Below, one piece after another: positions 1 to 64,000 of a stretch of 64,000 nucleotides of DNA (within the stretch, counting starts at the first letter, position 1; every line of letters starts with the position of its first letter). Origin of the DNA: Allostella vacuolata (GTDB taxonomy: Bacteria > Pseudomonadota > Alphaproteobacteria > ATCC43930 > Allostellaceae). The position numbers and the translations under genes were made by a program. The stretch covers positions 3,559,388-3,623,387 of the forward strand of contig AP019702.1 in assembly GCA_006739055.1 (NCBI GenBank), read 5' to 3'. The notes beneath the pieces were generated by a model. The model saw only the letters and a program-made list of their open reading frames with translations, was not told the origin of the DNA and did no database searches.

Positions 1-645
1 CCGCGGCATGGCGTCGATCATGACCTCGATGCCCTTGTTCGGGGACAACAGCCCGAAGGTCAGGATGACCGTCCTGCCCGCGAAGCCGAGCCGGCCCTTG
101 GCCTCGTCGGGCTCGACGAAGGCGAAATCGGGGATGCCGTGCGCGATCACCTCGATCTTGTCCGCGGGCACCAGATAGCGGGAGCGCAGCATCTCCCGCC
201 CCTTCTCGGCCATGACCACGACCTTGGCCGAGGCGGCGATGACCTGCTCCAGCACCTCGCGCTGCCGCGGCGTCGGCTCTGCCAGCACCGTGTGCAGGGT
301 GGTGACGACCGGCATGGTCAGGCGCGCCAGCAGGGCCAGGACATGGTCGCCGCAATCGCCGCCGAAGATCCCGAACTCATGCTGCAGCGAGACGACGTCG
401 AACTGGCCGGCATTCAGGAAATCCGCCGCCCGCTCATAATCCTCCATCCGGTCGTCATGGACCTGGATGCCGACCGTGGGCGGATAGTCGTAGGTCTGAC
501 CATGGTCGGTCATGGCGACGATCGCGGTCGCCGCCTCCCGGCAGGACGCCGCCACCGCCTGCTGCAGGTCGGTCGTGAAGGTGGCGATGCCGCAGCGGCG
601 GGGCAGCGAGTTGCCGATGAAGGCGAGACGGCGGATCGCGGTCAT
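1..645 (-). CDS. Family 4 glycosyltransferase, 3' end outside window
   Basis: Likely transfers a sugar from a nucleotide donor to a cytoplasmic acceptor in surface polysaccharide or glycoconjugate synthesis. The 215 visible codons run off the left edge, so only the acceptor-side N-terminal Rossmann domain and the start of the donor domain are present. Visible motifs are RRCGIATFTTDL near residues 16-27, SLQHEFGIFGG in the middle, and TFGLLSPNKGIE, the usual entry to the donor-binding half, close to the edge. The ATG at 645 overlaps the stop of the upstream isomerase-like gene as ATGA, so the two are translationally coupled. This suggests that the isomerase supplies mannose or fructose phosphate for the same sugar pathway. 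The precise sugar and acceptor cannot be read from the sequence. Confidence 0.85.
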   Translation of the reverse strand, partial: MTAIRRLAFIGNSLPRRCGIATFTTDLQQAVAASCREAATAIVAMTDHGQTYDYPPTVGIQVHDDRMEDYERAADFLNAGQFDVVSLQHEFGIFGGDCGDHVLALLARLTMPVVTTLHTVLAEPTPRQREVLEQVIAASAKVVVMAEKGREMLRSRYLVPADKIEVIAHGIPDFAFVEPDEAKGRLGFAGRTVILTFGLLSPNKGIEVMIDAMPR

Positions 646-1568
646 GCCCGCGCCTCGCCGGGCGTGGGCGACCACGCCGCAGCGACCGGCAGGGCGCGGA
701 GCAACCCACCCTCCGGCCGGGCCAGCAGGCCGGGCGCGGGCTTGTCCGCGTGATAGGCCACCAGTGCGGTCATGCCGTCTGGACCGGCTGCGATGCGGGC
801 CCGCTCGGCCTCCAGGAACATCGCCCCGCCCATGGCAATCGGGACCGTGCCGACCTGGGCGTCGCCCTCCACCACCAGCATCCAGGTCTCCGGCCCGGCA
901 TCCAGCTCCCAGCTGGAATCCGGGCCGATCGCGATCCGCTCCAGGACGAAGTGCGGCGTGGCCACCAGGAGGGTGCGCGCGTCGGCGAGGCGGCGGGGGG
1001 TCGCATGCGCCGCAGCCGGACCCGCATCGGCGACCGCGATGGCCTGGTCGACATGCAGGTCCCGCTGCCGCCCATAGTCGAACAGGCGGAAGGTCGCGTC
1101 GCTGCTCTGCTGGATCTCGGCCAGTACCAGTCCGGCACCGACGGCATGGATGGTCCCGGCCGGGACCGACACCACATCGCCCGGAGCGACCGGCCGCAGC
1201 TGCACCAGGTCGGCGATCGAGCCGTCGGCGACGGCCGCGCGCAGTTCCGCCACGGTGACCGGGTGCTTCAGGCCGACCGCGACATGGGCGCCGGGTGCGG
1301 CCGAAAGAATGTACCAGGCCTCGCTCTTGCCATGGTCGAGACCGATCGAGCGGGCGAAGGCGTCGCCCGGATGGACCTGGATGGACAGCGGTTCGGACGT
1401 GAAGAGCAGCTTGAGCAGCAAGGCCGGGGCGGTGGTGTCGGGGTTCGGGCGCTGGAACCAGATCTCGCCGACCGGGGCGCCGTCCGGGTCCGGTGCGCTC
1501 CATGGTCCCAGGTCGACGCTTCCCCACGGCTTCCGCACGATCCTGGCCCGCGCATGCTCGATCGTCAT
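642..1568 (-). CDS. Class I mannose-6-phosphate isomerase-like protein
   Basis: A cupin-fold metalloenzyme of the type that interconverts mannose 6-phosphate and fructose 6-phosphate. Counting from the ATG at 1568 (308 residues), the zinc ligands fit Gln64 and His66 in QVHPGD, Glu83 in KSEAWYIL and His141 in GTIHAVGAG; LAEIQQSSDATFRLFDYGR follows. I chose 1568 over an in-frame ATG 30 bases upstream because GGAGGGA lies about 5 bases before it. It is shorter than E. coli ManA (about 390 residues), as is usual for the compact bacterial class. It overlaps the glycosyltransferase start as ATGA, so both are probably one operon making an activated sugar. About 260 bases upstream of it hold no recognisable gene. 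Confidence 0.85.
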   Translation of the reverse strand: MTIEHARARIVRKPWGSVDLGPWSAPDPDGAPVGEIWFQRPNPDTTAPALLLKLLFTSEPLSIQVHPGDAFARSIGLDHGKSEAWYILSAAPGAHVAVGLKHPVTVAELRAAVADGSIADLVQLRPVAPGDVVSVPAGTIHAVGAGLVLAEIQQSSDATFRLFDYGRQRDLHVDQAIAVADAGPAAAHATPRRLADARTLLVATPHFVLERIAIGPDSSWELDAGPETWMLVVEGDAQVGTVPIAMGGAMFLEAERARIAAGPDGMTALVAYHADKPAPGLLARPEGGLLRALPVAAAWSPTPGEARA

Positions 1569-1829
1569 TCGTCCCTCCACTGGGAATGCAGCGTCCATGC
1601 GCCGTGTCTACAGGACGCGGCCGACCATGCCGTCCCCAGCCCCACATAATCGCCGTGAAAAGGAATACAGTCGGATCTGCAGTCTAATATTTACGCATTC
1701 GGCGCGATCCATTCGATCGTTCGCCGGCCCTCCTGAAATGAGGGGGATAGAGCCAATTACAAGCGATAGTTTTCTTCCGGCGAGACAGTCGACGACGCCC
1801 GCCCCGACCGGCAGCCGAACCGGCCCGGC

Positions 1830-3437
1830 CTACATGCGGAACACGCCGAACCGCGTCTCCTCGACCGGCGCGTTGAGGGCCGCCGACAGGCCCAGCGCCA
1901 GCACCCGGCGGGTGTCGGCGGGCGCGATCACGCCGTCGTCCCACAGCCGCGCGCTGGCATAGTAGGGATGGCCCTGGGTCTCGTACTGGCGGCGGATCGG
2001 GTCCTTGAACGCCTCCTCGGCCGCCGCCGGCCAGGAGCCGCCGGCCGCCTCGAGGTTGTCGCGCCGCACCTGGGCCAGGACCGAGGCCGCCTGCTCCCCG
2101 CCCATCACCGAGATCCGGGCGTTGGGCCACATCCACAGGAAGCGCGGGGCGAAGGCACGCCCGCACATGCCGTAGTTGCCGGCGCCGAAACTGCCGCCGA
2201 CGATCACCGTCAGCTTCGGCACTGCCGCGCAGGACACCGCCGTCACCATCTTCGCGCCATCCTTGGCGATGCCGCCTGCCTCGTACTTTCGCCCGACCAT
2301 GAAGCCGGTGATGTTCTGCAGGAAGACGAGCGGGATCCCGCGCTGGGCGCACAGCTCGATGAAATGCGCGCCCTTCTGGGCGGACTCCGAGAACAGGATG
2401 CCGTTGTTGGCGACGATGCCGACCGGCATGCCCCAGATATGCGCGAACCCGGTGACCAGGGTCTGGCCGTAGAGGCGCTTGAACTCGTCGAAGACGCTGG
2501 CGTCGACGATGCGCGCGATCACCTCGCGCACGTCGTAGGGGTGGCGTGCGTCCTGCTCGACGATGCCCGCGATCTCCGCCGGGTCGTAGCGCGGCGGCGC
2601 CGGGTCGCGCAGGGCGACGGTGGCCGGCTTCAGCCGGTTGAGGTGGGCGACGGCGCGGCGCGCCAGCCCGAGCGCATGGGCGTCATCGGCCGCATAATGG
2701 TCGGTGACGCCGGAGACGCGGGAATGGACGTCGGCGCCGCCCAGTTCCTCGGCCGTCACCACCTCGCCGGTGGCGGCCTTCACCAGCGGCGGGCCGCCCA
2801 GGAAGATGGTGCCCTGGTTGCGGACGATGATCGCCTCGTCGGACATGGCCGGCACATAGGCGCCGCCCGCGGTGCACGAGCCCATGACCACCGCGATCTG
2901 GGCGATGCCGGCGGCCGACATGGTCGCCTGGTTGAAGAAGATGCGGCCGAAATGGTCGCGGTCGGGAAAGACCTCGTCCTGGTTCGGCAGGTTGGCGCCG
3001 CCCGAATCGACCAGGTAGATGCAGGGCAGCCGGTTCTGCTGCGCCACCTCCTGCGCCCGCAGGTGCTTCTTCACCGTCAGCGGATAGTAGGTGCCGCCCT
3101 TGACCGTCGCGTCGTTGGCGACGATGACGCATTCCCGCCCCGCCACCCGGCCGATGCCGGTGATGATGCCGGCCGCGGGAACCTCGTCCCCGTACATGCC
3201 CCAGGCGGCGAGCGGCGCCAGTTCGAGGAACGGCGTGCCCGGATCGAGCAGGGCGGCCACCCGGTCCCGCGGCAGGAGCTTGCCGCGCGACAGGTGGCGG
3301 GCCCGGGCCTTCTCGCCGCCGCCCGCCCGCACGCCGGCCAGGGTCCGCTCGAGGTCGGCGACCAGGACCGCCATGCCGTCGGCGTTGCGGCGGAAGGCAT
3401 CGCTGCGCGGGTCGGCGCTGGACAGGATGACGGACAT
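1830..3437 (-). CDS. mccB: Acyl-CoA carboxylase carboxyltransferase subunit, methylcrotonyl-CoA type
   Basis: Beta subunit that transfers carboxyl from carboxybiotin to an acyl-CoA, most like 3-methylcrotonyl-CoA carboxylase of leucine breakdown; geranyl-CoA or another acyl-CoA is possible. At 535 residues it has the normal family length. [14 protein letters not shown] (about 112-125) and [20 protein letters not shown] (144-163) are characteristic of the MccB group rather than PccB. The second carboxyltransferase half follows. What is odd is its isolation: the biotin carboxylase/carrier subunit (mccA), isovaleryl-CoA dehydrogenase and methylglutaconyl-CoA hydratase that normally adjoin it are not in this window, so it must use an alpha subunit encoded elsewhere. 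Start is the ATG at 3437 after a G-rich stretch. Confidence 0.88.
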
Positions 3438-3511
3438 GGGACGGCCCCCGGCTTTGGCGCGGATCAGAGGCCGTCAATGTGCCGTCCCCTGCCCCGGGGC
3501 GGCAAGCAGTC

Positions 3512-3838
3512 CTAGTCGCGCTCGCGCTTCAGGACCCGCAGGTCGTCGGCCGCCAGCTCCAGGTCCCATTTGGTGCCGTCGGCGGCGACCGCGTCGTCGA
3601 TCTCCCACTTGCGGCCGCCGTCCTCGCGTTCGATGTCGTCCCAGGAGACGAAGCCCAGCGTCCGCAGGGCCGCCTCGATCCGGGCGCGCTCGGCCGGGGT
3701 CGGGTCGTCGTCGGCCATCACGATCCCCGGCAGCGACAGCAGCAGGGCCGTGACGAAGGCGAGCAGGAGGATGCGGGTGCGGCCGCCGCCGGTCAGGGGA
3801 CGGCGAGCCGGCGGATGCTGGAGGTCGATTGCGCTCAT
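3512..3838 (-). CDS. Small exported PepSY-like protein
   Basis: A 108-residue protein with a basic N-terminus, a hydrophobic segment at about 23-41 (LLLAFVTALLLSLPGIVMA) that looks like a signal peptide or anchor, and a small acidic/basic domain after it. The segment LGFVSWDDIEREDGGRKWEIDDAVAADGTKWDLEL resembles a single PepSY-type repeat, a periplasmic fold found in regulators of proteases and in metal or iron systems. No enzymatic residues are recognisable. It is separated by 74 bases from the carboxyltransferase gene and is divergent from the XRE-cupin regulator. Function unknown; the PepSY assignment is by eye and moderate. Confidence 0.65.
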   Translation of the reverse strand: MSAIDLQHPPARRPLTGGGRTRILLLAFVTALLLSLPGIVMADDDPTPAERARIEAALRTLGFVSWDDIEREDGGRKWEIDDAVAADGTKWDLELAADDLRVLKRERD

Positions 3839-3972
3839 GGGCCTCGTCCGGAGAAGGGGTTGCGGGGTCCGATATCAGGCGAACGTTGCATCCGCGGCTC
3901 GGGTTCCACCGATGCGCGCACCATTCGCACGCCATCCGCGCGCGTCACCGGACACCCGCTGCAACCGGGCGG

Positions 3973-3999
3973 TTGACACGGAAATTCAATTGTATTGAA
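3973..3999 (+). promoter_or_regulatory. Promoter and operator of the XRE-cupin/ABC transporter operon
   Basis: A consensus -35 hexamer TTGACA (3973-3978) is followed within the core promoter by a perfect inverted repeat TTCAAT-TGT-ATTGAA (3985-3999). It ends 11 bases before the regulator's ATG at 4011. The dyad is AT-rich in a very GC-rich background and sits where a bound dimer would block RNA polymerase. The natural reading is autorepression by the XRE-cupin protein, with relief by a small amine or amino acid. The binding partner is inferred. Confidence 0.7.
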
Positions 4000-4010
4000 C
4001 TTGTCCCGTA

Positions 4011-4634
4011 ATGATCGACCGATCGACCGCCACGCCCGTCACCGAGGAGGCCCCCAGCGAGGACGAGCGCATGCTCGGCCTGCGTCTCCGGGCCTTCCGG
4101 CAGCAGCGCGGACTGTCGTTGAAGCAGCTCTCGGAACGCTCGGACCTGTCGGTCGGGATGTTAAGCCAGATTGAACGCGGCATGGCGACGCCGTCGCTGC
4201 GCGCGCTCGGCCGGCTGCGCGACGTGTACGGCGTGCCGCTCGCCCGGTTCTTCCATGACGAGGCCGCCGCCGCGCCGCCGGTCGACGACATCGTGCAGCG
4301 CGCCGGCCTCTGCCGTCGGGTGGAATTCCCCGAGCAGCAGATCGCCAAGGAGCTCGTCTCGCCGCCGTCGGCCCGCGCGCTGGAGATGATGGTGATCGTC
4401 ATGGAGCCGGACGGCGGCTCCGGGCCCGAGCCCTATTCGCACGAGGGCGAGGAGTGCGGCCACGTCCTGGAGGGCCGCTTCGACCTCTGGGTCGGCGAGC
4501 GTTCCTGGCGGCTGGAGCGAGGCGACAGCTTCCAGTTTCCGAGCGTCACGCCGCACCGCTTCCACAATCCCGGCCCGGGCACGGCACGCGTGCTCTGGAC
4601 CGTCACGCCGCCCTTCTACGGGCGGAAAGTATGA
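4011..4634 (+). CDS. XRE-family regulator with C-terminal cupin domain
   Basis: A 207-residue transcription factor of the PuuR-like class. The helix-turn-helix spans about residues 24-80 (LRAFRQQRGLSLKQLSERSD, then LSQIERGMATPSLRAL). A cupin ligand-binding domain occupies about 120-205 (EPYSHEGEECGHVLEGRFDLW, then PHRFHNPG). Such proteins usually sense a polyamine or amino-acid-like ligand and repress an adjacent uptake and catabolism operon. It is the first gene of a tightly packed operon: its TGA lies inside ATGA at 4631-4634, just before the binding-protein gene. The palindrome at 3985-3999 directly upstream is its likely operator. Confidence 0.9.
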   Translation: MIDRSTATPVTEEAPSEDERMLGLRLRAFRQQRGLSLKQLSERSDLSVGMLSQIERGMATPSLRALGRLRDVYGVPLARFFHDEAAAAPPVDDIVQRAGLCRRVEFPEQQIAKELVSPPSARALEMMVIVMEPDGGSGPEPYSHEGEECGHVLEGRFDLWVGERSWRLERGDSFQFPSVTPHRFHNPGPGTARVLWTVTPPFYGRKV

Positions 4635-4648
4635 AGAAGGAGCCCATC

Positions 4649-5719
4649 ATGAGCAGGGACACGGGGATGACCCTCACACGCCGCACCATCCTTTTGGCGG
4701 CGTCCGCGCTGGCCGTGTCGGCGGCGCCGACGCTGGCGCAGGAGCCGCCCAAGCCGCGCCAGATCGTCATCAACGCCTCGGGCGGCGCCCAGGCGGCGTC
4801 GCTGCGCCAGTCCTACTGGGCCGACTTCGAGAAGGAGACCGGGATCAAGGTGGTCGACACCAGCCCGGTCGACTTCGGCAAGCTGCGCGCCATGGTCGAC
4901 AGCGGCAACATCGCCTGGAACATCACCGAGATCGGCGGCCAGGACGGCTTCCGCGTCACCCAGATGGGCCTGGCCGAGCCGCTCGATCCCAAGATCATCG
5001 ACCGCAGCAAGTTCGTGCCGGCATCCCAGGCGATGACCCACGTCTTCTCGCCGAGCAGCTACTCGACCGTCATCGCCTATCGCAGCGACGTCTTCACCAA
5101 GGGCGGGCCGAAGAGCTGGGCCGACTTCTGGGACGTGAAGAAGTTCCCGGGGCCGCGCTCGCTGCGCAACCACCCGGTCGACAACCTGGAAGCGGCGCTG
5201 ATGGCCGACGGCGTGCCGAAGGACAAGCTCTACCCCCTCGACGTCGACCGCGCCTTCAAGAAGCTGGACGAGATCCACCCCCACATCTCGGTCTGGTGGA
5301 CCACCGGCCAGCAGCCGGCGCAGATGCTGATCGACAAGGAGGTCGTGCTGGCGACCGGCTGGAACGGCCGCTTCTACGGGCTGATCCTGGACAAGGCCCC
5401 GCTCGCCATCGAGTGGGAGGGCGGCATCCTGAAGCAGGGCAGCTGGATCGTGCCGAAGGGCGCCAAGGACCAGTACTGGTCGATGAAGCTGCTGGCGATG
5501 ATGGCCGACCCCAAGCGCCAGGCCCAGAACGCCATGCGCCTCGGCTATTCGGGCACCAACACGCTGTCCGAGCAGTACATCACGGACGACAAGCGCCCCC
5601 ACCTGCCGCTCGAGCCGGGTAACCTCGCCAAGCAGATCTGGCTCGACCAGGAATGGTGGACCAAGAACGGCCAGGCGATGGCCGAGCGCTGGAACAAGTG
5701 GATGCTGAGCAAGCAGTAG
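4649..5719 (+). CDS. Polyamine-type ABC transporter substrate-binding protein
   Basis: Periplasmic receptor of a PotD/PotF-like ABC importer, 356 residues from the ATG at 4649. I prefer this start to the ATG at 4631 because AAGGAG lies 6 bases upstream of it. The N-terminus TRRTILLAASALAVSAAP ends at a likely cleavage site after AQ and has a twin-arginine pair, so export may use Tat. The mature part has the alternating alpha/beta of the spermidine/putrescine binding family (INASGGAQAASLRQSYW near the start, AIEWEGGILKQGSWIVPKGA late). Its genes for ATPase and two permeases follow. The ligand is unproven; the oxidases downstream suggest an amine. Confidence 0.88.
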   Translation: MSRDTGMTLTRRTILLAASALAVSAAPTLAQEPPKPRQIVINASGGAQAASLRQSYWADFEKETGIKVVDTSPVDFGKLRAMVDSGNIAWNITEIGGQDGFRVTQMGLAEPLDPKIIDRSKFVPASQAMTHVFSPSSYSTVIAYRSDVFTKGGPKSWADFWDVKKFPGPRSLRNHPVDNLEAALMADGVPKDKLYPLDVDRAFKKLDEIHPHISVWWTTGQQPAQMLIDKEVVLATGWNGRFYGLILDKAPLAIEWEGGILKQGSWIVPKGAKDQYWSMKLLAMMADPKRQAQNAMRLGYSGTNTLSEQYITDDKRPHLPLEPGNLAKQIWLDQEWWTKNGQAMAERWNKWMLSKQ

Positions 5720-5728
5720 TCGGCGACC

Positions 5729-5754
5729 CCGGCCGGCCCGCCAGGGCCGGCCGG
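5729..5754 (+). terminator. Intercistronic hairpin after the binding-protein gene
   Basis: A perfect 11-bp stem, CCGGCCGGCCC pairing with GGGCCGGCCGG, with a 4-base loop, begins 9 bases after the binding-protein stop and lies before the ATPase gene. There is no T-run. Its role is probably to protect the upstream message or attenuate transcription so that the receptor is made in excess over the membrane parts. Confidence 0.6.
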
Positions 5755-5784
5755 CCTTCTGTCTTCCAGGCGGGGCACACGGCA

Positions 5785-6888
5785 TTGGCATCGAATTCGG
5801 ACAAGACCTCGGGCGACCTCTCGGTCACCGGCATCCACAAGCGCTACGGCCAGGTGCGGGCGCTGGCCGACGTGTCGCTGACGGTCGCGGCCGGCGAGTT
5901 CCTCACCATCCTCGGCCCCAGCGGCTCGGGCAAGACCACCCTGCTCAAGGTCGTGGCCGGCTTCGAGACGCCGGACGAGGGGGATGTCCGGGTCGGCGGC
6001 CGCGACGTCACCGACCTCGACCCCGCCCAGCGCAACATCGGCATGGTGTTCCAGAACTATGCCCTGTTCCCGCACCTGACGGTGGAGCGCAACGTCGCCT
6101 TCCCGCTGGAGATGCGGCGCGTGCCGACGGCCGAGATCCGCACCCGGGTCGCCGAGGCGCTGGCGCTGGTCGAGTTGACCGGCTTCGAGCATCGCCTGCC
6201 GCGCCAGCTCTCGGGCGGGCAGCAGCAGCGCGTCGCGCTGGCCCGCGCCATCGTCTTCCGCCCGACCCTGCTGCTGCTCGACGAGCCGTTCGGCGCACTC
6301 GACCGCAAGCTGCGCGAATCGATGCAGCTCGAGGTGCGGCGCCTGCAGCAGCGGCTCGGCCTCACCACCCTCTTCATCACCCACGACCAGGAGGAAGCGC
6401 TGGTCATGTCCGACCGCATCGCGGTCATGGACAGCGGCCGGCTGGAGCAGGTGGGCCGCCCGCGCGACATCTACGAGGCGCCCCAGAGCCCGCTGGTCGC
6501 CGACTTCGTGGGCGAGAGCAACATCCTGTCCGGCACGGTCGAGGCCGCCGAGGGTGCTGCCCCCGCGGTGCGGCTGGAAGGCGGCACCCTGATCCGGGTC
6601 GCGGCCGACGGCGCCGTCCCGGCGCCCGGGGCCCGGGTGCGCGTCCTGCTGCGCCCCGAACGGCTGGGCGACGCCGGCGACGACCCCGGCGCGGAGAACC
6701 GCATCCCCGGCACCGTCGTCGAATCGATCTATCTCGGCCTGTCCGACAAGTACCGGCTGCGGATCGCGGGCGGCATCGAGCTGCTGGCCCGCATGGGCGC
6801 CTCGCGCACCGCCCGGCGCTATGCCGAGGGCGACGCCATCACCGTCGGCTTCCACGCCGCCGACGCCCGCATCATCGAGGTCCGATGA
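5785..6888 (+). CDS. Polyamine-type ABC transporter ATP-binding protein
   Basis: PotA-like ATPase that powers the importer. From a TTG start at 5785 (preceded by GGCGGGG) it has 367 residues. Walker A is GPSGSGKTT (44-52), the Q-loop is in MVFQNYALFPHL, the signature is LSGGQQQ (142-148), Walker B is LLLLDEP (162-168), and the H-loop is in ITHDQEEAL. A TOBE domain fills the C-terminal third. No ATG gives a full-length protein with a ribosome site, so TTG is the best start. The low-efficiency start together with the hairpin upstream fits lower synthesis than the binding protein. Its stop overlaps the first permease start as ATGA. Confidence 0.9.
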   Translation: MASNSDKTSGDLSVTGIHKRYGQVRALADVSLTVAAGEFLTILGPSGSGKTTLLKVVAGFETPDEGDVRVGGRDVTDLDPAQRNIGMVFQNYALFPHLTVERNVAFPLEMRRVPTAEIRTRVAEALALVELTGFEHRLPRQLSGGQQQRVALARAIVFRPTLLLLDEPFGALDRKLRESMQLEVRRLQQRLGLTTLFITHDQEEALVMSDRIAVMDSGRLEQVGRPRDIYEAPQSPLVADFVGESNILSGTVEAAEGAAPAVRLEGGTLIRVAADGAVPAPGARVRVLLRPERLGDAGDDPGAENRIPGTVVESIYLGLSDKYRLRIAGGIELLARMGASRTARRYAEGDAITVGFHAADARIIEVR

Positions 6889-7787
6889 GCACGGCCGACG
6901 CCACGCGGGCGGGCCCGCCCGCGCCACGCTCGCTCCGGGTGGCGCTGGCCGAGCGCCGCGCGGCGCTGGGCGCCTTCCTGCTGACCGCGCCGGGGCTGAT
7001 CTTCCTCGGCCTGCTCTTCGCGATGCCGCTCCTCCAGCTCTTCGCGCTCAGCGTCGAGGGCGGGACCACCGAATGGTACGCCCGGGTCTTCGCCGACGGG
7101 CTCTACACCACGATCTTCCTGCGCACCTTCGAGATCGCGCTGTTCGTCACCGGGGCCGCCCTGCTGATCGGCTATCCGGTCGCCTTCTTCCTCGCCACCA
7201 CCACCCCCACCTGGCGGGCGATCGGCTTCGCCCTGGTCATGCTGCCGTTCTGGACCAGCGTGCTGGTGCGCACCTATGCCTGGATGATCATCCTCGGCCG
7301 CAACGGCATCGTGAACCGCTTCCTCCTCGACTACGGCTTCATCGAGCGGCCGATGACGATGCTGAACACGCGCTTCGCGGTCGTGCTCGGCATGGTCCAC
7401 GTCATGCTGCCCTTCATGATCCTGCCGCTCTACAGCGCCATCGTGCGCATCGATCCCGACCTGGCGCGCGCCGCCCGCGGCATGGGCGCCTCGCGCCTCA
7501 AGATCTTCCAGCGCATCTACCTGCCGCTGACCCTGCATGGCGTCGTCGCCGGGGTGACGCTGGTCTTCGTCGTGTCGCTCGGCTTCTACATCACCCCCGC
7601 CCTGCTGGGCGGCGGCAAGGTGACGATGATCGCCATGGTGATCGAGCAGCAGGTGCGCGAGTTCCTGGCCTGGAACTTCGCCGGCGCGCTCTCGGTGGTG
7701 CTGCTGGCGATCACGCTCGCCGTCTTCTGGGTGCTCAACCGCTGGGTCGCGCGACGGGTCCCGCCCGCCGCCGGCCAGGGACGCTGA
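6885..7787 (+). CDS. Polyamine-type ABC transporter permease (PotB-like)
   Basis: Inner-membrane channel subunit, 300 residues, with six predicted hydrophobic segments beginning at about residue 30 (LGAFLLTAPGLIFLGLLFAM). The cytoplasmic EAA loop reads ARAARGMGASRLKIFQRIYLP and is where the ATPase docks. It starts at the ATGA overlap with the ATPase gene and is followed 2 bases later by the second permease. The short Ala/Arg-rich N-terminal extension before the first membrane segment is normal for this family. Substrate follows that of the binding protein and is not readable from the permease. Confidence 0.9.
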   Translation: MSTADATRAGPPAPRSLRVALAERRAALGAFLLTAPGLIFLGLLFAMPLLQLFALSVEGGTTEWYARVFADGLYTTIFLRTFEIALFVTGAALLIGYPVAFFLATTTPTWRAIGFALVMLPFWTSVLVRTYAWMIILGRNGIVNRFLLDYGFIERPMTMLNTRFAVVLGMVHVMLPFMILPLYSAIVRIDPDLARAARGMGASRLKIFQRIYLPLTLHGVVAGVTLVFVVSLGFYITPALLGGGKVTMIAMVIEQQVREFLAWNFAGALSVVLLAITLAVFWVLNRWVARRVPPAAGQGR

Positions 7788-7789
7788 CC

Positions 7790-8611
7790 ATGGCCCACCC
7801 CACCCGCCGCCGCCGCGCCCGCCGCGACCCCGCCCGCATCCTGCTGCGGGCCTTCGCCGGCCTCGTCTTCTTCTTCCTGATGCTGCCGCTGGTGGTCGTC
7901 TTCCCGATCTCCTTCAGCGCCGGCAGCTACCTGCGCTTCCCGCCGCCCGGCTTCTCGCTGCAATGGTACGAGCGCTACTGGAACGATCCCATCTGGATCG
8001 ACGCCACCATCCGCAGCCTGCAGGTCGGCGTGGCGACCACGGTGCTGGCGCTGGCCGTCGGCATCCCGCTCGCCTTCGGGCTGACCCGGGCCCGCTTCCC
8101 GCTGCGCGGCGCCATCGAGCAGTCGATATCGGCGCCGATGATCGTGCCGCACATCGTGCTGTCGATCGCCATCTACGGCCTCTTCTCCAAGCTCGGGCTG
8201 ATCGGCGAATGGTACGGCATCGCCATCGCCCACACCGTGCTGGCCCTGCCCTTCGTCGTCATCGTGCTGGTGGCGGGCCTGCGCAACTTCGACCTCAACC
8301 TGGAGCTGGCGGCGCGCGGCATGGGGGCGAGCCGCTTCCAGGCGATCCGCCGCGTCACCCTGCCGATGGTGGCGCCCAGCGTCTATTCGGCCGCCTTCCT
8401 CGCCTTCATCACCTCGTTCGACGAGCTGGTGGTGGCGATGTTCCTGTCCGGCGCCAACATGACGCTGCCCAAGAAGATGTTCGACAACATCATGACCGAG
8501 ATCGAGCCGACCGTGGCCGCGGTCTCGGCGCTGAAGATCCTGTTCATCTCGATCCTGCTGCTGCTGTCGCTGCGCTTCCGCAAGGCGGCGGACACGCCCA
8601 TCGCCCACTGA
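7790..8611 (+). CDS. Polyamine-type ABC transporter permease (PotC-like)
   Basis: Second channel subunit, 273 residues from the ATG at 7790, with six hydrophobic segments (first LLRAFAGLVFFFLMLPLVVV). The EAA loop AARGMGASRFQAIRRVTLP is clear. An Arg-rich cytoplasmic N-terminus (RRRRARRD) fits positive-inside topology. It completes the four-gene importer. A 45-base gap with GAGGAG separates it from the first FAD oxidoreductase, so transport and oxidation are probably co-transcribed. Confidence 0.9.
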   Translation: MAHPTRRRRARRDPARILLRAFAGLVFFFLMLPLVVVFPISFSAGSYLRFPPPGFSLQWYERYWNDPIWIDATIRSLQVGVATTVLALAVGIPLAFGLTRARFPLRGAIEQSISAPMIVPHIVLSIAIYGLFSKLGLIGEWYGIAIAHTVLALPFVVIVLVAGLRNFDLNLELAARGMGASRFQAIRRVTLPMVAPSVYSAAFLAFITSFDELVVAMFLSGANMTLPKKMFDNIMTEIEPTVAAVSALKILFISILLLLSLRFRKAADTPIAH

Positions 8612-8656
8612 TCCTTCGTCCTCCACCCTGTTCCGCCAACGCTGAGGAGCGCTGCC

Positions 8657-9973
8657 ATGTCCGGCGCCGACGTCTTCCATCGCGACTTCAAGGCTGCCCC
8701 CTACTGGTGGGAGGCGTTCAAGCCGACCCCGGGCACGCTGGTCGACGTGCCGGCGAAGAGCCGGGTGGTCATCGTCGGTGCCGGCTATGCCGGCATCTCG
8801 ACGGCGATCGAGCTGGCCAACGGCGGGGTCGAGGCGACGGTGGTGGAGGCGAACGAGCCCGGCTTCGGCGCCAGCACGCGCTCGGGCGGGGCCGTCAGCG
8901 GCGGCGTCAATGTCGGCAAGAGCTTCAGCGGCCGCACCTTCCAGGGCACGCCCGAGCAGATCTCGGCCGTGCTCCATTCCGCCCACGACGCCTTCTCGCT
9001 GGTCGAGACCCTGATCGAGCGCGAGCGCATCGACTGCTTCTGGGAGAAGCCCGGCCGCTTCGTCGGCGCCTGGACGCCCGCCCACTACGCCAAGCAGGCG
9101 GCCCGGATCGAGAAGCTGAACTCGGAAGCCAACTCCGGCAGCTACATGGTCCCGCGCGAGCGCCAGCGTGAGGAGATGGCGTCCGACTACTATTACGGCG
9201 GCATGGTCGTCGGCCGCTCCGGCAAGCTGCATCCGGCCCTCTACTACAAGGGGCTGCTGGACGCGGCCGGGCGGCGCGGCGTCACCATCTGCGCCAAGGC
9301 CCCGGTCGAGAAGATCACCCGCAAGGGCAGCGGCTGGGAGGTACGGACCGGCCGCGGCACGATCGAGGCGGGCGAGGTGGTGATCGCCACCAACGGCTAC
9401 ACCGGCGACGCGACCCCGCAGCTGAAGCGCCGGGTGATCCCGGTCGCCAGCCACATCATCGCCACCGAGGAGCTGCCGCCGGACCTGGCAAAGTCGCTGA
9501 TCCCCAAGGGCCGCACCCTGTCCGACACCCGGCGGGTGCTCTGCTACTACCGCATGTCGCCCGACAACAAGCGGGTGATCTTCGGCGGCCGGGCCCGCTT
9601 CACCGCGGTCACGCCCGAGGTCAGCGCGCCCATCCTGCACCGCTTCATGACCGACCGCTTCCCGCAGCTGAAGGGGACCAAGGTCACCCATGCCTGGAAC
9701 GGCAACGTCGCCTTCACCTTCGATGCCCTGCCCCATACCGGGCGCCAGGACGGCATGCACTACGCGCTCGGCTGCAACGGCAGCGGCGTCGCCATGATGA
9801 CCTATCTCGGCCACCAGACCGCGCGGCGGATCATCGGCGGCGCCAACCAGCCGTCCGGCTTCGAGCTGCCGGAGTTCCCCGACCACCCGCTCTATTCCGG
9901 CAACCCCTGGTTCCTGCCGATCGTCGGCGGCTACTACCGCTTCCGCGACTGGTACGACCGGCGGGCCGCCTGA
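8657..9973 (+). CDS. FAD-dependent amine/amino acid oxidoreductase (PuuB/OrdL-like)
   Basis: A 438-residue DAO-family flavoprotein. The dinucleotide-binding motif VVIVGAGYAGISTAIEL lies at about 37-53, and the second FAD region SGGAVSGGVNVG follows. Relatives oxidise gamma-glutamylputrescine, sarcosine-like or opine-type secondary amines to an aldehyde plus ammonia or amine. It sits directly behind a polyamine-type importer and 1 base before a second flavoprotein, so it most likely oxidises the imported compound. The glutamylputrescine synthetase (PuuA) and aldehyde dehydrogenase (PuuC) that would complete the Puu pathway are absent from the window, so the exact substrate is open. Confidence 0.82.
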   Translation: MSGADVFHRDFKAAPYWWEAFKPTPGTLVDVPAKSRVVIVGAGYAGISTAIELANGGVEATVVEANEPGFGASTRSGGAVSGGVNVGKSFSGRTFQGTPEQISAVLHSAHDAFSLVETLIERERIDCFWEKPGRFVGAWTPAHYAKQAARIEKLNSEANSGSYMVPRERQREEMASDYYYGGMVVGRSGKLHPALYYKGLLDAAGRRGVTICAKAPVEKITRKGSGWEVRTGRGTIEAGEVVIATNGYTGDATPQLKRRVIPVASHIIATEELPPDLAKSLIPKGRTLSDTRRVLCYYRMSPDNKRVIFGGRARFTAVTPEVSAPILHRFMTDRFPQLKGTKVTHAWNGNVAFTFDALPHTGRQDGMHYALGCNGSGVAMMTYLGHQTARRIIGGANQPSGFELPEFPDHPLYSGNPWFLPIVGGYYRFRDWYDRRAA

Positions 9974-9974
9974 G

Positions 9975-11543
9975 ATGGCGCTCGTCCCCCTCTCCACGCT
10001 GGACGGCCGCCGCTTCGACGTGGCGGTGATCGGCGCCGGGGTCAACGGCGCCAGCGCAGCCCAGCACCTCCAGGCGGCGGGCTATTCGACGCTGCTGGTC
10101 GACAAGGGCGATTTCGGCGCCGGCTCCAGTAGCCGGTCGAGCCGCATCCTCGGCAACGGGCTGCGCTACCTCGCCCCCGGCCGCTCGATGTGGGATTTCG
10201 TGCGGCACCCGCAGCGCTTCCGCAACGCCGCCCGGATGGCGCAGTACGCGCTGGCCGCCCGCACCCAGATGGTGGAGGAGACCGGCGAGCGCGTCCGCGC
10301 CATCAACTTCTGCTATCCGATCTACAGCGACAGCCAGTACGCGCCCTGGCAGATCCGCGCCGCCTTCGCGCTCCTGGGCGTGCTGAACCGCGGCGGCACC
10401 TCGCTCGGCTACCGCATGCTCGGCCGCGACGAGGCGCTGGCCCTGCCGCTGGTCCGCTGGGTCCGCACGCCCGAGAAGCTGCGCACGGTGGCGCTGCACC
10501 ACCAGTACCAGTTCGACTGGCCGGAGCGGATCGTGCTCGACACCGCCTTCGATGCCGAGCGGATGGGGGCGGCGGTGCGCAACTACACGGCCGTCGCCGG
10601 GCTGGAACGGCTGCAGCCCAAGGGCTGGCGCCTCCGCCTGGCCGATGCCGTCGACCGCGGCCAGGGGATCGGCAGCGCGACCGTCGAGGCGGCGATGGTG
10701 ATCAATGCGGCCGGCATCTGGATCGACCGGGTGAACGGCCTGGCCAAGCCGGACGCTCGGCGGCGGATCACCGGGACCAAGGGCGTGCACATCGCCATCC
10801 GCCTGCCGCCGGAATGCCGCGACTACTGCGTCGTCAGCCTCAACCGCGACAACGAGCAGATCTACTGCGTGCCGTGGCGCGACGGGCTGCACTATATCGG
10901 GCCGACCGAATCCCTCTACGACGGCGACCCGGACGACATCCGCCCGACCGAGCCCGAGATCGAGTGGCTGCTGGAAGAGTTCGCCCACCTCGTCCCCGGG
11001 GCCGGCATCAAGCGGCGCGACGTGCTCTATGCCTGGGCCGGGGTGCGGCCGCTGACCCACGATCCCGCCATGCCCAAGGGCAACCGCTCGCGCCGCATCC
11101 ACGACCAGGCCGACGACGGCATGGACGGGGTACTGTCGATCACCGCCGGGCCGCTGATGAGCCACCGCGTCGCCGGCCGCGACCTGGCGGGAGCGGTCGC
11201 GGCCCGGATGCCCCCGTCGGCCGCGCCGCAGCCGCTCTCCTATGCAGCCCGATCGCTGCCGGACGAGCCGGGCTCCCCTGCCCTTCTCAACCATCGGCCG
11301 GGGGTGACCATCGCCCAGCTCCGCCATGCGGCGATGACCGAGCAGCCGAACGACCTGGTCGACCTGCTGTTCCGCCGCGTCGGCCTCGGCTGGGGCGAGA
11401 CCATGGCGCGCGACGGCGCCGGCCCGGCCGCGCGCGCCGTCGCCGACATCCTCGGCTGGGACGAGGACCGCATCGCCCGCGAGGTCGCCGGCTATCGCGA
11501 CTACCTGGAGCGGATGCACCTGCTGGACACCGGCTCGGGGTGA
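9975..11543 (+). CDS. GlpD-like FAD-dependent oxidoreductase
   Basis: A 522-residue flavoprotein built like glycerol-3-phosphate dehydrogenase. FAD-binding VAVIGAGVNGASAAQHL lies near residue 16, SSSRSSRILGNGLRYL matches the GLRYL signature, and there is a C-terminal all-helical DAO_C-type domain (from about 425). The start is 1 base after the stop of the previous oxidoreductase, so the two are coupled. In this setting a classical role in glycerol metabolism is less likely than oxidation of a compound brought in by the transporter; that is inference. No glpK or glpF is nearby. It is the last gene of the XRE-cupin operon. Confidence 0.75.
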   Translation: MALVPLSTLDGRRFDVAVIGAGVNGASAAQHLQAAGYSTLLVDKGDFGAGSSSRSSRILGNGLRYLAPGRSMWDFVRHPQRFRNAARMAQYALAARTQMVEETGERVRAINFCYPIYSDSQYAPWQIRAAFALLGVLNRGGTSLGYRMLGRDEALALPLVRWVRTPEKLRTVALHHQYQFDWPERIVLDTAFDAERMGAAVRNYTAVAGLERLQPKGWRLRLADAVDRGQGIGSATVEAAMVINAAGIWIDRVNGLAKPDARRRITGTKGVHIAIRLPPECRDYCVVSLNRDNEQIYCVPWRDGLHYIGPTESLYDGDPDDIRPTEPEIEWLLEEFAHLVPGAGIKRRDVLYAWAGVRPLTHDPAMPKGNRSRRIHDQADDGMDGVLSITAGPLMSHRVAGRDLAGAVAARMPPSAAPQPLSYAARSLPDEPGSPALLNHRPGVTIAQLRHAAMTEQPNDLVDLLFRRVGLGWGETMARDGAGPAARAVADILGWDEDRIAREVAGYRDYLERMHLLDTGSG

Positions 11544-11575
11544 CGACACGGGGACTTGCCATGTGCCTCGGCACA

Positions 11576-11601
11576 CCATATGACTACCGGTAGTCATATG
11601 G
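11576..11601 (+). promoter_or_regulatory. Perfect 26-bp palindrome, antitoxin operator
   Basis: Thirteen bases are followed by their exact reverse complement with no spacer; the centre reads TGACTACCGGTAGTCA. It ends 10 bases before the antitoxin ATG at 11612. Phd/YefM antitoxins bind such palindromes to autorepress, with the toxin as co-repressor. No other gene is close enough to own it. Confidence 0.8.
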
Positions 11602-11611
11602 GCGGGTTGTC

Positions 11612-11863
11612 ATGAAGGAACTGCAGCTCAAGGACGCCAAGGCGACCCTTTCCGCCGTCGTCGACCGTGCCGTCGCCGGCGAGCCGACCGTCATCACCCG
11701 GCACGGGCGCAAGGAGGCCGTGCTCGTCTCCTTCGAGGAATGGCAGCGGATTGCCACGGCACCGAGCTTTGCCGACCTGCTGCTCGCTTTCCCCGGCGAG
11801 CCCGGGGACATTCCCGAACGCGTTCGCAAGCCCGCCCGCGCGCTCGGCGAAACCGACCTCTGA
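11612..11863 (+). CDS. Phd/YefM-family antitoxin
   Basis: An 83-residue DNA-binding antitoxin. The N-terminal half (KELQLKDAKATLSAVVDRAV, GEPTVITRHGRKEAVLVSFEEW) is the standard Phd/YefM dimerisation and DNA-binding fold. The C-terminal tail, rich in Pro and Arg, is the toxin-neutralising part. It is followed 4 bases later by a PIN-domain toxin and preceded by a perfect palindrome that should be its operator. Phd paired with a PIN rather than Doc or RelE toxin is a known but less common combination. Confidence 0.9.
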   Translation: MKELQLKDAKATLSAVVDRAVAGEPTVITRHGRKEAVLVSFEEWQRIATAPSFADLLLAFPGEPGDIPERVRKPARALGETDL

Positions 11864-11867
11864 CTCC

Positions 11868-12305
11868 TTGTACCTGCTGGACACCAACATCGTTTCGGCA
11901 GACGCGCCCGCGCGGCGGGCAGGCGGTTCCGAGGCATTCTCGGCCTGGATGCGGCGGCATGGGGATCGGCTTTATCTCTCGGCCGTGACCGTGGCCGAGA
12001 TAGAGGCAGGCATCGCCCGCGCGGTCCGGATCGGCGCGACAACCAAGGCCGGACAGTTGCGGCGCTGGCTCGCCGCGGTCGAGCATTTCCATGCCGGCCG
12101 CATCCTGCCCTTCGGCATCGAAGAGGCCCGCCAGGCGGGTGCCATTCTCGACAGGGCTCGGGCCCACGATCCCGGCTTCGAGGACATCGCCATCGCGGCC
12201 ACGGCTGCGGCCCACGGACTTACCGTTCTGACCGCCAACGAGCGCCACTTCGCGCCGCTCGGCGTGCCGACGGCCAATCCGCTGAAGCGGCTGCCCGACG
12301 ACTGA
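11868..12305 (+). CDS. PIN-domain ribonuclease toxin (VapC/FitB-like)
   Basis: A 145-residue endoribonuclease toxin that likely cleaves tRNA or other RNA with Mg2+. The acidic centre is Asp5 in YLLDTNIVS, Glu44 in VAEIEAG and Asp106 in FEDIAIAATAAAHG, followed by LTANERHF. The start is taken as TTG at 11868, giving the family's usual beginning just before LLDTN; no in-frame ATG or GTG fits. The weak start next to a 4-base gap after the antitoxin would keep the toxin below the antitoxin. The pair lies between unrelated metabolic genes, as expected for a mobile stabilising module. Confidence 0.87.
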   Translation: MYLLDTNIVSADAPARRAGGSEAFSAWMRRHGDRLYLSAVTVAEIEAGIARAVRIGATTKAGQLRRWLAAVEHFHAGRILPFGIEEARQAGAILDRARAHDPGFEDIAIAATAAAHGLTVLTANERHFAPLGVPTANPLKRLPDD

Positions 12306-12331
12306 CTGCCAGCACCGGTGACCGACGCGGC

Positions 12332-13582
12332 TCAACCCTTCGGGCGAGCCGCCACCGTGGCCCGCCACAGGGCGAACAGGCCGAACAGCGCGAGTTGGGC
12401 GGCAGCACCCAGATAGGCCCCGTCGAAGCTGCCGGTGCGGCTGACCGAGAAGGCGAAGAGCAGCGGGCCGCACACCGCGCCGACGAAGCCGAACAGGCTG
12501 GCGGCCGAGGTGACCTCGCTCACCCGGCCGACGGGGGCCATCCGCGCCAGTTCCGCCAGATGGATGCCGTTCCAGCCCATGGCCGTGGCGCCGACCAGGA
12601 CCATGCAGCCATAGACCATCCAGGACCCGGCGCCGGCCGCCAGCACCATGAGCAGGATGGACGCGCTCGAGCCCAGCGCCAGCAGCGCCAGCAGCAGCGG
12701 TCCGCGCGCCGCGCCCACCCGGTCGGCCAGCCAGCCGAAGCCGACGCGCGCCAGGGTGCTGGACGCGAGCAGGGTCGCCATGAGGAGCCCGGCCGCCGCC
12801 AGGCTGTGGCCATGGCGGGTCACCATGTAGGTCGCAGTGAGCCCGGTCACGCAGGCCTGGAGGGTCGAGAACGACACCCCGATCGCCGTCAGCATGACGA
12901 GGCCGGGGCCGTCCTGCAGGATGCGCACGGCCCGCGTGAAGCTGGAGGGCGACACGAACATCCGCGGCCAGTCCGGCTGCCGCGGCCCCCCGTCCGCATC
13001 CAGAATCCTCCGGAAGACCTGGACGAACAGCGCGACCGCGACCATCAGCGCCGCCAGCAGCCAGATCGCCCCGGGAAAACCCAGCCAGAACAGGAGCGGC
13101 GCCACCACCACGCCCGCGAGCGCGCCGCCGAGCGGCACCCCGGCCTGCTTGATCGAGAACACCAGGCTGCGATGGGCGGGCGGAGCCGCCCGCATCAGGA
13201 CCTGGCTGCCGGCAGGCGTGTTGGGGGCGAGGCCGAGGCCGATCAGCAGCGCGCCCGCCATCGCCAGCGGCAGGAGCGGCTGCGACAGCAGGAGCAGGCC
13301 GAACGCCACGCAGGCGAGCCCGATCTGCAGGGACCGGATCGCCCCGAAATGCGCCAGCATCGGGCTGCCGCCGGCGAGGTACCAGCAGATGCCGGCCGAC
13401 TGCATCGCCGTCAGGTAGCCGACGCTCTCGGTCGGGACGCCCCAGCGCTGGGTGAGGAAGGGCCCGAGCAGCGGCGTGGCACCGGCGCCGAGCGAGCTGA
13501 CCACCTGGACGAGCAGGGTCGAAGCCAGCGCGGGAAGCACCAGCCCCGACGACGGGCGGCGAGAGAATGGGCGAAGGGACAT
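12332..13582 (-). CDS. Major facilitator superfamily transporter
   Basis: A 416-residue inner-membrane secondary transporter with about 12 hydrophobic segments and Arg-rich loops. PTESVGYLTAMQSAGICWYL lies near the first cytoplasmic loop, and the mid-protein loop is LDADGGPRQPDWPRMF. It resembles sugar or drug/H+ MFS permeases but no substrate-specific motif is visible. Start is the ATG at 13582; the ribosome site is weak. A small stem (GCGGGCGG with CCGCCCGC, 13604-13622) lies between it and the upstream RidA gene on the same strand, so the two may be a loosely coupled operon. Confidence 0.85.
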   Translation of the reverse strand: MSLRPFSRRPSSGLVLPALASTLLVQVVSSLGAGATPLLGPFLTQRWGVPTESVGYLTAMQSAGICWYLAGGSPMLAHFGAIRSLQIGLACVAFGLLLLSQPLLPLAMAGALLIGLGLAPNTPAGSQVLMRAAPPAHRSLVFSIKQAGVPLGGALAGVVVAPLLFWLGFPGAIWLLAALMVAVALFVQVFRRILDADGGPRQPDWPRMFVSPSSFTRAVRILQDGPGLVMLTAIGVSFSTLQACVTGLTATYMVTRHGHSLAAAGLLMATLLASSTLARVGFGWLADRVGAARGPLLLALLALGSSASILLMVLAAGAGSWMVYGCMVLVGATAMGWNGIHLAELARMAPVGRVSEVTSAASLFGFVGAVCGPLLFAFSVSRTGSFDGAYLGAAAQLALFGLFALWRATVAARPKG

Positions 13583-13644
13583 GGGTTCGCGACTACCAGG
13601 CGGGCGGGCGGGCACCGCCCGCACGCCGCTTTGCGCAGCGGAAG

Positions 13645-14022
13645 TCAGGCCGGCAGGGCCGCGGTGATGATGATCTCGATCAGGTCGCCTTCCGGCATCC
13701 GCGATTCGACGAAGGAGCGGACCGGGCCATGGCCGTCCGGCATCCAGGACGCCCAGGCCTCGTCGAAGGCGGGCTTGTTGTCGTGGTCGGTCACGACGAT
13801 CTCGGCCTTGACGATCCGGGTGCGGTCGAGCCCGGCCTCGGTCAGGTAGCGCTCCAGCACGCCGAGCGCGCCCAGGGTCTGCGCCTTGATGTCCTGGGTG
13901 CGGTCGGGCGAGGTGGCCACCGCCCACAGGAAGCCGCCGCCGCCCGGCAGGCGGTAGACCGACACGGCCGACTTGCTCGGCAGCTTGCGGTTGGGTACGC
14001 GCGTGATGTCGGTCGGGGCCAT
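13645..14022 (-). CDS. RidA/YjgF-family protein
   Basis: A 125-residue member of the enamine/imine deaminase superfamily, cytoplasmic and trimeric in relatives. The order GGFLWAVATSPD, IKAQTLGALGVLERYLTEAGLD, IVKAEIVVTD and VRSFVESRMPEGDLIEIIITA matches the family. The usual catalytic Arg of RidA (in RxCVEV) is represented by the SFVESRMPEGDLIEI region, so it may be a RidA subfamily with a different substrate. Start at 14022 is preceded by AGGACA. It lies between a transporter and a secreted-type serine hydrolase on the same strand. Confidence 0.82.
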   Translation of the reverse strand: MAPTDITRVPNRKLPSKSAVSVYRLPGGGGFLWAVATSPDRTQDIKAQTLGALGVLERYLTEAGLDRTRIVKAEIVVTDHDNKPAFDEAWASWMPDGHGPVRSFVESRMPEGDLIEIIITAALPA

Positions 14023-14151
14023 GATGCTGTCCTGGTGTCGGGGGCGGGCCGGCGGGGAATGGGCGACGGCCGGTTGCGGCATCATAGCCACGCGCGCCCG
14101 CCCCTTGCACAGGAAACGGGCATCGAGGCGCCGACGGTGCGACGGCTGCCG

Positions 14152-15204
14152 TCAGGCCGCCAGCGCCGGCAGGATCACCTCCCGCACCAGGCCGGTCGGC
14201 GCCCGCCACTGGTCCGGCTGGTCGTAGTTGCCGGCGGTGATGGCGACCACCAGCCCGCTCTGGGGGAATACGAAGAGGCGCTGGCCGCCATTGCCGATGG
14301 CGCCGCGCCAGTAGCCGCCCGTCTCGAACCGGCCGAGATACCAATGGTAGCCGTAGCCGCGCCCGTCCGGCAGCCGGGCCATCGGCCGGAAGCTCGCCGC
14401 CAGCCAGGCGGGCGGCACGACGGCGCGGCCCGCCGCCCGGCCATCGTCGAGGATCATCTGGCCGATGCGGGACAGGTCGCGCGGCGTCATCCGCAGCCCG
14501 GACGCCGCCGCCGCATGTCCTGCCCGGCCGCGGATCCATTCCGTCGCCCCGATGCCGAGCGGATCGAACAGCGCCAGGCGGGCGAACTCCGGCAGGCCCT
14601 GCCCGGTGCCGCGCTCGATCAGCCGGCCGAGCAGCGTCGTCGCCCCGCCATTGTAGGTCCAGCCGCGGCCGGGCTCGGCGATCACCGGCCGCTCCAGCAC
14701 GAAGCGGTAGCGGTCGGGCGCCATCTCCATGGCGATCTCCGCGTTGGCGGCGCTGGTGTAGGGCAGGCTCTCGTCCCACCGGGTGCCGAGCGTCATCGAC
14801 AGGACATGGCCGACCGTCATGGCGCCGCGAGCCGGGTCGGCGGCAAGGTCGGGATACTCTGGGAACTGGGCCATGAGCGGCGCATCGGGCGCCGGCACCC
14901 GGCCCTGCTCCAGCGCGATGCCGTAGAGCAGGCCGACGATGCTCTTGGTCACCGAGCGCAGGTCGTGCACCGTGTCCGCTCCGAAATCGATCTCGCCCAG
15001 CGGCGTGCCCCAGCTGGCGTCGGCGCCGCGGAAGTATCGTTCGAGGAAGATGCGCCCGTGCCGCCTGGCGACGATGCCGTGCAGACCGTCGAGCCGGCCT
15101 GCCGCGCGCGCCGCCTCCACGCGTTGGGGTAAATCCGGCTGGAATCCGGCCTCGGCCGGCGAAACCGCGTGCATCGTGGCGGCGGGGGCGATCGTTCCGT
15201 GCAT
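14152..15204 (-). CDS. Beta-lactamase-family serine hydrolase
   Basis: A 350-residue enzyme of the class C beta-lactamase/esterase fold. The nucleophile tetrad is SVTK (Ser84-Lys87) and the second motif is Tyr184-Asn185 in WTYNGG. The third position of the family is represented near GNGGQRLFVFP in the last 60 residues. No signal peptide is evident, so it may be cytoplasmic. Such proteins hydrolyse esters, D-amino peptides or amides; the substrate cannot be told. The start at 15204 has GGAG 10 bases upstream; a second ATG at 15174 is possible. It is divergent from the amidohydrolase, with a 14-bp palindrome GGCGATCGATCGCC (15282-15295) between them. Confidence 0.85.
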   Translation of the reverse strand: MHGTIAPAATMHAVSPAEAGFQPDLPQRVEAARAAGRLDGLHGIVARRHGRIFLERYFRGADASWGTPLGEIDFGADTVHDLRSVTKSIVGLLYGIALEQGRVPAPDAPLMAQFPEYPDLAADPARGAMTVGHVLSMTLGTRWDESLPYTSAANAEIAMEMAPDRYRFVLERPVIAEPGRGWTYNGGATTLLGRLIERGTGQGLPEFARLALFDPLGIGATEWIRGRAGHAAAASGLRMTPRDLSRIGQMILDDGRAAGRAVVPPAWLAASFRPMARLPDGRGYGYHWYLGRFETGGYWRGAIGNGGQRLFVFPQSGLVVAITAGNYDQPDQWRAPTGLVREVILPALAA

Positions 15205-15389
15205 CGCGGCGGCTCCGGCAAGGGTGAATTGCCATCCGATCCTAGCCGGCCATGCTTTGCGCCGCTTGCGATACTGGGGCCGGCGATCGATCGCCCTGCC
15301 GACGGATCGTTCTGCCGGTCAACTTCCCTGTGGCCAGCCCCGCCCGCGCGGCTATCATCGGCCGACGAATCTCCGGGGGACCAGGCACC

Positions 15390-16991
15390 ATGGCGGCAGA
15401 GCAGAACGGCGCACCAGTCGGCGAGGAGCGGATCCGCAAGCTGAACGCGGCCGGCATGCCCGCGGTCGACGGCGCGACGACCCGCGACCGCGGGGCAGGC
15501 CCCTTCGCCCGCATGGTCCTGCGCGGCGCCACCATCATCGACGGCACCGGCGCCCCGCCCTGGAGCCCGGCCGACATCGTGGTCGAAGACGGCCGCATCA
15601 CCGCCATCGACAAGGTCGGCCTGCCCGGCCACCTGTCCCGCGACGCGCTGCGCCCGCGGCCGGGCGACCACGAGATCGACTGCCGCGGCAAGTATGTGAC
15701 GCCGGGCTTCATCGACTGCCACGGCCATGTCGGCACGCCCTACCATTCGATGACCGGGCCGATGGCGCCGGCCGACTATGTCTACAAGCTGTGGCTGGCC
15801 CACGGCGTCACCACCGTGCGCGAGATGGGCTGCCTCAACGGCCTGGCCTGGACGGTCGACCAGCGCGACCGGGCGACCGCCGGCACCATCGCCGCCCCGC
15901 GCATGGTCGCCTATGCCTACTTCCCTGCCGTCAACGACATGATCAAGACCATCCACACCCCCGCCCAGGCGCGGGAGTGGCTGCAGGCGGTGAAGGAGAA
16001 CGGCGCCGACGGCATCAAGTTCTTCGGCGCGCCGCCCGCCATCATGCAGGCGGCGCTGGACGAATGCCGCAAGCTCGGCCTGCGGTCCGGCTGCCACCAC
16101 GCCCAGCAGGCGGTGACGCGCATGAGCACGATCACCACCGCGCGCTGGGGCCTGACCAGCCAGGAGCACTACTACGGACTGGCCGAATCCCTGTTCGAGA
16201 ACCGCGTGGTCCAGGACTACACGGCCGACTACGACTACGGAAACGAGTATTTCCGCTTCGCCTTCGCCGGCCAGACCTTCCGCCAGGCGGCGCAGCCCGG
16301 CAGCGCCAAGTGGAACGCCGTCATGGACGAGTTCCTGGAGCTGGGCTTCACCTTCGTGCCGACCTTCTCGATCTACGACGCCAACCGCGACCTGATGCGG
16401 ACCCGGCGCGCCGACTGGCACCGCGAATACACCTATGCCGGCCTGTGGAACTACTACCAGCCGAGCAGCGGCGGCCATGGCAGCTACTGGCATCGCTGGT
16501 CGACCGCCAACGAGGTCGACTGGAAGCAGAACTACCGGCTGTGGATGCAGTTCATCAACGAGTTCAAGAACCGCGGCGGGCGGGTCTGCACCGGGTCGGA
16601 TTCGGGCTTCATCTTCCAGACCTTCGGCTTCGGCTACATCCGCGAGCTGGAGCTGCTGCAGGAGGCGGGCTTCACCCCGCTCGAGGTGCTGCGCGCCGCC
16701 ACCATCCAGGGTGCGGAACTGCTGGGGCTGGAGGGCGAGACCGGCAGCATCGAGATCGGCAAGACCGCCGACCTCCTGATCCACGACCAGAACCCGCTGG
16801 CCGACTTCAAGCTGCTCTACGCCACCGGCGCCATGCGCATGGACGAGGCGACGCGCAAGGTCGATTGGCAGCGCGCGCTCCGCTACACGATCCGCGGCGG
16901 CGTCGTCTACGACGTGGAGGAGCTGCTGGCCGACGTGCGCGAGATGGTGGCCGCCAGCCGGGCGGCGTCGCCGGAACTGCCGGTGCCCTGA
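15390..16991 (+). CDS. Amidohydrolase superfamily protein
   Basis: A 533-residue metal-dependent hydrolase. An N-terminal composite-sandwich part (VLRGATIIDGTGAPPW, then GKYVTPGFIDCHGH) leads into the barrel. Metal ligands include His111 and His113 (CHGHVG), the HH of SGCHHAQQ and the Asp of CTGSDSGFIF. ELLGLEGETGSIEIGKTADLLI near the end is the conserved return to the sandwich domain. The sequence is closer to imidazolonepropionase- or prolidase-like members than to dihydroorotase, but the substrate is unknown. Start ATG 15390 has CCGGGGGA upstream. A CobW-type metallochaperone GTPase begins 8 bases after its stop, which suggests that this hydrolase is the client. Confidence 0.85.
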   Translation: MAAEQNGAPVGEERIRKLNAAGMPAVDGATTRDRGAGPFARMVLRGATIIDGTGAPPWSPADIVVEDGRITAIDKVGLPGHLSRDALRPRPGDHEIDCRGKYVTPGFIDCHGHVGTPYHSMTGPMAPADYVYKLWLAHGVTTVREMGCLNGLAWTVDQRDRATAGTIAAPRMVAYAYFPAVNDMIKTIHTPAQAREWLQAVKENGADGIKFFGAPPAIMQAALDECRKLGLRSGCHHAQQAVTRMSTITTARWGLTSQEHYYGLAESLFENRVVQDYTADYDYGNEYFRFAFAGQTFRQAAQPGSAKWNAVMDEFLELGFTFVPTFSIYDANRDLMRTRRADWHREYTYAGLWNYYQPSSGGHGSYWHRWSTANEVDWKQNYRLWMQFINEFKNRGGRVCTGSDSGFIFQTFGFGYIRELELLQEAGFTPLEVLRAATIQGAELLGLEGETGSIEIGKTADLLIHDQNPLADFKLLYATGAMRMDEATRKVDWQRALRYTIRGGVVYDVEELLADVREMVAASRAASPELPVP

Positions 16992-16999
16992 CGCCGGGA

Positions 17000-17986
<987 letters not shown>

Positions 17987-18074
17987 CATTTACGCGCCGC
18001 TGTTGTGGCGATCATATCTCCGGGTTATGTCTCGTTTCGTTCAGGATACTCTGGACGTTCGGGAGATGCCGCGC

Positions 18075-18440
18075 ATGGCAAGGATCCTCCTGGTCGACGA
18101 CGATCCGCTCGTGCGCTTCCTCGTCGCCAACCACCTGCAAGAGGGCGGCTTCGACGTGATCGAGGCGGAGAGCGGCGACGCCGCCTTGCCGCTGCTCGAG
18201 ATGGGCGCCGATCTGGCGGGATTGGTGACCGACGTGCAGATGCCGGGCTGCCTGAACGGCTTCGATCTGGCGCGAATTGCCCGCGAGCGCTGGCCGGCGC
18301 TGCCTATAGTGGTCGTTTCCGGCTTCGCGCCGCCGGGCCTGGGTGGCATCCCGGCTGGCGCAGCGTTCCTGGCCAAGCCCTTTTCCTCCGAGGAACTGCT
18401 GCGCTGCCTTCCTCCCGCACCGGGCGCCGCCGGCCACTGA
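18075..18440 (+). CDS. Single-domain response regulator (CheY-like)
   Basis: A 121-residue receiver domain with no output domain. The acidic pocket is Asp8-Asp9 (LLVDDDPLVR), the phospho-acceptor is Asp53 (VTDVQMPG), Ser82 (VVVSGF) and Lys101 (FLAKPFS) complete it. Alternative ATGs exist at 18003 and 18066; I chose 18075 because GGGAG sits 9 bases before it and the protein then begins at the canonical MARILLVDDD. No histidine kinase is adjacent, so it must be phosphorylated by a kinase encoded elsewhere and act by protein contact. Confidence 0.88.
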   Translation: MARILLVDDDPLVRFLVANHLQEGGFDVIEAESGDAALPLLEMGADLAGLVTDVQMPGCLNGFDLARIARERWPALPIVVVSGFAPPGLGGIPAGAAFLAKPFSSEELLRCLPPAPGAAGH

Positions 18441-18498
18441 CGGCCACCCGACCCCGGCCAGTGCCGGTCGGCACCGGCCGCGGATCGGGGGGGCGAGG

Positions 18499-19242
18499 AT
18501 GCTGAAGCGCGGTTCGACAGGGCCGGCCGTGGCCGATCTGGCCGGCAAGCTGGCAAGGCTCGGCTATTTCGCCGGGCCGCCCGACCTCGATACGTTCGGG
18601 GACGACCTGGCGAAGGCCGTGAAGGCCTTCCAGATGCAGAACGCCGACAGTGCCGGCCGGCCGCTGGTGGTCGACGGCATCGTCGGGCCGGTCACGGCCT
18701 GGTCGATCGCCCATCGGCTCGGCGAGGCGGGTGGCGCGATGCCCGCGGCCAACCCGGCACCGGACATGCCCCCGGGCGGCTCCGCCACCGCCCGCGGCGC
18801 GCTGGCGGCCGCCATGGCCGAGATGGCGGCCGGCCATGGCGAGGTCGGCGGCAACAATCTCGGCCCGCACGTCGCCCGCTACCTGAACGGGATCGTGGCG
18901 CCGCCCGCCGACTGGTGCGCCGGCTTCGTCAGCTGGTGCTTCCGGAATTCGGGCCAGCCGATGCCCTTCGCATACACCCTGGGCGCCCGCGACGTGCTGA
19001 AGAAGCTGCGCGCCAAGGGCTGGGGCATCAGCCCGAGCGACGCCGACCCGCCCCTGCCGGGCGACGTCATCGTCTGGTGGCGCGGCACGCCGTCGGGCTG
19101 GCAGGGGCATGTCGGCCTGGTCCATTCCTACGCCAACGGCATCGTCCGCACGATCGAGGGCAACAAGACGCCGAAGGTGAACTCCTTCACCTACACGCTG
19201 GCCAGCATCGACCGGCTGCTGGGCTTCGCCCGGGTGCCGTAG
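18499..19242 (+). CDS. Peptidoglycan-binding domain plus CHAP-like amidase
   Basis: A 247-residue protein. An N-terminal peptidoglycan-binding repeat (about 1-75: LKRGSTGPAVADLAGKLARL, DGIVGPVTAWSI) is joined by a Pro/Ala linker to a cysteine-peptidase-like domain. Probable catalytic residues are Cys140 in ADWCAGFVSWC and His204 in GHVGLVHS, the order seen in CHAP/TIGR02594-type hydrolases. There is no signal peptide; export could be non-classical or it may act like phage endolysins. Start ATG 18499 follows a G-rich site. No phage genes surround it, so phage origin is not supported. Confidence 0.82.
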   Translation: MLKRGSTGPAVADLAGKLARLGYFAGPPDLDTFGDDLAKAVKAFQMQNADSAGRPLVVDGIVGPVTAWSIAHRLGEAGGAMPAANPAPDMPPGGSATARGALAAAMAEMAAGHGEVGGNNLGPHVARYLNGIVAPPADWCAGFVSWCFRNSGQPMPFAYTLGARDVLKKLRAKGWGISPSDADPPLPGDVIVWWRGTPSGWQGHVGLVHSYANGIVRTIEGNKTPKVNSFTYTLASIDRLLGFARVP

Positions 19243-19276
19243 ACTCCGCACGGCGGCGGCGTGGTAAGGGTCGGGC

Positions 19277-20278
19277 ATGAGCCCGGCCCCCCTCGCCGAC
19301 CTGCCGCCGGATCGGCGCGAAACCATACACGCGGCGATCGCCGCCGCCTTCGGGACGGTCGCGGCCGGGTCCATCCTGCCGGTTTCGGGTGGAGCGTCCG
19401 GGGCGGTGGTGCTGCGCGTCGAGGTCCGCGGCCGATGCTACCTGGTGCGGGCGGAGGGCCCCGCCGGCCCGCTGCGCAACCCGCACCAGTACGCATCGAT
19501 GCGCATCGCGGCCGCGGCCGGAATCGCCCCGCCGCTCCACCACATCGACGAGGCCGCGCGGATCGCCGTGATGGGTTTCGTCCCGCCGCGCCCGCTCGGG
19601 ACGTATCCCGGCGGCCTCCATGCGCTGGCCCGGGCGCTCGGCCGGCTGCTGGCGCGCCTGCAGGCGACGCCGGCCTTCCCGCCGTTCGCCGACTACCCGG
19701 ACCTCGTCGCCCGGCTGTTCGCCCATGTGCGCGGGACCGGCCTGTTCGCCGCCGGCCTGCTGGACCCGCACGCGGACCGGCTCGAATCCATCCGTGCCGC
19801 CCTCGCCGCGCATCCGGTCGCGCTGGTCTCCAGCCACAACGACCTTATTCCGAGCAACATCCTGTTCGACGGACGGCGGTTGTGGCTGGTCGACTGGGAA
19901 TCGGCCTGTCGCAACGACCCGCTGGTCGACGTGGCAACCCTGCTCGACACGCTGGCGCCCTCGCCGACGCTGGCCGACGCGCTGCTGCGGGCCTGGCTCG
20001 GCTGCGACCCGGATGCGGCATTGCTCGACCGGCTTGGTCAGGTCCGGGCGCTGACCCGGCTCTACTACGCCGGGGTCATGCTGAGCGGCTCGGCGGCGGC
20101 CCGCTGGACCAGCGACGAGCGCGACCTCTCCGCGCCGACGGCCGCCGCCTTCCGCCAGGCGATACGGCAGGGACGGGTCCGGCCCGGCACCACCGCAACC
20201 CGGCATGTCCTGGGCAAGATGTTCCTGGCCGCGTTCCTGTCCGGCACCGAGCCGCCGGGCTTCGAGGCCGCCGTCTAG
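19277..20278 (+). CDS. Aminoglycoside/choline phosphotransferase-like kinase
   Basis: A 333-residue protein-kinase-like small-molecule kinase (APH/ChoK superfamily). The ATP-binding lobe begins with LPVSGGASGAVVLRVEV; the catalytic loop is SSHNDLIPSNILFDG and the metal-binding Asp is in WLVDWESACRNDPLVD. Relatives phosphorylate choline, ethanolamine, homoserine or aminoglycosides. The context gives no substrate: a cell-wall hydrolase lies upstream and a HAD phosphatase lies convergent. Its TAG stop and the HAD stop share the four bases CTAG (20275-20278), so there is no room for a terminator between them. Confidence 0.82.
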   Translation: MSPAPLADLPPDRRETIHAAIAAAFGTVAAGSILPVSGGASGAVVLRVEVRGRCYLVRAEGPAGPLRNPHQYASMRIAAAAGIAPPLHHIDEAARIAVMGFVPPRPLGTYPGGLHALARALGRLLARLQATPAFPPFADYPDLVARLFAHVRGTGLFAAGLLDPHADRLESIRAALAAHPVALVSSHNDLIPSNILFDGRRLWLVDWESACRNDPLVDVATLLDTLAPSPTLADALLRAWLGCDPDAALLDRLGQVRALTRLYYAGVMLSGSAAARWTSDERDLSAPTAAAFRQAIRQGRVRPGTTATRHVLGKMFLAAFLSGTEPPGFEAAV

Positions 20279-20967
20279 CCGACTGCCGGATATCCGCCCG
20301 CCGCCGACGCCGCCAGGATCAGCGCGCAGACGGCATGCAGGTCGCGGACGACGCCCGTGCACAGGGCTTCGATCTCTGGTGTCGGGCCGAGCAGGTCGGG
20401 GACCATGAACGTCATCATTCCCGCGGCCGACGCGGAGCGGACGCCGTTGTGGGAATCCTCCAGGGCCAGGCAGCGGGCGGGATCCACCCCGAGGCGCCGG
20501 GCGGCCGTCAGGAACGGGTCGGGCGCGGGCTTGCTGGCGGCGTAGTCGCCGTGGCCGACGACCGCATGGAAGCGCTCGGCCAGGCCATGGGCGCCCAGAT
20601 GGCCCTGCACCGTGGGATGGGCCGAGGACGTCGCGATGCCCCGGGGCAGCTCGAGCCGGTCCAGCAGGTCGAGCAGTTCGACGACGCCCGGCTTCAGCCG
20701 GAGCCGGGTGGCGGCCAGCCGATCGAAATGGGCAGCCATCCGGGCGAAGTACTGATCCATCGGAAAGTCCGGTCCCATGTGTTCCAGCAGCCAGATCCGG
20801 CTCTGCACCCATGGCAGCCCGATGGCGCGCCGGAGGACAGCCGGGGTCAGGTCGTGGCCGCCGGCAACTGCCGCCGCCAGGAACGCCTCCTGGTAGAGAG
20901 CCTCGGTATCGAAGATCAGGCCGTCCATGTCGAAGATCACGGCGGCCGGCATGTGCGGAAGCGTCAT
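20275..20967 (-). CDS. HAD-superfamily phosphatase (PgmB/Gph-like)
   Basis: A 230-residue HAD hydrolase with an alpha-helical cap. Motif I is IFDMDGLIFDTE (nucleophile Asp13, acid Asp15), motif II is the Ser of IATSSAHP, motif III is the Lys of YAASKPAPD, and motif IV is LALEDSHNGVRSA. Cytoplasmic, acting on a sugar phosphate or other small phosphoester. The last 30 residues (VRDLHAVCALILAASAAGG) extend a little past the usual end. It is convergent with the kinase at 19277-20278 with overlapping stops. Confidence 0.87.
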   Translation of the reverse strand: MTLPHMPAAVIFDMDGLIFDTEALYQEAFLAAAVAGGHDLTPAVLRRAIGLPWVQSRIWLLEHMGPDFPMDQYFARMAAHFDRLAATRLRLKPGVVELLDLLDRLELPRGIATSSAHPTVQGHLGAHGLAERFHAVVGHGDYAASKPAPDPFLTAARRLGVDPARCLALEDSHNGVRSASAAGMMTFMVPDLLGPTPEIEALCTGVVRDLHAVCALILAASAAGGYPAVG

Positions 20968-21015
20968 CGCCCCGTATAGCCGGCGCCCGCCGGCCCGGCA
21001 ACGGCGCGCCGGCCC

Positions 21016-22539
21016 TCAGCCGACGAACCGCACCAGGTCGTCCGCCAGGCCGGGATCGTTGATGATGCGCGGCACCTTGTTCTGGCCGCCGAGCCGGCCG
21101 CGATGCTTCATCCAGGCGGCGAAGGTACCAGGCGGCACCGCGCGGACCTCCGGCGCGGCCATGCCGACGCCGTCGGCGCGGTGGCCGAGATAGTCGTCGT
21201 TGAGGGCGCACAGGGCCTCGTCGAGCCGGCGGGCGAAGACCGCGACCGCGTCGGGCGGCGGCAGCTTGGCGAACTCCACCACCCACAGATGGCCGCCCAG
21301 GCGGCGATGGGCATCGGGGAAGACGGCCATCATCGCGAAGTCGGTCAGGTCGGCATCGATGGCCCCGGCCGCCCGGGCAGCCGCCCCCTCCACCTCCTCG
21401 CCGATCAGGTGCTCGCCGAAGGCCGACATGCCGTAGGCGGTGCGGCCGGTGACCAGCACCCGCGGCGGATCGCGCGAGACGAGGCGGACGGTGTCGCCCA
21501 CGACATAGGCGAAGAGCCCGGCGCAGGTCGTCATGACCAGGGCATAGTCGACCCCGGTCTCGGCATCGGCGACCCAGTGGCGGGTCGGCTGCGGCCGGTC
21601 GAGTTCGGCCACCGGCACGAACTCGAAGAAGAGCCCATGGTCGAGATTGAGCCGCAGCCCCTCGCCCGGGCCGCGGTCGGCCGCGGCGATGAAGCCCTCG
21701 CTGGCCGGATAGACCTCGCGCATCTCGGCCTGGGTCCCGGCCAGCATCGCCTCGAAGCGACGGCGGTAGCCGTCGAAGCGCACCCCGCCATGGATCAGCA
21801 GGTCGAGGTCGGGATACGGGCGCTCGTCGCCGCCGGCCGCCCGGCGCAGCTCGCGCACCCGCTCCAGGAGGATCAGCAGCCAGCTCGGAGTGCCGGTCAG
21901 CACGCGGATCGGCTGGTCGAGGGATTCCCGCGCCAGCCGCTCCAGCTTCGCCTCCCAGTCCGCCAGCAGGGCCAGCTCCGGCCCGGGAAAGGAGAAGCCG
22001 CGGGCCCAGAACGGCAAGGTCTTGGCCGCGATGCCGCTGAGGTCGCCCGAGAAGATGCCGGGCGCCTCCTCCACCAGCGCGGTGCTGCCGCCCAGCATCA
22101 GGCTGCGGCCGGCGAACATGCGGCTGGCCGGCCGCGCGCCCAGATGGTGCGCCACCACGTCGAAGCCGGCGCGCACGTTCGAGCGGCGCATGGCGTCCGT
22201 CAGCGGCAGGTACTTGGTACGACCCGCCGTAGTGCCCGAGCTGACCGCGAAGTAGCGGATCAGCCCCGGCCAGGAGACGTCGACCAGGCGCGGGAAGGCC
22301 GGCTGCCAATAGTCGGCCCAGAACTGCTCGTAGCGGCGCAACGGCACCGCCGCCCGGAACTCGGCCACGTCGGCGATGCCGGTGAAGCCGTGGTCGCGGC
22401 CGAAGCGGGTATGCTCGGCCCGCCGCAGCAGGCCAAGCAGCGTCCGCCGCTGGGTCGCCGCCGCATCGAGCCGGGCCAGCCGGCGGCGGCGCAGCGCGGC
22501 CAGCGCCCGGAAGACCGGGGTTGCGTCCGGGCGCATCAT
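21016..22539 (-). CDS. GH3-family acyl-amido synthetase-like protein
   Basis: A 507-residue member of the GH3 auxin-responsive promoter family, an ANL-type adenylating fold. Plant relatives join jasmonate or indoleacetate to amino acids. ATP-binding SSGTTAGRTKYLPLTDAM lies near residues 95-112; YPASEGFIA and a Tyr/Glu motif near FGEHLIGEE follow; the conserved GGQNKVPRI near the end is typical. In bacteria the substrates are mostly unknown. Its ATG at 22539 overlaps the stop of an alpha/beta hydrolase gene as ATGA, so the two are translationally coupled. Together they suggest formation and hydrolysis, or export-side processing, of an amide or ester conjugate (inference). Confidence 0.85.
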   Translation of the reverse strand: MMRPDATPVFRALAALRRRRLARLDAAATQRRTLLGLLRRAEHTRFGRDHGFTGIADVAEFRAAVPLRRYEQFWADYWQPAFPRLVDVSWPGLIRYFAVSSGTTAGRTKYLPLTDAMRRSNVRAGFDVVAHHLGARPASRMFAGRSLMLGGSTALVEEAPGIFSGDLSGIAAKTLPFWARGFSFPGPELALLADWEAKLERLARESLDQPIRVLTGTPSWLLILLERVRELRRAAGGDERPYPDLDLLIHGGVRFDGYRRRFEAMLAGTQAEMREVYPASEGFIAAADRGPGEGLRLNLDHGLFFEFVPVAELDRPQPTRHWVADAETGVDYALVMTTCAGLFAYVVGDTVRLVSRDPPRVLVTGRTAYGMSAFGEHLIGEEVEGAAARAAGAIDADLTDFAMMAVFPDAHRRLGGHLWVVEFAKLPPPDAVAVFARRLDEALCALNDDYLGHRADGVGMAAPEVRAVPPGTFAAWMKHRGRLGGQNKVPRIINDPGLADDLVRFVG

Positions 22540-23594
22540 CCGCCGCGGGACGGCTGGCGGAAGACCGCGTTGAGGAACGCGCCGACCTCGCGGTTCGAGC
22601 GCTCCCGCACCGCATCGTCGCGGCCCATCAGGTAGCCGTCGGAGCCGACGCAGAGCGCCAGCATGAGCTTGCGGATGAAGGGGTTGGTCATCGGCACGCC
22701 GATGCCGTCGGTGCGCACCACCAGGTCGGTGTCGACCCGGAAGCCGCAGCCGTCCAGCAGCCGGCCGATGCGGCGCGGCCCGGCCCAACTGCCGTCCCAC
22801 TGGTGATAGGCCCCGGGATAGACGACGGTGCGGACCGTCGACCCGCCCGCCCGGAGTTCGTCGGCCAGCTGGTTGCAGCGCACCGGGTTCATCAGCTCGT
22901 CCGCGTCGCCCCAGGCCATCAGCACCGGCGCGCCGGTCGTGCGCTCCTCGTCGAAGGTGGTGATGCAGGGCCCGTAGAAGGCGACATGGCCGGCAAACCG
23001 GATGTCGCCCAGGCCGAAGCGATCGGCCAGGCGGTCGGCGATGCCGGCGTTGGCGGCGAAGACGCTGGCCATCGCGCCGTAGGAGAAGCCCCAGAGTGCC
23101 ACCCGCCGCCCGTCGATCTCCGGCCGGCGGCGCAGCCAGTCGAGCGTCGCGTAGGCATCGGCGATCGCCATCGTCTCGGTGATCTCGATGACCCGGTCGA
23201 CGAAGCTGGTGGCGAGGTGGCGGCGGGCGGCGAAGACGTCGACGACCGCGGCGCCGATGCCCATCGCCGCCAGCTGCCGGCCATAGGTCAGCTCGCGCGC
23301 ATCCAGCACCCCGCCCGAGCCGTGCAGCAGGACGACGGCGGGCGCCTTGCGGTCCGCCGCAGCCCCGGCCGGCGCGAACCAGGTCACCCGGGCCTCGGCC
23401 TTGGGCACGTCGCCCGGGATGTCGCGAGGCACGAAGGGGCTGATGCTGGGGATGGTGACGGCCTGGCCGGCGGTGCCGGCCGGCGCCGGCCAGGCGTCGG
23501 GCACCGTCGGCATCGCCTGGGCCAGCGTCGCCTGGGCCAGCATCGGCAGCAGCCCGGCGACGGCGACGATCAGGGCGCGGAGTCGGAATGGCAC
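22536..23594 (-). CDS. Exported dienelactone-hydrolase-like alpha/beta hydrolase
   Basis: A 352-residue esterase-type protein from a GTG start at 23594 (GGGAG about 10 bases upstream). A signal peptide of about 27 residues (LRALIVAVAGLLPMLAQATLAQA) points to periplasmic location. The oxyanion region is VVLLHGSGG, the nucleophile elbow is GFSYGA with Ser where classical dienelactone hydrolases have Cys, the acid is in MAWGDADELM, and the His is in GAYHQWDG. It is the first gene of a pair with the GH3-like synthetase. A lytic hydrolase next to a conjugating ligase suggests salvage of conjugated acids outside the cell and re-conjugation inside, which is untested. Confidence 0.82.
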   Translation of the reverse strand: MPFRLRALIVAVAGLLPMLAQATLAQAMPTVPDAWPAPAGTAGQAVTIPSISPFVPRDIPGDVPKAEARVTWFAPAGAAADRKAPAVVLLHGSGGVLDARELTYGRQLAAMGIGAAVVDVFAARRHLATSFVDRVIEITETMAIADAYATLDWLRRRPEIDGRRVALWGFSYGAMASVFAANAGIADRLADRFGLGDIRFAGHVAFYGPCITTFDEERTTGAPVLMAWGDADELMNPVRCNQLADELRAGGSTVRTVVYPGAYHQWDGSWAGPRRIGRLLDGCGFRVDTDLVVRTDGIGVPMTNPFIRKLMLALCVGSDGYLMGRDDAVRERSNREVGAFLNAVFRQPSRGG

Positions 23595-23714
23595 GGGACG
23601 CTGGCTCCCCTCGGGTCCGGATCGGCAACCCCCTTCAGATAGGGGCGCCGCCGGACCGCGCCGGTCAATTTTCCGCGAGGTCGCGGGACCCGGCAAGGGA
23701 TCGCCGGGGCCGGC

Positions 23715-23816
23715 ATGATCCTGGCGGCCGAAAGCCCGACGGTGGCCGGGCTGGCGCTGCGCGTCGGCTTCCTCAGCCCCAGCCACTTCACCCGCACCTT
23801 CCGCCGGGACGGCTAG
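23715..23816 (+). pseudogene. AraC-family regulator, C-terminal helix-turn-helix remnant
   Basis: Only about 33 codons survive, reading VAGLALRVGFLSPSHFTRTF then RRDG and a stop. This matches the second helix-turn-helix of AraC/GlxA regulators (VA..VGF.S.SHF.R.FRR). The effector domain and first helix-turn-helix are missing, and the protein stops where PxxYR would follow. Upstream codons to about 23685 do not resemble the family. It lies in the divergent gap between the esterase and the enolase-superfamily gene and overlaps the latter's stop. It probably is the relic of a regulator that once controlled a neighbour. Confidence 0.6.
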
Positions 23817-24952
23817 ACATATCCCGGCCCGTCGATCAGCGGGTGGGCCGCCAGGAAGTCCTCGTCGATCTCCACCCCCAGCCCCGGCCCTTCCAGCGGG
23901 CGGACGGTGCCGTCGACCTCCAGCGTGAAGGCGGCGGAGCAGAGCTGGTCGCGGAACGGGTTGAGCTTGGAGGCGTCGGCCTCGAAGTAGCCGCCATTCT
24001 CGATCGCCGCCAGGAAGTGGATCGAGGCGGCGATGTTGAGCCCGGTGACCGAGGTGTGCGGGTGGATCGGCAGCCGCCAGGCCGACGCCAGGCCGGCGAT
24101 GCGCAGGGCCTCGGTGATGCCGCCGCACTTCGACAGGTCGGGCTGCAGGATGGTGATGCTGCGGTCCTCCACCAGGCGGGCGAAGTCGTAGCGGGTATAG
24201 TGGTTCTCGCCGGCCGCCAGCGGCACGTTGCCGAAGCGCCGCGCCTCGGCATAGGAGCGGTGGTCGTGGGCGGGGAACGGCTCCTCCAGCCAGGCGACCG
24301 CATGGGCATCCAGCACCGGCATCACGGCGCGCGCGTCGGCCAGCGTGTAGGCGGTGTTGGCGTCGGTCAGGATGGCGATGTCGGCACCCAGCCCCCGGCG
24401 CACCGCCGCCACCCGCTCGGCGTCGCGGGCGGCCGTGTCGCCGATCCGGAGCTTCAGCGCGTTGTAGCCGCGCGCCACCATTTGGGCGGCCTCTTCCACC
24501 AGCGCGCCCGGCGCCTGGAAGCCGAGCGAGATGCCGCCGGCATAGGCCGGGATCGGCCGCGAGGCGCCGCCCAGCAGGCGGTAGAGCGGCCAGCCGGTCG
24601 CCTTGCCGCGGATGTCCCAGAGCGCCATGTCGAGACCGCTCATGGCCATCGCCGCACCGGCCCCCATGCCGTGGCTGGCAAGCTGCATCCGGTAGATGCG
24701 CTGGCCCACCCCCGACACGTCGGCCGCATCCATCCCCGCCACCAGCGCCTTCAAGGTCGTCTCGACGATGCGGGCGATGGCGCCGGGCGAGCGGCCGGCA
24801 TGGGCCTCGCCCCAGCCGACCAGCCCGTCGTCGGTCGTCACCTTCACCAGCACCGCGTCGCGCTTGACGGTGCGGCCGATGCCGAGCGCCACCTGCCCGT
24901 CCGCGGGATAGGGGAAGGAGATCGGGAAGGCCTGGACGTCGGCGATGCGCAT
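23813..24952 (-). CDS. Mandelate racemase/muconate lactonizing enzyme family protein
   Basis: A 379-residue enolase-superfamily enzyme. Metal ligands are Asp197 (LTDANT), Glu223 or 224 (WLEEP) and Glu249 (AAGENH). Acid/base residues include Lys167 in ALKLRIG, Asp272 in QPDLSKCGG and a His in PIHPHTSVTG. The second base of the usual KxK is Arg169 (KLR), so it is not a standard mandelate racemase; sugar-acid dehydratase or epimerase activity is possible. Cytoplasmic. It lies 22 bases downstream of a dipeptide/nickel-type binding protein gene, which suggests uptake and catabolism of one compound. Confidence 0.85.
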   Translation of the reverse strand: MRIADVQAFPISFPYPADGQVALGIGRTVKRDAVLVKVTTDDGLVGWGEAHAGRSPGAIARIVETTLKALVAGMDAADVSGVGQRIYRMQLASHGMGAGAAMAMSGLDMALWDIRGKATGWPLYRLLGGASRPIPAYAGGISLGFQAPGALVEEAAQMVARGYNALKLRIGDTAARDAERVAAVRRGLGADIAILTDANTAYTLADARAVMPVLDAHAVAWLEEPFPAHDHRSYAEARRFGNVPLAAGENHYTRYDFARLVEDRSITILQPDLSKCGGITEALRIAGLASAWRLPIHPHTSVTGLNIAASIHFLAAIENGGYFEADASKLNPFRDQLCSAAFTLEVDGTVRPLEGPGLGVEIDEDFLAAHPLIDGPGYV

Positions 24953-24974
24953 GGGGGGCTCCTCGGGAACGGGG

Positions 24975-26522
24975 TCAGCGGAAGGTGAGGTTGGCGGGCC
25001 GCAGTTCCATCAGCTCGACGGGCAGGGCCCGCCAGCCGATGTCGCGGCGCTTGCCATAGAAGATCGCGAACTGGTGCAGCACGGTCGCCGGCGGGTCGTC
25101 CTCCTCGATGATCGCCAGCATGCGCGCCCAGGCGGCGCGGCGCGCGCCGGGGTCGAGGCTGGCCTCCAGCACCCGGCCCAGCCCGTCGAACTCCGCGTTG
25201 GCCCATTCCGGTGCGCCGCGGCGCACCGGGCTGCCCGGCCCGTAGAGGCGCCAGGCATGGCCGGCCGGGTCGGGATAGATCATCGCGTTCGACCAGTTGC
25301 GGATGCCGCGCCCGGCCGGCTCCAGGATCTGGGTCCAGTTCTCCTTGATCAGCAGGACGATGTTGAGGCCGACCGCCTTCCACATCTCCGCCAGCACCTC
25401 GGCGGTGGCGATCTCGGTCGCGTAGTAGTTGTTGTTGATGCGGTACTCGATCGGCTGGCCACGATAGCCCGCCTCGCGCAGCAGCGCGCGGGCCCGGTCG
25501 GGGTCGTAGGCCGGCTCCGGCCATTCGGCGATGTAGAGCGGCCCGAACGCCGGGAACTGGTTGCCGCGCGGGATCGGCACCCGCCCGCCCCACAGGGCGT
25601 CGACCAGCAGGCGCCGGTCGATCGCCAGCGACAGGGCGCGGCGCACCCGCGGATCCTTCAGGACCGGGTGGTGCTGGTCGAACACCAGCACCCGGTTGTT
25701 GGCGATCGGCCCGCCCGCCACCTCCAGCCCGGGCCGGGCGGCGACGCGGTCGAGCTGGTCGGGCGGCAGGTCGGTGACGATGCCGTAGCGCCCGGTCTCC
25801 AGCCCGGTCAGGCGGGCCGCCACCTCGGGTGCGGCTTCGAAGCGGATGGTGGCGGCGGTCGGCCGGCCGCCCCAGTACCCGTCGTGGGCGGCCAGCAGGA
25901 CGTAGTCGTTGTCGCGCGAATCGGCCAGCCGGTAGGGCCCGGTGCCGACCGGGCGGCGCGCCCAGGCCTGGAAGTCGGGCGCCGCCAGCCAGGCGGCGCG
26001 CGAGACGATCTGCGCGGGAAAGGTCGCCAGCCGCTGCTCGATCAGCGGGTCGGCGCGGCGCGTGACCACCCGCACGGTCGCCGCGTCCACCGCCTCGACC
26101 CGCTCGATGCCGCCGAGGAGCGGCCGGGTCTGGGCGCGGAGCGGCGCGTCCTCGCCCGACATCCGCTCCGGCCCGAAGGTGAAGGCGACGTCGGCCGCGG
26201 TCAGCAGCGCGCCGTCATGGAAGCGCACGCCCGGACGCAGCGTCAGCTCCAGCGTGCGCGCGTCGACCCGCCGCCAGGCGGTCGCCAGCCCCGGCCCCAG
26301 GCGGAACCCGTCGGCCGGGTCGGCCACGAGCAGCGTGTCGAAGAGGTTGTGGTTGATCCGCCAGGAAACGTTGCTGACGCTGTAGGCGGGGTCGAACAAT
26401 GGCGGGTTGCGCTGCACGCCGATGCGGAGCGCCGGCCGCGGGTCCGTCTGCGCCCCGGCGGGCACGGCCGAAGCGAGAAGCACGGCAAGAAGGGTCAGCA
26501 GCGGCAGGCAGCGCCGGACCAT
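24975..26522 (-). CDS. ABC transporter substrate-binding protein, family 5 (copy 1)
   Basis: A 515-residue periplasmic solute-binding protein of the DppA/OppA/NikA type. The signal peptide is MVRRCLPLLTLLAVLLASAV to about AGAQ, and the mature protein begins RPALRIGVQRNPPLFDPAYS. VRFHDGALLTAADVAFTFGPERM and FEAAPEVAARLTGLETGRYG are recognisable family segments. Start ATG 26522 is set by CCGGAG 8 bases upstream. It is closely similar along its whole length to the next gene (26667-28208), and the pair is a tandem duplication. No permease or ATPase genes of this class are in the window. Confidence 0.88.
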   Translation of the reverse strand: MVRRCLPLLTLLAVLLASAVPAGAQTDPRPALRIGVQRNPPLFDPAYSVSNVSWRINHNLFDTLLVADPADGFRLGPGLATAWRRVDARTLELTLRPGVRFHDGALLTAADVAFTFGPERMSGEDAPLRAQTRPLLGGIERVEAVDAATVRVVTRRADPLIEQRLATFPAQIVSRAAWLAAPDFQAWARRPVGTGPYRLADSRDNDYVLLAAHDGYWGGRPTAATIRFEAAPEVAARLTGLETGRYGIVTDLPPDQLDRVAARPGLEVAGGPIANNRVLVFDQHHPVLKDPRVRRALSLAIDRRLLVDALWGGRVPIPRGNQFPAFGPLYIAEWPEPAYDPDRARALLREAGYRGQPIEYRINNNYYATEIATAEVLAEMWKAVGLNIVLLIKENWTQILEPAGRGIRNWSNAMIYPDPAGHAWRLYGPGSPVRRGAPEWANAEFDGLGRVLEASLDPGARRAAWARMLAIIEEDDPPATVLHQFAIFYGKRRDIGWRALPVELMELRPANLTFR

Positions 26523-26666
26523 GGGTCGGCTCCGGAAGGGCGGGCGGGTCGGCCGCATCCTTCGCCATCGCCGGACGGGTTGCAACCGTCGGGGCGGGCG
26601 GCGGCCCGGATCGGCCGCCGCCTGCCCCGCCGCCCCCGTCAGCGGGCGACCATCAGCGGGCCACCT

Positions 26667-28208
26667 TCAGCGGAACGAGAGCGCGGCCGGGCGCAGGTCC
26701 ATGTACTCGACCGGGGCCGCCTTCCACTGCACGTCGCGCCGCTTGCCGTAGAAGATGGCGAACTGATGCAGGACCGTCGCGACCGGGTCCTCCTGCTCGC
26801 TGATCTCGAGCATGCGCCGCCAGGTCTTCTGGCGCTCGGCGGTGTCGACGCTGGTCTCCAGCACCGCGCCCAGCGCGTTGAACTCCGCGTTGGTCCATTC
26901 CTTGTAGCCGCCCTGGACCGGGCCGCGGATGCCGTAGAGCCGCCAGGCGAGACCGACCGGGTCCGGGTAGGCCATCGTGTTGGACCAGTTGCGGATGCCG
27001 CGGGACGGTGTCTGCTCCAGCACCTGGGTCCAGTTCTCCTTCATCTGCAGGACGACGTTGAGGCCGACCGCCTTCCACATCTCGACGAGCGCCTGGGCGG
27101 TGGAGACCTCGTTGGCGTAGTAGTTGTTGAGCACCCGGAACTCGATCGCCTGGCCGGCATAGCCGGCCGCCTTCAGCAGCGCGCGGGCCGCCTCGGGGTC
27201 GTAGGCCGGCTCAGGCCAGTCGGCGAGGTAGAGCGGGCCGAAGGCCGGGAACTGGTTGCCGTGCGGCACCGGCACCCGGTTGCCCCACAGGGTCTCGACG
27301 ATCAGCTGGCGGTCGATCGCCAGACCGAGCGCGCGGCGCACGCGCGGGTCCTTCAGGACCGGGTTCTTCTGGTCGAACACCAGGACGCGGTTGTTGAGGA
27401 TCGGGCCGCCGGCGACCTCCAGGTCCGGCTGGCCGGAGACCTCGGCCAGCTGGTCGTAGGGCAGGTCGGTGACGATCTGGAAGCGCCCGGTCTTCAGCCC
27501 GTTGATGCGCCCGGCCACTTCCGGGGCGACCGAGAAGCGGACCGAGCGCGCGGTCGGCCGGCCACGCCAGTAGGCGTCATGGGCGGCCAGCTGGACATAG
27601 TCGTTGTCGCGGGCGTCGGCGACCTTGTATGGCCCGGTGCCGATGGCGGCCCGGCCCCAGGCCTGGAAGTCCGGCGCCGCCAGGTACGCGCGGCGGTTCA
27701 CGATCTGCGAGGGGAACATCGCCAGCCGCTGTTCCAGCAGCGCGTCCGGCCCGCGGCTGACGAAGCGCACCGTCCGCGGCCCGGTCGCCTGGACGCTCTC
27801 CAGGTTGCCGAGGAACGGCCGGGTCTGGCCCCACAGGGGGGCGCCCTCGGCGGCCATGCGCTCCGGCCCGAAGGTGAAGACCACGTCATCCGTCGTCAGC
27901 AGGTCGCCATTATGGAAGCGCACGCCCTCGCGCAGCGTCACGTCGAGGGTGCGGGAGTCGACCCGCTTCCATTCCGTGGCGAGCCCGGGGACCAGCGCGA
28001 AATTGGCGTCGAAGTCGATCGCGATCAGGGTGTCGAAGATGTTGTGGTTGACCCGCCAGGCGACGTTGCTGAAGGCGTGCGCCGGGTCGAACAGGGCGGG
28101 GTTGGCCTGCACCCCGATATGCAGGGCGGGGCGGGAATCGGTCTGGGCGGCGGCGGGCGGCACGAGGGCCGCGGTTGCCGCCAGCAGGGCGAGGAGGCGA
28201 GCGCGCAT
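26667..28208 (-). CDS. ABC transporter substrate-binding protein, family 5 (copy 2)
   Basis: A 513-residue paralogue of the preceding protein. The signal peptide is MRARLLALLAATAALVPPAA to AAQ; the mature start RPALHIGVQANPALFDPAHA parallels copy 1. VRFHNGDLLTTDDVVFTFGPERM and VLVFDQKNPVLKDPRVRRAL align with the other copy without large gaps. Start ATG 28208 has GGAG 10 bases upstream. Both copies end at matching residues (AALSFR and ANLTFR), so this is whole-gene duplication followed by divergence. It probably allows recognition of two related ligands by one membrane complex encoded elsewhere. Confidence 0.88.
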   Translation of the reverse strand: MRARLLALLAATAALVPPAAAQTDSRPALHIGVQANPALFDPAHAFSNVAWRVNHNIFDTLIAIDFDANFALVPGLATEWKRVDSRTLDVTLREGVRFHNGDLLTTDDVVFTFGPERMAAEGAPLWGQTRPFLGNLESVQATGPRTVRFVSRGPDALLEQRLAMFPSQIVNRRAYLAAPDFQAWGRAAIGTGPYKVADARDNDYVQLAAHDAYWRGRPTARSVRFSVAPEVAGRINGLKTGRFQIVTDLPYDQLAEVSGQPDLEVAGGPILNNRVLVFDQKNPVLKDPRVRRALGLAIDRQLIVETLWGNRVPVPHGNQFPAFGPLYLADWPEPAYDPEAARALLKAAGYAGQAIEFRVLNNYYANEVSTAQALVEMWKAVGLNVVLQMKENWTQVLEQTPSRGIRNWSNTMAYPDPVGLAWRLYGIRGPVQGGYKEWTNAEFNALGAVLETSVDTAERQKTWRRMLEISEQEDPVATVLHQFAIFYGKRRDVQWKAAPVEYMDLRPAALSFR

Positions 28209-28368
28209 CGTCTGCTCCGGGTGGGGTTGCGAGGGCGCGGACGCTGCCCGGCTTGCATGACGAACGTGCGGTCCGTCCGATGACGGCCTCACGGCCGATG
28301 CGACGGTGGGCAAGCCTCGTGTCCTTTGGCATCATGGACGGCCGAGCAACGAGACCCGGTGCCCCTTC

Positions 28369-29034
28369 ATGTCCGCCCGCCTGCTGCAGATGACCGAGCA
28401 CCTCCGGGACTATCTCCTGTCCGTTTCGCTGCGCGAGACCGCGGTGCAGCGCGAGCTGCGCGAGGCGACGCTGGCGGTGCGCGGCGCGATGATGCAGATC
28501 TCGCCCGAGCAGGGGCAGTTCATGGCCCTGCTGGTGGAGCTGACCGGGGCGCGGCGGGCGATCGAGATCGGCACCTTCACCGGCTACAGCGCGCTGACCG
28601 TGGCGCTGGCCCTGCCTGCCGGCGGCAGGCTGGTCTGCTGCGACGTCAGCGCGGAATGGACCGCGATCGGCCGCCGCCACTGGGAAAAGGCCGGCGTCGC
28701 CGACCGCATCGACCTGCGCCTCGGCCCGGCGGCGGAGACGCTCGACCAGATGCTGGGGCAGGGTCTCGGCGGCGACTTCGACCTCGCCTTCATCGATGCG
28801 GACAAGGCGAACTACGACGCCTATTACGAACGCTGCCTGCTGCTGCTGCGGCCGGGCGGGCTGATCCTGATCGACAATGTCCTGTGGAGCGGCGCCGTCG
28901 CCGACCCGGCCAGGACCGACCCCGACACCACGGCGCTGCGCGCGCTCAACGCCAAGCTCCACGACGACCCGCGCATCACCCTCGCCATGCTGCCCGTGGG
29001 CGACGGGCTGACGCTCGCCCGCAAGCGCGCCTGA
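28369..29034 (+). CDS. Class I SAM-dependent O-methyltransferase
   Basis: A 221-residue member of the caffeoyl-CoA O-methyltransferase-like family (COG4122). SAM motif I is IEIGTFTGYSALTVALALP, the metal-binding loop is LAFIDADKANYDAYYE, and GGLILIDNVLWSG follows. Relatives methylate catechol hydroxyls using a divalent metal. Start taken at 28369; an upstream ATG at 28306 would add a non-conserved tail. It is the first gene of a co-directional run into the nitrile hydratase operon (16 bases to the next gene), though a link between methylation and nitrile hydration is not known. Confidence 0.87.
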   Translation: MSARLLQMTEHLRDYLLSVSLRETAVQRELREATLAVRGAMMQISPEQGQFMALLVELTGARRAIEIGTFTGYSALTVALALPAGGRLVCCDVSAEWTAIGRRHWEKAGVADRIDLRLGPAAETLDQMLGQGLGGDFDLAFIDADKANYDAYYERCLLLLRPGGLILIDNVLWSGAVADPARTDPDTTALRALNAKLHDDPRITLAMLPVGDGLTLARKRA

Positions 29035-29050
29035 AGGAGCACCCCGCCCC

Positions 29051-29245
29051 ATGTTCCGCTACGACATCGAGATCGAGGCCGCCTGCCTGCGCGCCGCCGC
29101 CACCGCGATGGCCGCCCCCAATTACCAGGGCGACCCGGCCGACCCGGCGGCGATCGCCCGGCTGGCGAAGCAGATCCTCGCCGCCTACTACACCGATGCC
29201 GCCGACGGCGAGATGCCGGCGCCGAGCATGCCCGACGTGATCTGA
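29051..29245 (+). CDS. Small hypothetical protein upstream of nitrile hydratase
   Basis: A 64-residue protein I do not recognise. It has a good ribosome site (AAGGAG) before its ATG. It lies 16 bases after the methyltransferase and 22 bases before the nitrile hydratase alpha gene, with codon use like its neighbours, so it is very likely real. It is mainly helical by inspection ([34 protein letters not shown]), with no Cys and no membrane segment. A role in nitrile hydratase assembly is possible but rests only on position. Confidence 0.7.
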
Positions 29246-29267
29246 AGCCGAACCGGGAGGAACGGCC

Positions 29268-29951
29268 ATGAGCAGCCACCACCACGACCATCATCATGGG
29301 CACGACCATCATCATGGGCACGACCATCATCATGGGCATGGGCACGACCATGGCGAGGAGCAGCACTGGACCGAGGTCGAGCTGCGGGTGAAGGCGCTCG
29401 AGTCCCTCCTGGTCGAGAAGGGCCTGGTCGACCCCGCGGCGCTCGAGGTGCTGATCCAGACCTACGAGACCAAGGTCGGCCCGCGCAACGGGGCCCGGGT
29501 CGTCGCCCGCGCCTGGACCGACCCCGCCTACAAGGCCCGCCTGCTGGCCGACGGCAGCGCCGCCATCGCCGAGCTCGGCTACACCGGCCGCCAGGGCGAG
29601 GACATGGTGGTGCTGGAGAACACCGACCAGGTGCATCACATGGTCGTCTGCACGCTGTGCTCCTGCTACCCCTGGCCGGTGCTGGGCCTGCCGCCGGCCT
29701 GGTACAAGGCCGCCCCCTATCGCGCGCGGGCGGTGCGCGAGCCGCGCGCGGTGCTGGCGGAGTTCGGCGTCCCGGTGCCGGACGAGCGCGAGGTCCGGGT
29801 GTGGGATTCGACGGCCGAGCTGCGCTACCTCGTGCTGCCGCAGCGCCCGCCCGGCACCGAGGGGCTGGACGAGGCGGCGCTGGCCGAACTGGTCACCCGG
29901 GATTCGATGATCGGGGTCGGCCAGCCGCGGCCCCCGGGAGAGACGCCATGA
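29268..29951 (+). CDS. nthA: Nitrile hydratase alpha subunit, cobalt type, with His-rich leader
   Basis: Metal-bearing subunit of nitrile hydratase, which converts nitriles to amides in the cytoplasm. The active-site motif [11 protein letters not shown] (Cys128, Cys131, Ser132, Cys133) has Thr-Leu and Tyr at the positions that mark cobalt rather than iron enzymes. The catalytic domain starts near residue 34 ([15 protein letters not shown]). Before it lies an extraordinary leader: 17 of residues 4-28 are His, in HHHGHD repeats, encoded by an 18-bp tandem DNA repeat. Normal alpha subunits lack this. It could store or load cobalt, like the His-rich tails of HypB, UreE or cobalt permeases. Its stop overlaps the beta gene start as ATGA. 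Confidence 0.92.
29289..29338 (+). repeat. 18-bp in-frame tandem repeat encoding HHHGHD
   Basis: The unit CATCATCATGGGCACGAC occurs twice exactly (29289-29306, 29307-29324) and a third time in part to about 29338. It lies inside the nitrile hydratase alpha gene and keeps frame, so copy-number change by slippage would add or remove six residues (four His) each time. Confidence 0.85.
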
Positions 29952-30601
29952 ACGGCGCCCACGACCTGGGCGGGGTCGACGGCTTCGGCCCGGTGCTGCG
30001 GGAGGCGGACGAGCCCCTGTTCCACCACCCGTGGGAGCGGCGGGCCTTCGCCGTCACCCTGGCGGCCGGGATGCTGGGCCGCTGGAACATCGACATGGCC
30101 CGCTTCGCGCGCGAGGACACGAGCCCCGTCACCTACCTCAACGCCACCTACTACGAGCACTGGCTGCGCGGGCTGGAGCGGCTGCTGGTCGAGCGCGGCC
30201 TGGTCGGCGCGGCCGAGCTGGCGAGCGGCCGGGCCGAGGGGCCGGGGCCGGTCCCGGCCATGCCGGCCGAGCGGGTGCCGGCCGCCCTGGCGCGCGGCGG
30301 GTCGGCCATGCGCCCGGCGACCGGTCCGGCGAAGTTCCGCCCCGGCCAGGCGGTGCGGGTGCGCAACCTCCACCCGCGCGGCCATACCCGGATGCCGCGC
30401 TACTGCCGCGGCCAGGTCGGCACCATCGAGCGCGACCATGGGGTCTTCGTCTTCCCGGACACCAACGCGGCGGGCCGGGGCGAGGCGCCGCAGCGCTGCT
30501 ACGCCGTCGGCTTCGCGGCGCGGACGCTGTGGGGCCCGGAGGCATCGCCGGTCGACCGGGTGATGGTCGACCTGTGGGACGACTACCTGGAGGCCGCGTG
30601 A
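29948..30601 (+). CDS. nthB: Nitrile hydratase beta subunit
   Basis: A 217-residue partner of the alpha subunit. [16 protein letters not shown] is the conserved beta N-terminus; [21 protein letters not shown] and [18 protein letters not shown] follow. The C-terminal SH3-like domain has [23 protein letters not shown] and [18 protein letters not shown]. Length is typical. It starts within the alpha stop (ATGA), ensuring equal synthesis, and its own TGA shares one base with the ATG of the accessory protein. Confidence 0.93.
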
Positions 30602-30969
30602 TGGCAGCCGACCTCAGCCAGTCCCCCGCCCTGCCGCGCGACGCGGACGGGCCGGTCTTCCGCGAACCCTGGGAGGCGGCGGCCTTCGCCATGGCGGTGC
30701 GCCTGCACGAGCAGGGCGTCTTCACCTGGACCGAATGGGCCGAGGCCCTGGCCGCGGAGATCACGGCCGCCCAGCGCCGGGGCGACCCGGATCTGGGCGA
30801 CACCTATTACCGCCACTGGCTGGCCGCGCTGGAGCGGCTGGTGGGCGCCAAGGGCGTCGTCACCCCGGCCGAGATGACGGCCCGGCGCGACGCCTGGGAC
30901 CGGGCGGTCCGCGCCACGCCGCACGGCCGGCCGATCGACCTGGCGCTGGGCCTGCGCCCGGAGGGGTGA
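30601..30969 (+). CDS. Nitrile hydratase accessory/activator protein
   Basis: A 122-residue homologue of the P14K-type activator and of the beta subunit N-terminal half (PVFREPWEAAAFAMAVRLHE, YYRHWLAALERLVGAKGV). In cobalt nitrile hydratases this small protein binds alpha and carries out self-subunit swapping that inserts cobalt and oxidises the active-site cysteines. Start ATG at 30601 overlaps the beta stop by one base (TGATG); a GTG three bases earlier is also possible. It ends the operon and is followed by a palindromic repeat element and then the P1B metal ATPase gene. Confidence 0.9.
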   Translation: MAADLSQSPALPRDADGPVFREPWEAAAFAMAVRLHEQGVFTWTEWAEALAAEITAAQRRGDPDLGDTYYRHWLAALERLVGAKGVVTPAEMTARRDAWDRAVRATPHGRPIDLALGLRPEG

Positions 30970-31018
30970 GTTTCCAACGGGCATGGAGCCGTGAAGGGCG
31001 CGCTGGACGTCGGAAAAA

Positions 31019-31118
31019 GCGTCCCTCGACCAGGCTCGGGATGAGGAAGTTTTTCTTTCTGCCACAAGCGCTTCTGCAGAGGGAGAGGCCCCTCATCCCG
31101 AGCCCGGTCGGGGGACGC
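31019..31118. repeat. Dispersed palindromic element, copy 1
   Basis: A 100-bp element with 28-base arms in inverted orientation (two mismatches) around a conserved, non-palindromic core of about 44 bases. The outer arm begins GCGTCCCTCGAC and continues GCTCGGGATGAGG. Two more copies lie at 37423-37521 and 47417-47515. It fills most of the 288-base gap between the nitrile hydratase operon and the metal ATPase gene. No coding capacity. It resembles REP/MITE-like elements. Confidence 0.9.
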
Positions 31119-31198
31119 TATGGCCGGTGGGCAGCGTCCGGCTTCTCTCCGGCCAACGCCGCGATCGGCAAACAGTCCCGGCGCCTGAACATTTCCGC

Positions 31199-31229
31199 TT
31201 GAACCTACAACCGCTGTAGCGCCCATCTT
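31199..31229 (+). promoter_or_regulatory. MerR-type metal-responsive promoter for the P1B ATPase
   Basis: TTGAAC (-35, 31199-31204) and CATCTT (-10, 31224-31229) are separated by 19 bases, the long spacing of MerR-activated promoters. The spacer contains the inverted repeat CTACA-N5-TGTAG (31205-31219), like operators of CadR/PbrR/ZntR regulators. It lies 29 bases before the ATPase ATG. No merR-like gene is in the window, so the activator would act from elsewhere. Confidence 0.65.
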
Positions 31230-31257
31230 CCCTGGCCTGAACCGGAAGGATCGGGCC

Positions 31258-33486
31258 ATGCAGACGACGACCACCGCCCCTCGCCCCGCCGAACCGCTGC
31301 ATTTCCGTGTCGAGGGCATGGATTGCGCCGGGTGCGCCCTCAAGATCGAGGGCGCGCTGTCGCGACTGCCGGGGGTGGAGGCGGTCGGCGTCGATGTCGG
31401 CCGCGGCACGGTGCGGGTCAGCCCGGGCGCCCGGCCGCCGGAGGCGGATGCGGTGATGAAGGCGATCCGCACGCTGGGCTACGGCGTCCGGCCCGCCGAT
31501 GGCATGGCCGCCGAAACCGCCCATTCCCCGGCATGCGGGCACGAGCACCATGATCATGCCCATGATCATGGGCATGGGCATGGGCACGGCCACACCCATG
31601 ACGACCCGGCCGACCGCGGCAAGCCCTGGTGGCGGACCGGCGGCGGCCGGCTGGTGATCGTGTCGGGCGCCCTGCTGGCGGCGGCGACGGTGGCGAGCTT
31701 CGTCCTGCCCGGGCTCGGCCCGTGGCCGTTCGTCCTGGCGACGCTGGTGGCGCTGGTTCCCGTCGCCCGGCGCGCCTTCGGGGCCGCCATGCTGGGCCAG
31801 GTCTTCACCATCGAGATGCTGATGACCGTCGCCGCCATCGGCGCGCTGGCGATCGACGCGGCCGAGGAGGCAGCCGTGGTCGTCTTCCTGTTCGCCGTGG
31901 GCGAGCTGCTGGAAGGGGTGGCCGCCGGCCGGGCCCGGCGCAGCATCGCCGCGCTCGCCGACCTGACGCCGCGCACCGCACGGATCGTCGAAGGCGAGCA
32001 GGTGCGCGAAGTGCCGGCCGACGCGCTGGTCCCGGGCCAGGTCGTGTTGGCCCGGCCGGGCGACCGCATCCCCTGCGACGGGCGCATCCTGGCCGGCACC
32101 TCCGAGATCGACGAATCCCCGGTCACCGGCGAATCCGTGCCGCGCGCCAAGGGGCCGGGCGACGACGTCTTCGCCGCCACCGTCAACCTGCAGGCAGCAC
32201 TGCGCATCGCAGTCACCCGCACGGCGGCCGACAACACCATCGCCCGCATCATCCGCCTGGTGGAGGATGCCCAGGCGTCCAAGGCGCCGGTGCAGCGCTT
32301 CATCGACCGCTTCTCGCGCATCTACATGCCGGCGGTCGTCCTGGTGGCGGCCCTGGTCGCGGTCGCGCCGCCGCTGCTGGCCGGGCAGCCATGGGACGTG
32401 TGGGTCTATCGCGCGCTGGCGCTCCTGCTGATCGCCTGCCCCTGCGCGCTGGTCATCTCCACCCCGGCCGCCATCGCCGCCGGCCTGGCGGCCGGCGCCC
32501 GGCGCGGCCTGCTGGTGAAGGGCGGCGGCGTGCTGGAGACGGTGGGCCGGCTGAAGACCATCGCCTTCGACAAGACCGGCACCCTGACCCGCGGCCAGCC
32601 GGCGGTGACCGACATCGTCGCCTTCGGTGCCCCGGCCGAAGAGGTGCTGCGCCTCGCCGCCGCGCTGGAGGGCGGATCGAGCCACCCGATCGCGCGTGCC
32701 ATCCTGGCCGAGGCGGCCCGGCGCGGCCTGGCCGTCCCCGCCCCGGGCGAGGTCGACACCATTCCCGGCCGCGGCATCCGCGGCACGGTCGAGGGCCGCG
32801 CGCTGCTCCTGACGGAGCCGCGCAGCGCCGGCCGGGCCGCGCCGATCGATGCGGCCGCCCAGGATGTCGTCCGTACGCTGGAGGAGGCCGGCAAGACCGT
32901 CGCCGTGCTGCACGCGGACGGCGTGGCGCTGGGCCTGGTCGCGGTGCGCGACGAGCCGCGGGCGGACGCCCGGGCGGCGCTGGCCCGGCTTTCCGCGCTC
33001 GGCATCCGCAGCGTCATGCTGACCGGCGACAATGCCCGCACCGCGGCCGCCATCGGCCGCGACCTCGGCATCGAGGCCCGGGCCGAGCTGCTGCCCGAGG
33101 ACAAGGCGCGCATCGTGGGCGAGCTGCGGGCATCTGGCGGCCGGGTCGGCAAGGTCGGCGACGGCATCAACGACGCACCGGCGCTGGCCGCAGCCGATGT
33201 CGGCATCGCCATGGGTGCGGGCACCGACGTCGCCATCGAGACCGCCGACGCCGCCCTGCTGCGCAACCATGTCGGCGGGGTGGCCGAGCTGGTGGTGCTG
33301 TCGCGCGCCACCATGGCCAACGTCCACGCCAACGTGGCCATCGCCCTCGGCTCCAAGGCACTGTTCCTGGTCACCACCGTGCTGGGCCTGACCGGCATGT
33401 GGATAGCGGTCCTGGCCGACACCGGCGCCACGGTGCTGGTGACGCTGAACGCGCTGCGGCTGCTGGGGGTCAAGCTGGATCGGTAG
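31258..33486 (+). CDS. P1B-type heavy-metal-transporting ATPase (Zn/Cd/Pb, possibly Co)
   Basis: A 742-residue inner-membrane efflux pump. Order: metal-binding domain with GMDCAGC (Cys23, Cys26); His-rich stretch CGHEHHDHAHDHGHGHGHGH (93-112); membrane segments; actuator SPVTGES; translocation CPC (394-396); phosphorylated DKTGT (Asp438); SHP (475-477); TGDN (589-592); GDGINDAP (634-641); and a final segment with DTGATVLVTLNALRLL, the P1B-2 signature. This predicts Zn2+/Cd2+/Pb2+ export. It sits 288 bases after a cobalt enzyme operon with its own promoter, so a role in disposing of excess metal is plausible but inferred. AAGGA lies about 9 bases before the ATG. Confidence 0.93.
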   Translation: MQTTTTAPRPAEPLHFRVEGMDCAGCALKIEGALSRLPGVEAVGVDVGRGTVRVSPGARPPEADAVMKAIRTLGYGVRPADGMAAETAHSPACGHEHHDHAHDHGHGHGHGHTHDDPADRGKPWWRTGGGRLVIVSGALLAAATVASFVLPGLGPWPFVLATLVALVPVARRAFGAAMLGQVFTIEMLMTVAAIGALAIDAAEEAAVVVFLFAVGELLEGVAAGRARRSIAALADLTPRTARIVEGEQVREVPADALVPGQVVLARPGDRIPCDGRILAGTSEIDESPVTGESVPRAKGPGDDVFAATVNLQAALRIAVTRTAADNTIARIIRLVEDAQASKAPVQRFIDRFSRIYMPAVVLVAALVAVAPPLLAGQPWDVWVYRALALLLIACPCALVISTPAAIAAGLAAGARRGLLVKGGGVLETVGRLKTIAFDKTGTLTRGQPAVTDIVAFGAPAEEVLRLAAALEGGSSHPIARAILAEAARRGLAVPAPGEVDTIPGRGIRGTVEGRALLLTEPRSAGRAAPIDAAAQDVVRTLEEAGKTVAVLHADGVALGLVAVRDEPRADARAALARLSALGIRSVMLTGDNARTAAAIGRDLGIEARAELLPEDKARIVGELRASGGRVGKVGDGINDAPALAAADVGIAMGAGTDVAIETADAALLRNHVGGVAELVVLSRATMANVHANVAIALGSKALFLVTTVLGLTGMWIAVLADTGATVLVTLNALRLLGVKLDR

Positions 33487-33495
33487 AAGGCGGCG

Positions 33496-34245
33496 CTACC
33501 GCCCGCCGGCCACGTCGAACAGCGCCCCCGTGACGTAGCTCGCCTCCTCCGACAGCAGCCACAGCACCGTCGCCGCCACCTCCTCCGGCGTGCCCGGCCG
33601 GCCGGCCGGGATCTGCGGGCCGAAGCCGGCGAGGAACGCGCGGCCGCCATGCACGTCGTGGATGTCGGTGGCGATGATGCCGGGGCGCACGGCGTTGACC
33701 CGGATGCCGTCCGGCGCCAGCTCGCGGGCGAGGCCGAGCGTCAGGCTGTCGATGGCGCCCTTGCTGGCGGCATAGTGCGTCTCCTCCGGCAGGCCGCCGG
33801 TGCGGGAGACGACCGAGGAGAGGTTGACGATCGCCCCGCCGCTGCCGCCGCGGCGCCGGGCCATGCGCCGGGCGGCCTCCGCGCTGGCGTGGAAGGTGCC
33901 GGCGACGTTGACCGCCAGCACCCGCTCGATCGCGCCCGGTGGGGCGTCCATCAGCGGGAACTTGCCGCCGATGATGCCGGCATTGTTGACGAGCCCGCCC
34001 GCCGGCCCCAGCGCCGCGTCGACCGCCGCGAACAGGCCGGCGACCGAGGCGGCATCCGCGATCTCGGCCGGGAACGCCTCCGCCACGCCGCCTGCGGCCC
34101 GGATGTCGGCCACCACGGCGGCGGCGGCATCGGCGGCGGCGCCATAGTGCACGGCCACCCGCCAGCCGGTGGCTCCCGCCCTCCGCGCGACCGCCGCGCC
34201 GATGCCGCGGCTGGCCCCCGTCACCACCAGAACCCTGCCCGTCAT
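33496..34245 (-). CDS. SDR-family oxidoreductase
   Basis: A 249-residue classical short-chain dehydrogenase, NADP-type by GASRGIGAAVARRAG. NNAG, the Ser of NLSSVVSRTGG and the catalytic YAASK are all present. The C-terminus SYVTGALFDVAGGR is standard. Similar to glucose/3-oxoacyl reductases without a specific substrate. Start ATG 34245 is fixed by GGGAGG 5-6 bases upstream. It is convergent with the ATPase, whose stop is 9 bases away, and divergent from the DUF169 gene. Confidence 0.88.
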   Translation of the reverse strand: MTGRVLVVTGASRGIGAAVARRAGATGWRVAVHYGAAADAAAAVVADIRAAGGVAEAFPAEIADAASVAGLFAAVDAALGPAGGLVNNAGIIGGKFPLMDAPPGAIERVLAVNVAGTFHASAEAARRMARRRGGSGGAIVNLSSVVSRTGGLPEETHYAASKGAIDSLTLGLARELAPDGIRVNAVRPGIIATDIHDVHGGRAFLAGFGPQIPAGRPGTPEEVAATVLWLLSEEASYVTGALFDVAGGR

Positions 34246-34365
34246 GCGCGCCTCCCGCCTCTCCTGCATCGCCTGCCCAGCATAGCCGATCCGCCGCCCG
34301 GAATATCGTCGCCGGCGCGCTGCGGACGGCGCAGAATGCCGGGCAAAGGGATGGAGGAAACCCCG

Positions 34366-35181
34366 ATGGCGAAGAAGAAGGGCCCGCCGCCCACGGCGGC
34401 CGAGCTGAAGGACCTGGCGCAGCGGCTGGAGGGGCTGCTGCGGCTGCGCACGCTGCCGATCGGCATGCGCCATTTCGACGACCACGAGACGATGGCGGCC
34501 GTGCCCGGCCTGCGCCGGCCCAAGCCCGGCCGCAGCTTCTCCACATGCCAGCTGGTGACGCAGGCGCGGGTGGCGGGCGTCACCATCGGCATCACCCACG
34601 ACAATGTCCGCCCCTGGAGCAACTGCGGCGGCGTCATCGGCCTCAACGCGCCCAGCGAGGACTACCTGTCGGGGCGCAAGATGGCGGGCGTCTGGTTCGC
34701 CGACCTGGAGAATGCCCGCCTGCACCAGGAACAGATGCCCCGGGTGGCGCCCGGCCGGCATGTCGGGCTGGTGGTGGCGCCGCTGCGCTCTGCCCGGCTC
34801 GACCCGCCGGACATCTGCCTCTTCTACGGCACGCCCGGGCAGACCATCCTCTTCGTCAACGGGCTGCAGCATGGCCGCTACCGCCGCTACGACATGAGCA
34901 TCACCGGCGAGAGCGCGTGCGCGGATTCCTGGGGCCGGGCGCTCGCCACCCGCAAGACCTCCATCTCCATCCCCTGCTATGCCGAGCGGCGCTATGGCGG
35001 GGTGGCGGACGACGAGATGCTGGTCGCCTGCCCGCCGGACGAGTTCCGCCGCGGGGTGGAGGGGCTGGAAGCCCTGTCCAAGGTCGGCCTGCGCTACCCC
35101 ATCCCGCCCTATGGCGCCCACATGGACCCGGGCGAAGGGATGGATGTCAGCTACGGCGAGGGCGCCAAGCGGTCGGCCTGA
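34366..35181 (+). CDS. DUF169-family protein
   Basis: A 271-residue protein of the uncharacterised DUF169 family. Typical segments are LRTLPIGMRHFDDHETM, SFSTCQLVTQARVAGVTIGI, NVRPWSNCGGVIGL and ITGESACADSW, with conserved cysteines in these positions. Relatives are often near anaerobic or C1 enzymes and some carry metal-binding Cys, but no activity is established. The ATG at 34366 is preferred over 34336 because GGAGG lies 8 bases upstream. A polar Lys-rich N-terminus and no signal peptide suggest a cytoplasmic location. It is the last normal-composition gene before the AT-rich island. Confidence 0.85.
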   Translation: MAKKKGPPPTAAELKDLAQRLEGLLRLRTLPIGMRHFDDHETMAAVPGLRRPKPGRSFSTCQLVTQARVAGVTIGITHDNVRPWSNCGGVIGLNAPSEDYLSGRKMAGVWFADLENARLHQEQMPRVAPGRHVGLVVAPLRSARLDPPDICLFYGTPGQTILFVNGLQHGRYRRYDMSITGESACADSWGRALATRKTSISIPCYAERRYGGVADDEMLVACPPDEFRRGVEGLEALSKVGLRYPIPPYGAHMDPGEGMDVSYGEGAKRSA

Positions 35182-36425
35182 CGGCTCGGACGCGTCCAGC
35201 AGATTTGAAGAAACGGGAAGTAAAGTCGATTGCTCGCGCGTGATCGAGCGGTCGTCGCGCGGAATACGGCTGAAGAGCAAGCGAGCCGATGCCTGAACTA
35301 CGCCGCACTTGAGATCTTCGTACAGTGCAGGGAGGCGCCTCCTGGTCGCTATGCTGTGATGGGGAGCGCTTCGTCCATATCATCCGATACGGAGCGCACG
35401 ACTGCTGAAAGTCGAACGGATCGAGGAGGGCACGCTGATGCTGCCTGATGGCGATGGCATCACGACGTCGTGCGACGCAGCGGAGGTTGATGGGGTGGGG
35501 TGTCTGCAACAAAAGCCTGTTCATGTCGAACTAGTAGAGTATCATTCAACATTATACGCTCATGGGGGTCCTGAATGTTTTCCCAGCTCCGTGTATTTGA
35601 CATGCAGATGCATCAGCTCGCGCCTCCTCTGGACTTCCCAGGAGGTTGGCCCTCCATCAACGTGGGCGACTCGTTTGCTCTCGGACCGAGCGTGCCGAAA
35701 GACCCACCGGTCGTGAAGCGCATCCACCACCAAGTCACGCCCAGTCCGTCGGGGACACGCTACATGATCTTGGTGATTATCGGGCCCAAGTCGGCGAAAC
35801 TATTGGACAATACGGTGGTGTGGCCAGTGTCGAAGGACTAGATTGTCAACTCAATGTATAGGAAGATAAATTCCATTCACTTTTTGATTTTCGTGATGAC
35901 CATCGGTCATTTTCTATGATCAGACTGTAGATAAAGCATCGGACCAAGGAGGGCTCATGGTGCTTTCCCGCTGAGATCAGAGCGATCTCTGCAGCAACTC
36001 CCTCCTGACCGATTGTGTAGTCGTCAGCGACGGCAAGAGCGACTTCAGCCACACCGGGGTACGACCACGAGGCTCCCGCCGGCAAGCACTTTGCCGTGCG
36101 CAAGGTCCGGGGCGAGGGCCGTCGCGATGTCTGAAAAGGTCGCTGCACTGCCTAGCTCTTCTTTCAGGGGCGGTCCAGCGTATCCTACATACCAGGGCTC
36201 TGGCGATCGATGGTCACCCGGATTTCCGGTGTATCGCACTTGCGGCGTCGGGACTTGGCCGCGTGTACGGCTTGGCTCCCACGACCGACGCGCATCACGT
36301 CAGTGGCGTAGATGCAGCAGATGATGTGGCACCGTCTGGCAGTGGACGTACACGCCCGCCGTCCGATACCAAATGCCAGGGGGACTGGCCACCACCCGTA
36401 GGTCAGAGAGCTTTTCAACAACCTG
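35182..36425. other. AT-rich island with mostly decayed content
   Basis: About 1.2 kb whose base composition falls to roughly 40 percent GC in places (for example 35520-35560 and 35860-35940), against about 70 percent outside. It holds one plausible small gene (35575-35841). It also holds two overlapping minus-strand frames (36045-36239 and 35846-36148) that read as one protein interrupted by a frameshift near 36055. No transposase is recognisable. The right edge, TAGCAGGTTGTTGAAAAGC on the minus strand near 36410-36428, loosely mirrors AGCAGATTTGAAGAAAC at 35198 and resembles ends of some insertion sequences. Probably horizontally acquired DNA in decay. Confidence 0.7.
35575..35841 (+). CDS. 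Hypothetical protein in AT-rich island
   Basis: An 88-residue reading frame beginning MFSQLRVFDMQMHQLAPPLD and ending NTVVWPVSKD. It is unlike any family I recognise. Hydrophobic strands alternate with Pro/Ser-rich turns (YMILVIIGPKSAKLLD), there is no membrane segment, and GGGGG lies about 8 bases before the ATG. Its codon use is far less GC-biased than its neighbours, which fits recent acquisition. It may be a small secreted-fold or phage/plasmid-derived protein; it may also be non-coding. Confidence 0.4.
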   Translation: MFSQLRVFDMQMHQLAPPLDFPGGWPSINVGDSFALGPSVPKDPPVVKRIHHQVTPSPSGTRYMILVIIGPKSAKLLDNTVVWPVSKD

Positions 36426-37295
36426 CTAAGGGGTCGTGTGCGCCAGCCGGGCCAGCGCCTCCAGCGAGGCGGGCGGCGCCGGCCGGCCGAGGCGGCGGGC
36501 CAGCGTGCGGACGGTGTCGGTCGGAACGGGGTCGAGGCCGGCCCCGGCCGTCGGCGGCCGCGAATCCGGCCAGTCGGCGACGGTGTCGCGGAAGGCCCGG
36601 GCCGCCACCGCGATGCCGATCGTCTGGCCCTGCTGCTGCCCGTGGCCGGCATGGATGCCGATCAGCGACACCCGGCCGCCCTGGACGGCGAGGATGGCCG
36701 AGCCGGAATCGCCGCGCACCGCGTCGCAGTCATGGACCAGCAGCGGCCGGTCGGCCGGGGCGGCGCGGATGCGGCAGCCCAGCACCGCCATCGGCAGGTG
36801 GGCGCGATCCTGGCCGTAGCCGGCGCGCAGGATCGCCGCCTGTCCATCGCCCGGCGCCGGCCCCGGCGCGATCCAGCCGACCCGGTTGCCGATCGGCTCC
36901 GCCAGGGTCACCAGGGCCCAGTCGCGGGCCGGGTCGCCGGGCGGGCCGTCGATGCCGCGGCGGATGGCCGTCGCCTGGGACATGGCCGCCCATTCGCCGC
37001 GGCCGTAGCCTGCCAGGAAATGCACCGCCTCCGGCCGCAGCGGCTGCCGGGTGCGGCGGTTGAAGAGGCAATGGGCGGCGGTCGCCACCAGCCGCGGCCC
37101 GACCAGGGTGCCGGTGCAGCGCTGGCCGACGCTGGTGTTGAGCCGCCCGACCGCGCTCCACGGATATTCGCGCGGCTCCACCACCCGCCGGTCGTCCGCG
37201 CCGACGATCCCGGGCAGGGTGGCGCGCTGCGCCTGGACGGGGATGGCGGCCAGCAGGAGGGCGAGGCCAAGCAGGATCGCCCGGGCGCTAGGCAT
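36426..37295 (-). CDS. Trypsin-like serine protease, exported
   Basis: A 289-residue S1-family protease. The signal peptide MPSARAILLGLALLLAAIPV ends near AQ. The triad is His75 (TAAHC), Asp125 (RDWALVTL) and Ser197 (RGDSGSA), and paired cysteines (Cys60/Cys76, Cys190) fit the trypsin fold. GIVGADDRRVVEPREYPWSA contains the position of activation cleavage. A C-terminal extension of about 60 residues (DSRPPTAGAGLDPVPTDTVR onward) has no family match. Likely periplasmic or secreted. Its TAG lies at the right boundary of the AT-rich island, so the island abuts its 3' end. The 334 bases upstream hold palindromic copy 2 and no gene. Confidence 0.87.
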   Translation of the reverse strand: MPSARAILLGLALLLAAIPVQAQRATLPGIVGADDRRVVEPREYPWSAVGRLNTSVGQRCTGTLVGPRLVATAAHCLFNRRTRQPLRPEAVHFLAGYGRGEWAAMSQATAIRRGIDGPPGDPARDWALVTLAEPIGNRVGWIAPGPAPGDGQAAILRAGYGQDRAHLPMAVLGCRIRAAPADRPLLVHDCDAVRGDSGSAILAVQGGRVSLIGIHAGHGQQQGQTIGIAVAARAFRDTVADWPDSRPPTAGAGLDPVPTDTVRTLARRLGRPAPPASLEALARLAHTTP

Positions 37296-37422
37296 CACGG
37301 CGGCGCCCGATGATCGCAGCCCCGCTCGACCGGGCCCGGAATGAGTTGCCGTCGCAGAAAGCGACCCGCCGGGAATGAAACTGGCTGAGGGCCGCTGAGA
37401 GGCGTATCGGCCATCTGTCAAA

Positions 37423-37521
37423 GCGTCCCTCGACCGGGCTCGGGATGAGGAACTTTTTCTTTTTGCCACAAGCGTTTCTGCAGAGGGAGACGCCCCTCAT
37501 CCCGAGCCTGTCGAGGGACGC
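37423..37521. repeat. Dispersed palindromic element, copy 2
   Basis: A 99-bp element almost identical to copy 1, including the core (ACTTTTTCTTTTTGCCACAA). Arms: GCGTCCCTCGACCGGGCTCG on the left and its near reverse complement on the right, one base shorter. It occupies the 334-base gap between the protease and CobW genes; nothing else is seen in that gap. The bases just after the right arm (CGACCGAGGGGCAGC) resemble those after the other copies, so the element may extend about 20 bases further. Confidence 0.9.
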
Positions 37522-37629
37522 TGCGACCGAGGGGCAGCCTCCCTGGCACAGGAGTTTGTGGGACCAAGAAGAATTTGTCCCGCTCGAATTCGGGGGGCGC
37601 TTTGGCCGCTGGCCGGCGTGTCCCATCCC

Positions 37630-38643
37630 TCATGCCGCCGTCGCCCGCCATCCGGCCTCCAGTTCCGCGGCATCCAGGTCGCGGCCGATCAGCACCATGG
37701 CCGACCGGCGCGGGCCGTCCGGCCAGCCGGCGAGCAGGGTCGGCGGGTGGAAGACGTGGTGAACGCCGTGAACGGCCACCGGCGCCGCCTCGCCCGCGAT
37801 GTCCAGCACGCCCTTGACCCGCAGCAGGTCCGGCCCGCGCCCGGCCCGCAGCGCCGCGAGCCAGCCGGACAGCTTCGTCCAGTCGAGCGGCGCGTCGTGG
37901 GTGAGGCTGACCGAGGCGATGGCGCGGTCGTGGCGCGGCAGCGCGGCGCCGTGGGCCTCGGCCGACAGCCAGCGGACGACGTCGGGGATGCGGCGGTCCG
38001 GGTCGTAGAGGCCGGCGCCGAACAGCGCGTCGGGGTCGACCTCGCCCGCCGCCGCCTCCAGGATCGGGGCGGCCGGATTGAGGGCGCGCAGGCGCCGGTG
38101 CAGCACCGCCACCGCCCCCTGCGGCGCCAGGTCGGCCTTGGTCACCACCAGCCGGTCGGCGATCGCCACCTGCTTGACGCTTTCCGCATGCCGGCCGAGC
38201 TGCATCGCGCCATGCACCGCATCAACCGTCGCCACCACCGCGTCGAGGCGGAAGGAATGGAGCACCAGCGGGTTGGCCAGCAAGAGCTGGACCAGCGGTG
38301 CCGGGTCGGCCAGGCCGGTCGTCTCGACCAGGACGCGGGCGAAGGCGGGGATCGTCCCCGCCTCGCGCCGGGCCAGCAGGTCGCGCAGCGTCGTCTCCAC
38401 GTCGCTGCGCACGGCGCAGCAGATGCAGCCCGACGCCAGCACCACCACCTCGCCCGCCACCGCCTCCACCAGGCGGTGGTCGAGCGCGATCTCGCCCAGC
38501 TCGTTCACCACCACGGCGCTGTCGGCCATGGCGTCGCGGCGCAACAGGCGGTTCAGCAAGGTCGTCTTGCCGCTGCCGAGGAAGCCGGTGACGATCGATA
38601 CCGGGATGCGCCCGGCCGACTTGTCGCGATCGAAGAGGCTCAT
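37630..38643 (-). CDS. CobW/COG0523-family GTPase
   Basis: A 337-residue G3E GTPase. Walker A is GFLGSGKT (20-27), VVVNELGEIALDHRLVE follows, the metal motif is Cys73-x-Cys75-Cys76 in ASGCICCAVRSD, VLVETTGLADPAP and VTKADL follow, and the C-terminal CobW_C domain contains VHGVHHVFHPP, a His-rich loop that can bind metal. The VNELGE and GCICC types are found in zinc-responsive YjiA/ZigA-like proteins as well as CobW. It has no partner enzyme beside it, which suggests a general metallochaperone. No clear Zur box was seen upstream. Its ATG at 38643 is divergent from the cyclase gene. Confidence 0.88.
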   Translation of the reverse strand: MSLFDRDKSAGRIPVSIVTGFLGSGKTTLLNRLLRRDAMADSAVVVNELGEIALDHRLVEAVAGEVVVLASGCICCAVRSDVETTLRDLLARREAGTIPAFARVLVETTGLADPAPLVQLLLANPLVLHSFRLDAVVATVDAVHGAMQLGRHAESVKQVAIADRLVVTKADLAPQGAVAVLHRRLRALNPAAPILEAAAGEVDPDALFGAGLYDPDRRIPDVVRWLSAEAHGAALPRHDRAIASVSLTHDAPLDWTKLSGWLAALRAGRGPDLLRVKGVLDIAGEAAPVAVHGVHHVFHPPTLLAGWPDGPRRSAMVLIGRDLDAAELEAGWRATAA

Positions 38644-38837
38644 GCGAGCCGGATGCTAGGCCCCTGCCCGCGCGCCGGCAACCGGCTCTGCGGCGACGGT
38701 TGTCGGAGCTGGCCGATTCCACCGTTTTGCGAGCAAGCTGCGCTTGACAGTGGCCCCCGGCGCACCGGACCTTTCGCCACCGCCCGCTGACGCCGGCCGG
38801 GAGAGCCGGGTGCGGGCTGCCCTTGGGAGGGACGATC

Positions 38838-39917
38838 ATGACCGACACGCGCGTGCCCGCCGATCGCATCGCCGAACCCGAATCCGACCTGCCGTCGCCC
38901 GACCGGCGCGGCTTCCTGAAGACCGCAGGGCTGGCCGGCGCGGCCGGCCTGGCGGTCGGCAAGTTCGCCGCCGCCCCGGTCGCCCAGGCCCAGACCGCGG
39001 CCGCGCCGGCGGCCCAGCCCTGGTGGCCGTCGCGCTGGGGTGCGGACGACGAGAAGGGCGCCAGCAACTGGATGACGCCGCAGAACGTGCTGCGCGCCGC
39101 GGCCCTGATCCGCGACGGCCAGATCTATCGCCTGGGCCGCACCTACGAGACCGGCATGCCGATGTTCGGCAGCCGCGCCTTCGCCCTGCGCATTCCGGGC
39201 TCGCCCACCGGCGGGCCGTTCGGGGCCAACAAGCTGATCTTCCACGACGAGTTCATCGCGACCGAGATCGGCCAGGTCGGGACCCAGTTCGACGGGCTGG
39301 GCCATATCGGCCTGCAGCTCGGCCGCGACGGCGACAAGGCCGACATGCGCTACTACAACGGCAACAGCGAGCTGGAGATCGGCGACGCCTACGGCCTGAA
39401 GAAGCTGGGGGTGGAGAAGCTGAACCCGATCTTCGCCGTCGGCACGCTGATCGACGTGGCCGGCCTGAAGGGCGGCATGATGGATGCGGGCCAGGAGATC
39501 ACCATGGCCGACGTGCGGGCCGCGCTCGCCCGCCAGCAGATGGGCGAGGACGCCATCGGCGAAGGCGCTGCGGTCTGCTTCCACACCGGCTGGGGCAGCC
39601 TGTGGATGAAGAACAACGACCGCTACAATGCCGGCTGCCCCGGCATCGGCATGGAGGTGGGGCGGTGGCTGATCGGCCGCAACGTCACCCTGGTCGGCGC
39701 CGACAGCTGGCCGGTCGAGGTGATCCCCAACCCCGACAAGAGCCTGGCCTTCCCCATCCATGCCGAGATGCAGGCGAAGAACGGCATCTTCTTCCACGAG
39801 AACCTGACGTTCGACACGCTGCTGGCCGACCGCAAGTACCGCTTCGTCTACTCCTTCACCCCGGTGCCGCTGAAGGGTGCCACCGGCTCGGCCGGCTGCC
39901 CGGTCGCCATCACCTGA
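38838..39917 (+). CDS. Exported cyclase-family (kynurenine formamidase-like) hydrolase
   Basis: A 359-residue protein with a Tat signal (PDRRGFLKTAGLAGAAGLAV) and a cyclase-fold domain from about residue 95. The metal motif of the family, HxGTHxDxxxH, is represented by QVGTQFDGLGH: the first two His are Gln but Asp and the last His remain, so catalysis may differ. VCFHTGWGSLW and PGIGMEVGRWLIGRNVTLVGAD are conserved family strands. Periplasmic. GGGAGG 8 bases upstream sets the start. It is convergent with the aminotransferase-like gene and shares a bidirectional hairpin with it. Confidence 0.82.
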   Translation: MTDTRVPADRIAEPESDLPSPDRRGFLKTAGLAGAAGLAVGKFAAAPVAQAQTAAAPAAQPWWPSRWGADDEKGASNWMTPQNVLRAAALIRDGQIYRLGRTYETGMPMFGSRAFALRIPGSPTGGPFGANKLIFHDEFIATEIGQVGTQFDGLGHIGLQLGRDGDKADMRYYNGNSELEIGDAYGLKKLGVEKLNPIFAVGTLIDVAGLKGGMMDAGQEITMADVRAALARQQMGEDAIGEGAAVCFHTGWGSLWMKNNDRYNAGCPGIGMEVGRWLIGRNVTLVGADSWPVEVIPNPDKSLAFPIHAEMQAKNGIFFHENLTFDTLLADRKYRFVYSFTPVPLKGATGSAGCPVAIT

Positions 39918-39930
39918 AGTGCTACGGCGC

Positions 39931-39957
39931 GCGGAGGGCGGGTCAGCCGCCCTCCGC
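39931..39957. terminator. Bidirectional terminator-like hairpin
   Basis: A perfect 11-bp stem, GCGGAGGGCGG with CCGCCCTCCGC, with a 5-base loop, lies between two convergent genes. It overlaps the last codons of the minus-strand one. There is no T-run, as is common in high-GC genomes. Confidence 0.6.
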
Positions 39958-40854
39958 CGCCAGCAGGGCCCGGTAGAGCCCGTCGAGCCGCTGCGTCACC
40001 GGGCCGCCGGGACCGCCGCCGATCACCCGGCCGTCCACCGCCGAGACCGGCGTCACCCCGCCGAAGGTGCCGGTGACGAAGGCCTCGTCGGCGGTCAGCA
40101 CCTCGGCCAGGGTGAAGTCCTTCTGGTGGACGGGGATACCGTCGGCGGCCGCCACCTGGAGGACGTTGCCGCGGGTGATGCCGTTGAACGAGAAGCGGCC
40201 GGTCGACGTCCACAGCTCGCCGCGGCGGACGATGAAGAAGTTGGTGGCGTTGCAGCTGGCGACGAAGCCGTGCGGGTCGAGCATCAGCGCCTCGTCGGCG
40301 CCGGCCTTCAGCGCCTGGATCAGGGCCGTGATCAGCGGCAGGCGGCTGTGCGAGTTGATGCGCATGTCGAACATGTCGGGGGGCGTGGTGCGGATGGTCG
40401 AGGTGAAGAGGCGCAGGCCCTTCTTCTTCACCTCCGGGTTCGGCTCCTTCCATTCCGCGACGATGACGATGGTGGCACCGCCGATCGTGTAGCGCGGGTC
40501 CTGGTTGGGGGTGCGCTTGATGCCGCGCGTCACCATCAGGCGGATATGCACGCCGTCGACCATGTCGTTGGCGGTGATGGTGCGGTAGAGCGCGCCCGTC
40601 AGCGCCATCCGGTCGAGCCCGATGTCGAGGTCGATGGCCGCCGCCCCCTCGTAGAGCCGGTCGAGATGGCGATCGAGGAAGGCGACCTTGCCGCGCACGA
40701 GGCGGAACCCCTCCCACACCCCGTCGCCCAGGACGAAGCCGGCGTCGAACACCGAGACGGTCGCCTCTGCCCGCCGCACCATGTCGCCGTTGACGTAGAG
40801 CAGGACGCGCTCGTTGCGCGGATCCTCGACGAAACCCTGGGAGCCCTGGACCAT
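39943..40854 (-). CDS. Class IV aminotransferase-fold protein lacking expected PLP lysine
   Basis: A 303-residue protein aligned end to end with branched-chain/D-amino acid aminotransferases: FVLGDGVWEGFRLVRGKV, IRLMVTRG and GADEALMLDPHGFV are clear. Yet the segment that should carry the PLP lysine reads MRINSHSRLPLITAL (about 164-178) with Asn167 and Arg171, and no Lys between residues 145 and 183. The conserved Glu that contacts the PLP ring is Ser200 or a neighbour (FVASCNATNFFIV). So it is either a divergent enzyme of another chemistry or a binding protein. It is 3 bases downstream of a sulfotransferase gene on the same strand. Confidence 0.8.
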   Translation of the reverse strand: MVQGSQGFVEDPRNERVLLYVNGDMVRRAEATVSVFDAGFVLGDGVWEGFRLVRGKVAFLDRHLDRLYEGAAAIDLDIGLDRMALTGALYRTITANDMVDGVHIRLMVTRGIKRTPNQDPRYTIGGATIVIVAEWKEPNPEVKKKGLRLFTSTIRTTPPDMFDMRINSHSRLPLITALIQALKAGADEALMLDPHGFVASCNATNFFIVRRGELWTSTGRFSFNGITRGNVLQVAAADGIPVHQKDFTLAEVLTADEAFVTGTFGGVTPVSAVDGRVIGGGPGGPVTQRLDGLYRALLAAEGG

Positions 40855-40857
40855 CTG

Positions 40858-41601
40858 TCACCCGTTCTGGCAGAGGCGGTGTCGGTGGAGATGGCGATAG
40901 TACGGTTCGGCCGCCGCCGCCAGGGGCAGAAGCGCCTCGGGCAGGTCGACCGCGTCCGGCCTGGGCGGCCCCCAGCCGGTCGAGCGCCAGACGGACGCGT
41001 ACCAGTGCGGCGCCCACACCCCGTCGCTGTCGCGCGGCCCCACCGGCCAGGACAGCATCGCCGGGTCCCATGGCACCTCCAGCGCGCGGCACAGCGCGCC
41101 GAGCGCGCCGGCCGGGTCCGCCAGCAGGTCGGCGGCGTCGACCACCGCCGGGGTGCGGCCGGTGCGCCGGCACTCGCGGTCGAACAGCTCCGCCTGCACC
41201 GCGTAGCCGAGGTCGTCGAGTGCGACGGCCTCGCGCGAGCGGACATAGGAGGCGATCACCGCCCGCGGGTCGCGGATGAGGAAGCAATTGTCGAGCGCGT
41301 CGATCCAGCCGCGCTCGATGCCGGGCAGCAGGTGGTGGGCCATGTGCTTCTGGTAGAAGACGCTCAGGCCCGGGCGGCACTCGCCCGTCAGCCGGTCGGC
41401 CACGGGCCGCCAGTCGGTCGGCTGGCTGGCGATCACCGCCGCGCGGCCGGGATGGTCCTTGCCGGTCCGGTCGAGATAGTGGGCATAGAGCGGCTCGTCG
41501 ACGACCCAGGCGTCCGGCCGGTTCTCCCAGGCGCGCAAGAGCGCGGTCGACAGGTTGCGCGGCCCCGACCACATGGCGATCCGGCGCACCCCATCCGGCA
41601 T
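40858..41601 (-). CDS. Sulfotransferase-like P-loop protein
   Basis: A 247-residue protein of the PAPS-sulfotransferase fold. The 5'-phosphosulfate loop is represented by MWSGPRNLSTALLRAW near the N-terminus and the 3'-phosphate region by FLIRDPRAVIASYVRS. Such bacterial proteins are often annotated only as sulfotransferase family. Cytoplasmic; acceptor unknown. Its stop is 3 bases before the ATG of the aminotransferase-fold gene, so the two are an operon, perhaps making or using a sulfated or amino-containing small molecule. It starts 18 bases after the PagL gene, also on the minus strand. Confidence 0.75.
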   Translation of the reverse strand: MPDGVRRIAMWSGPRNLSTALLRAWENRPDAWVVDEPLYAHYLDRTGKDHPGRAAVIASQPTDWRPVADRLTGECRPGLSVFYQKHMAHHLLPGIERGWIDALDNCFLIRDPRAVIASYVRSREAVALDDLGYAVQAELFDRECRRTGRTPAVVDAADLLADPAGALGALCRALEVPWDPAMLSWPVGPRDSDGVWAPHWYASVWRSTGWGPPRPDAVDLPEALLPLAAAAEPYYRHLHRHRLCQNG

Positions 41602-41618
41602 GCCCCTCTCCGGCCGGC

Positions 41619-42170
41619 TCAGAAGCGGATGCCGTAGCGGGCGGCGATGGTGTCCATGCCCTCGTTGCGCTCGTAGATGCCGGCGTTGGAGATGTGCGAC
41701 AGCATCACCGAGACGGCATGGCGGTGCGCCTCGCCGAAGCGGTAGCCGATCTCGACCGACTCCCGGAACAGGACCCGCCCGCCCAGCGCCTTGCGGTCGC
41801 TGCGCTCGGTGTCGAGCTCGCCGTCATGGATGGCGAGGCCGAGGCTGCCGGCGACGAAGGGGCCTGCGGCGAAGTCGTACTGCCAGGTCAACCCGGCATA
41901 GGCCTGGCTGGTGTCGCCGGCCGTATTGACCTGCAGGCCGAGATGCGGCCGCGGCGCCCACAGCGCGCGCAGGAAGCCGGGCGAAGTGAACAGCACCTCG
42001 CCGTTGAGGTCGACGCCGGACCGCTCGCGGCGCGTGCTGAACACCGGCGCGTCATGGTAGCCGGCGCCCAGCTTGACCTCGGAAATGCCCTGGGCCGCGG
42101 CCGGCGCCGCGCCGCCCGACAACCACAGCATCGCCGCCGCCATCCCCATCGCCCAAGTTCGGCCTCGCAT
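41619..42170 (-). CDS. Lipid A 3-O-deacylase, PagL-like
   Basis: A 183-residue outer-membrane beta-barrel esterase that removes the 3-O acyl chain of lipid A in relatives. The signal peptide is MAAAMLWLSGGAAPAAA to Q. Repeated amphipathic strands follow (AYAGLTWQYDFAAGPFVAGS, VLFRESVEIGYRF). The catalytic His-Ser pair lies in LSHISNAGIYERNEGMD, the PagL signature. The C-terminus ends in Phe (YGIRF), as outer-membrane proteins do. Start ATG 42170 follows GGGGGGAA. It is divergent from the Ldh-family gene. Confidence 0.88.
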   Translation of the reverse strand: MRGRTWAMGMAAAMLWLSGGAAPAAAQGISEVKLGAGYHDAPVFSTRRERSGVDLNGEVLFTSPGFLRALWAPRPHLGLQVNTAGDTSQAYAGLTWQYDFAAGPFVAGSLGLAIHDGELDTERSDRKALGGRVLFRESVEIGYRFGEAHRHAVSVMLSHISNAGIYERNEGMDTIAARYGIRF

Positions 42171-42296
42171 CGTTGTTCCCCCCGGATCCGAGTGCGATTC
42201 ATCATGATTCGACGGTACTTTGGCCACCTTTCCTGTCAACGGGAACGAGCTTCGTCGGCCATTGCGGGTGCCGCTTCCCGGCGCCATAGTGACGCG

Positions 42297-43406
42297 ATGG
42301 ACACGATCGAGCCGCTTCCCATCGTTCCCGCCGACCGATTGCAGCGGCAGATCGAAAGCATCCTGGTGGCCTGGGGCATGGACCCGGCCATCGCCGCGCG
42401 GACCGCGGGCGTGATGGTCGACACCGACCTGCGCGGCATCGATTCGCACGGGGTGACGATGCTGCTCGGCTACGAGGAGCGGCGCGATGCCGGGCGCCTC
42501 AACCTGGCCGCACGGCCGCGGGTGGTGCGGGAAAGCCCGGTCACGGCGCTGATGGACGCCGATGGCGGGCTCGGCCACCACCCCTCGCTCCTGGCCATGG
42601 AGCTGGCGATCGACAAGGCGCGGCGGATGGGCGTCGCCCTGGTGGCGGTGCGCAACAGCAACCATTACGGCGCGGCCGGCGCCTATGCGCTGCGCGCGGC
42701 CGAGGCCGGGCTGATCGGCATCACCGGCACCGGGTCGCGCACCCGCTGCGTCGTGCCGACCGGCGCGCGCGACGCCATGTTCGCGACCAACCCGATCGCG
42801 TTCGCCGCCCCCACCCGGCGCAACCGGCCCTTCGTGCTCGACATGGCGACCAGCACCGTGGCGGTGGGCAAGGTCAACATCTGCTGGCTCAACGACCGGC
42901 CGGTGCCGGCGGGCTGGGTGGTCGACGAACGCGGCCAGCCGGTGACCGACGCCGAGGCCGCGCGGCGCTATTGCCTGCGCCTGGTCGAGGGCGGCGTGAC
43001 GCCCTTGGGCGGCCTGCCGGAGATGGCGAGCCACAAGGGCTACGGCCTGGCGGCGATGATCGAGATCCTGTCGACCCAGCTCTCGGGCGCGATCTATTGC
43101 GGCACGGCCGCCGACGACCCGCGGGCCAGGGCCACCCCCTACGACGACCTCGGCCATTTCTTCCTGGCGCTCGACCCGCGCGCCTTCCGCCCCGACGGCG
43201 CCTTCGAGGACGAGCTGGACGAGATGATCGACCTGTTGCGCGCCGCGCCGCCGGTCGACCCGGCCCGGCCGGTCCTGGTCGCGGGCGACCCGGAATGGGC
43301 CCACTACGACCGCCGCCAGATGGACGGCATCCCGATGCCGGTCAAGCTGTTCGACCATGTCCGCGCCATCGCGGAACGGGCGGGGGTCGCGTTCGTGCTG
43401 GGGTGA
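42297..43406 (+). CDS. Malate/L-lactate dehydrogenase-family oxidoreductase
   Basis: A 369-residue NAD(P)-dependent member of the YlbC/Ldh2 family (COG2055), which reduces 2-oxo acids such as oxaloacetate, 2,3-diketogulonate or ureidoglycolate. Family motifs are TDLRGIDSHGVTML near residue 45, VAVRNSNHYGAAGAYAL, ATNPIAFAAP and PEMASHKGYGLA. Cytoplasmic. Start ATG 42297 lies after GTGACGCG with little ribosome-site signal; an upstream in-frame start is possible. It is followed in the opposite direction by a LysR gene. Confidence 0.87.
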   Translation: MDTIEPLPIVPADRLQRQIESILVAWGMDPAIAARTAGVMVDTDLRGIDSHGVTMLLGYEERRDAGRLNLAARPRVVRESPVTALMDADGGLGHHPSLLAMELAIDKARRMGVALVAVRNSNHYGAAGAYALRAAEAGLIGITGTGSRTRCVVPTGARDAMFATNPIAFAAPTRRNRPFVLDMATSTVAVGKVNICWLNDRPVPAGWVVDERGQPVTDAEAARRYCLRLVEGGVTPLGGLPEMASHKGYGLAAMIEILSTQLSGAIYCGTAADDPRARATPYDDLGHFFLALDPRAFRPDGAFEDELDEMIDLLRAAPPVDPARPVLVAGDPEWAHYDRRQMDGIPMPVKLFDHVRAIAERAGVAFVLG

Positions 43407-43424
43407 GTGCCGGGCAGCGCCGTC

Positions 43425-44324
43425 TCAGCCGGCCTGGCCCGCTTCCCGGACGACGTCGAGGAACGCGCGCAGGGCTGGCGGGACGGCGCGGTGGCCCGGA
43501 TAATAGACCGCCGCCCCCTCCGCCGCCGGCAGCCAGGGGGACAGCACCTCGCTGAGGCGCCCCGCCGCGAGCGCGTCGGCAGCGGCCTGGCCCCAGACAT
43601 AGGCGATGCCCAGCCCCGCGACCGCGGCCTGCACCATCAGGTCGTCGTCGTCGAGGATGACCGACCCCGCGGCGTCGACCGTCGACACCTGCCCGGCGCG
43701 CTCGAACTCCCATCGGTAGAGCCTGCCGCCCGGGAGGCGGTGGCCGATGCAGCGATGGCCCTTCAGATCGTCCGGCGTCGCCGGCTCGCCCGCGCGATCG
43801 AGATAGGCCGGCGCGGCGACGCACAGGAACCGCGCCGGCTTGCCGAGCGGAACCGCGATCATGTCCCGGGCAATCGACCCCGTCAGGCGCACCCCGGCAT
43901 CGAACCCGCGCGCGACGATGTCGATCAGCTGCCCTTCGACGACGATGTCCACGGTCACGCCGGGGAAGCGCTCCGCCATCCGGGGAAGAACGTCGCGGAC
44001 CAGCAGCACCGCCCCCTGGCGCGGCGCGTTGATGCGCACCGAACCCGCCACGGCACCGCGGAAGGCCGCGACGCTGTCGAGCGCGTCGTCCAGCGAGGCG
44101 AGCGCGGGCCGAAGGCGGCCGAGCAACTCGAACCCGGCCTCGGTCGGCGCGACGCTGCGGGTCGTGCGGTTCAGCAGGCGCACGCCCATGCGCTCCTCCA
44201 GGGCGCGCATCGCGTGGCTCAAGGTCGACGGCGCCGTGCCCAGCTCGTCCGCCGCCCGGCGAAAGCTGCGGTGCGTGGCCACGGCCACGAATGCGGTCAG
44301 GTCGTTGAGCGACGGTCGGGTCAT
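43425..44324 (-). CDS. LysR-family transcriptional regulator
   Basis: A 299-residue regulator. The winged helix-turn-helix is at about 5-65 (LNDLTAFVAVATHRSFRRAA, LGTAPSTLSHAMRALEERMG, RLLNRTTRSVAPTEAG). The effector-binding domain begins near 90 (SVRINAPRQGAVLL). It belongs to the group often linked to oxidoreductase or efflux genes (DsdC/CrgA-like subgroup). It is divergent from the RidA gene, with a dyad in the shared promoter region (44355-44377), so the RidA gene is its probable target. Confidence 0.9.
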   Translation of the reverse strand: MTRPSLNDLTAFVAVATHRSFRRAADELGTAPSTLSHAMRALEERMGVRLLNRTTRSVAPTEAGFELLGRLRPALASLDDALDSVAAFRGAVAGSVRINAPRQGAVLLVRDVLPRMAERFPGVTVDIVVEGQLIDIVARGFDAGVRLTGSIARDMIAVPLGKPARFLCVAAPAYLDRAGEPATPDDLKGHRCIGHRLPGGRLYRWEFERAGQVSTVDAAGSVILDDDDLMVQAAVAGLGIAYVWGQAAADALAAGRLSEVLSPWLPAAEGAAVYYPGHRAVPPALRAFLDVVREAGQAG

Positions 44325-44354
44325 TGCTGGTGATCTTGCACTGACCCATGCCGA

Positions 44355-44377
44355 ATTCAACGCATGGTCCGTTCAAT
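44355..44377. promoter_or_regulatory. Candidate LysR binding site
   Basis: ATTCAAC-N9-GTTCAAT is an imperfect dyad (6 of 7 paired) in the 140-base divergent region between the LysR gene and the RidA gene. It has the AT-rich, interrupted-palindrome form with the T-N11-A core that LysR regulators use. Confidence 0.5.
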
Positions 44378-44464
44378 CCCGACCCGATATTCGTTCCCGG
44401 ACACCGGCGCGGCTCTGACCCCTCGCCGTCCCGTCCCCCACCAACCCCACGATGGAGCCTTGCC

Positions 44465-44875
44465 ATGACGACACGGGAACCGATCTTTCCGGCCGGCCGC
44501 CACGCGCTGTACGAGATCCACCGCTACTCGGCGGCGATCCGCTCGGGCGATCTCTTGTTCGTTTCCGGACAGGTCGGCAGCCGCGACGACGGCACGCCCG
44601 AGCCGGACTTCGGGAAGCAGGTCCGGCTCGCCTTCGACAACCTGGCAGGCGTGCTGCGCGCCGCCGGCTGCACGGTCGACGACATCGTCGACGTGACCAC
44701 CTTCCACACCGACCCCGAAAACCAGTTCGCGACCGTGCTGGCGGCCAAGGACGAGGTCTTCGGCCATCCGCCCTACCCCAGCTGGACCGCCGTGGGCGTG
44801 ACGTGGCTGGCGGGCTTCGACTTCGAGATCAAGGTCATCGCGCGCGTCCCGGCAGCCGGCGCGACGTTGGCGTAA
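44465..44875 (+). CDS. RidA/YjgF-family protein
   Basis: A 136-residue member of the reactive-intermediate deaminase superfamily. GDLLFVSGQVGSRDDGTPE, QVRLAFDNLAGVLRAAGCTV and VDDIVDVTTFHTDP match the family. The terminal YPSWTAVGVTWLAGFDFEIKVI has Trp-Thr in place of the catalytic Arg-Cys stretch of RidA, so it is a non-RidA subfamily. Divergent from and probably controlled by the LysR regulator. A perfect hairpin that may terminate it begins 8 bases after its stop. Confidence 0.85.
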   Translation: MTTREPIFPAGRHALYEIHRYSAAIRSGDLLFVSGQVGSRDDGTPEPDFGKQVRLAFDNLAGVLRAAGCTVDDIVDVTTFHTDPENQFATVLAAKDEVFGHPPYPSWTAVGVTWLAGFDFEIKVIARVPAAGATLA

Positions 44876-44883
44876 GGGTGGGC

Positions 44884-44913
44884 GGCGCCCGCGCCCTTGA
44901 CAGCGCGGGCGCC
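44884..44913 (+). terminator. Hairpin after the RidA gene, overlapping the next promoter
   Basis: A perfect 11-bp stem, GGCGCCCGCGC with GCGCGGGCGCC, has an 8-base loop CCTTGACA. That loop includes TTGACA, the -35 hexamer of the toxin-antitoxin promoter. Termination and initiation signals are therefore nested. Confidence 0.6.
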
Positions 44914-44930
44914 CTTGCGACATTAGTCGC
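44897..44930 (+). promoter_or_regulatory. Promoter and operator of the Xre-RES pair
   Basis: TTGACA (44897-44902) is followed after 17 bases by ACATTA (44920-44925). The -10 lies inside the inverted repeat GCGAC-ATTA-GTCGC (44917-44930), suited to autorepression by the Xre antitoxin. Related half sites (GCGAC) recur at 44938-44942. The antitoxin ATG is at 44953. Confidence 0.6.
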
Positions 44931-44952
44931 ATTGTCAGCGACAGGTGACGCA

Positions 44953-45429
44953 ATGACGGATGTGGCGACAGGCGAACGGGAAGGCTTGGTCGGTCGCGCC
45001 GCAGATCTGCTCGGCGGTTCCGGAACCTTCAAGCGGCGGCTTACGACGACGCTGGACGCGCATGAGGCGATCCTGTCCGGCTTCTCGGGCAAGGCGCTGG
45101 TCCGGCTTTCGGAGAACGTCGCCCTCATCCGCCGCGCCGACGCGTTCGAGAAGGCGCTCGGGCTCAGCCTGCGCACCTTCCAGCGACACAAGAAGGACGG
45201 CACCGCGCGGAAGCTCAGCCAGGAGCAGAGCGGGCGAGCCTGGAAGTTCGCGGAAATCCTCGAGAAGGCAACCGATGTCTTCGGTTCGCGGGCCGAAGCC
45301 GAACGGTTTCTCGAGCGGCCGGCGATCGGGCTGGACCAGCGGCGGCCGATCGACCTGCTGGCCACGCCCGCCGGAGTGGAACTGGTCGAGACGCATCTGG
45401 AGCGGATCAAGTACGGCGTCTACGCGTGA
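44953..45429 (+). CDS. Xre/MbcA/ParS-type antitoxin (DUF2384)
   Basis: A 158-residue antitoxin. The helix-turn-helix-like centre is ALGLSLRTFQRHKKDGTARK. The DUF2384 toxin-binding part is WKFAEILEKATDVFGSRAEA, with the FL..P..GL....P.DLL.T..G motif (RFLERPAIGLDQRRPIDLLA) and a final RIKYGVYA. This order is typical of antitoxins paired with RES-domain toxins. The toxin GTG overlaps its stop by two bases, so the pair is tightly coupled, and a promoter with an operator dyad lies just upstream. Confidence 0.9.
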   Translation: MTDVATGEREGLVGRAADLLGGSGTFKRRLTTTLDAHEAILSGFSGKALVRLSENVALIRRADAFEKALGLSLRTFQRHKKDGTARKLSQEQSGRAWKFAEILEKATDVFGSRAEAERFLERPAIGLDQRRPIDLLATPAGVELVETHLERIKYGVYA

Positions 45430-45935
45430 CCCCGCTGCCGGGTGCCCTCGGCAGCGGCGAGATCCTCGCCTGGCGCCTGGACCTGGAGACCTTCCGGAGC
45501 AGCTGGGACAGTGGCGAAGGCGCGTTCCGCGTCGGCGGGCGATGGAACAGCCGCGGCGTCCGCACGGTCTATTGCGCGATCGATCCCGCAACCGCCATCC
45601 TGGAGGTGGCGGTGCACAAGACCTTCCGTGCTCTCGACACGGTGCCCCATGTGCTGACCGCGCTGAAGGTCGGCGACCCGGCCGCGATCCATGTCGTGCA
45701 GCCGGACATGGTCCCCAACCCGAACTGGCTTCGTCCAGGGATACCGAGCGCCGGCCAGCAGGCGTTCGGCGATGCGCTCCTCGCCCGCCATCGCTTTGTC
45801 CTCGTTCCGAGCGCCGTCTCCACCTATAGCTGGAACCTGCTTTTCGATGCGGAGCGGGCCAAGGGCGCCTATGCGATGGTGCTGCAGCAGCGCTTCGCGC
45901 TCGACCCCCGCCTGCATCCCCCGGCCCCGCCCTAA
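45426..45935 (+). CDS. RES-domain toxin (NAD+-degrading)
   Basis: A 169-residue toxin of the RES family; characterised members deplete NAD+. The name-giving residues are visible: Arg39 in VGGRWNSRG, Glu60 in ATAILEVAVHK and Ser in PSAVSTYSWNLLFD, with Tyr49 in RTVYCA. A GTG start at 45426 overlaps the antitoxin stop. ILAWRLDLETF at the beginning is the conserved lead-in. It lies 23 bases before the LldD-like gene, which may be read through from the toxin promoter. Confidence 0.9.
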   Translation: MTPLPGALGSGEILAWRLDLETFRSSWDSGEGAFRVGGRWNSRGVRTVYCAIDPATAILEVAVHKTFRALDTVPHVLTALKVGDPAAIHVVQPDMVPNPNWLRPGIPSAGQQAFGDALLARHRFVLVPSAVSTYSWNLLFDAERAKGAYAMVLQQRFALDPRLHPPAPP

Positions 45936-45958
45936 CCCCGAGCCCGCAGACCCGACCC

Positions 45959-47104
45959 ATGCGCCTGAAGAACTGCCACAACTTCCACGACTTCCGCCGC
46001 ATGGCCCGGCAGCGCCTGCCGGGGCCGATCTTCAACTACATCGACGGCGCGGCCGACGACGAGGTCACCCTGCGGCGCAACACGGCCGCCTTCGACGCCT
46101 GCGACCTGGTGCCGAACGTGCTGCGCGGGGTGACCGACGTCGACCTGTCGGTCACCGTCATGGGGCAGAAGCTGGCGATGCCGGTCTACTGCTCGCCGAC
46201 CGCCCTGCAGCGCCTGTTCCACCACCAGGGGGAGCGGGCGGTGGCGGCGGCGGCGGCGAAGTACGGCACGATGTTCGGCGTCTCCTCGCTCGGCACGGTC
46301 AGCCTGGAGGAGGCGCGGCGGATCAGCAGCGGACCGCAGGTCTACCAGTTCTATTTCCACAAGGACCGCGGCCTGAACCGGGACATGATGACCCGCGCCA
46401 AGGAGGCCGGCGTCCAGGTCATGATGCTGACGGTCGACAGCATCACCGGCGGCAACCGCGAGCGCGACAAGCGCACCGGCTTCGCCATCCCCTTCAAGCT
46501 CAACCTGGCCGGCATGGCCCAGTTCGCGATCAAGCCGTCCTGGGCGATCGACTACCTCACCCATGAGAGCTTCAAGCTGCCGCAGCTCGACCGGCACGTC
46601 GACATGGGCGGCGGCGTCATGTCGATCAGCCGCTACTTCACCGAGATGCTGGACCCGTCGATGACCTGGGACGACGTCGCCCAGATGGTCCGGCACTGGG
46701 GCGGCCATTTCTGCCTGAAGGGCGTCATGTCGGTGGAGGATGCCCGGCGCGCGGTCGACATCGGCTGCACCGGCATCGTCCTGTCCAACCATGGCGGCCG
46801 CCAGCTCGACGGCTCCCGCACCGGCTTCGACCAGCTGGCCGAGATCGTCGATGCGGTCGGCGACCGCATCGACGTCATCATGGATGGCGGCGTGCAGCGC
46901 GGCACCCACGTCCTGAAGGCGCTGTCGCTGGGCGCCAAGGCCGTGGGCGTCGGCCGCTACTACCTCTTCCCGCTCGCCGCCGCCGGCCAGGCCGGCGTCG
47001 AGCGCGCGCTGGAACTGATGAAGATCGAACTCGAGCGCGACATGCGGCTGATGGGCTGCACCTCGGTCGACCAGCTGACGCGGGAGAACCTGCGCTTCCG
47101 ATAG
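45959..47104 (+). CDS. lldD: FMN-dependent alpha-hydroxy acid oxidase/L-lactate dehydrogenase
   Basis: A 381-residue FMN barrel enzyme oxidising L-2-hydroxy acids. Conserved: IFNYIDGAADDEVTLRRN, SPTALQRLFHHQGERA, the Lys of FCLKGVMSVEDA, the catalytic His and Arg in SNHGGRQLDGSR, and VIMDGGVQRGTHVLKAL. Membrane attachment is likely through the loop between barrel strands (NLAGMAQFAIKPSWAIDYLT). Substrate may be L-lactate, but mandelate or glycolate-type acids are possible; no lactate permease or lldR is present. Follows the RES toxin by 23 bases. Confidence 0.87.
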   Translation: MRLKNCHNFHDFRRMARQRLPGPIFNYIDGAADDEVTLRRNTAAFDACDLVPNVLRGVTDVDLSVTVMGQKLAMPVYCSPTALQRLFHHQGERAVAAAAAKYGTMFGVSSLGTVSLEEARRISSGPQVYQFYFHKDRGLNRDMMTRAKEAGVQVMMLTVDSITGGNRERDKRTGFAIPFKLNLAGMAQFAIKPSWAIDYLTHESFKLPQLDRHVDMGGGVMSISRYFTEMLDPSMTWDDVAQMVRHWGGHFCLKGVMSVEDARRAVDIGCTGIVLSNHGGRQLDGSRTGFDQLAEIVDAVGDRIDVIMDGGVQRGTHVLKALSLGAKAVGVGRYYLFPLAAAGQAGVERALELMKIELERDMRLMGCTSVDQLTRENLRFR

Positions 47105-47126
47105 ATGGCGCGACCGCGCTCCGGAT

Positions 47127-47342
47127 TCAGCCGGCCTTGAGCTCCTGAAACACCCGATCCGATTCGGCGAGGTCGAGGCCCGTGTGGATGGAGTCTCCCT
47201 CGTCCTGCGGGTACCAGCCCGGCACTTCGACCATGCGCGAGCACGACCCGAACGACACCGTCCAGATTCGCGTGCCGCGCCGAAGGAGCTGGCCTGTCTC
47301 CGGGTGAATGCGGGTCTCGGGCAGTCTCGATTCCGAAGCCAT
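47127..47342 (-). CDS. Small conserved hypothetical protein, possible truncated antitoxin domain
   Basis: A 71-residue protein reading LPETRIHPETGQLLRRGTRI, SRMVEVPGWYPQDEGDSIHT then LAESDRVFQELKAG. The pattern resembles the N-terminal module of some putative MqsA/YgiT-like antitoxins, but the usual Cys-rich zinc site and the C-terminal helix-turn-helix are absent. No toxin gene adjoins it. It may be a short stand-alone family or a truncated antitoxin. It is convergent with lldD (22-base gap). Confidence 0.6.
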   Translation of the reverse strand: MASESRLPETRIHPETGQLLRRGTRIWTVSFGSCSRMVEVPGWYPQDEGDSIHTGLDLAESDRVFQELKAG

Positions 47343-47416
47343 CTCGCCTGTCCTGATAAGAGCGGGCCAGTCCGAGCCGCAGGAAATTAAGCCAGGAGCT
47401 TCGGCTACCCGTCAAT

Positions 47417-47515
47417 GCGTCCCTCGACTACGCTCGGGATGAGGAGACGTTCTTTATTCCACGAGCATTTCCGCCAGTGGAGAAGCACCTCATCCCGAGC
47501 GTAGTCGAGGGACGC
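47417..47515. repeat. Dispersed palindromic element, copy 3
   Basis: A 99-bp element whose two 28-base arms (47417-47444 and 47488-47515) are a perfect inverted repeat; the variable triplet is CTACG here. The core is more diverged from copies 1 and 2 (ACGTTCTTTATTCCACGAGC). It lies in the 284-base gap between the small gene at 47127-47342 and the ketopantoate-reductase-like gene. The rest of that gap shows no gene. Confidence 0.9.
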
Positions 47516-47626
47516 TACGACCGATGGGCAACGCCCAGTTTCTTTCTAAGAGCTTCTCTATCGGCGGAATCGCTTGAGGAGGATAGAAGAATTCCTCGTT
47601 CCGAGCGAGGTCCAGGAGCGCGTTGC

Positions 47627-48616
47627 TCAATAGATCCCCAGCGCCCTCGCCCGCCCGACCGTCAGCGCGGCGACCGCGTCGAGGTTCGGCGTCGGGATGC
47701 CGAGTTCGCGGGCGAAGTCCTGGACGGCCAGGACGATGGCGTCGAGCTCGGTCGGGCGGCCGCGCTCGAAGTCCTGCAGCATGGACGGCTTGTGGCCGCC
47801 GCCGGGGCCCGGCTTCTGGATGTTGTTGAGGCGCGTCTCGGCGTCGGTGTCGAGCTTGAGGCCGAGCGCCTCGGCCACCCGCTGGCCCTCCTGCAGGACG
47901 CCGAGCGCGATCGGGCGCAGGGCCGGGTCGCCGGCGATGGCCGGGATCGACAGGCCGGTGACGGCGCACATCGGGTTCCAGGCAAGGTTGCCCATCAGCT
48001 TGATCCACACCTGGGCCCGCAGGTCCTCGACCACCGGCGCGTCGACGCCCGTGCCCTCGAACGCCTTGGAGATGGCCAGCACCCGGTCGGTGCGGCTGCC
48101 GTCCGGCTCGCCCAGCAGCAGGCGGTTGCGCGCCGGCGACTTGTTGGCGACGATCCCCGGCTGGATGATCTCGTTGGCCGAATAGACCACCGAGCCGATC
48201 GCGCGCGCGATCGGCAGCCGGTCCCACAGGATGCCCTCGGGATCCAGGCGCGGCAGCCGACGGCCGGCGTCGGGGCCGGCATGGCCGTGGAAGTACCACC
48301 AGGGCACGCCGTTGGTGGCGAAGACCACGGCGGTGTCGGGGCCGAGCAGCGGCGCCATCGCATCGACCGCGCCGGGCAGCGCGGGCGCCTTCAAGGTGAC
48401 GATGACCGCGTCCTGCGGGCCGGCGCGGCGCGGGTCGTCGGTGGCGAAGGGGCGGACATGGATCCGCTCCTCGCCCGCCTGCACGGTCAGGCCGCGCGCC
48501 TGCATCGCCTCCAGGTGCGGCCCGCGGGCGATCATCGTCACGTCCACGCCGGCACGGGCCAGACGCGCGCCGAAATTGCCGCCGACCGCGCCGGCGCCGA
48601 AGATACAGATCCGCAT
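47627..48616 (-). CDS. Ketopantoate reductase-like (ApbA/PanE family) oxidoreductase
   Basis: A 329-residue NADPH-dependent reductase. MRICIFGAGAVGGNFGARLA is the cofactor motif. The catalytic Lys lies in LRAQVWIKLMGNLAWNPMCA, followed by a conserved Asn. HKPSMLQDFERGRPTELDAI is the substrate-recognition signature (usually KxSMxxDxxxGRxTE). Longer than PanE of E. coli (303), and the subfamily is often found away from pantothenate genes, so the substrate could be another 2-oxo acid. It starts 54 bases downstream of urtE on the same strand and may be at the end of the urea operon. Confidence 0.82.
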   Translation of the reverse strand: MRICIFGAGAVGGNFGARLARAGVDVTMIARGPHLEAMQARGLTVQAGEERIHVRPFATDDPRRAGPQDAVIVTLKAPALPGAVDAMAPLLGPDTAVVFATNGVPWWYFHGHAGPDAGRRLPRLDPEGILWDRLPIARAIGSVVYSANEIIQPGIVANKSPARNRLLLGEPDGSRTDRVLAISKAFEGTGVDAPVVEDLRAQVWIKLMGNLAWNPMCAVTGLSIPAIAGDPALRPIALGVLQEGQRVAEALGLKLDTDAETRLNNIQKPGPGGGHKPSMLQDFERGRPTELDAIVLAVQDFARELGIPTPNLDAVAALTVGRARALGIY

Positions 48617-48670
48617 GGGGAGCCTCCGCCCGATTGGAAGGTCGCGGGCTTGTGCTGAAGGTGGAACGGT

Positions 48671-49366
48671 TCAGACGCTGAGATAGCGGCGGACCGCGGT
48701 CTCGTCCATCCCCGCACCCTCGCCGGCCAGCACGACCTCGCCGCGGTCCATGACGACGAAATCGTCGGCCAGCTCGCGCGCGAAGTCGAAATACTGCTCG
48801 ACCAGGACGATCGCCATGGTGCCGACCTGGCGGAGATGGACGATGACGCGGCCGATGTCCTTGATGATCGAGGGCTGGATGCCCTCGGTCGGCTCGTCGA
48901 GCAGCAGCAGGCGCGGCCGCATCACCAATGCGCGGGCCAGCGCCAGCTGCTGCTGCTGGCCGCCCGACAGGTCGCCGCCGCGCCGGCCCAGCATGGAGCG
49001 CAGGACCGGGAAGAGGTCGAAGATCTCGGACGGGATGGTGCGCTGGCTGCGCGGCAGCGGCGCGAAGCCGGTGCGCAGGTTCTCCTCCACCGTCAGCAAC
49101 GGGAAGATCTCGCGGCCCTGCGGCACGAGCGCCACCCCGCGCCGGGCGCGCTCGTGCGGCGGCGCCCCGCCCAGCTCCTTCCCTTCCCACAGGATGCGCC
49201 CGCCGGCGGTCGGCCGGTGGCCGGCGATCGCCCGCAACAGCGAGGTCTTGCCGACCCCGTTGCGCCCCATGACGCAGGTCACCCGTCCCGGGCTCGCCTG
49301 CAGGGAGACCTTCTTCAGGGCCTGGGCGGCCCCGTAGAACACGTCGATCGCTTCGACCGTCAGCAT
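48671..49366 (-). CDS. urtE: Urea ABC transporter ATP-binding subunit UrtE
   Basis: A 231-residue LivF-like ATPase, second nucleotide-binding subunit of the urea importer. Walker A is GRNGVGKTS, the signature is LSGGQQQQLALARAL and Walker B is LLLLDEPTEGIQPSI. The GIQPSII stretch is characteristic of UrtE. Last gene of the urtABCDE run, starting 2 bases after the urtD stop, so coupled. Cytoplasmic face of the membrane. Confidence 0.93.
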   Translation of the reverse strand: MLTVEAIDVFYGAAQALKKVSLQASPGRVTCVMGRNGVGKTSLLRAIAGHRPTAGGRILWEGKELGGAPPHERARRGVALVPQGREIFPLLTVEENLRTGFAPLPRSQRTIPSEIFDLFPVLRSMLGRRGGDLSGGQQQQLALARALVMRPRLLLLDEPTEGIQPSIIKDIGRVIVHLRQVGTMAIVLVEQYFDFARELADDFVVMDRGEVVLAGEGAGMDETAVRRYLSV

Positions 49367-49368
49367 GG

Positions 49369-50121
49369 CTAGCGCCCCAGATAGACTTCGACGACGCGCT
49401 CGTTGGCGCTGACGGCATCGAGCGACCCCTCCGCCAGGACCGAGCCCTCGTGCAGGACGGTGACGCGCACGCCGAGCGCGCGCACGAAGTGCATGTCGTG
49501 CTCGACGACCACGACCGAGCGGGTGCGGTTGATGTCGCGCAGCAGCTCCGCCGTCTGCTCGGTCTCGGCGTCGGTCATGCCAGCGACCGGCTCGTCGACC
49601 AGCAGCAGGGCCGGCTCCTGGGCCAGCAGCATGCCGATCTCCAGCCACTGCTTCTGCCCGTGCGACAGGGCGCCGGCCGAGAGGTGGCGCAGCTCGGTCA
49701 GGCGGGTGACGGCCAGGATCTCGTCCAGCCGGTCGCGCTCGGCCCCCGACATGCGGGCCATCAGGGTGGTGAAGACGCCGCGCCGCTGCTTCACCGCCAG
49801 GACCAGGTTGTCCCACACCGTGTGCATCTCGAACACGGTCGGGCGCTGGAACTTGCGGCCGATGCCGAGCTCGGCGATCGCCGCCTCGTCGAGGCGGGTC
49901 AGGTCGTGCTGGCCGCCGAACAGGACCGTGCCGGCGTCGGGCTTGGTCTTGCCGGTGACGACGTCCATCATCGTCGTCTTGCCGGCCCCGTTCGGCCCGA
50001 TGATCGCCCGCATCTCGCCCGGCTCGATGAACAGCGACAGGCCGTTCAGCGCCCGGAAGCCGTCGAACGACACCGAGACGCCGTCGACATAGAGCAGCGC
50101 GCTGGTTTCGACCGGGTTCAT
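49369..50121 (-). CDS. urtD: Urea ABC transporter ATP-binding subunit UrtD
   Basis: A 250-residue LivG-like ATPase. Walker A is GPNGAGKTT; GIGRKFQRPTVFEMHTVWDNL follows; the signature is the UrtD-specific LSHGQKQWLEIGMLLAQEP; Walker B is LLLVDEPVAGMTD. The ATG at 50121 overlaps the urtC stop as ATGA. Together with UrtE it energises UrtB/UrtC. Confidence 0.94.
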   Translation of the reverse strand: MNPVETSALLYVDGVSVSFDGFRALNGLSLFIEPGEMRAIIGPNGAGKTTMMDVVTGKTKPDAGTVLFGGQHDLTRLDEAAIAELGIGRKFQRPTVFEMHTVWDNLVLAVKQRRGVFTTLMARMSGAERDRLDEILAVTRLTELRHLSAGALSHGQKQWLEIGMLLAQEPALLLVDEPVAGMTDAETEQTAELLRDINRTRSVVVVEHDMHFVRALGVRVTVLHEGSVLAEGSLDAVSANERVVEVYLGR

Positions 50122-51281
50122 GGCCCCTGCTCCGCGGTGGCCGGCGCGGGCGCCGGGGATGTGGCCGCCTGCGGCTGGGCGGCGGGCTGGCGGCGGCGGG
50201 CGCGGATGGTGCCGAGGATGCCCTTGGGCAGGAACAGCGTGACCAGCACGAAGAGCGCGCCCAGGGCGAACAGCCAGACCTCGGGCATCGCCCCCGTCAT
50301 CCAGGTCTTGAAGGCGTTGACGACGAAGGCGCCCAGCGCCGCCCCGACCAGGGTGCCGCGGCCGCCGACCGCGACCCAGATCACCGCCTCGATCGAGTTG
50401 GTCGGCGCGTACTCGCCGGGGTTGATGATGCCGACCTGGGGCACGTAGAGCGCACCGGCCACCCCCGCCATCATCGCCGAGACGACGAAGACGAAGAGCT
50501 TGTAGCGGTCGACCCGGTAGCCGAGGAACCGGGTCCGGCTTTCCGCATCGCGGATCGCCACCAGCACCAGCCCGAAGCGCGAGGTGACGATCCAGCGCGC
50601 GATCAGGAACCCTGCCGCCAGCGCCGCGCAGGTGATGGCGAAGAGCGCCGCCCGGGTGCCCTGCTCGCGCACCCCGAAGCCCAGGATCTCGCGGAAGTCG
50701 GTCAGGCCGTTGTTGCCGCCGAAGCCCATGTCGTTGCGGAAGAAGGCCAGCATCAGGGCGAAGGTCAGCGCCTGGGTGATGATCGAGAGATAGACCCCGG
50801 TCACCCGCGAGCGGAAGGCGAACCAGCCGAAGACGAAGGCGAGCGCCCCCGGCACCGCCACCACCATGATCGCCGCGAACCAGAACTGGTCGAAGCCGTA
50901 CCAGTACCAGGGCAGCTCCTTCCAGTTGAGGAAGACCATGAAGTCCGGCAGCACCGGGTGGCCGTAGACGCCGCGGGTGCCGATCTGGCGCATCAGGTAC
51001 ATGCCCATGGCATAGCCGCCCAGCGCGAAGAAGGCGCCGTGGCCGAGCGACAGGATGCCGCAATAGCCCCACACCAGGTCGAGCGCGATCGCCAGCAGCG
51101 CGTAGCAGAGCCACTTGCCGATCAGCACCACCAGGTGGGTGGGCACGTGCCAGGGGGAGCTGGGCGGCAGGACCAGGTTGGAGAGCGGCACCAGGATGGC
51201 CGCTGCCGCCAGGGCCAGCAGGAACAGGAGGCCGGGCCAGCCGGCGATCAGGCGTGCGGTGAAGAATCGGGGGGGCAGCAT
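50118..51281 (-). CDS. urtC: Urea ABC transporter permease UrtC
   Basis: A 387-residue LivM-like membrane subunit with about 9-10 hydrophobic segments. DLVWGYCGILSLGHGAFFALGGYAMGMYLM is the typical permease start, and VYLSIITQALTFALMLAFFRNDMGFGGNNGLTDF is characteristic of UrtC. A Pro/Ala-rich C-terminal tail of about 30 residues has no assigned role. Four bases separate it from urtB. Confidence 0.94.
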   Translation of the reverse strand: MLPPRFFTARLIAGWPGLLFLLALAAAAILVPLSNLVLPPSSPWHVPTHLVVLIGKWLCYALLAIALDLVWGYCGILSLGHGAFFALGGYAMGMYLMRQIGTRGVYGHPVLPDFMVFLNWKELPWYWYGFDQFWFAAIMVVAVPGALAFVFGWFAFRSRVTGVYLSIITQALTFALMLAFFRNDMGFGGNNGLTDFREILGFGVREQGTRAALFAITCAALAAGFLIARWIVTSRFGLVLVAIRDAESRTRFLGYRVDRYKLFVFVVSAMMAGVAGALYVPQVGIINPGEYAPTNSIEAVIWVAVGGRGTLVGAALGAFVVNAFKTWMTGAMPEVWLFALGALFVLVTLFLPKGILGTIRARRRQPAAQPQAATSPAPAPATAEQGP

Positions 51282-51285
51282 CGGA

Positions 51286-52899
51286 CTACGCCTCGACCGC
51301 GCGGCCGCGCAGCGCGAAGAGCCCGCGCGGCCGCCGCTGGATGAAGAGGATGATGAGGACGAGGATGATGATCTTGCCCAGCACCGCGCCCGCCACCGGC
51401 TCCAGCAGCTTGTTGGCGATGCCGAGCGTCATCGCGCCGGCCAGCGTGCCCCACAGGTTGCCGACCCCGCCGAAGACCACGACCATGAAGGAATCGATGA
51501 TGTAGGACTGTCCCAGGTTGGGGCTGACATTGTCGATCTGCGACAGGGCGACCCCGGCGATGCCGGCGACGCCCGAGCCGAGCGCGAAGGTCAGCATGTC
51601 GACCCGGTGGGTGCGGATGCCCATGGAACTCGCCATCGGCCGGTTCTGGGTGACGGCCCGCATCTGCAGCCCGAAGGCGGTGCGGCGCAGGACCACCAGC
51701 AGCAGCACGAACACCAGGACCGCGAAGACGATGATCCACAGCCGGCTCCAGGTGAGCGTCAGGCCGTAGAAGTCGACCGCGCCCGACATCCAGCTCGGGT
51801 TGCTGACCTCGCGGTTGGTCGGGCCGAAGACGCTGCGCACCGCCTGCTGGATGACGAGGCTGAGGCCCCAGGTCGCCAGCAGCGTCTCCAGCGGCCGGCC
51901 GTAGAGCCAGCGGATGACCGAGCGTTCGAGCAGCGCGCCGACCGCGGCCGTGACCAGGAAGGCGGCCGGCAGGGCGATGAACAGCGCGTAGTCGAGCAGT
52001 GCCGGCGCGGAGGTGCGGCACAGCTCCTGGACGACGAAGGTGGTGTAGGCGCCCAGCATGACCATCTCGCCATGGGCCATGTTGATGACCCCCATGACGC
52101 CGAAGGTGACGGCCAGGCCGACCGCGGCCAGCAGCAGCACCGCGCCCAGCGACAGGCCGTAATAGAGGTTCTGGGCATAGTCGAGCATCGCCAGGTGGCG
52201 CTCGATCGCGGCGGCACTGGTCCGCGCGGCCTCGGCCACGGCCGGCGGCGCGCCGCCCGCGACGGACAGCAGCAGGCCCAGCGCCTCGCGGTCGCTGCGG
52301 GCGCCGACGGTGGCCGCGGCGGCGATCCGCTCGGCCTCCGGCGCGTCGGACGACAGCACGATGGCGGCACGCGCCATCTCCATGGCGGCGCGGACGCCCG
52401 CGTCCTTCTCCTGGGCGATGGCGGCCGTCAGCGCCGGCAGGCCGGCCGGGTCGCGCTGCTTGAACAGGGCCTCGGCGGCGGCGCGGCGCTCGGCCGGGGT
52501 GCCGGTGGTCAGGGTCAGGCTGCCGATCAGGCCGGCAAGCTGGCGGCGCAGCCGGTTATTGAGGTTGGCCGCCTCCAGCTCGCGGTCGCCGGCGGAGCCG
52601 GCGGCGGCGCCGGTCGCGGCATCGGTCAGGGTGCCGCCGGAGCTGGTCGGCGCGATCACCACCAGCTGGTCGGAGCGGCGGCGGAACAGTCGTCCTTCGG
52701 CCAGCGCCTTGAGCGCCTCGGCCGCGCGCGGCCCGCCCATCCGGGCCAGCGCCTCGATCGCCTCGCCCTTGGCGGAATAGTCGTCGCCCACCAGGGCTGC
52801 CAGGGGGGCCGCGAGATCCTGGGCGGAGGCCGCCGGGGCGGCACCGAGGCCCAGGGCCAGCATCAGCGCCAGGGCGATGCCACGAAGGAACGAGAGCAT
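51286..52899 (-). CDS. urtB: Urea ABC transporter permease UrtB
   Basis: A 537-residue LivH-like permease with the long N-terminal extension that distinguishes UrtB. A signal peptide (LRGIALALMLALGLGAAPAA) is followed by a helical periplasmic domain of about 220 residues (ALARMGGPRAAEALKALAEG and similar repeats). The membrane part begins near YYGLSLGAVLLLAAVGLAVT and contains NMAHGEMVMLGAY. The extension's role is unknown. It is separated from urtA by a 112-base gap with a strong hairpin. Confidence 0.94.
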   Translation of the reverse strand: MLSFLRGIALALMLALGLGAAPAASAQDLAAPLAALVGDDYSAKGEAIEALARMGGPRAAEALKALAEGRLFRRRSDQLVVIAPTSSGGTLTDAATGAAAGSAGDRELEAANLNNRLRRQLAGLIGSLTLTTGTPAERRAAAEALFKQRDPAGLPALTAAIAQEKDAGVRAAMEMARAAIVLSSDAPEAERIAAAATVGARSDREALGLLLSVAGGAPPAVAEAARTSAAAIERHLAMLDYAQNLYYGLSLGAVLLLAAVGLAVTFGVMGVINMAHGEMVMLGAYTTFVVQELCRTSAPALLDYALFIALPAAFLVTAAVGALLERSVIRWLYGRPLETLLATWGLSLVIQQAVRSVFGPTNREVSNPSWMSGAVDFYGLTLTWSRLWIIVFAVLVFVLLLVVLRRTAFGLQMRAVTQNRPMASSMGIRTHRVDMLTFALGSGVAGIAGVALSQIDNVSPNLGQSYIIDSFMVVVFGGVGNLWGTLAGAMTLGIANKLLEPVAGAVLGKIIILVLIILFIQRRPRGLFALRGRAVEA

Positions 52900-52972
52900 G
52901 GGCGGGATTCCGTCTTCTCAGCCGTCGTTGCGCCGGCCCGGGACGGACGCGAGGAGCCCCGGACAGGAAGTG

Positions 52973-52998
52973 CCGGGGCCGGCCAAGGCCGGCCCCGG
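52973..52998 (-). terminator. Intercistronic hairpin between urtA and urtB
   Basis: A perfect 12-bp stem, CCGGGGCCGGCC with GGCCGGCCCCGG, lies 13 bases after the urtA stop. There is no T-run. It should reduce downstream transcription or stabilise the urtA message so that the periplasmic receptor exceeds the membrane complex, parallel to the hairpin at 5729-5754. Confidence 0.6.
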
Positions 52999-53011
52999 GG
53001 GTCGCGTCAGA

Positions 53012-54280
53012 TCAGTTGAACTTCGGCTTCTCGCAGCCGCCGCAGACCCAGGGGTAGGTCCAGTCGGCGGTCAGCTTGGCCGATTCCGGGATGTAGGGGG
53101 ACCAGGCAGCACCCGGCAGCGGGTCCTTGGTCTTCCACACCGTGTTGAACTGCCCGTCGGCCTTGATCTCGCCGATCAGCACCGGCTTGGAGATGTGATG
53201 GTTGACGCCCATCACCGAGGTGCCGCCGGTCAGGTTCTTGACCTTCTGACCGTACATTGCCTGGCGCACCGCGTTGACGTCGGTCGTGCCGGCCTGCTGC
53301 ACCGCCTGCACCCACATCTGGAAGCCGATATAGTGGGCCTCCATCGGGTCGTTGGTCACCCGCTTCGGGTTCTTGATGAAGGTCTGCCACTTCTTGATGA
53401 AGGCGTCGTTCTCGGGCGTCTTCACGCTCATGAAGTAGTTCCAGGCCGCAAGGTGGCCGAGGAGCGGCTTGGTGTCGATGCCGGCCAGCTCTTCCTCGCC
53501 GACCGAGAAGGCCACGACCGGAATGTCGGTCGCCTTGACGCCCTGGTTGCCGAGCTCCTTGTAGAAGGGCACGTTGGCGTCGCCGTTGATGGTCGAGACG
53601 ACGGCGGTCTTCTTGCCGGCCGAGCCGAACTTCTTGATCTCGGCGACGATCGACTGCCAGTCGGAATGGCCGAACGGCGTGTAGTTGATCATGATGTCCT
53701 CGGACTTCACGCCCTTGGACTTCAGGTAGGATTCAAGGATCTTGTTGGTCGTGCGCGGATAGACGTAGTCGGTGCCGGCCAGCACCCAGCGCACCACCTT
53801 CTCCTCGCTCGCCAGATAGTCGACGGCGGGGATGGCCTGCTGGTTCGGGGCCGCACCCGTGTAGAAGACGTTGCGCGAGGACTCCTCGCCCTCGTACTGC
53901 ACCGGATAGAACAGCAGGCTGTTCAGCTCCTCGAACACCGGCAGCACCGACTTGCGGCTGACCGAGGTCCAGCAGCCGAACACGGCCGAGACCTTCTGCT
54001 GGCTGATCAGCTCGCGCGCCTTCTCGGCGAACAGCGGCCAGTTGGAGGCCGGATCGACGACGACGGCTTCCAGCTTCTTGCCGAGGAGGCCGCCCTTCTT
54101 GTTCTGCTCCTCCACCAGCATCAGCATGACGTCCTTCAGCGTCGTCTCGCTGATGGCCATGGTGCCGGAGAGCGAATGCAGCACGCCCACCTTGATGGTG
54201 TCCTGTGCCAGCGCCGGTGCGACCATGGCGGCGGTCGCCATCACGGCACCAGCGAAAACGCTTGCAGTCCCTATCTTCAT
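53012..54280 (-). CDS. urtA: Urea ABC transporter substrate-binding protein UrtA
   Basis: A 422-residue periplasmic urea receptor. Signal peptide MKIGTASVFAGAVMATAAMV to ALAQ; mature DTIKVGVLHSLSGTMAISET. FGCWTSVSRKSVLPVFEELN, LLFYPVQYEGEESSRNVFYT and DPMEAHYIGFQMW are diagnostic of UrtA rather than other branched-chain-type receptors. Start ATG 54280 has GAGGA 7 bases upstream. Transcription likely starts at a sigma-54 promoter (54361-54376), placing urea uptake under nitrogen control. No urease genes are in the window. Confidence 0.95.
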   Translation of the reverse strand: MKIGTASVFAGAVMATAAMVAPALAQDTIKVGVLHSLSGTMAISETTLKDVMLMLVEEQNKKGGLLGKKLEAVVVDPASNWPLFAEKARELISQQKVSAVFGCWTSVSRKSVLPVFEELNSLLFYPVQYEGEESSRNVFYTGAAPNQQAIPAVDYLASEEKVVRWVLAGTDYVYPRTTNKILESYLKSKGVKSEDIMINYTPFGHSDWQSIVAEIKKFGSAGKKTAVVSTINGDANVPFYKELGNQGVKATDIPVVAFSVGEEELAGIDTKPLLGHLAAWNYFMSVKTPENDAFIKKWQTFIKNPKRVTNDPMEAHYIGFQMWVQAVQQAGTTDVNAVRQAMYGQKVKNLTGGTSVMGVNHHISKPVLIGEIKADGQFNTVWKTKDPLPGAAWSPYIPESAKLTADWTYPWVCGGCEKPKFN

Positions 54281-54360
54281 GGCTGTCCTCGTCCCCAATC
54301 TCCCGGACGGGTGCCGCGACCGATGGGCTCGGTGTCGGTCACGCCCGTACGCCGCAATGC

Positions 54361-54376
54361 AGCAAGGGATGTGCCA
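54361..54376 (-). promoter_or_regulatory. Sigma-54 (RpoN) promoter for urtABCDE
   Basis: On the minus strand TGGCAC-N5-TTGCT gives the -24/-12 element (TGGCAC at 54376-54371, TTGCT at 54365-54361), an exact consensus match in the correct direction. It lies 80 bases before the urtA ATG. The -24 box forms the end of a perfect 13-bp hairpin (54371-54400, arms GTGCCACCGGAGC and its complement). I saw no convincing NtrC dyad in the 100 bases further upstream. Confidence 0.8.
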
Positions 54377-54497
54377 CCGGAGCGTTCGCTCCGGTGGCAC
54401 CCTGGAGAAAGGACCTGTCGCGGAAATGTGCCTACATATTGCCCAACGCCACGAAGATCGTCTTACCGTCGCCTAAATTTCCGGCAACGATTTCCGC

Positions 54498-57071
54498 TCA
54501 GAAGTTGACGGCGACCCGGCCGGTTACCGTGTGCCGGCTGAAGCCGTCGTCGCCGGCCTTGAAGCCGTAGGCGGCACCCACCGTCACCATGTCGTCGATC
54601 ACCGCCTGGGCGCCGACCTGGAAGCCGACGGCATGCTGGTTCTGCGACGGCATGCCGACGCTGATGGTGCCGAGCTGCGCCTGGGCGCTGGCCAGGCTGA
54701 AGCTCGCGTCGTCGCCCTTGTTCAGGAACTCGCGCTCGTAGGAGATCTCGCCGAACGGCACGAAGCGCACGTTGCGGTCGCGCAGCTCGTAGGCCACCTG
54801 CCAGGCGAGCTTGCCGACCAGGGAGTCGAAGGACCCGCCGGGATAGCGGATGTTGCCGCCGGCCGCCCCGCGCTCGGTGTAGCCGTCGAAGTCGCCGCGG
54901 ACGTAGCTCAACCCGGCGACCGGGCCCATGACGAGGGCGCCCGAGACGAAGTTGTAGCCGAGCTGCCCGCCGACCGTGTGGGAACGGCCGTCGAAGCTGC
55001 CGTTGCCGACCAGCTCGTAGGGATCCGGGCGGCGCACCTTGTCGAAGTTCTGGAAGGTGTAGGCGTAGGCGGCATCGATGAAGAACCCGCCGACTTCATA
55101 GGAGCCGTAGACCGAGAGGCCGAGCCCGTCGGAATCGAACTGGCTGCCGTAGCCGGCCTTGCTGCGCCCGGAGACGTAGGAGGCGGCGACGCCCGCCTTC
55201 AGGCCCTCGGCCAGGGCCATGTCGGCACCCACCGTGACCGAGGTGCCGCGGTAGCTCTGCGACACGGTGCGGCCGCCGATCGTCTCGTCATACTGCAGCG
55301 ACGCATAGTCGCCGACGATCCACGGGCCGAAGCGGCCCGCCTGCGGGGCCAGCGCCACGTCGCCGGCCCGCCGACGCGCCTGCCGCGACTGCCCCAGCTG
55401 GGACATCACGTTCCGCTCGGTCGCGCGCGCCTGCTGCTTGGTGACGTCGGCGAACGCCGCCTGGAGCGCCGGCGCCTGGAGGCCCATCGCCTCGTAGTAG
55501 AGGGGATTGACGTAGGTCGGCAGGGTCAGCTGGTAGACGAGGACGAGATTGTCGTTCTCGAGCCCGGCGTCGTAGCTGGTGCCGGCCGCGACACCGGTCA
55601 CCGGGTCGACCAGGCCGCCCGCCATCTGGCCGTTGCTGGTCAGGAAGTCGTTGTCGTTGCCGACGAAGAGGAAATAGTCCTGCGGCGCGCCTTCCTTCAG
55701 CACCGGAGCCAGGCCCAGCGCCTCCCACTTCTCGGACAGGGTCAGCCGGTCGGCGGGGTTGGTGTTGATGTTGAGGCCGAGGCGGCCGGTCTGGGCCGGG
55801 TTGAGCATGTTCACGAACAGGCTCTTCTCGACCGGGGTGATCGAGGGCGACAGCACGCCCGCGGGCGACACCGGCGTCGTCCCGGTCTCGTAGCTGGTGC
55901 CGGCGATGTTGGTCGCGCCGGAGATGTCCACCAGCATGATGTTCTTGAAGACTTCGGGATTGGTCGTGCCGACGCCGAGGCCGTTGCCGTCGCGCGACAG
56001 GACCAGGAACTGCTTGTCGTTCAGGGCCAGGATCTCGCTCTGCGCCGCCGTGCGGTTGGTGGCCGAGCCGTCGCCCGCAAGCGTATAGCTCGGCAGCTGC
56101 AGGACGTAGTGGGCGATGGGGTCGGTCGGCGTCTTGTTCCCGGAGATGTCGTAGACCATCAGGCGGGTATTGGTGCGGGTCTGCTGGTTGGAGCCGTTGG
56201 TGTCCTGCACCGTCGCGCTCTGCAGCAGGGTCACCAGGTGCTTGCCGTCAGGCGTGATGGTGAGGCCTTCCAGGCCCTGGTTGTTGCGCCGGCCGGTGGT
56301 CGGGGCACCGAGCGAACTGTAGTTCACCGCGCCGGCCGGCTTCTCCGGCAGGAGGGCGGCGGGCGGGACGATCGCGCCCTTCAGGTTGCCCGCCTTGTCG
56401 AAATAGTAGACGCCGGCCGCATACTCGTCGCCGACATAGAAGGAACCGTCCGACAGATAGGCCAGGGATTCCGCGTCGAGCGAGATGCGCCCGGCGCCCT
56501 GCCCCGTGCTCGGGACCGGCAGCGGCCCGAAGCCGCCCTGGCTGCCGGAGGCCGCCGCCGGGTCGAGCCCGGTGAAGGTCTGGCCGTTGAAATCCTTCAG
56601 CACCGTGGTGCCGCGATAGGTCAGTTCGAGCTGCGACTGCGAGGCCAGGCTGGCCGGCAGGCTGGCCGTGCCCGTGTACGGGTTGAAGGTGAAGTCGAAC
56701 CGCTGCACCCGGCCGACGAAATCGGTCATCAGCGTGTCGGTGTTGTAGCCGCGGTCCGGCAGCGACAGCAGGATGCCGCTGTAGGAGCCGTCGGCCCGCC
56801 GCCGCCAGGCGGACTGGTCGACCACGAAGGCCGAGAACGAACCCAGCGTGTCGCCCAGGGTATCGCGCGCCGAGGCGGCCAGGCGGCCGGCCCCGACCAG
56901 GCCCTGGTTGGTGAAGACGGTGCCCTGGAACTCCGTCGTCTCCGCACCGGCCGCATGGGTCACGTTGGGCGTGGTGAACTGCGCGGCCGCGGGCCAGGCA
57001 ACCGTAAGACAGGTCGTCGCGAGCAACAGCGCACGCACGGCCGCCGAACGGCCGTGTAACAAACGAACCAT
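54498..57071 (-). CDS. Phytase-like esterase fused to an autotransporter beta-barrel
   Basis: An 857-residue surface protein. Signal peptide to about residue 30 (ALLLATTCLTVAWPAAAQ). The passenger (about 60-540) is the esterase-like activity of phytase family: SFSAFVVDQSAWRRRADGSY, LDAESLAYLSDGSFYVGDEY, NNQGLEGLTITPDGKHLVTL and EKWEALGLAPVL. The last 270 residues are an autotransporter barrel of alternating strands ending in Phe (GRVAVNF). It probably displays a calcium-dependent phosphoesterase or esterase on the outer membrane to release phosphate or cleave polymers. Activity is not proven for most members. Start ATG 57071 is preceded by GGGGGGA. Followed on its strand by the urt operon. 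Confidence 0.85.
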   Translation of the reverse strand: MVRLLHGRSAAVRALLLATTCLTVAWPAAAQFTTPNVTHAAGAETTEFQGTVFTNQGLVGAGRLAASARDTLGDTLGSFSAFVVDQSAWRRRADGSYSGILLSLPDRGYNTDTLMTDFVGRVQRFDFTFNPYTGTASLPASLASQSQLELTYRGTTVLKDFNGQTFTGLDPAAASGSQGGFGPLPVPSTGQGAGRISLDAESLAYLSDGSFYVGDEYAAGVYYFDKAGNLKGAIVPPAALLPEKPAGAVNYSSLGAPTTGRRNNQGLEGLTITPDGKHLVTLLQSATVQDTNGSNQQTRTNTRLMVYDISGNKTPTDPIAHYVLQLPSYTLAGDGSATNRTAAQSEILALNDKQFLVLSRDGNGLGVGTTNPEVFKNIMLVDISGATNIAGTSYETGTTPVSPAGVLSPSITPVEKSLFVNMLNPAQTGRLGLNINTNPADRLTLSEKWEALGLAPVLKEGAPQDYFLFVGNDNDFLTSNGQMAGGLVDPVTGVAAGTSYDAGLENDNLVLVYQLTLPTYVNPLYYEAMGLQAPALQAAFADVTKQQARATERNVMSQLGQSRQARRRAGDVALAPQAGRFGPWIVGDYASLQYDETIGGRTVSQSYRGTSVTVGADMALAEGLKAGVAASYVSGRSKAGYGSQFDSDGLGLSVYGSYEVGGFFIDAAYAYTFQNFDKVRRPDPYELVGNGSFDGRSHTVGGQLGYNFVSGALVMGPVAGLSYVRGDFDGYTERGAAGGNIRYPGGSFDSLVGKLAWQVAYELRDRNVRFVPFGEISYEREFLNKGDDASFSLASAQAQLGTISVGMPSQNQHAVGFQVGAQAVIDDMVTVGAAYGFKAGDDGFSRHTVTGRVAVNF

Positions 57072-57238
57072 TTGATCCCCCCGAACAAACAGGATAGGTC
57101 GGCTCCGCCGGCCGACCCAGCGCCCAGTCTGGCGGATATGCGTGACGGTTAGGCGACAGCCCGGACACCAGAACCAATCGGCGCGCGACCCCGACCCACG
57201 GGGGCGCCCATCACCAGTTCGAAGGAGCAGTTCGTCCG

Positions 57239-57733
57239 ATGCGCTACCTCCCTGCCCTGTTCGCCGCCGCCGTCGCCATCGGCGCGGCCCTTCCCGCCGC
57301 CGCCCAGGAATCCCGCGTCGCCCGCGGCAAGTACCTGGCCTCCATCATGGATTGCAACGGCTGCCACACGCCGGGCGCCTTCTCCGGCAAGCCGGACATG
57401 ACCCGGCCGCTGGCCGGCGAAGCGGTCGGCTTCGAGATCCCCGGGCTCGGCATCTTCTGGCCCGCGAACCTGACCCCCGATCGCGACACCGGCATCGGCC
57501 GGTGGAGCGAGGCCGACATCGTCAAGGCGGTGCGCACGGGGGTGCGCCCGGACGGGCGGGAGCTGTCGCCGGCGATGCCGTGGCGCGCCTACGCGGCCCT
57601 GACCGACAGCGATGCCCGGGCGCTCGCGGCCTATCTCAAGACCTTGAAGCCGGTGGCGAACGCGGTCCCGGCCCCCGTCGGCCCCGGCCAGCCGGCGAAG
57701 GCACCCCATTTCACGGTGGTGATGCCGAAGTAG
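57239..57733 (+). CDS. Exported class I cytochrome c
   Basis: A 164-residue periplasmic electron carrier. Signal peptide MRYLPALFAAAVAIGAALPA to AQ; single haem site CNGCH (Cys39, Cys42, His43); axial Met probably in LSPAMPWRAY. FWPANLTPDRDTGIGRWSEADIVKAVRTG is the arrangement found in cytochromes that serve dehydrogenases (alcohol, sorbitol or isoquinoline type), though no such dehydrogenase adjoins. AGGAG lies upstream of the ATG at 57239. It is divergent from the autotransporter. Confidence 0.9.
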   Translation: MRYLPALFAAAVAIGAALPAAAQESRVARGKYLASIMDCNGCHTPGAFSGKPDMTRPLAGEAVGFEIPGLGIFWPANLTPDRDTGIGRWSEADIVKAVRTGVRPDGRELSPAMPWRAYAALTDSDARALAAYLKTLKPVANAVPAPVGPGQPAKAPHFTVVMPK

Positions 57734-57743
57734 CGCGGCAAGC

Positions 57744-57771
57744 GGCAGGGCGGGCAGCCGCCCGCCCTGCC
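57744..57771. terminator. Bidirectional terminator hairpin
   Basis: A perfect 12-bp stem, GGCAGGGCGGGC with GCCCGCCCTGCC, with a 4-base loop, lies in the 46-base gap between two convergent genes, the usual place for a shared terminator. Confidence 0.75.
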
Positions 57772-57779
57772 TTCCGCGC

Positions 57780-58979
57780 CTACTTCTTCACAAGGTCGCA
57801 CTTGCTCTCGGCGAGCGGGATCGTCACCTCGGCCGCCGGGATGGTGCGCAGCACCTTCAGGTAGTCCCAGGGAGCCTTGGATTCCGCCGGCGCCTTGACC
57901 TCGACCAGGTACATGTCGTTGGCCAGCCGCCCGTCGGGGCGGATCTTCGCCTTGGGCGCGAAGAAGTCGTCGACCGGCATCTCCCGCATCTTGGCCGCCA
58001 CCTTGGCGCCGTCGGCGGAGCCCGCCGCCTCGACCGCGCGCAGGTAGTGCAGGACCGAGGAGTAGACGCCGGCCTGGATCATGCCGGGCATCTTCTGGGT
58101 GCGGGCGAAGTAGCGCTTGGACCAGGCGCGGCTGGCCTCGTCGCGGTCATGGTAGAAGGCCGTGGTGGTCAAGAGGCCCTTGGAGGCGGCGAGCCCCAGG
58201 GCATGGACGTCGCTCAGCACGATGACCAGGCCGACCAGCTTCTGCCCGCCCTCGACGATGCCGAACTCGGCCGCCTGCTTGACCGAGGCGATGGTGTCGG
58301 CGCCGGCATTGGCGAGGCCGACGATCTTGGCCTTCGAGGCCTGCGCCTGAAGCAGGAAGGACGAGAAGTCGGCGTTGCTGATCGGATGGCGGACGTTGCC
58401 CAGCACCTTGCCGCCGCCCGCGGTGACGATCGTCTCCAGGTCCTTGGCCATCTGGTGGCCGAAGGCATAGTTGGCGACCAGCAGGAACCAGGTGTCGCCC
58501 TTCTCGGCCAGCACCGCGCGGGCGGTGCCGTAGGCCTGGGAATAGGTGTCGAAGACCCAGTGGAAGCCGGTCGGCGAGCAGTCCTCGTTGGTCAGGCGGG
58601 TGGTGGCCGGGCCGGAGAACAGGGCGACCTTGCCGCGCTCCTTGGCGATCGCCTGGACGGCCAGCGCCACGGCGGAGTTGGTCAGGTCGGCGATCGCGGT
58701 GACGCCGTCCGCATCGTACCATTTGCGCGCGGTGGCGGCCGCGATGTCGGGCTTGTTCTGGTGGTCGACGGAGACCACCTCGATCGGCTTGCCCAGCGCC
58801 TTGCCGCCGAAATCCTCGATCGCCATGCGCGTCGCCTCGACCGAGCCCATGCCGCCGAACTCGGCATAGAGGCCGGTCTGGTCGTTGAGCACGCCGATCT
58901 TCACCTGGTCCTGCGCCATGGCAGGCGCCGACAGGCCGAGTGCGGCGGCAAGCGCGGCCGCGGCCCAAATCCTTGTCAC
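57780..58979 (-). CDS. Branched-chain-type ABC transporter substrate-binding protein
   Basis: A 399-residue periplasmic receptor of the Leu/Ile/Val-binding fold. Signal peptide AAAALAAALGLSAPAMA to Q; mature DQVKIGVLNDQTGLYAEFGG. IEVVSVDHQNKPDIAAATAR, AIADLTNSAVALAVQAIAKE and HPISNADFSSFLLQAQASKA identify it. Such receptors bind amino acids, aromatic acids or other small ligands; no permease genes lie beside it. AAAGGAGG precedes the ATG at 58979. It lies about 150 bases downstream of a TonB receptor on the same strand. Confidence 0.9.
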   Translation of the reverse strand: MTRIWAAAALAAALGLSAPAMAQDQVKIGVLNDQTGLYAEFGGMGSVEATRMAIEDFGGKALGKPIEVVSVDHQNKPDIAAATARKWYDADGVTAIADLTNSAVALAVQAIAKERGKVALFSGPATTRLTNEDCSPTGFHWVFDTYSQAYGTARAVLAEKGDTWFLLVANYAFGHQMAKDLETIVTAGGGKVLGNVRHPISNADFSSFLLQAQASKAKIVGLANAGADTIASVKQAAEFGIVEGGQKLVGLVIVLSDVHALGLAASKGLLTTTAFYHDRDEASRAWSKRYFARTQKMPGMIQAGVYSSVLHYLRAVEAAGSADGAKVAAKMREMPVDDFFAPKAKIRPDGRLANDMYLVEVKAPAESKAPWDYLKVLRTIPAAEVTIPLAESKCDLVKK

Positions 58980-59131
58980 GGGGGGAATCCTCCTTTGGGG
59001 TTCTCGCCGCGGCCGGCCACCTGCTGGCGGCCGGCCGCGGCTCCTCGGGGGATTCTATCCGATCGGCCCGCCCGGCTCACGCGGCCAGTTGTCCTGGCCT
59101 GCACGTTGCCCGGCGGGCCGCTGTCGAGCCC

Positions 59132-61216
59132 TCAGAACTGCACCTGGCCCACCAGCCGCACTTCCCGCCCGCGCATCGGCGCCACGTCCTTCAGCAGCGA
59201 GACGTGGTTGCGGCCCTCGGCATCGGTCAGGTTGCGGCCCTGGATCTGCAGCGTGAAGGCGTCGTTGTCGGGCAGCGGCCGCCAGGAGACCGAGGCGTTG
59301 AGGAAGGTGTAGCCGCCCGTCTCGGTCTCGGTCGGGGCGTTGCGGTCCTGGCGGAGCGCGCCCTGCACCTCGGCGCGCAGGCCGAGCTGGCCCAGGTCGG
59401 CATTGGCGCCGACCGTGTAGCTGACCGGGGGGATGCGCGGCAGGGCCTGCCCGGCGGAGCGGTTCTCGGCCCACACGAAATCCACCTGGCCGTCGACCGA
59501 CAGGGCCCAGCCCGAGCCGCGCGCGAAGGTCCATCCGGCCTCGATCTCGAAGCCGCGGAAGTCGGCGTCGGCCTGGCGGTACTGGAGCACGTCCAGGCCG
59601 TCGGACGTGGCGCCGGTCAGGTCGCCGAAGATGAAGTTCTTGTAGCGCGACGCGAACAGGTTGATGCCGCCGGTGACATCGCCCTGGCGCTTGCGCAGGG
59701 AGAGCTCGGCCGTCCAGGCGGTCTCCTTGCCGAGGTTGGGGTCGCCGATCTCGAACGACGACGTCGCCAGGTGCGCGCCGTTGGAGAACAGCTCCTCGGC
59801 CGACGGCGCGCGCTCGGTGCGGGCCAGCGAGGCGCCGACCTGCCAGCCCCCGCCCAGGCGGTAGGTCGCGCCCAGGGCGACGTTGCCGCCGGTGAAGGAG
59901 CGCTCGCGGCCGAGCGCGGCCGCCTCCACCTGCGTGTGCTCCAGCCGCGCCCCGGCCGTGAACAGCCACGGGCCGACCTCGTAGCGCTCCAGCAGGAAGG
60001 CCGCGAAGCTGTCGGTCACGGTCGGCGGCAGGAACGCCTCCTCGCCGGTCGCCCGGAAGTCGCGCCGGCCGCCCTGGACACCAACCACGCCGCGCAGCCC
60101 GCCGATGGGCGAGTGCTCGGCCTCCAGCCGGCCCTCCCAGCTGCGGTTCTTGAAGACGGTGCCGGTCTCGCCGTTCTCCAGCTCCTTGTGGCGATAGTCG
60201 GCATAGCCGATGCGCCCGCGCACCTCCTCCACCCCGCCGAACGGCCGGGTCAGGCCGAACTTCGCGTCGTAGCGGGTCTGCCGCAGGTCGATCGTGACCC
60301 GCTCGGCCTCCTCGTGCTCATGCTCGTGGTCGTGGTCATGCTCCTCCTCGTGATCATGATCCTCCTCCTCCTCGCCGGCATGGACGTGCCCGCCGCTCGG
60401 GATGCCGTACTTGGTGGCGAAGCGGGCGACCGACAGGCCGACATAGCCCCAGTCGCCGATGTAGCTGGCGCCGACCGAGCCGCCGCGGGTGCGCACGAAG
60501 CTGTTCTCGACCTTGCCCTTCTGGCCGTGCTCGCGCGCTTCGTCGTTGGCATAGCCCGGGATCGAATAGTCCGACGCGTTCTGGGCGAAGCCCTCGGCGT
60601 GGATCACGACGTTCCGGCCGATCGCGGCATCGACCGCGCCGAAGCCGCTCAGCTCGCGCGCGGCCGTGCCGTACTCCAGGCGGGCGGTGCCGGCGAGGCC
60701 CCCCCTGGGCATGCGATCGGGGATCCGGCCGTCGATGACGTTGACGAGACCGCCCACCGCGGAGCTGCCGTAGAGCAGGGTCGCGGGGCCGCGCAGCACC
60801 TCGATCCGCTGGGCGCCGGCGGTCGGCGCCGCCACCGCGTGATCGGGACTGATGTTGGACGCATCGAAGGTGTCGAGCCCGTTCTGCAGCACCCGGACGC
60901 GGGGGCCGGACTGGCCGCGGATGACCGGCCGGCTCGCGCCTGCCGCGTATCCCGTCGCCGCCACCCCGGGCGTGCCGCGCAGGGTGTCGCCGATCGTCAG
61001 CTCCCGCCGGCGGTCGAGCGCGTCGCCCTCCAGCACCGTGGTTCCCTCGACGATGTCCGACTGGGTCTGGCCGAGCGGCGCCGTCACCAGGATCGAGCCG
61101 AGGCCGATCGCCCCGCCCTCCACCAGGGTCGTCTGCGCATGGGCCGCACCCACCGCCGCCCCCATCACCAATGCCGTCGATCCGGCCAGCAGCCGGCGAA
61201 GTTCCGAGCCTCGCAT
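59132..61216 (-). CDS. TonB-dependent zinc receptor, ZnuD-like
   Basis: A 694-residue outer-membrane receptor. Signal peptide LLAGSTALVMGAAVGAAHAQ; plug domain to about residue 165 (RPVIRGQSGPRVRVLQNGLD, LRGPATLLYGSSAVGGLVNV); barrel to a terminal Phe (VRLVGQVQF). Between barrel strands lies a loop at about 277-303 with some 9 His and 14 Glu/Asp (GGHVHAGEEEEDHDH onward), as in Neisseria ZnuD, where it captures Zn2+. Zinc is the likely ligand; other metal complexes remain possible. A dyad 18 bases before the ATG may be a Zur box. Confidence 0.9.
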   Translation of the reverse strand: MRGSELRRLLAGSTALVMGAAVGAAHAQTTLVEGGAIGLGSILVTAPLGQTQSDIVEGTTVLEGDALDRRRELTIGDTLRGTPGVAATGYAAGASRPVIRGQSGPRVRVLQNGLDTFDASNISPDHAVAAPTAGAQRIEVLRGPATLLYGSSAVGGLVNVIDGRIPDRMPRGGLAGTARLEYGTAARELSGFGAVDAAIGRNVVIHAEGFAQNASDYSIPGYANDEAREHGQKGKVENSFVRTRGGSVGASYIGDWGYVGLSVARFATKYGIPSGGHVHAGEEEEDHDHEEEHDHDHEHEHEEAERVTIDLRQTRYDAKFGLTRPFGGVEEVRGRIGYADYRHKELENGETGTVFKNRSWEGRLEAEHSPIGGLRGVVGVQGGRRDFRATGEEAFLPPTVTDSFAAFLLERYEVGPWLFTAGARLEHTQVEAAALGRERSFTGGNVALGATYRLGGGWQVGASLARTERAPSAEELFSNGAHLATSSFEIGDPNLGKETAWTAELSLRKRQGDVTGGINLFASRYKNFIFGDLTGATSDGLDVLQYRQADADFRGFEIEAGWTFARGSGWALSVDGQVDFVWAENRSAGQALPRIPPVSYTVGANADLGQLGLRAEVQGALRQDRNAPTETETGGYTFLNASVSWRPLPDNDAFTLQIQGRNLTDAEGRNHVSLLKDVAPMRGREVRLVGQVQF

Positions 61217-61233
61217 CCCAACGCCCCCGCAAA

Positions 61234-61251
61234 TGCAATGTTATCTTATTG
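61234..61251 (-). promoter_or_regulatory. Candidate Zur box ahead of the zinc receptor
   Basis: GCAAT-N8-ATTGC is an 18-bp dyad in an AT-rich patch ending 17 bases from the receptor ATG. It contains TGTTATCTTATT, partly matching alphaproteobacterial Zur sites (TGTTATN3ATAACA). One half fits well and the other less so. Confidence 0.45.
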
Positions 61252-61400
61252 CGTCCAATCGGTTGGCGATGCAAGCCCGGCGGAACGATCGGCAGCCGCC
61301 CCGGTTGGCAGCGTCAGGAACCTTTCACCGACACGGATGCGGGTCCGCGGCTGCCTCCGGGACGAGGCCGCGGGCGGCCGCAACAGGACGGAGCACACCC

Positions 61401-62252
<852 letters not shown>

Positions 62253-62257
62253 CGGCC

Positions 62258-63289
62258 ATGCCGCGGGATGGCGAGCCGCTGCCGGACACGGTCGCAGCCG
62301 CGCTCGAGGAATCCGGGCTGCGCCACAGCAGCGACGAGGAGCCCGGGATCGTCCGCCGCGAGACCGGGGGCGGCTTCGCCTATTTCGCGCCGGACGGCAG
62401 CCGCATCGCCGACCCGCGGGTGCTGGCCAGGATCGCCCGGCTGGCGATCCCGCCCGCCTATCGCGAGGTGTGGATCTGCCGCCGTGCCGACGGCCACCTC
62501 CAGGCGACCGGCCGGGACGCCCGCGGGCGCAAGCAGTACCGCTATCACCCCGACTGGCGGACGGTCCGCGACCAGGCGAAGTTCGGCCGCATGCTGGCCT
62601 TCGGCCGGGCCCTGCCCGTGATCCGCCGGCGGGTCGAGGCCGACCTCGCCCAGCGCCAGCTGACCAAGACCAAGGTGGTGGCGGGGGTCGTGCGCCTGCT
62701 GGAACGGACCCTGATCCGCGTCGGCAACGACCGCTACGCCGCCGAGAACCGCAGCTTCGGCCTGACCACCCTGCGCAAGCGGCACGCGGATGTGACCGGC
62801 GAGCGCATCCAGCTGGAGTTCCGCGCCAAGGGCGGCCGGCTGCACGCGGCCGAGCTGCGCGACCGCCGCATCGCCCGGTTGGTCGCCGCCTGCCGGGAAC
62901 TGCCCGGCCAGCGGCTCTTCCAGTATGTGGGCGAGGACGGCCAGCGTCACGCGGTCGGCTCGGAGGACGTCAACGCCTACCTCAAGGAGGTGACGGGCGA
63001 GGAGTTCTCGGCCAAGGACTTCCGCACCTGGGCCGCCACGCTGCTCGCCGCCTGCCGGCTGGCGCAGGCCGAGCGCGGCCTGCCGCCCACCGCCGCCCGG
63101 CGGGTGGTCATGGACTGCGTGCGGGACGTCGCGGCGACCCTGGCCAACACCCCCGCCATCTGCCGCAAATGCTACATCCACCCGGGCGTGCTCGACGCCT
63201 ACATCGAGGGCCGCCTGCCGCGCCGCTGCGCCGACGAGAAGGCGATGCTGCGCCTGCTCGTGCGCCTGGGTCGCGAAGCGCCTCAGTAG
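62258..63289 (+). CDS. DNA topoisomerase IB (poxvirus-type)
   Basis: A 343-residue type IB topoisomerase that relaxes supercoils by a 3'-phosphotyrosyl intermediate. Conserved: RKQYRYHPDWRTVRD (91-105), Arg154 in IRVGNDRYA, Lys174 in LRKRH, the second Arg in KDFRTWAATLLAA, and the nucleophile Tyr in CRKCYIHPGV. Length is normal for bacterial members. The ATG lies 5 bases after the SDR stop, so they are co-transcribed. The 3' end overlaps the convergent reductase by 7 bases. Confidence 0.93.
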   Translation: MPRDGEPLPDTVAAALEESGLRHSSDEEPGIVRRETGGGFAYFAPDGSRIADPRVLARIARLAIPPAYREVWICRRADGHLQATGRDARGRKQYRYHPDWRTVRDQAKFGRMLAFGRALPVIRRRVEADLAQRQLTKTKVVAGVVRLLERTLIRVGNDRYAAENRSFGLTTLRKRHADVTGERIQLEFRAKGGRLHAAELRDRRIARLVAACRELPGQRLFQYVGEDGQRHAVGSEDVNAYLKEVTGEEFSAKDFRTWAATLLAACRLAQAERGLPPTAARRVVMDCVRDVAATLANTPAICRKCYIHPGVLDAYIEGRLPRRCADEKAMLRLLVRLGREAPQ

Positions 63290-63891
63290 CCGACGGTGAA
63301 GCGGCGGCGCGAATGCGCCGGGGCTTCCAGTTCGTCGACCAGCGCCACCGCATAGTCCTCCATCGAGATGCGGCTGCCCTCGGGCCCGACCAGGAGCTGG
63401 TCGCCGCCGAGGCGGAAGCGGCCGGTCCGCTCGCCCGGGAAGATCGCCGCCGAGGGCGACAGGAAGGTCCAGTCGAGATCCGCGACCCCGCGCAGGAGCT
63501 GCAGGAACTCGCCTCCTTTGCTCGCCTCCGCCTTGTAGGCGACCGGGAAGTCCGGGGTGTCGACCAGGGCCACGCCCGGCGCCACCTCCAGGCTGCCGGC
63601 ACCGCCCACCGCCAGGTAGCGGCGCACGCCCGCGGCCCGCACCGCGTCCACCAGCCGCGCCGGGTCGCTGGCCAGGAAATGGACGCTGCTGATCGCCGCG
63701 TCATGGCCGGACAGCAGGGCGGCCAGCCCCGCCTGGTCGAACACATCGCCCGCAACCGGCGTCGCGCCGTCGGCGGCCGGGATGCGTTCCGGGTTGCGGG
63801 CGATCGCCGTCACGCGGTGGCCGCGGCGGGAGAGCTCCGACAGGATGCGCGACCCGATATTGCCGGAAGCGCCGATCAGGGCGACGTTCAT
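63283..63891 (-). CDS. NAD(P)-binding reductase (YwnB/NmrA-like)
   Basis: A 202-residue atypical SDR. MNVALIGASGNIGSRILSEL is the dinucleotide motif; VTAIARNPERI, AGDVFDQAGLAALLSGHD, RRYLAVGGAGSLEVAPG and WTFLSPSAAIFPGERTGRFR are family hallmarks. The catalytic YxxxK is not in its usual form, as in other members used as sensors or quinone reductases. Its promoter region holds two tandem palindromes (63916-63950), and a divergent gene, probably its regulator, would begin near the window's end. Confidence 0.87.
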   Translation of the reverse strand: MNVALIGASGNIGSRILSELSRRGHRVTAIARNPERIPAADGATPVAGDVFDQAGLAALLSGHDAAISSVHFLASDPARLVDAVRAAGVRRYLAVGGAGSLEVAPGVALVDTPDFPVAYKAEASKGGEFLQLLRGVADLDWTFLSPSAAIFPGERTGRFRLGGDQLLVGPEGSRISMEDYAVALVDELEAPAHSRRRFTVGY

Positions 63892-63915
63892 GAGCTCGAT
63901 CTCCTCTGGTTCGAT

Positions 63916-63950
63916 TCCGGACCTGGTACGGAATCCAGACTTGGTCCGGA
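63916..63950. promoter_or_regulatory. Tandem 17-bp operator sites
   Basis: Two adjacent dyads of the form 7-3-7, TCCGGAC-CTG-GTACGGA (63916-63932) and TCCAGAC-TTG-GTCCGGA (63934-63950), are spaced 18 bases centre to centre. They share the consensus TCCGGACNTGGTCCGGA and lie 25-59 bases upstream of the reductase ATG. They suit a TetR- or HxlR-type dimer controlling divergent genes. Confidence 0.65.
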
Positions 63951-64000
63951 CGGCTTGCGAGCCATAGGTATGCGGGGCGCGACACCCGGCAAGAAGTCAT

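Follow-up and report, generated by a model that had tools for sequence, protein, structure and literature searches.

Why should the alpha subunit of an otherwise normal nitrile hydratase (NHase) begin with a stretch that consists largely of histidine? The question is raised by a gene at positions 29268..29951 (+) of the window, i.e., the 64,000-nucleotide stretch of Allostella vacuolata DNA analyzed here. The 227-aa product of this gene contains a complete NHase alpha domain (PF02979, residues 36-218, with residues 1-35 lying outside the match), passes the curated alpha model TIGR01323 with 313.6 bits against a cut-off of 249.85 and has 3qxe_A as its best match among the solved structures. The thiocyanate hydrolase gamma identity was considered and rejected, the score with TIGR03887 being 188.1 bits (cut-off 291.45). 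The sequence VCTLCSC at residues 127-133, of which residues 128-133 (29649..29666, +) form the metal-ligand motif CTLCSC, is invariant in all 45 rows of our alignment, the window row included, and is read as the cobalt-type motif in the available part of PMC3323583. The genes for the alpha subunit, the beta subunit (29948..30601, +; TIGR03888, 249.2 bits, cut-off 152.2) and the activator, or accessory protein (30601..30969, +; TIGR03889, 100.6 bits, cut-off 46), follow each other in this order with overlapping stop and start codons; alpha and beta are thus separate genes with alpha first, rather than parts of the fused opisthokont layout. By its model matches, motif and operon partners, the window protein can be identified as a cobalt-type NHase alpha subunit, and on this point, as on the presence of the small activator, our results agree with the preliminary description of the locus. 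A 64-aa open reading frame (ORF) at 29051-29245 (+), located between an O-methyltransferase gene and the alpha gene, has no family match and no match in three Stella relatives.

The leader itself comprises 17 His within residues 4-28 (29277..29351, +). Codons 6-23 consist of the 18-bp unit CACGACCATCATCATGGG in three identical copies (29283..29336, +), each encoding HDHHHG, and Tandem Repeats Finder reports a repeat at 29283-29338 with 3.1 copies and 100% matches; the HDHHHG unit is the HHHGHD array of the preliminary description taken in a different register. The exactness of the copies implies that the present length of the leader is owed, at least in part, to repeat expansion. An internal start near residue 34, named in the preliminary description as one of the findings that would refute its reading, can be ruled out because there is no in-frame ATG, GTG or TTG between the first codon and codon 41, and GTG41 already lies inside the conserved core; in addition, a Shine-Dalgarno-like GGGAGG (29255..29260, +) is found 7 nt upstream of the ATG. 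The 17 His in the best 25-residue stretch are the highest count among the 343 alpha subunits that we sampled, and the maximum within the first 50 residues of 1852 other ORFs from the fetched loci, which were chosen on length alone and include some non-genes, is 7 His per 25 residues. The leader, ahead of a normal alpha domain, is confirmed as real, translated and His-rich far above chance and, with His at 17 of 25 residues, is a low-complexity segment of the kind found in the tails of HypB and UreE. In an AlphaFold2 model built on the 45-row alignment, the first three ten-residue blocks (residues 1-30) have pLDDT values of 44, 50 and 54, the first helix starts at residue 36, and pLDDT exceeds 90 for 123 of the 227 residues, with a dip at approximately 131-150, in the region of the metal motif. 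The model is consistent with a free disordered arm, low pLDDT by itself being no proof of disorder. The window columns H26 and H28 are at least 90% conserved in the same alignment, in which the leaders are only loosely alignable.

Is such a leader peculiar to this organism? From 359 loci, we obtained 343 distinct alpha subunits with readable N-termini (matches below 100 bits had been discarded uncounted beforehand, and 14 identical proteins and two without a start were then dropped). Of these, 66 were found by scanning for near relatives with six peptides, one of which fell in the leader, and 277 were reached through the PF02979 core; the class-level relatives mostly represent the better-scoring places among the matches listed. 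Start codons of the relatives were assigned by a script based on Shine-Dalgarno sequences and preference for ATG, and some of the long leaders (e.g., L132, L148, L154 and L274) are probably called too far upstream. With this set, at least 3 leader His are present in 241 proteins, at least 7 in 86, and none in 50, whereas a density of more than 10 His per 30 residues, the level proposed in the preliminary description as a search threshold, is reached in 19 of the 343. The distribution by source is uneven: leaders with at least 3 His occur in 178 of the 219 alphas from Pseudomonadota genome sets and in 13 of the 58 from mostly actinobacterial sets. Leaders comparable to that of the window were found in Azorhizobium oxalatiphilum (L050, 17 His) and in a Natrialbaceae archaeon (L071, 16 His), and the four members of the genus that were compared have 18 (L001), 16 (L004), 9 (L005) and 5 (L003) leader His. 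The view that the leader is unusual therefore holds for its extreme His content but not for its presence. Judging from these comparisons, a His leader is a family trait of cobalt-type NHase alpha and thiocyanate hydrolase gamma subunits that is widespread in Pseudomonadota, and the window leader represents a long version of a tail common to most of the sampled Pseudomonadota relatives. Cobalt-type proteins devoid of leader His also exist (44 of the 329 CTLCSC alphas), and in 1ire_A, a cobalt enzyme of solved structure, the match at residue 30 of the window protein is preceded by only 9 residues. Among viral contigs, 11 stretches fit a search pattern, and none of these was confirmed as a relative.

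The best solved match, 3qxe_A, which we take to be a chain of the Pseudomonas putida NRRL-18668 NHase, carries the His leader GQSHTHDHHHD at the same position as the window leader, with 5 His (counted by eye) compared to 17. The cobalt NHase of this strain has the same alpha-beta-activator gene order as the window, and its mature alpha subunit starts with GQSHTHD, such that the leader is kept in the mature alpha and in the complex with the activator (PMC3511329, available part). Thiocyanate hydrolase gamma (2dd4, 3vyg), the homologous subunit of a different enzyme, carries the leader DHDHDHDHDH in its deposited chain 2dd4_C. Fused NHases of opisthokonts possess His stretches of 17 (M. brevicollis), 12 (T. 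trahens) and 11 (S. arctica) residues; as described in the accessible text of PMC3323583, the stretch directly precedes an alpha domain with the cobalt-type motif, as in the window, but joins beta to alpha in a single chain, whereas the window leader forms the unattached N-terminal end of alpha. According to the available portion of PMC2770081, UreG, HypB and COG0523 proteins carry His-rich tails that are likewise low-complexity segments on proteins that assemble metal centers; the proteins in question are, however, maturation GTPases, whereas the window leader is part of an enzyme subunit, and we claim no homology. The window itself encodes a COG0523/YjiA-like GTPase (37630-38643, -) that has a CICC motif, no His stretch and NCBIfam matches that are all under the cut-offs. 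A search of open-licence PubMed Central articles by title and the beginning of the abstract returned no paper dedicated to a His-rich NHase leader in bacteria.

We further analyzed the genes that might supply cobalt. The gene at 31258..33486 (+), located in the window between the NHase operon and a short-chain dehydrogenase/reductase (SDR) gene, encodes a P1B-type heavy-metal ATPase with a His-rich linker of its own, which the preliminary description had connected to the NHase. The protein scores above the cut-offs of TIGR01525 and the cadmium-family model TIGR01512 and has strong matches to ZntA models, yet under their cut-offs; its membrane motif is CPC (IACPCALVISTP) and not SPC, the class motif of cobalt-exporting P1B ATPases. 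No match to the ATPase at E 1e-4 was detected around the NHase genes of three further Stella genomes (G001, G002 and G003), among which G001 and G002 allow the cleaner comparison, the other flanking genes being unmatched on the G003 contig as well; in G001, the activator gene is followed by the SDR gene and by a gene labelled as DUF169. We accordingly rejected the ATPase as an operon partner and judged it to lie outside the system: the connection does not survive comparison with these genomes, and a protein assigned to a Zn/Cd-type family lends no support for cobalt supply. In G002, a second activator-like stretch (L365 5247-5576) adjoins an incomplete SDR match and is separated from the NHase operon by about 2 kb. 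Elsewhere in the genome to which the window belongs, no match to CbiM or CbtA was found, and both NicO matches fall in a single frame, i.e., one NicO-family gene (L368 1465-2595, -; G000:C1:1571137-1572183), the product of which, by eye, looks like the RcnA exporter in having a His-rich loop. Motifs of NiCoT-type cobalt importers were found in 0 of the 86 loci with at least 7 leader His and in 9 of the 256 others (p 0.12, with unequal locus sizes). The same genome encodes a second alpha/beta pair (L366 6361-6861, -; G000:C1:2716360-2716905), with an alpha subunit that is 48% identical to the window alpha and has a single leader His.

The type of metal motif and the presence of the activator offer two further comparisons. 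All seven iron-type (CSLCSC) alphas in the sample have 0-2 leader His (at least 3 in 0/7) versus 238 of the 329 CTLCSC alphas with at least 3 (Fisher p 0.00015, uncorrected for kinship; the tree offers only 3 independent pairs, and the contrast has no power); the low His content of the iron-type proteins fits a role related to cobalt, across only three independent comparisons. A DNA-pattern search for additional iron-type genes in 369 genomes yielded 3 matches, none of them, on inspection by eye, in an NHase-like ORF. The activator was sought with the window activator as the query, by which distant activators may be missed. Among CTLCSC alphas with at least 62% core identity and full flanks, it was present in 24/24 loci with at least 7 leader His, 51/53 with 3-6 and 25/31 with 0-2, and the possibility that the leader substitutes for an absent activator was rejected on the first of these counts. 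When the CTLCSC alphas with full flanks are taken as a whole, the respective numbers are 26/50, 58/83 and 27/44, the decrease to 26/50 being caused by a distant clade of 79 alphas with an apparently split beta subunit (operationally, a beta-C match without a beta-N match in the same frame, assigned by script), 65 of which have at least 3 leader His. No activator was detected with this query in any of the 52 loci of the clade that have full flanks. The ORF with the beta-C match is no longer than 135 aa for 65 of the 79 alphas so classed, and in the members of the clade that came from actinobacterial searches the number of leader His ranges only from 0 to 2. Two split-beta loci were inspected gene by gene, L226 3002-4346 (-) and L239 2969-3939 (-); both are Pseudomonadota NHase-like loci in which beta is divided between two ORFs and alpha has a long His leader, and in L226 each of the two small ORFs matches one half of the beta model. 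Given that all 24 close relatives with long leaders have an activator, yet leaders also occur in the split-beta clade where none was detected, leader and activator appear to vary apart. A split beta is also a feature of the activator-free three-subunit NHase of Streptomyces canus (PMC7329996, in the part available), which resembles the three-gene relatives found here, whereas in the window beta is fused as usual and an activator gene is present. PMC7329996 also describes both alpha-activator subunit swapping and activator-free insertion, so that the preliminary description was too simple in assigning cobalt loading to the small activator only.

The evolution of the leader follows a distinctive pattern. 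Leaders contain 20.0% His and 14.4% Asp compared to 1.4% and 5.8% in the core, and the tripeptide HDH is found in 192 of the 343 leaders versus 2 of 1855 other ORFs (first 30 residues). Both His codons are used in 150 of the 158 leaders with at least 5 His, which indicates that it is the protein composition that is kept. On a tree of the alpha cores (FastTree only), the presence of at least 3 His switches 36 times, compared to a mean of 88.6 and a minimum of 79 in 100 shuffles. Pairs of proteins with 85-95% core identity agree on this state in 92% of the cases and have the identical number of His in 36%; at 65-75% core identity, the His counts are uncorrelated (r 0.07). Thus, the leader preserves its content of His and of HxH/HDH, whereas its length and order change fast. 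We read the combination of a clustered His state with rapidly drifting counts as a sign that selection probably acts on the composition of the leader and constrains its length little.

These observations, together with published measurements on relatives, lead us to propose, with a probability of about one half, that the leader is a loose, dispensable metal-capture arm that acts beside the activator and is not a tight store, the role in metal binding being presumptive. The next candidate, which we consider rather unlikely, is a neutral, slippage-prone tail, the length of which drifts through repeat expansion with little functional consequence. The exact 18-bp repeats, the range from 18 to 5 leader His among the four members of the genus and the loss of correlation between His counts, already identical in only about a third of the closest pairs, are all compatible with such drift; the clustering of the His state on the tree, its near-constancy among those same pairs, the mixed synonymous His codons and the bias toward both His and Asp weaken it. 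At the other end of the scale is the proposal of the preliminary description that alpha is its own cobalt reservoir, which, similarly to the HypB and UreE tails, would store several Co(II) per alpha and feed them to the active site. By simple chemistry, several ions could fit on 17 His, and the leader does sit on the subunit that receives the metal. However, the relatives argue against a reservoir. In Table 2 of PMC3511329, the portion of that paper relevant here, the holo NHase of P. putida contains 0.88 Co per alpha-beta (439 units/mg), the alpha-activator complex 0.91 Co, the apo forms 0.03-0.04, and the enzyme with an N-terminally HisT7-tagged alpha 0.89 Co (396 units/mg), the tag at the same end being the only bench data bearing on the arm of a bacterial enzyme in the open literature searched. 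Although the P. putida leader, with its 5 His, is far shorter than that of the window, the values with and without the tag imply that a His leader, even when lengthened, does not hold additional cobalt that survives purification. According to the available text of PMC7193024, a secondary source citing Yang et al. 2018, the Monosiga enzyme does not need its (His)17 region for metal incorporation. Taken together, approximately 0.9 Co per alpha in P. putida and the dispensability of the Monosiga stretch make tight cobalt storage unlikely, with the proviso that the available parts of these sources do not cover low cobalt. We therefore regard a reservoir in the window protein as very unlikely, the least probable of the alternatives discussed here.

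Two other functions deserve consideration, and both strike us as improbable to the same degree. Zn, Ni and Cu are bound by His-rich tails at least as well as Co(II), and the leader might accordingly serve as a guard that takes up these wrong metals and keeps the thiol site of apo-alpha clear; leaderless cobalt-type relatives, however, manage without an arm. Alternatively, the leader might have no role in metal handling and instead contact beta or the activator and guide the exchange of alpha during assembly. This docking role would be in line with the presence of the leader in the P. putida alpha(P14K)2 complex (PMC3511329, as far as available) and with the co-occurrence of long leaders and the activator among the closer relatives; across all CTLCSC alphas with full flanks, however, the association is lost, a gap that is due to the split-beta clade.

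Under the metal-capture reading that we favor, the leader would be a flexible His/Asp-rich N-terminal arm, which in Stella would have been lengthened through repetition of the 18-bp unit and which would remain on the mature protein, as is in print for P. putida only. In the cell, the arm would be a weak, exchangeable ligand for divalent ions, namely Co(II) and, as its chemistry suggests, Ni, Zn and Cu as well, and under cobalt scarcity would raise the odds of an encounter between Co(II) and apo-alpha or the alpha-activator complex; it would release the metal afterwards and thus act as a dispensable helper alongside the activator. A more far-reaching version of this scheme, which we put forward as a speculation and consider unlikely, is that the cobalt NHase alphas of Pseudomonadota possess a widespread cis-acting capture arm that, under cobalt limitation, passes Co(II) to the thiol site of the same subunit. 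Alpha would then be a part of its own metallochaperone, the activator, which in the window has 0 Cys and 3 His (by eye) and no obvious metal site, would only open alpha and drive the subunit exchange, and Stella would represent an extreme, repeat-expanded form.

The arm should not be taken for a one-off invention of a single genome. For the entry of cobalt into NHase, a non-corrin cobalt enzyme, subunit swapping, direct delivery and activator-free insertion have all been reported (PMC7193024 and PMC7329996, in the parts available). A common His-rich arm on the very subunit that receives the metal would be a cheap variable for testing how cobalt is inserted.
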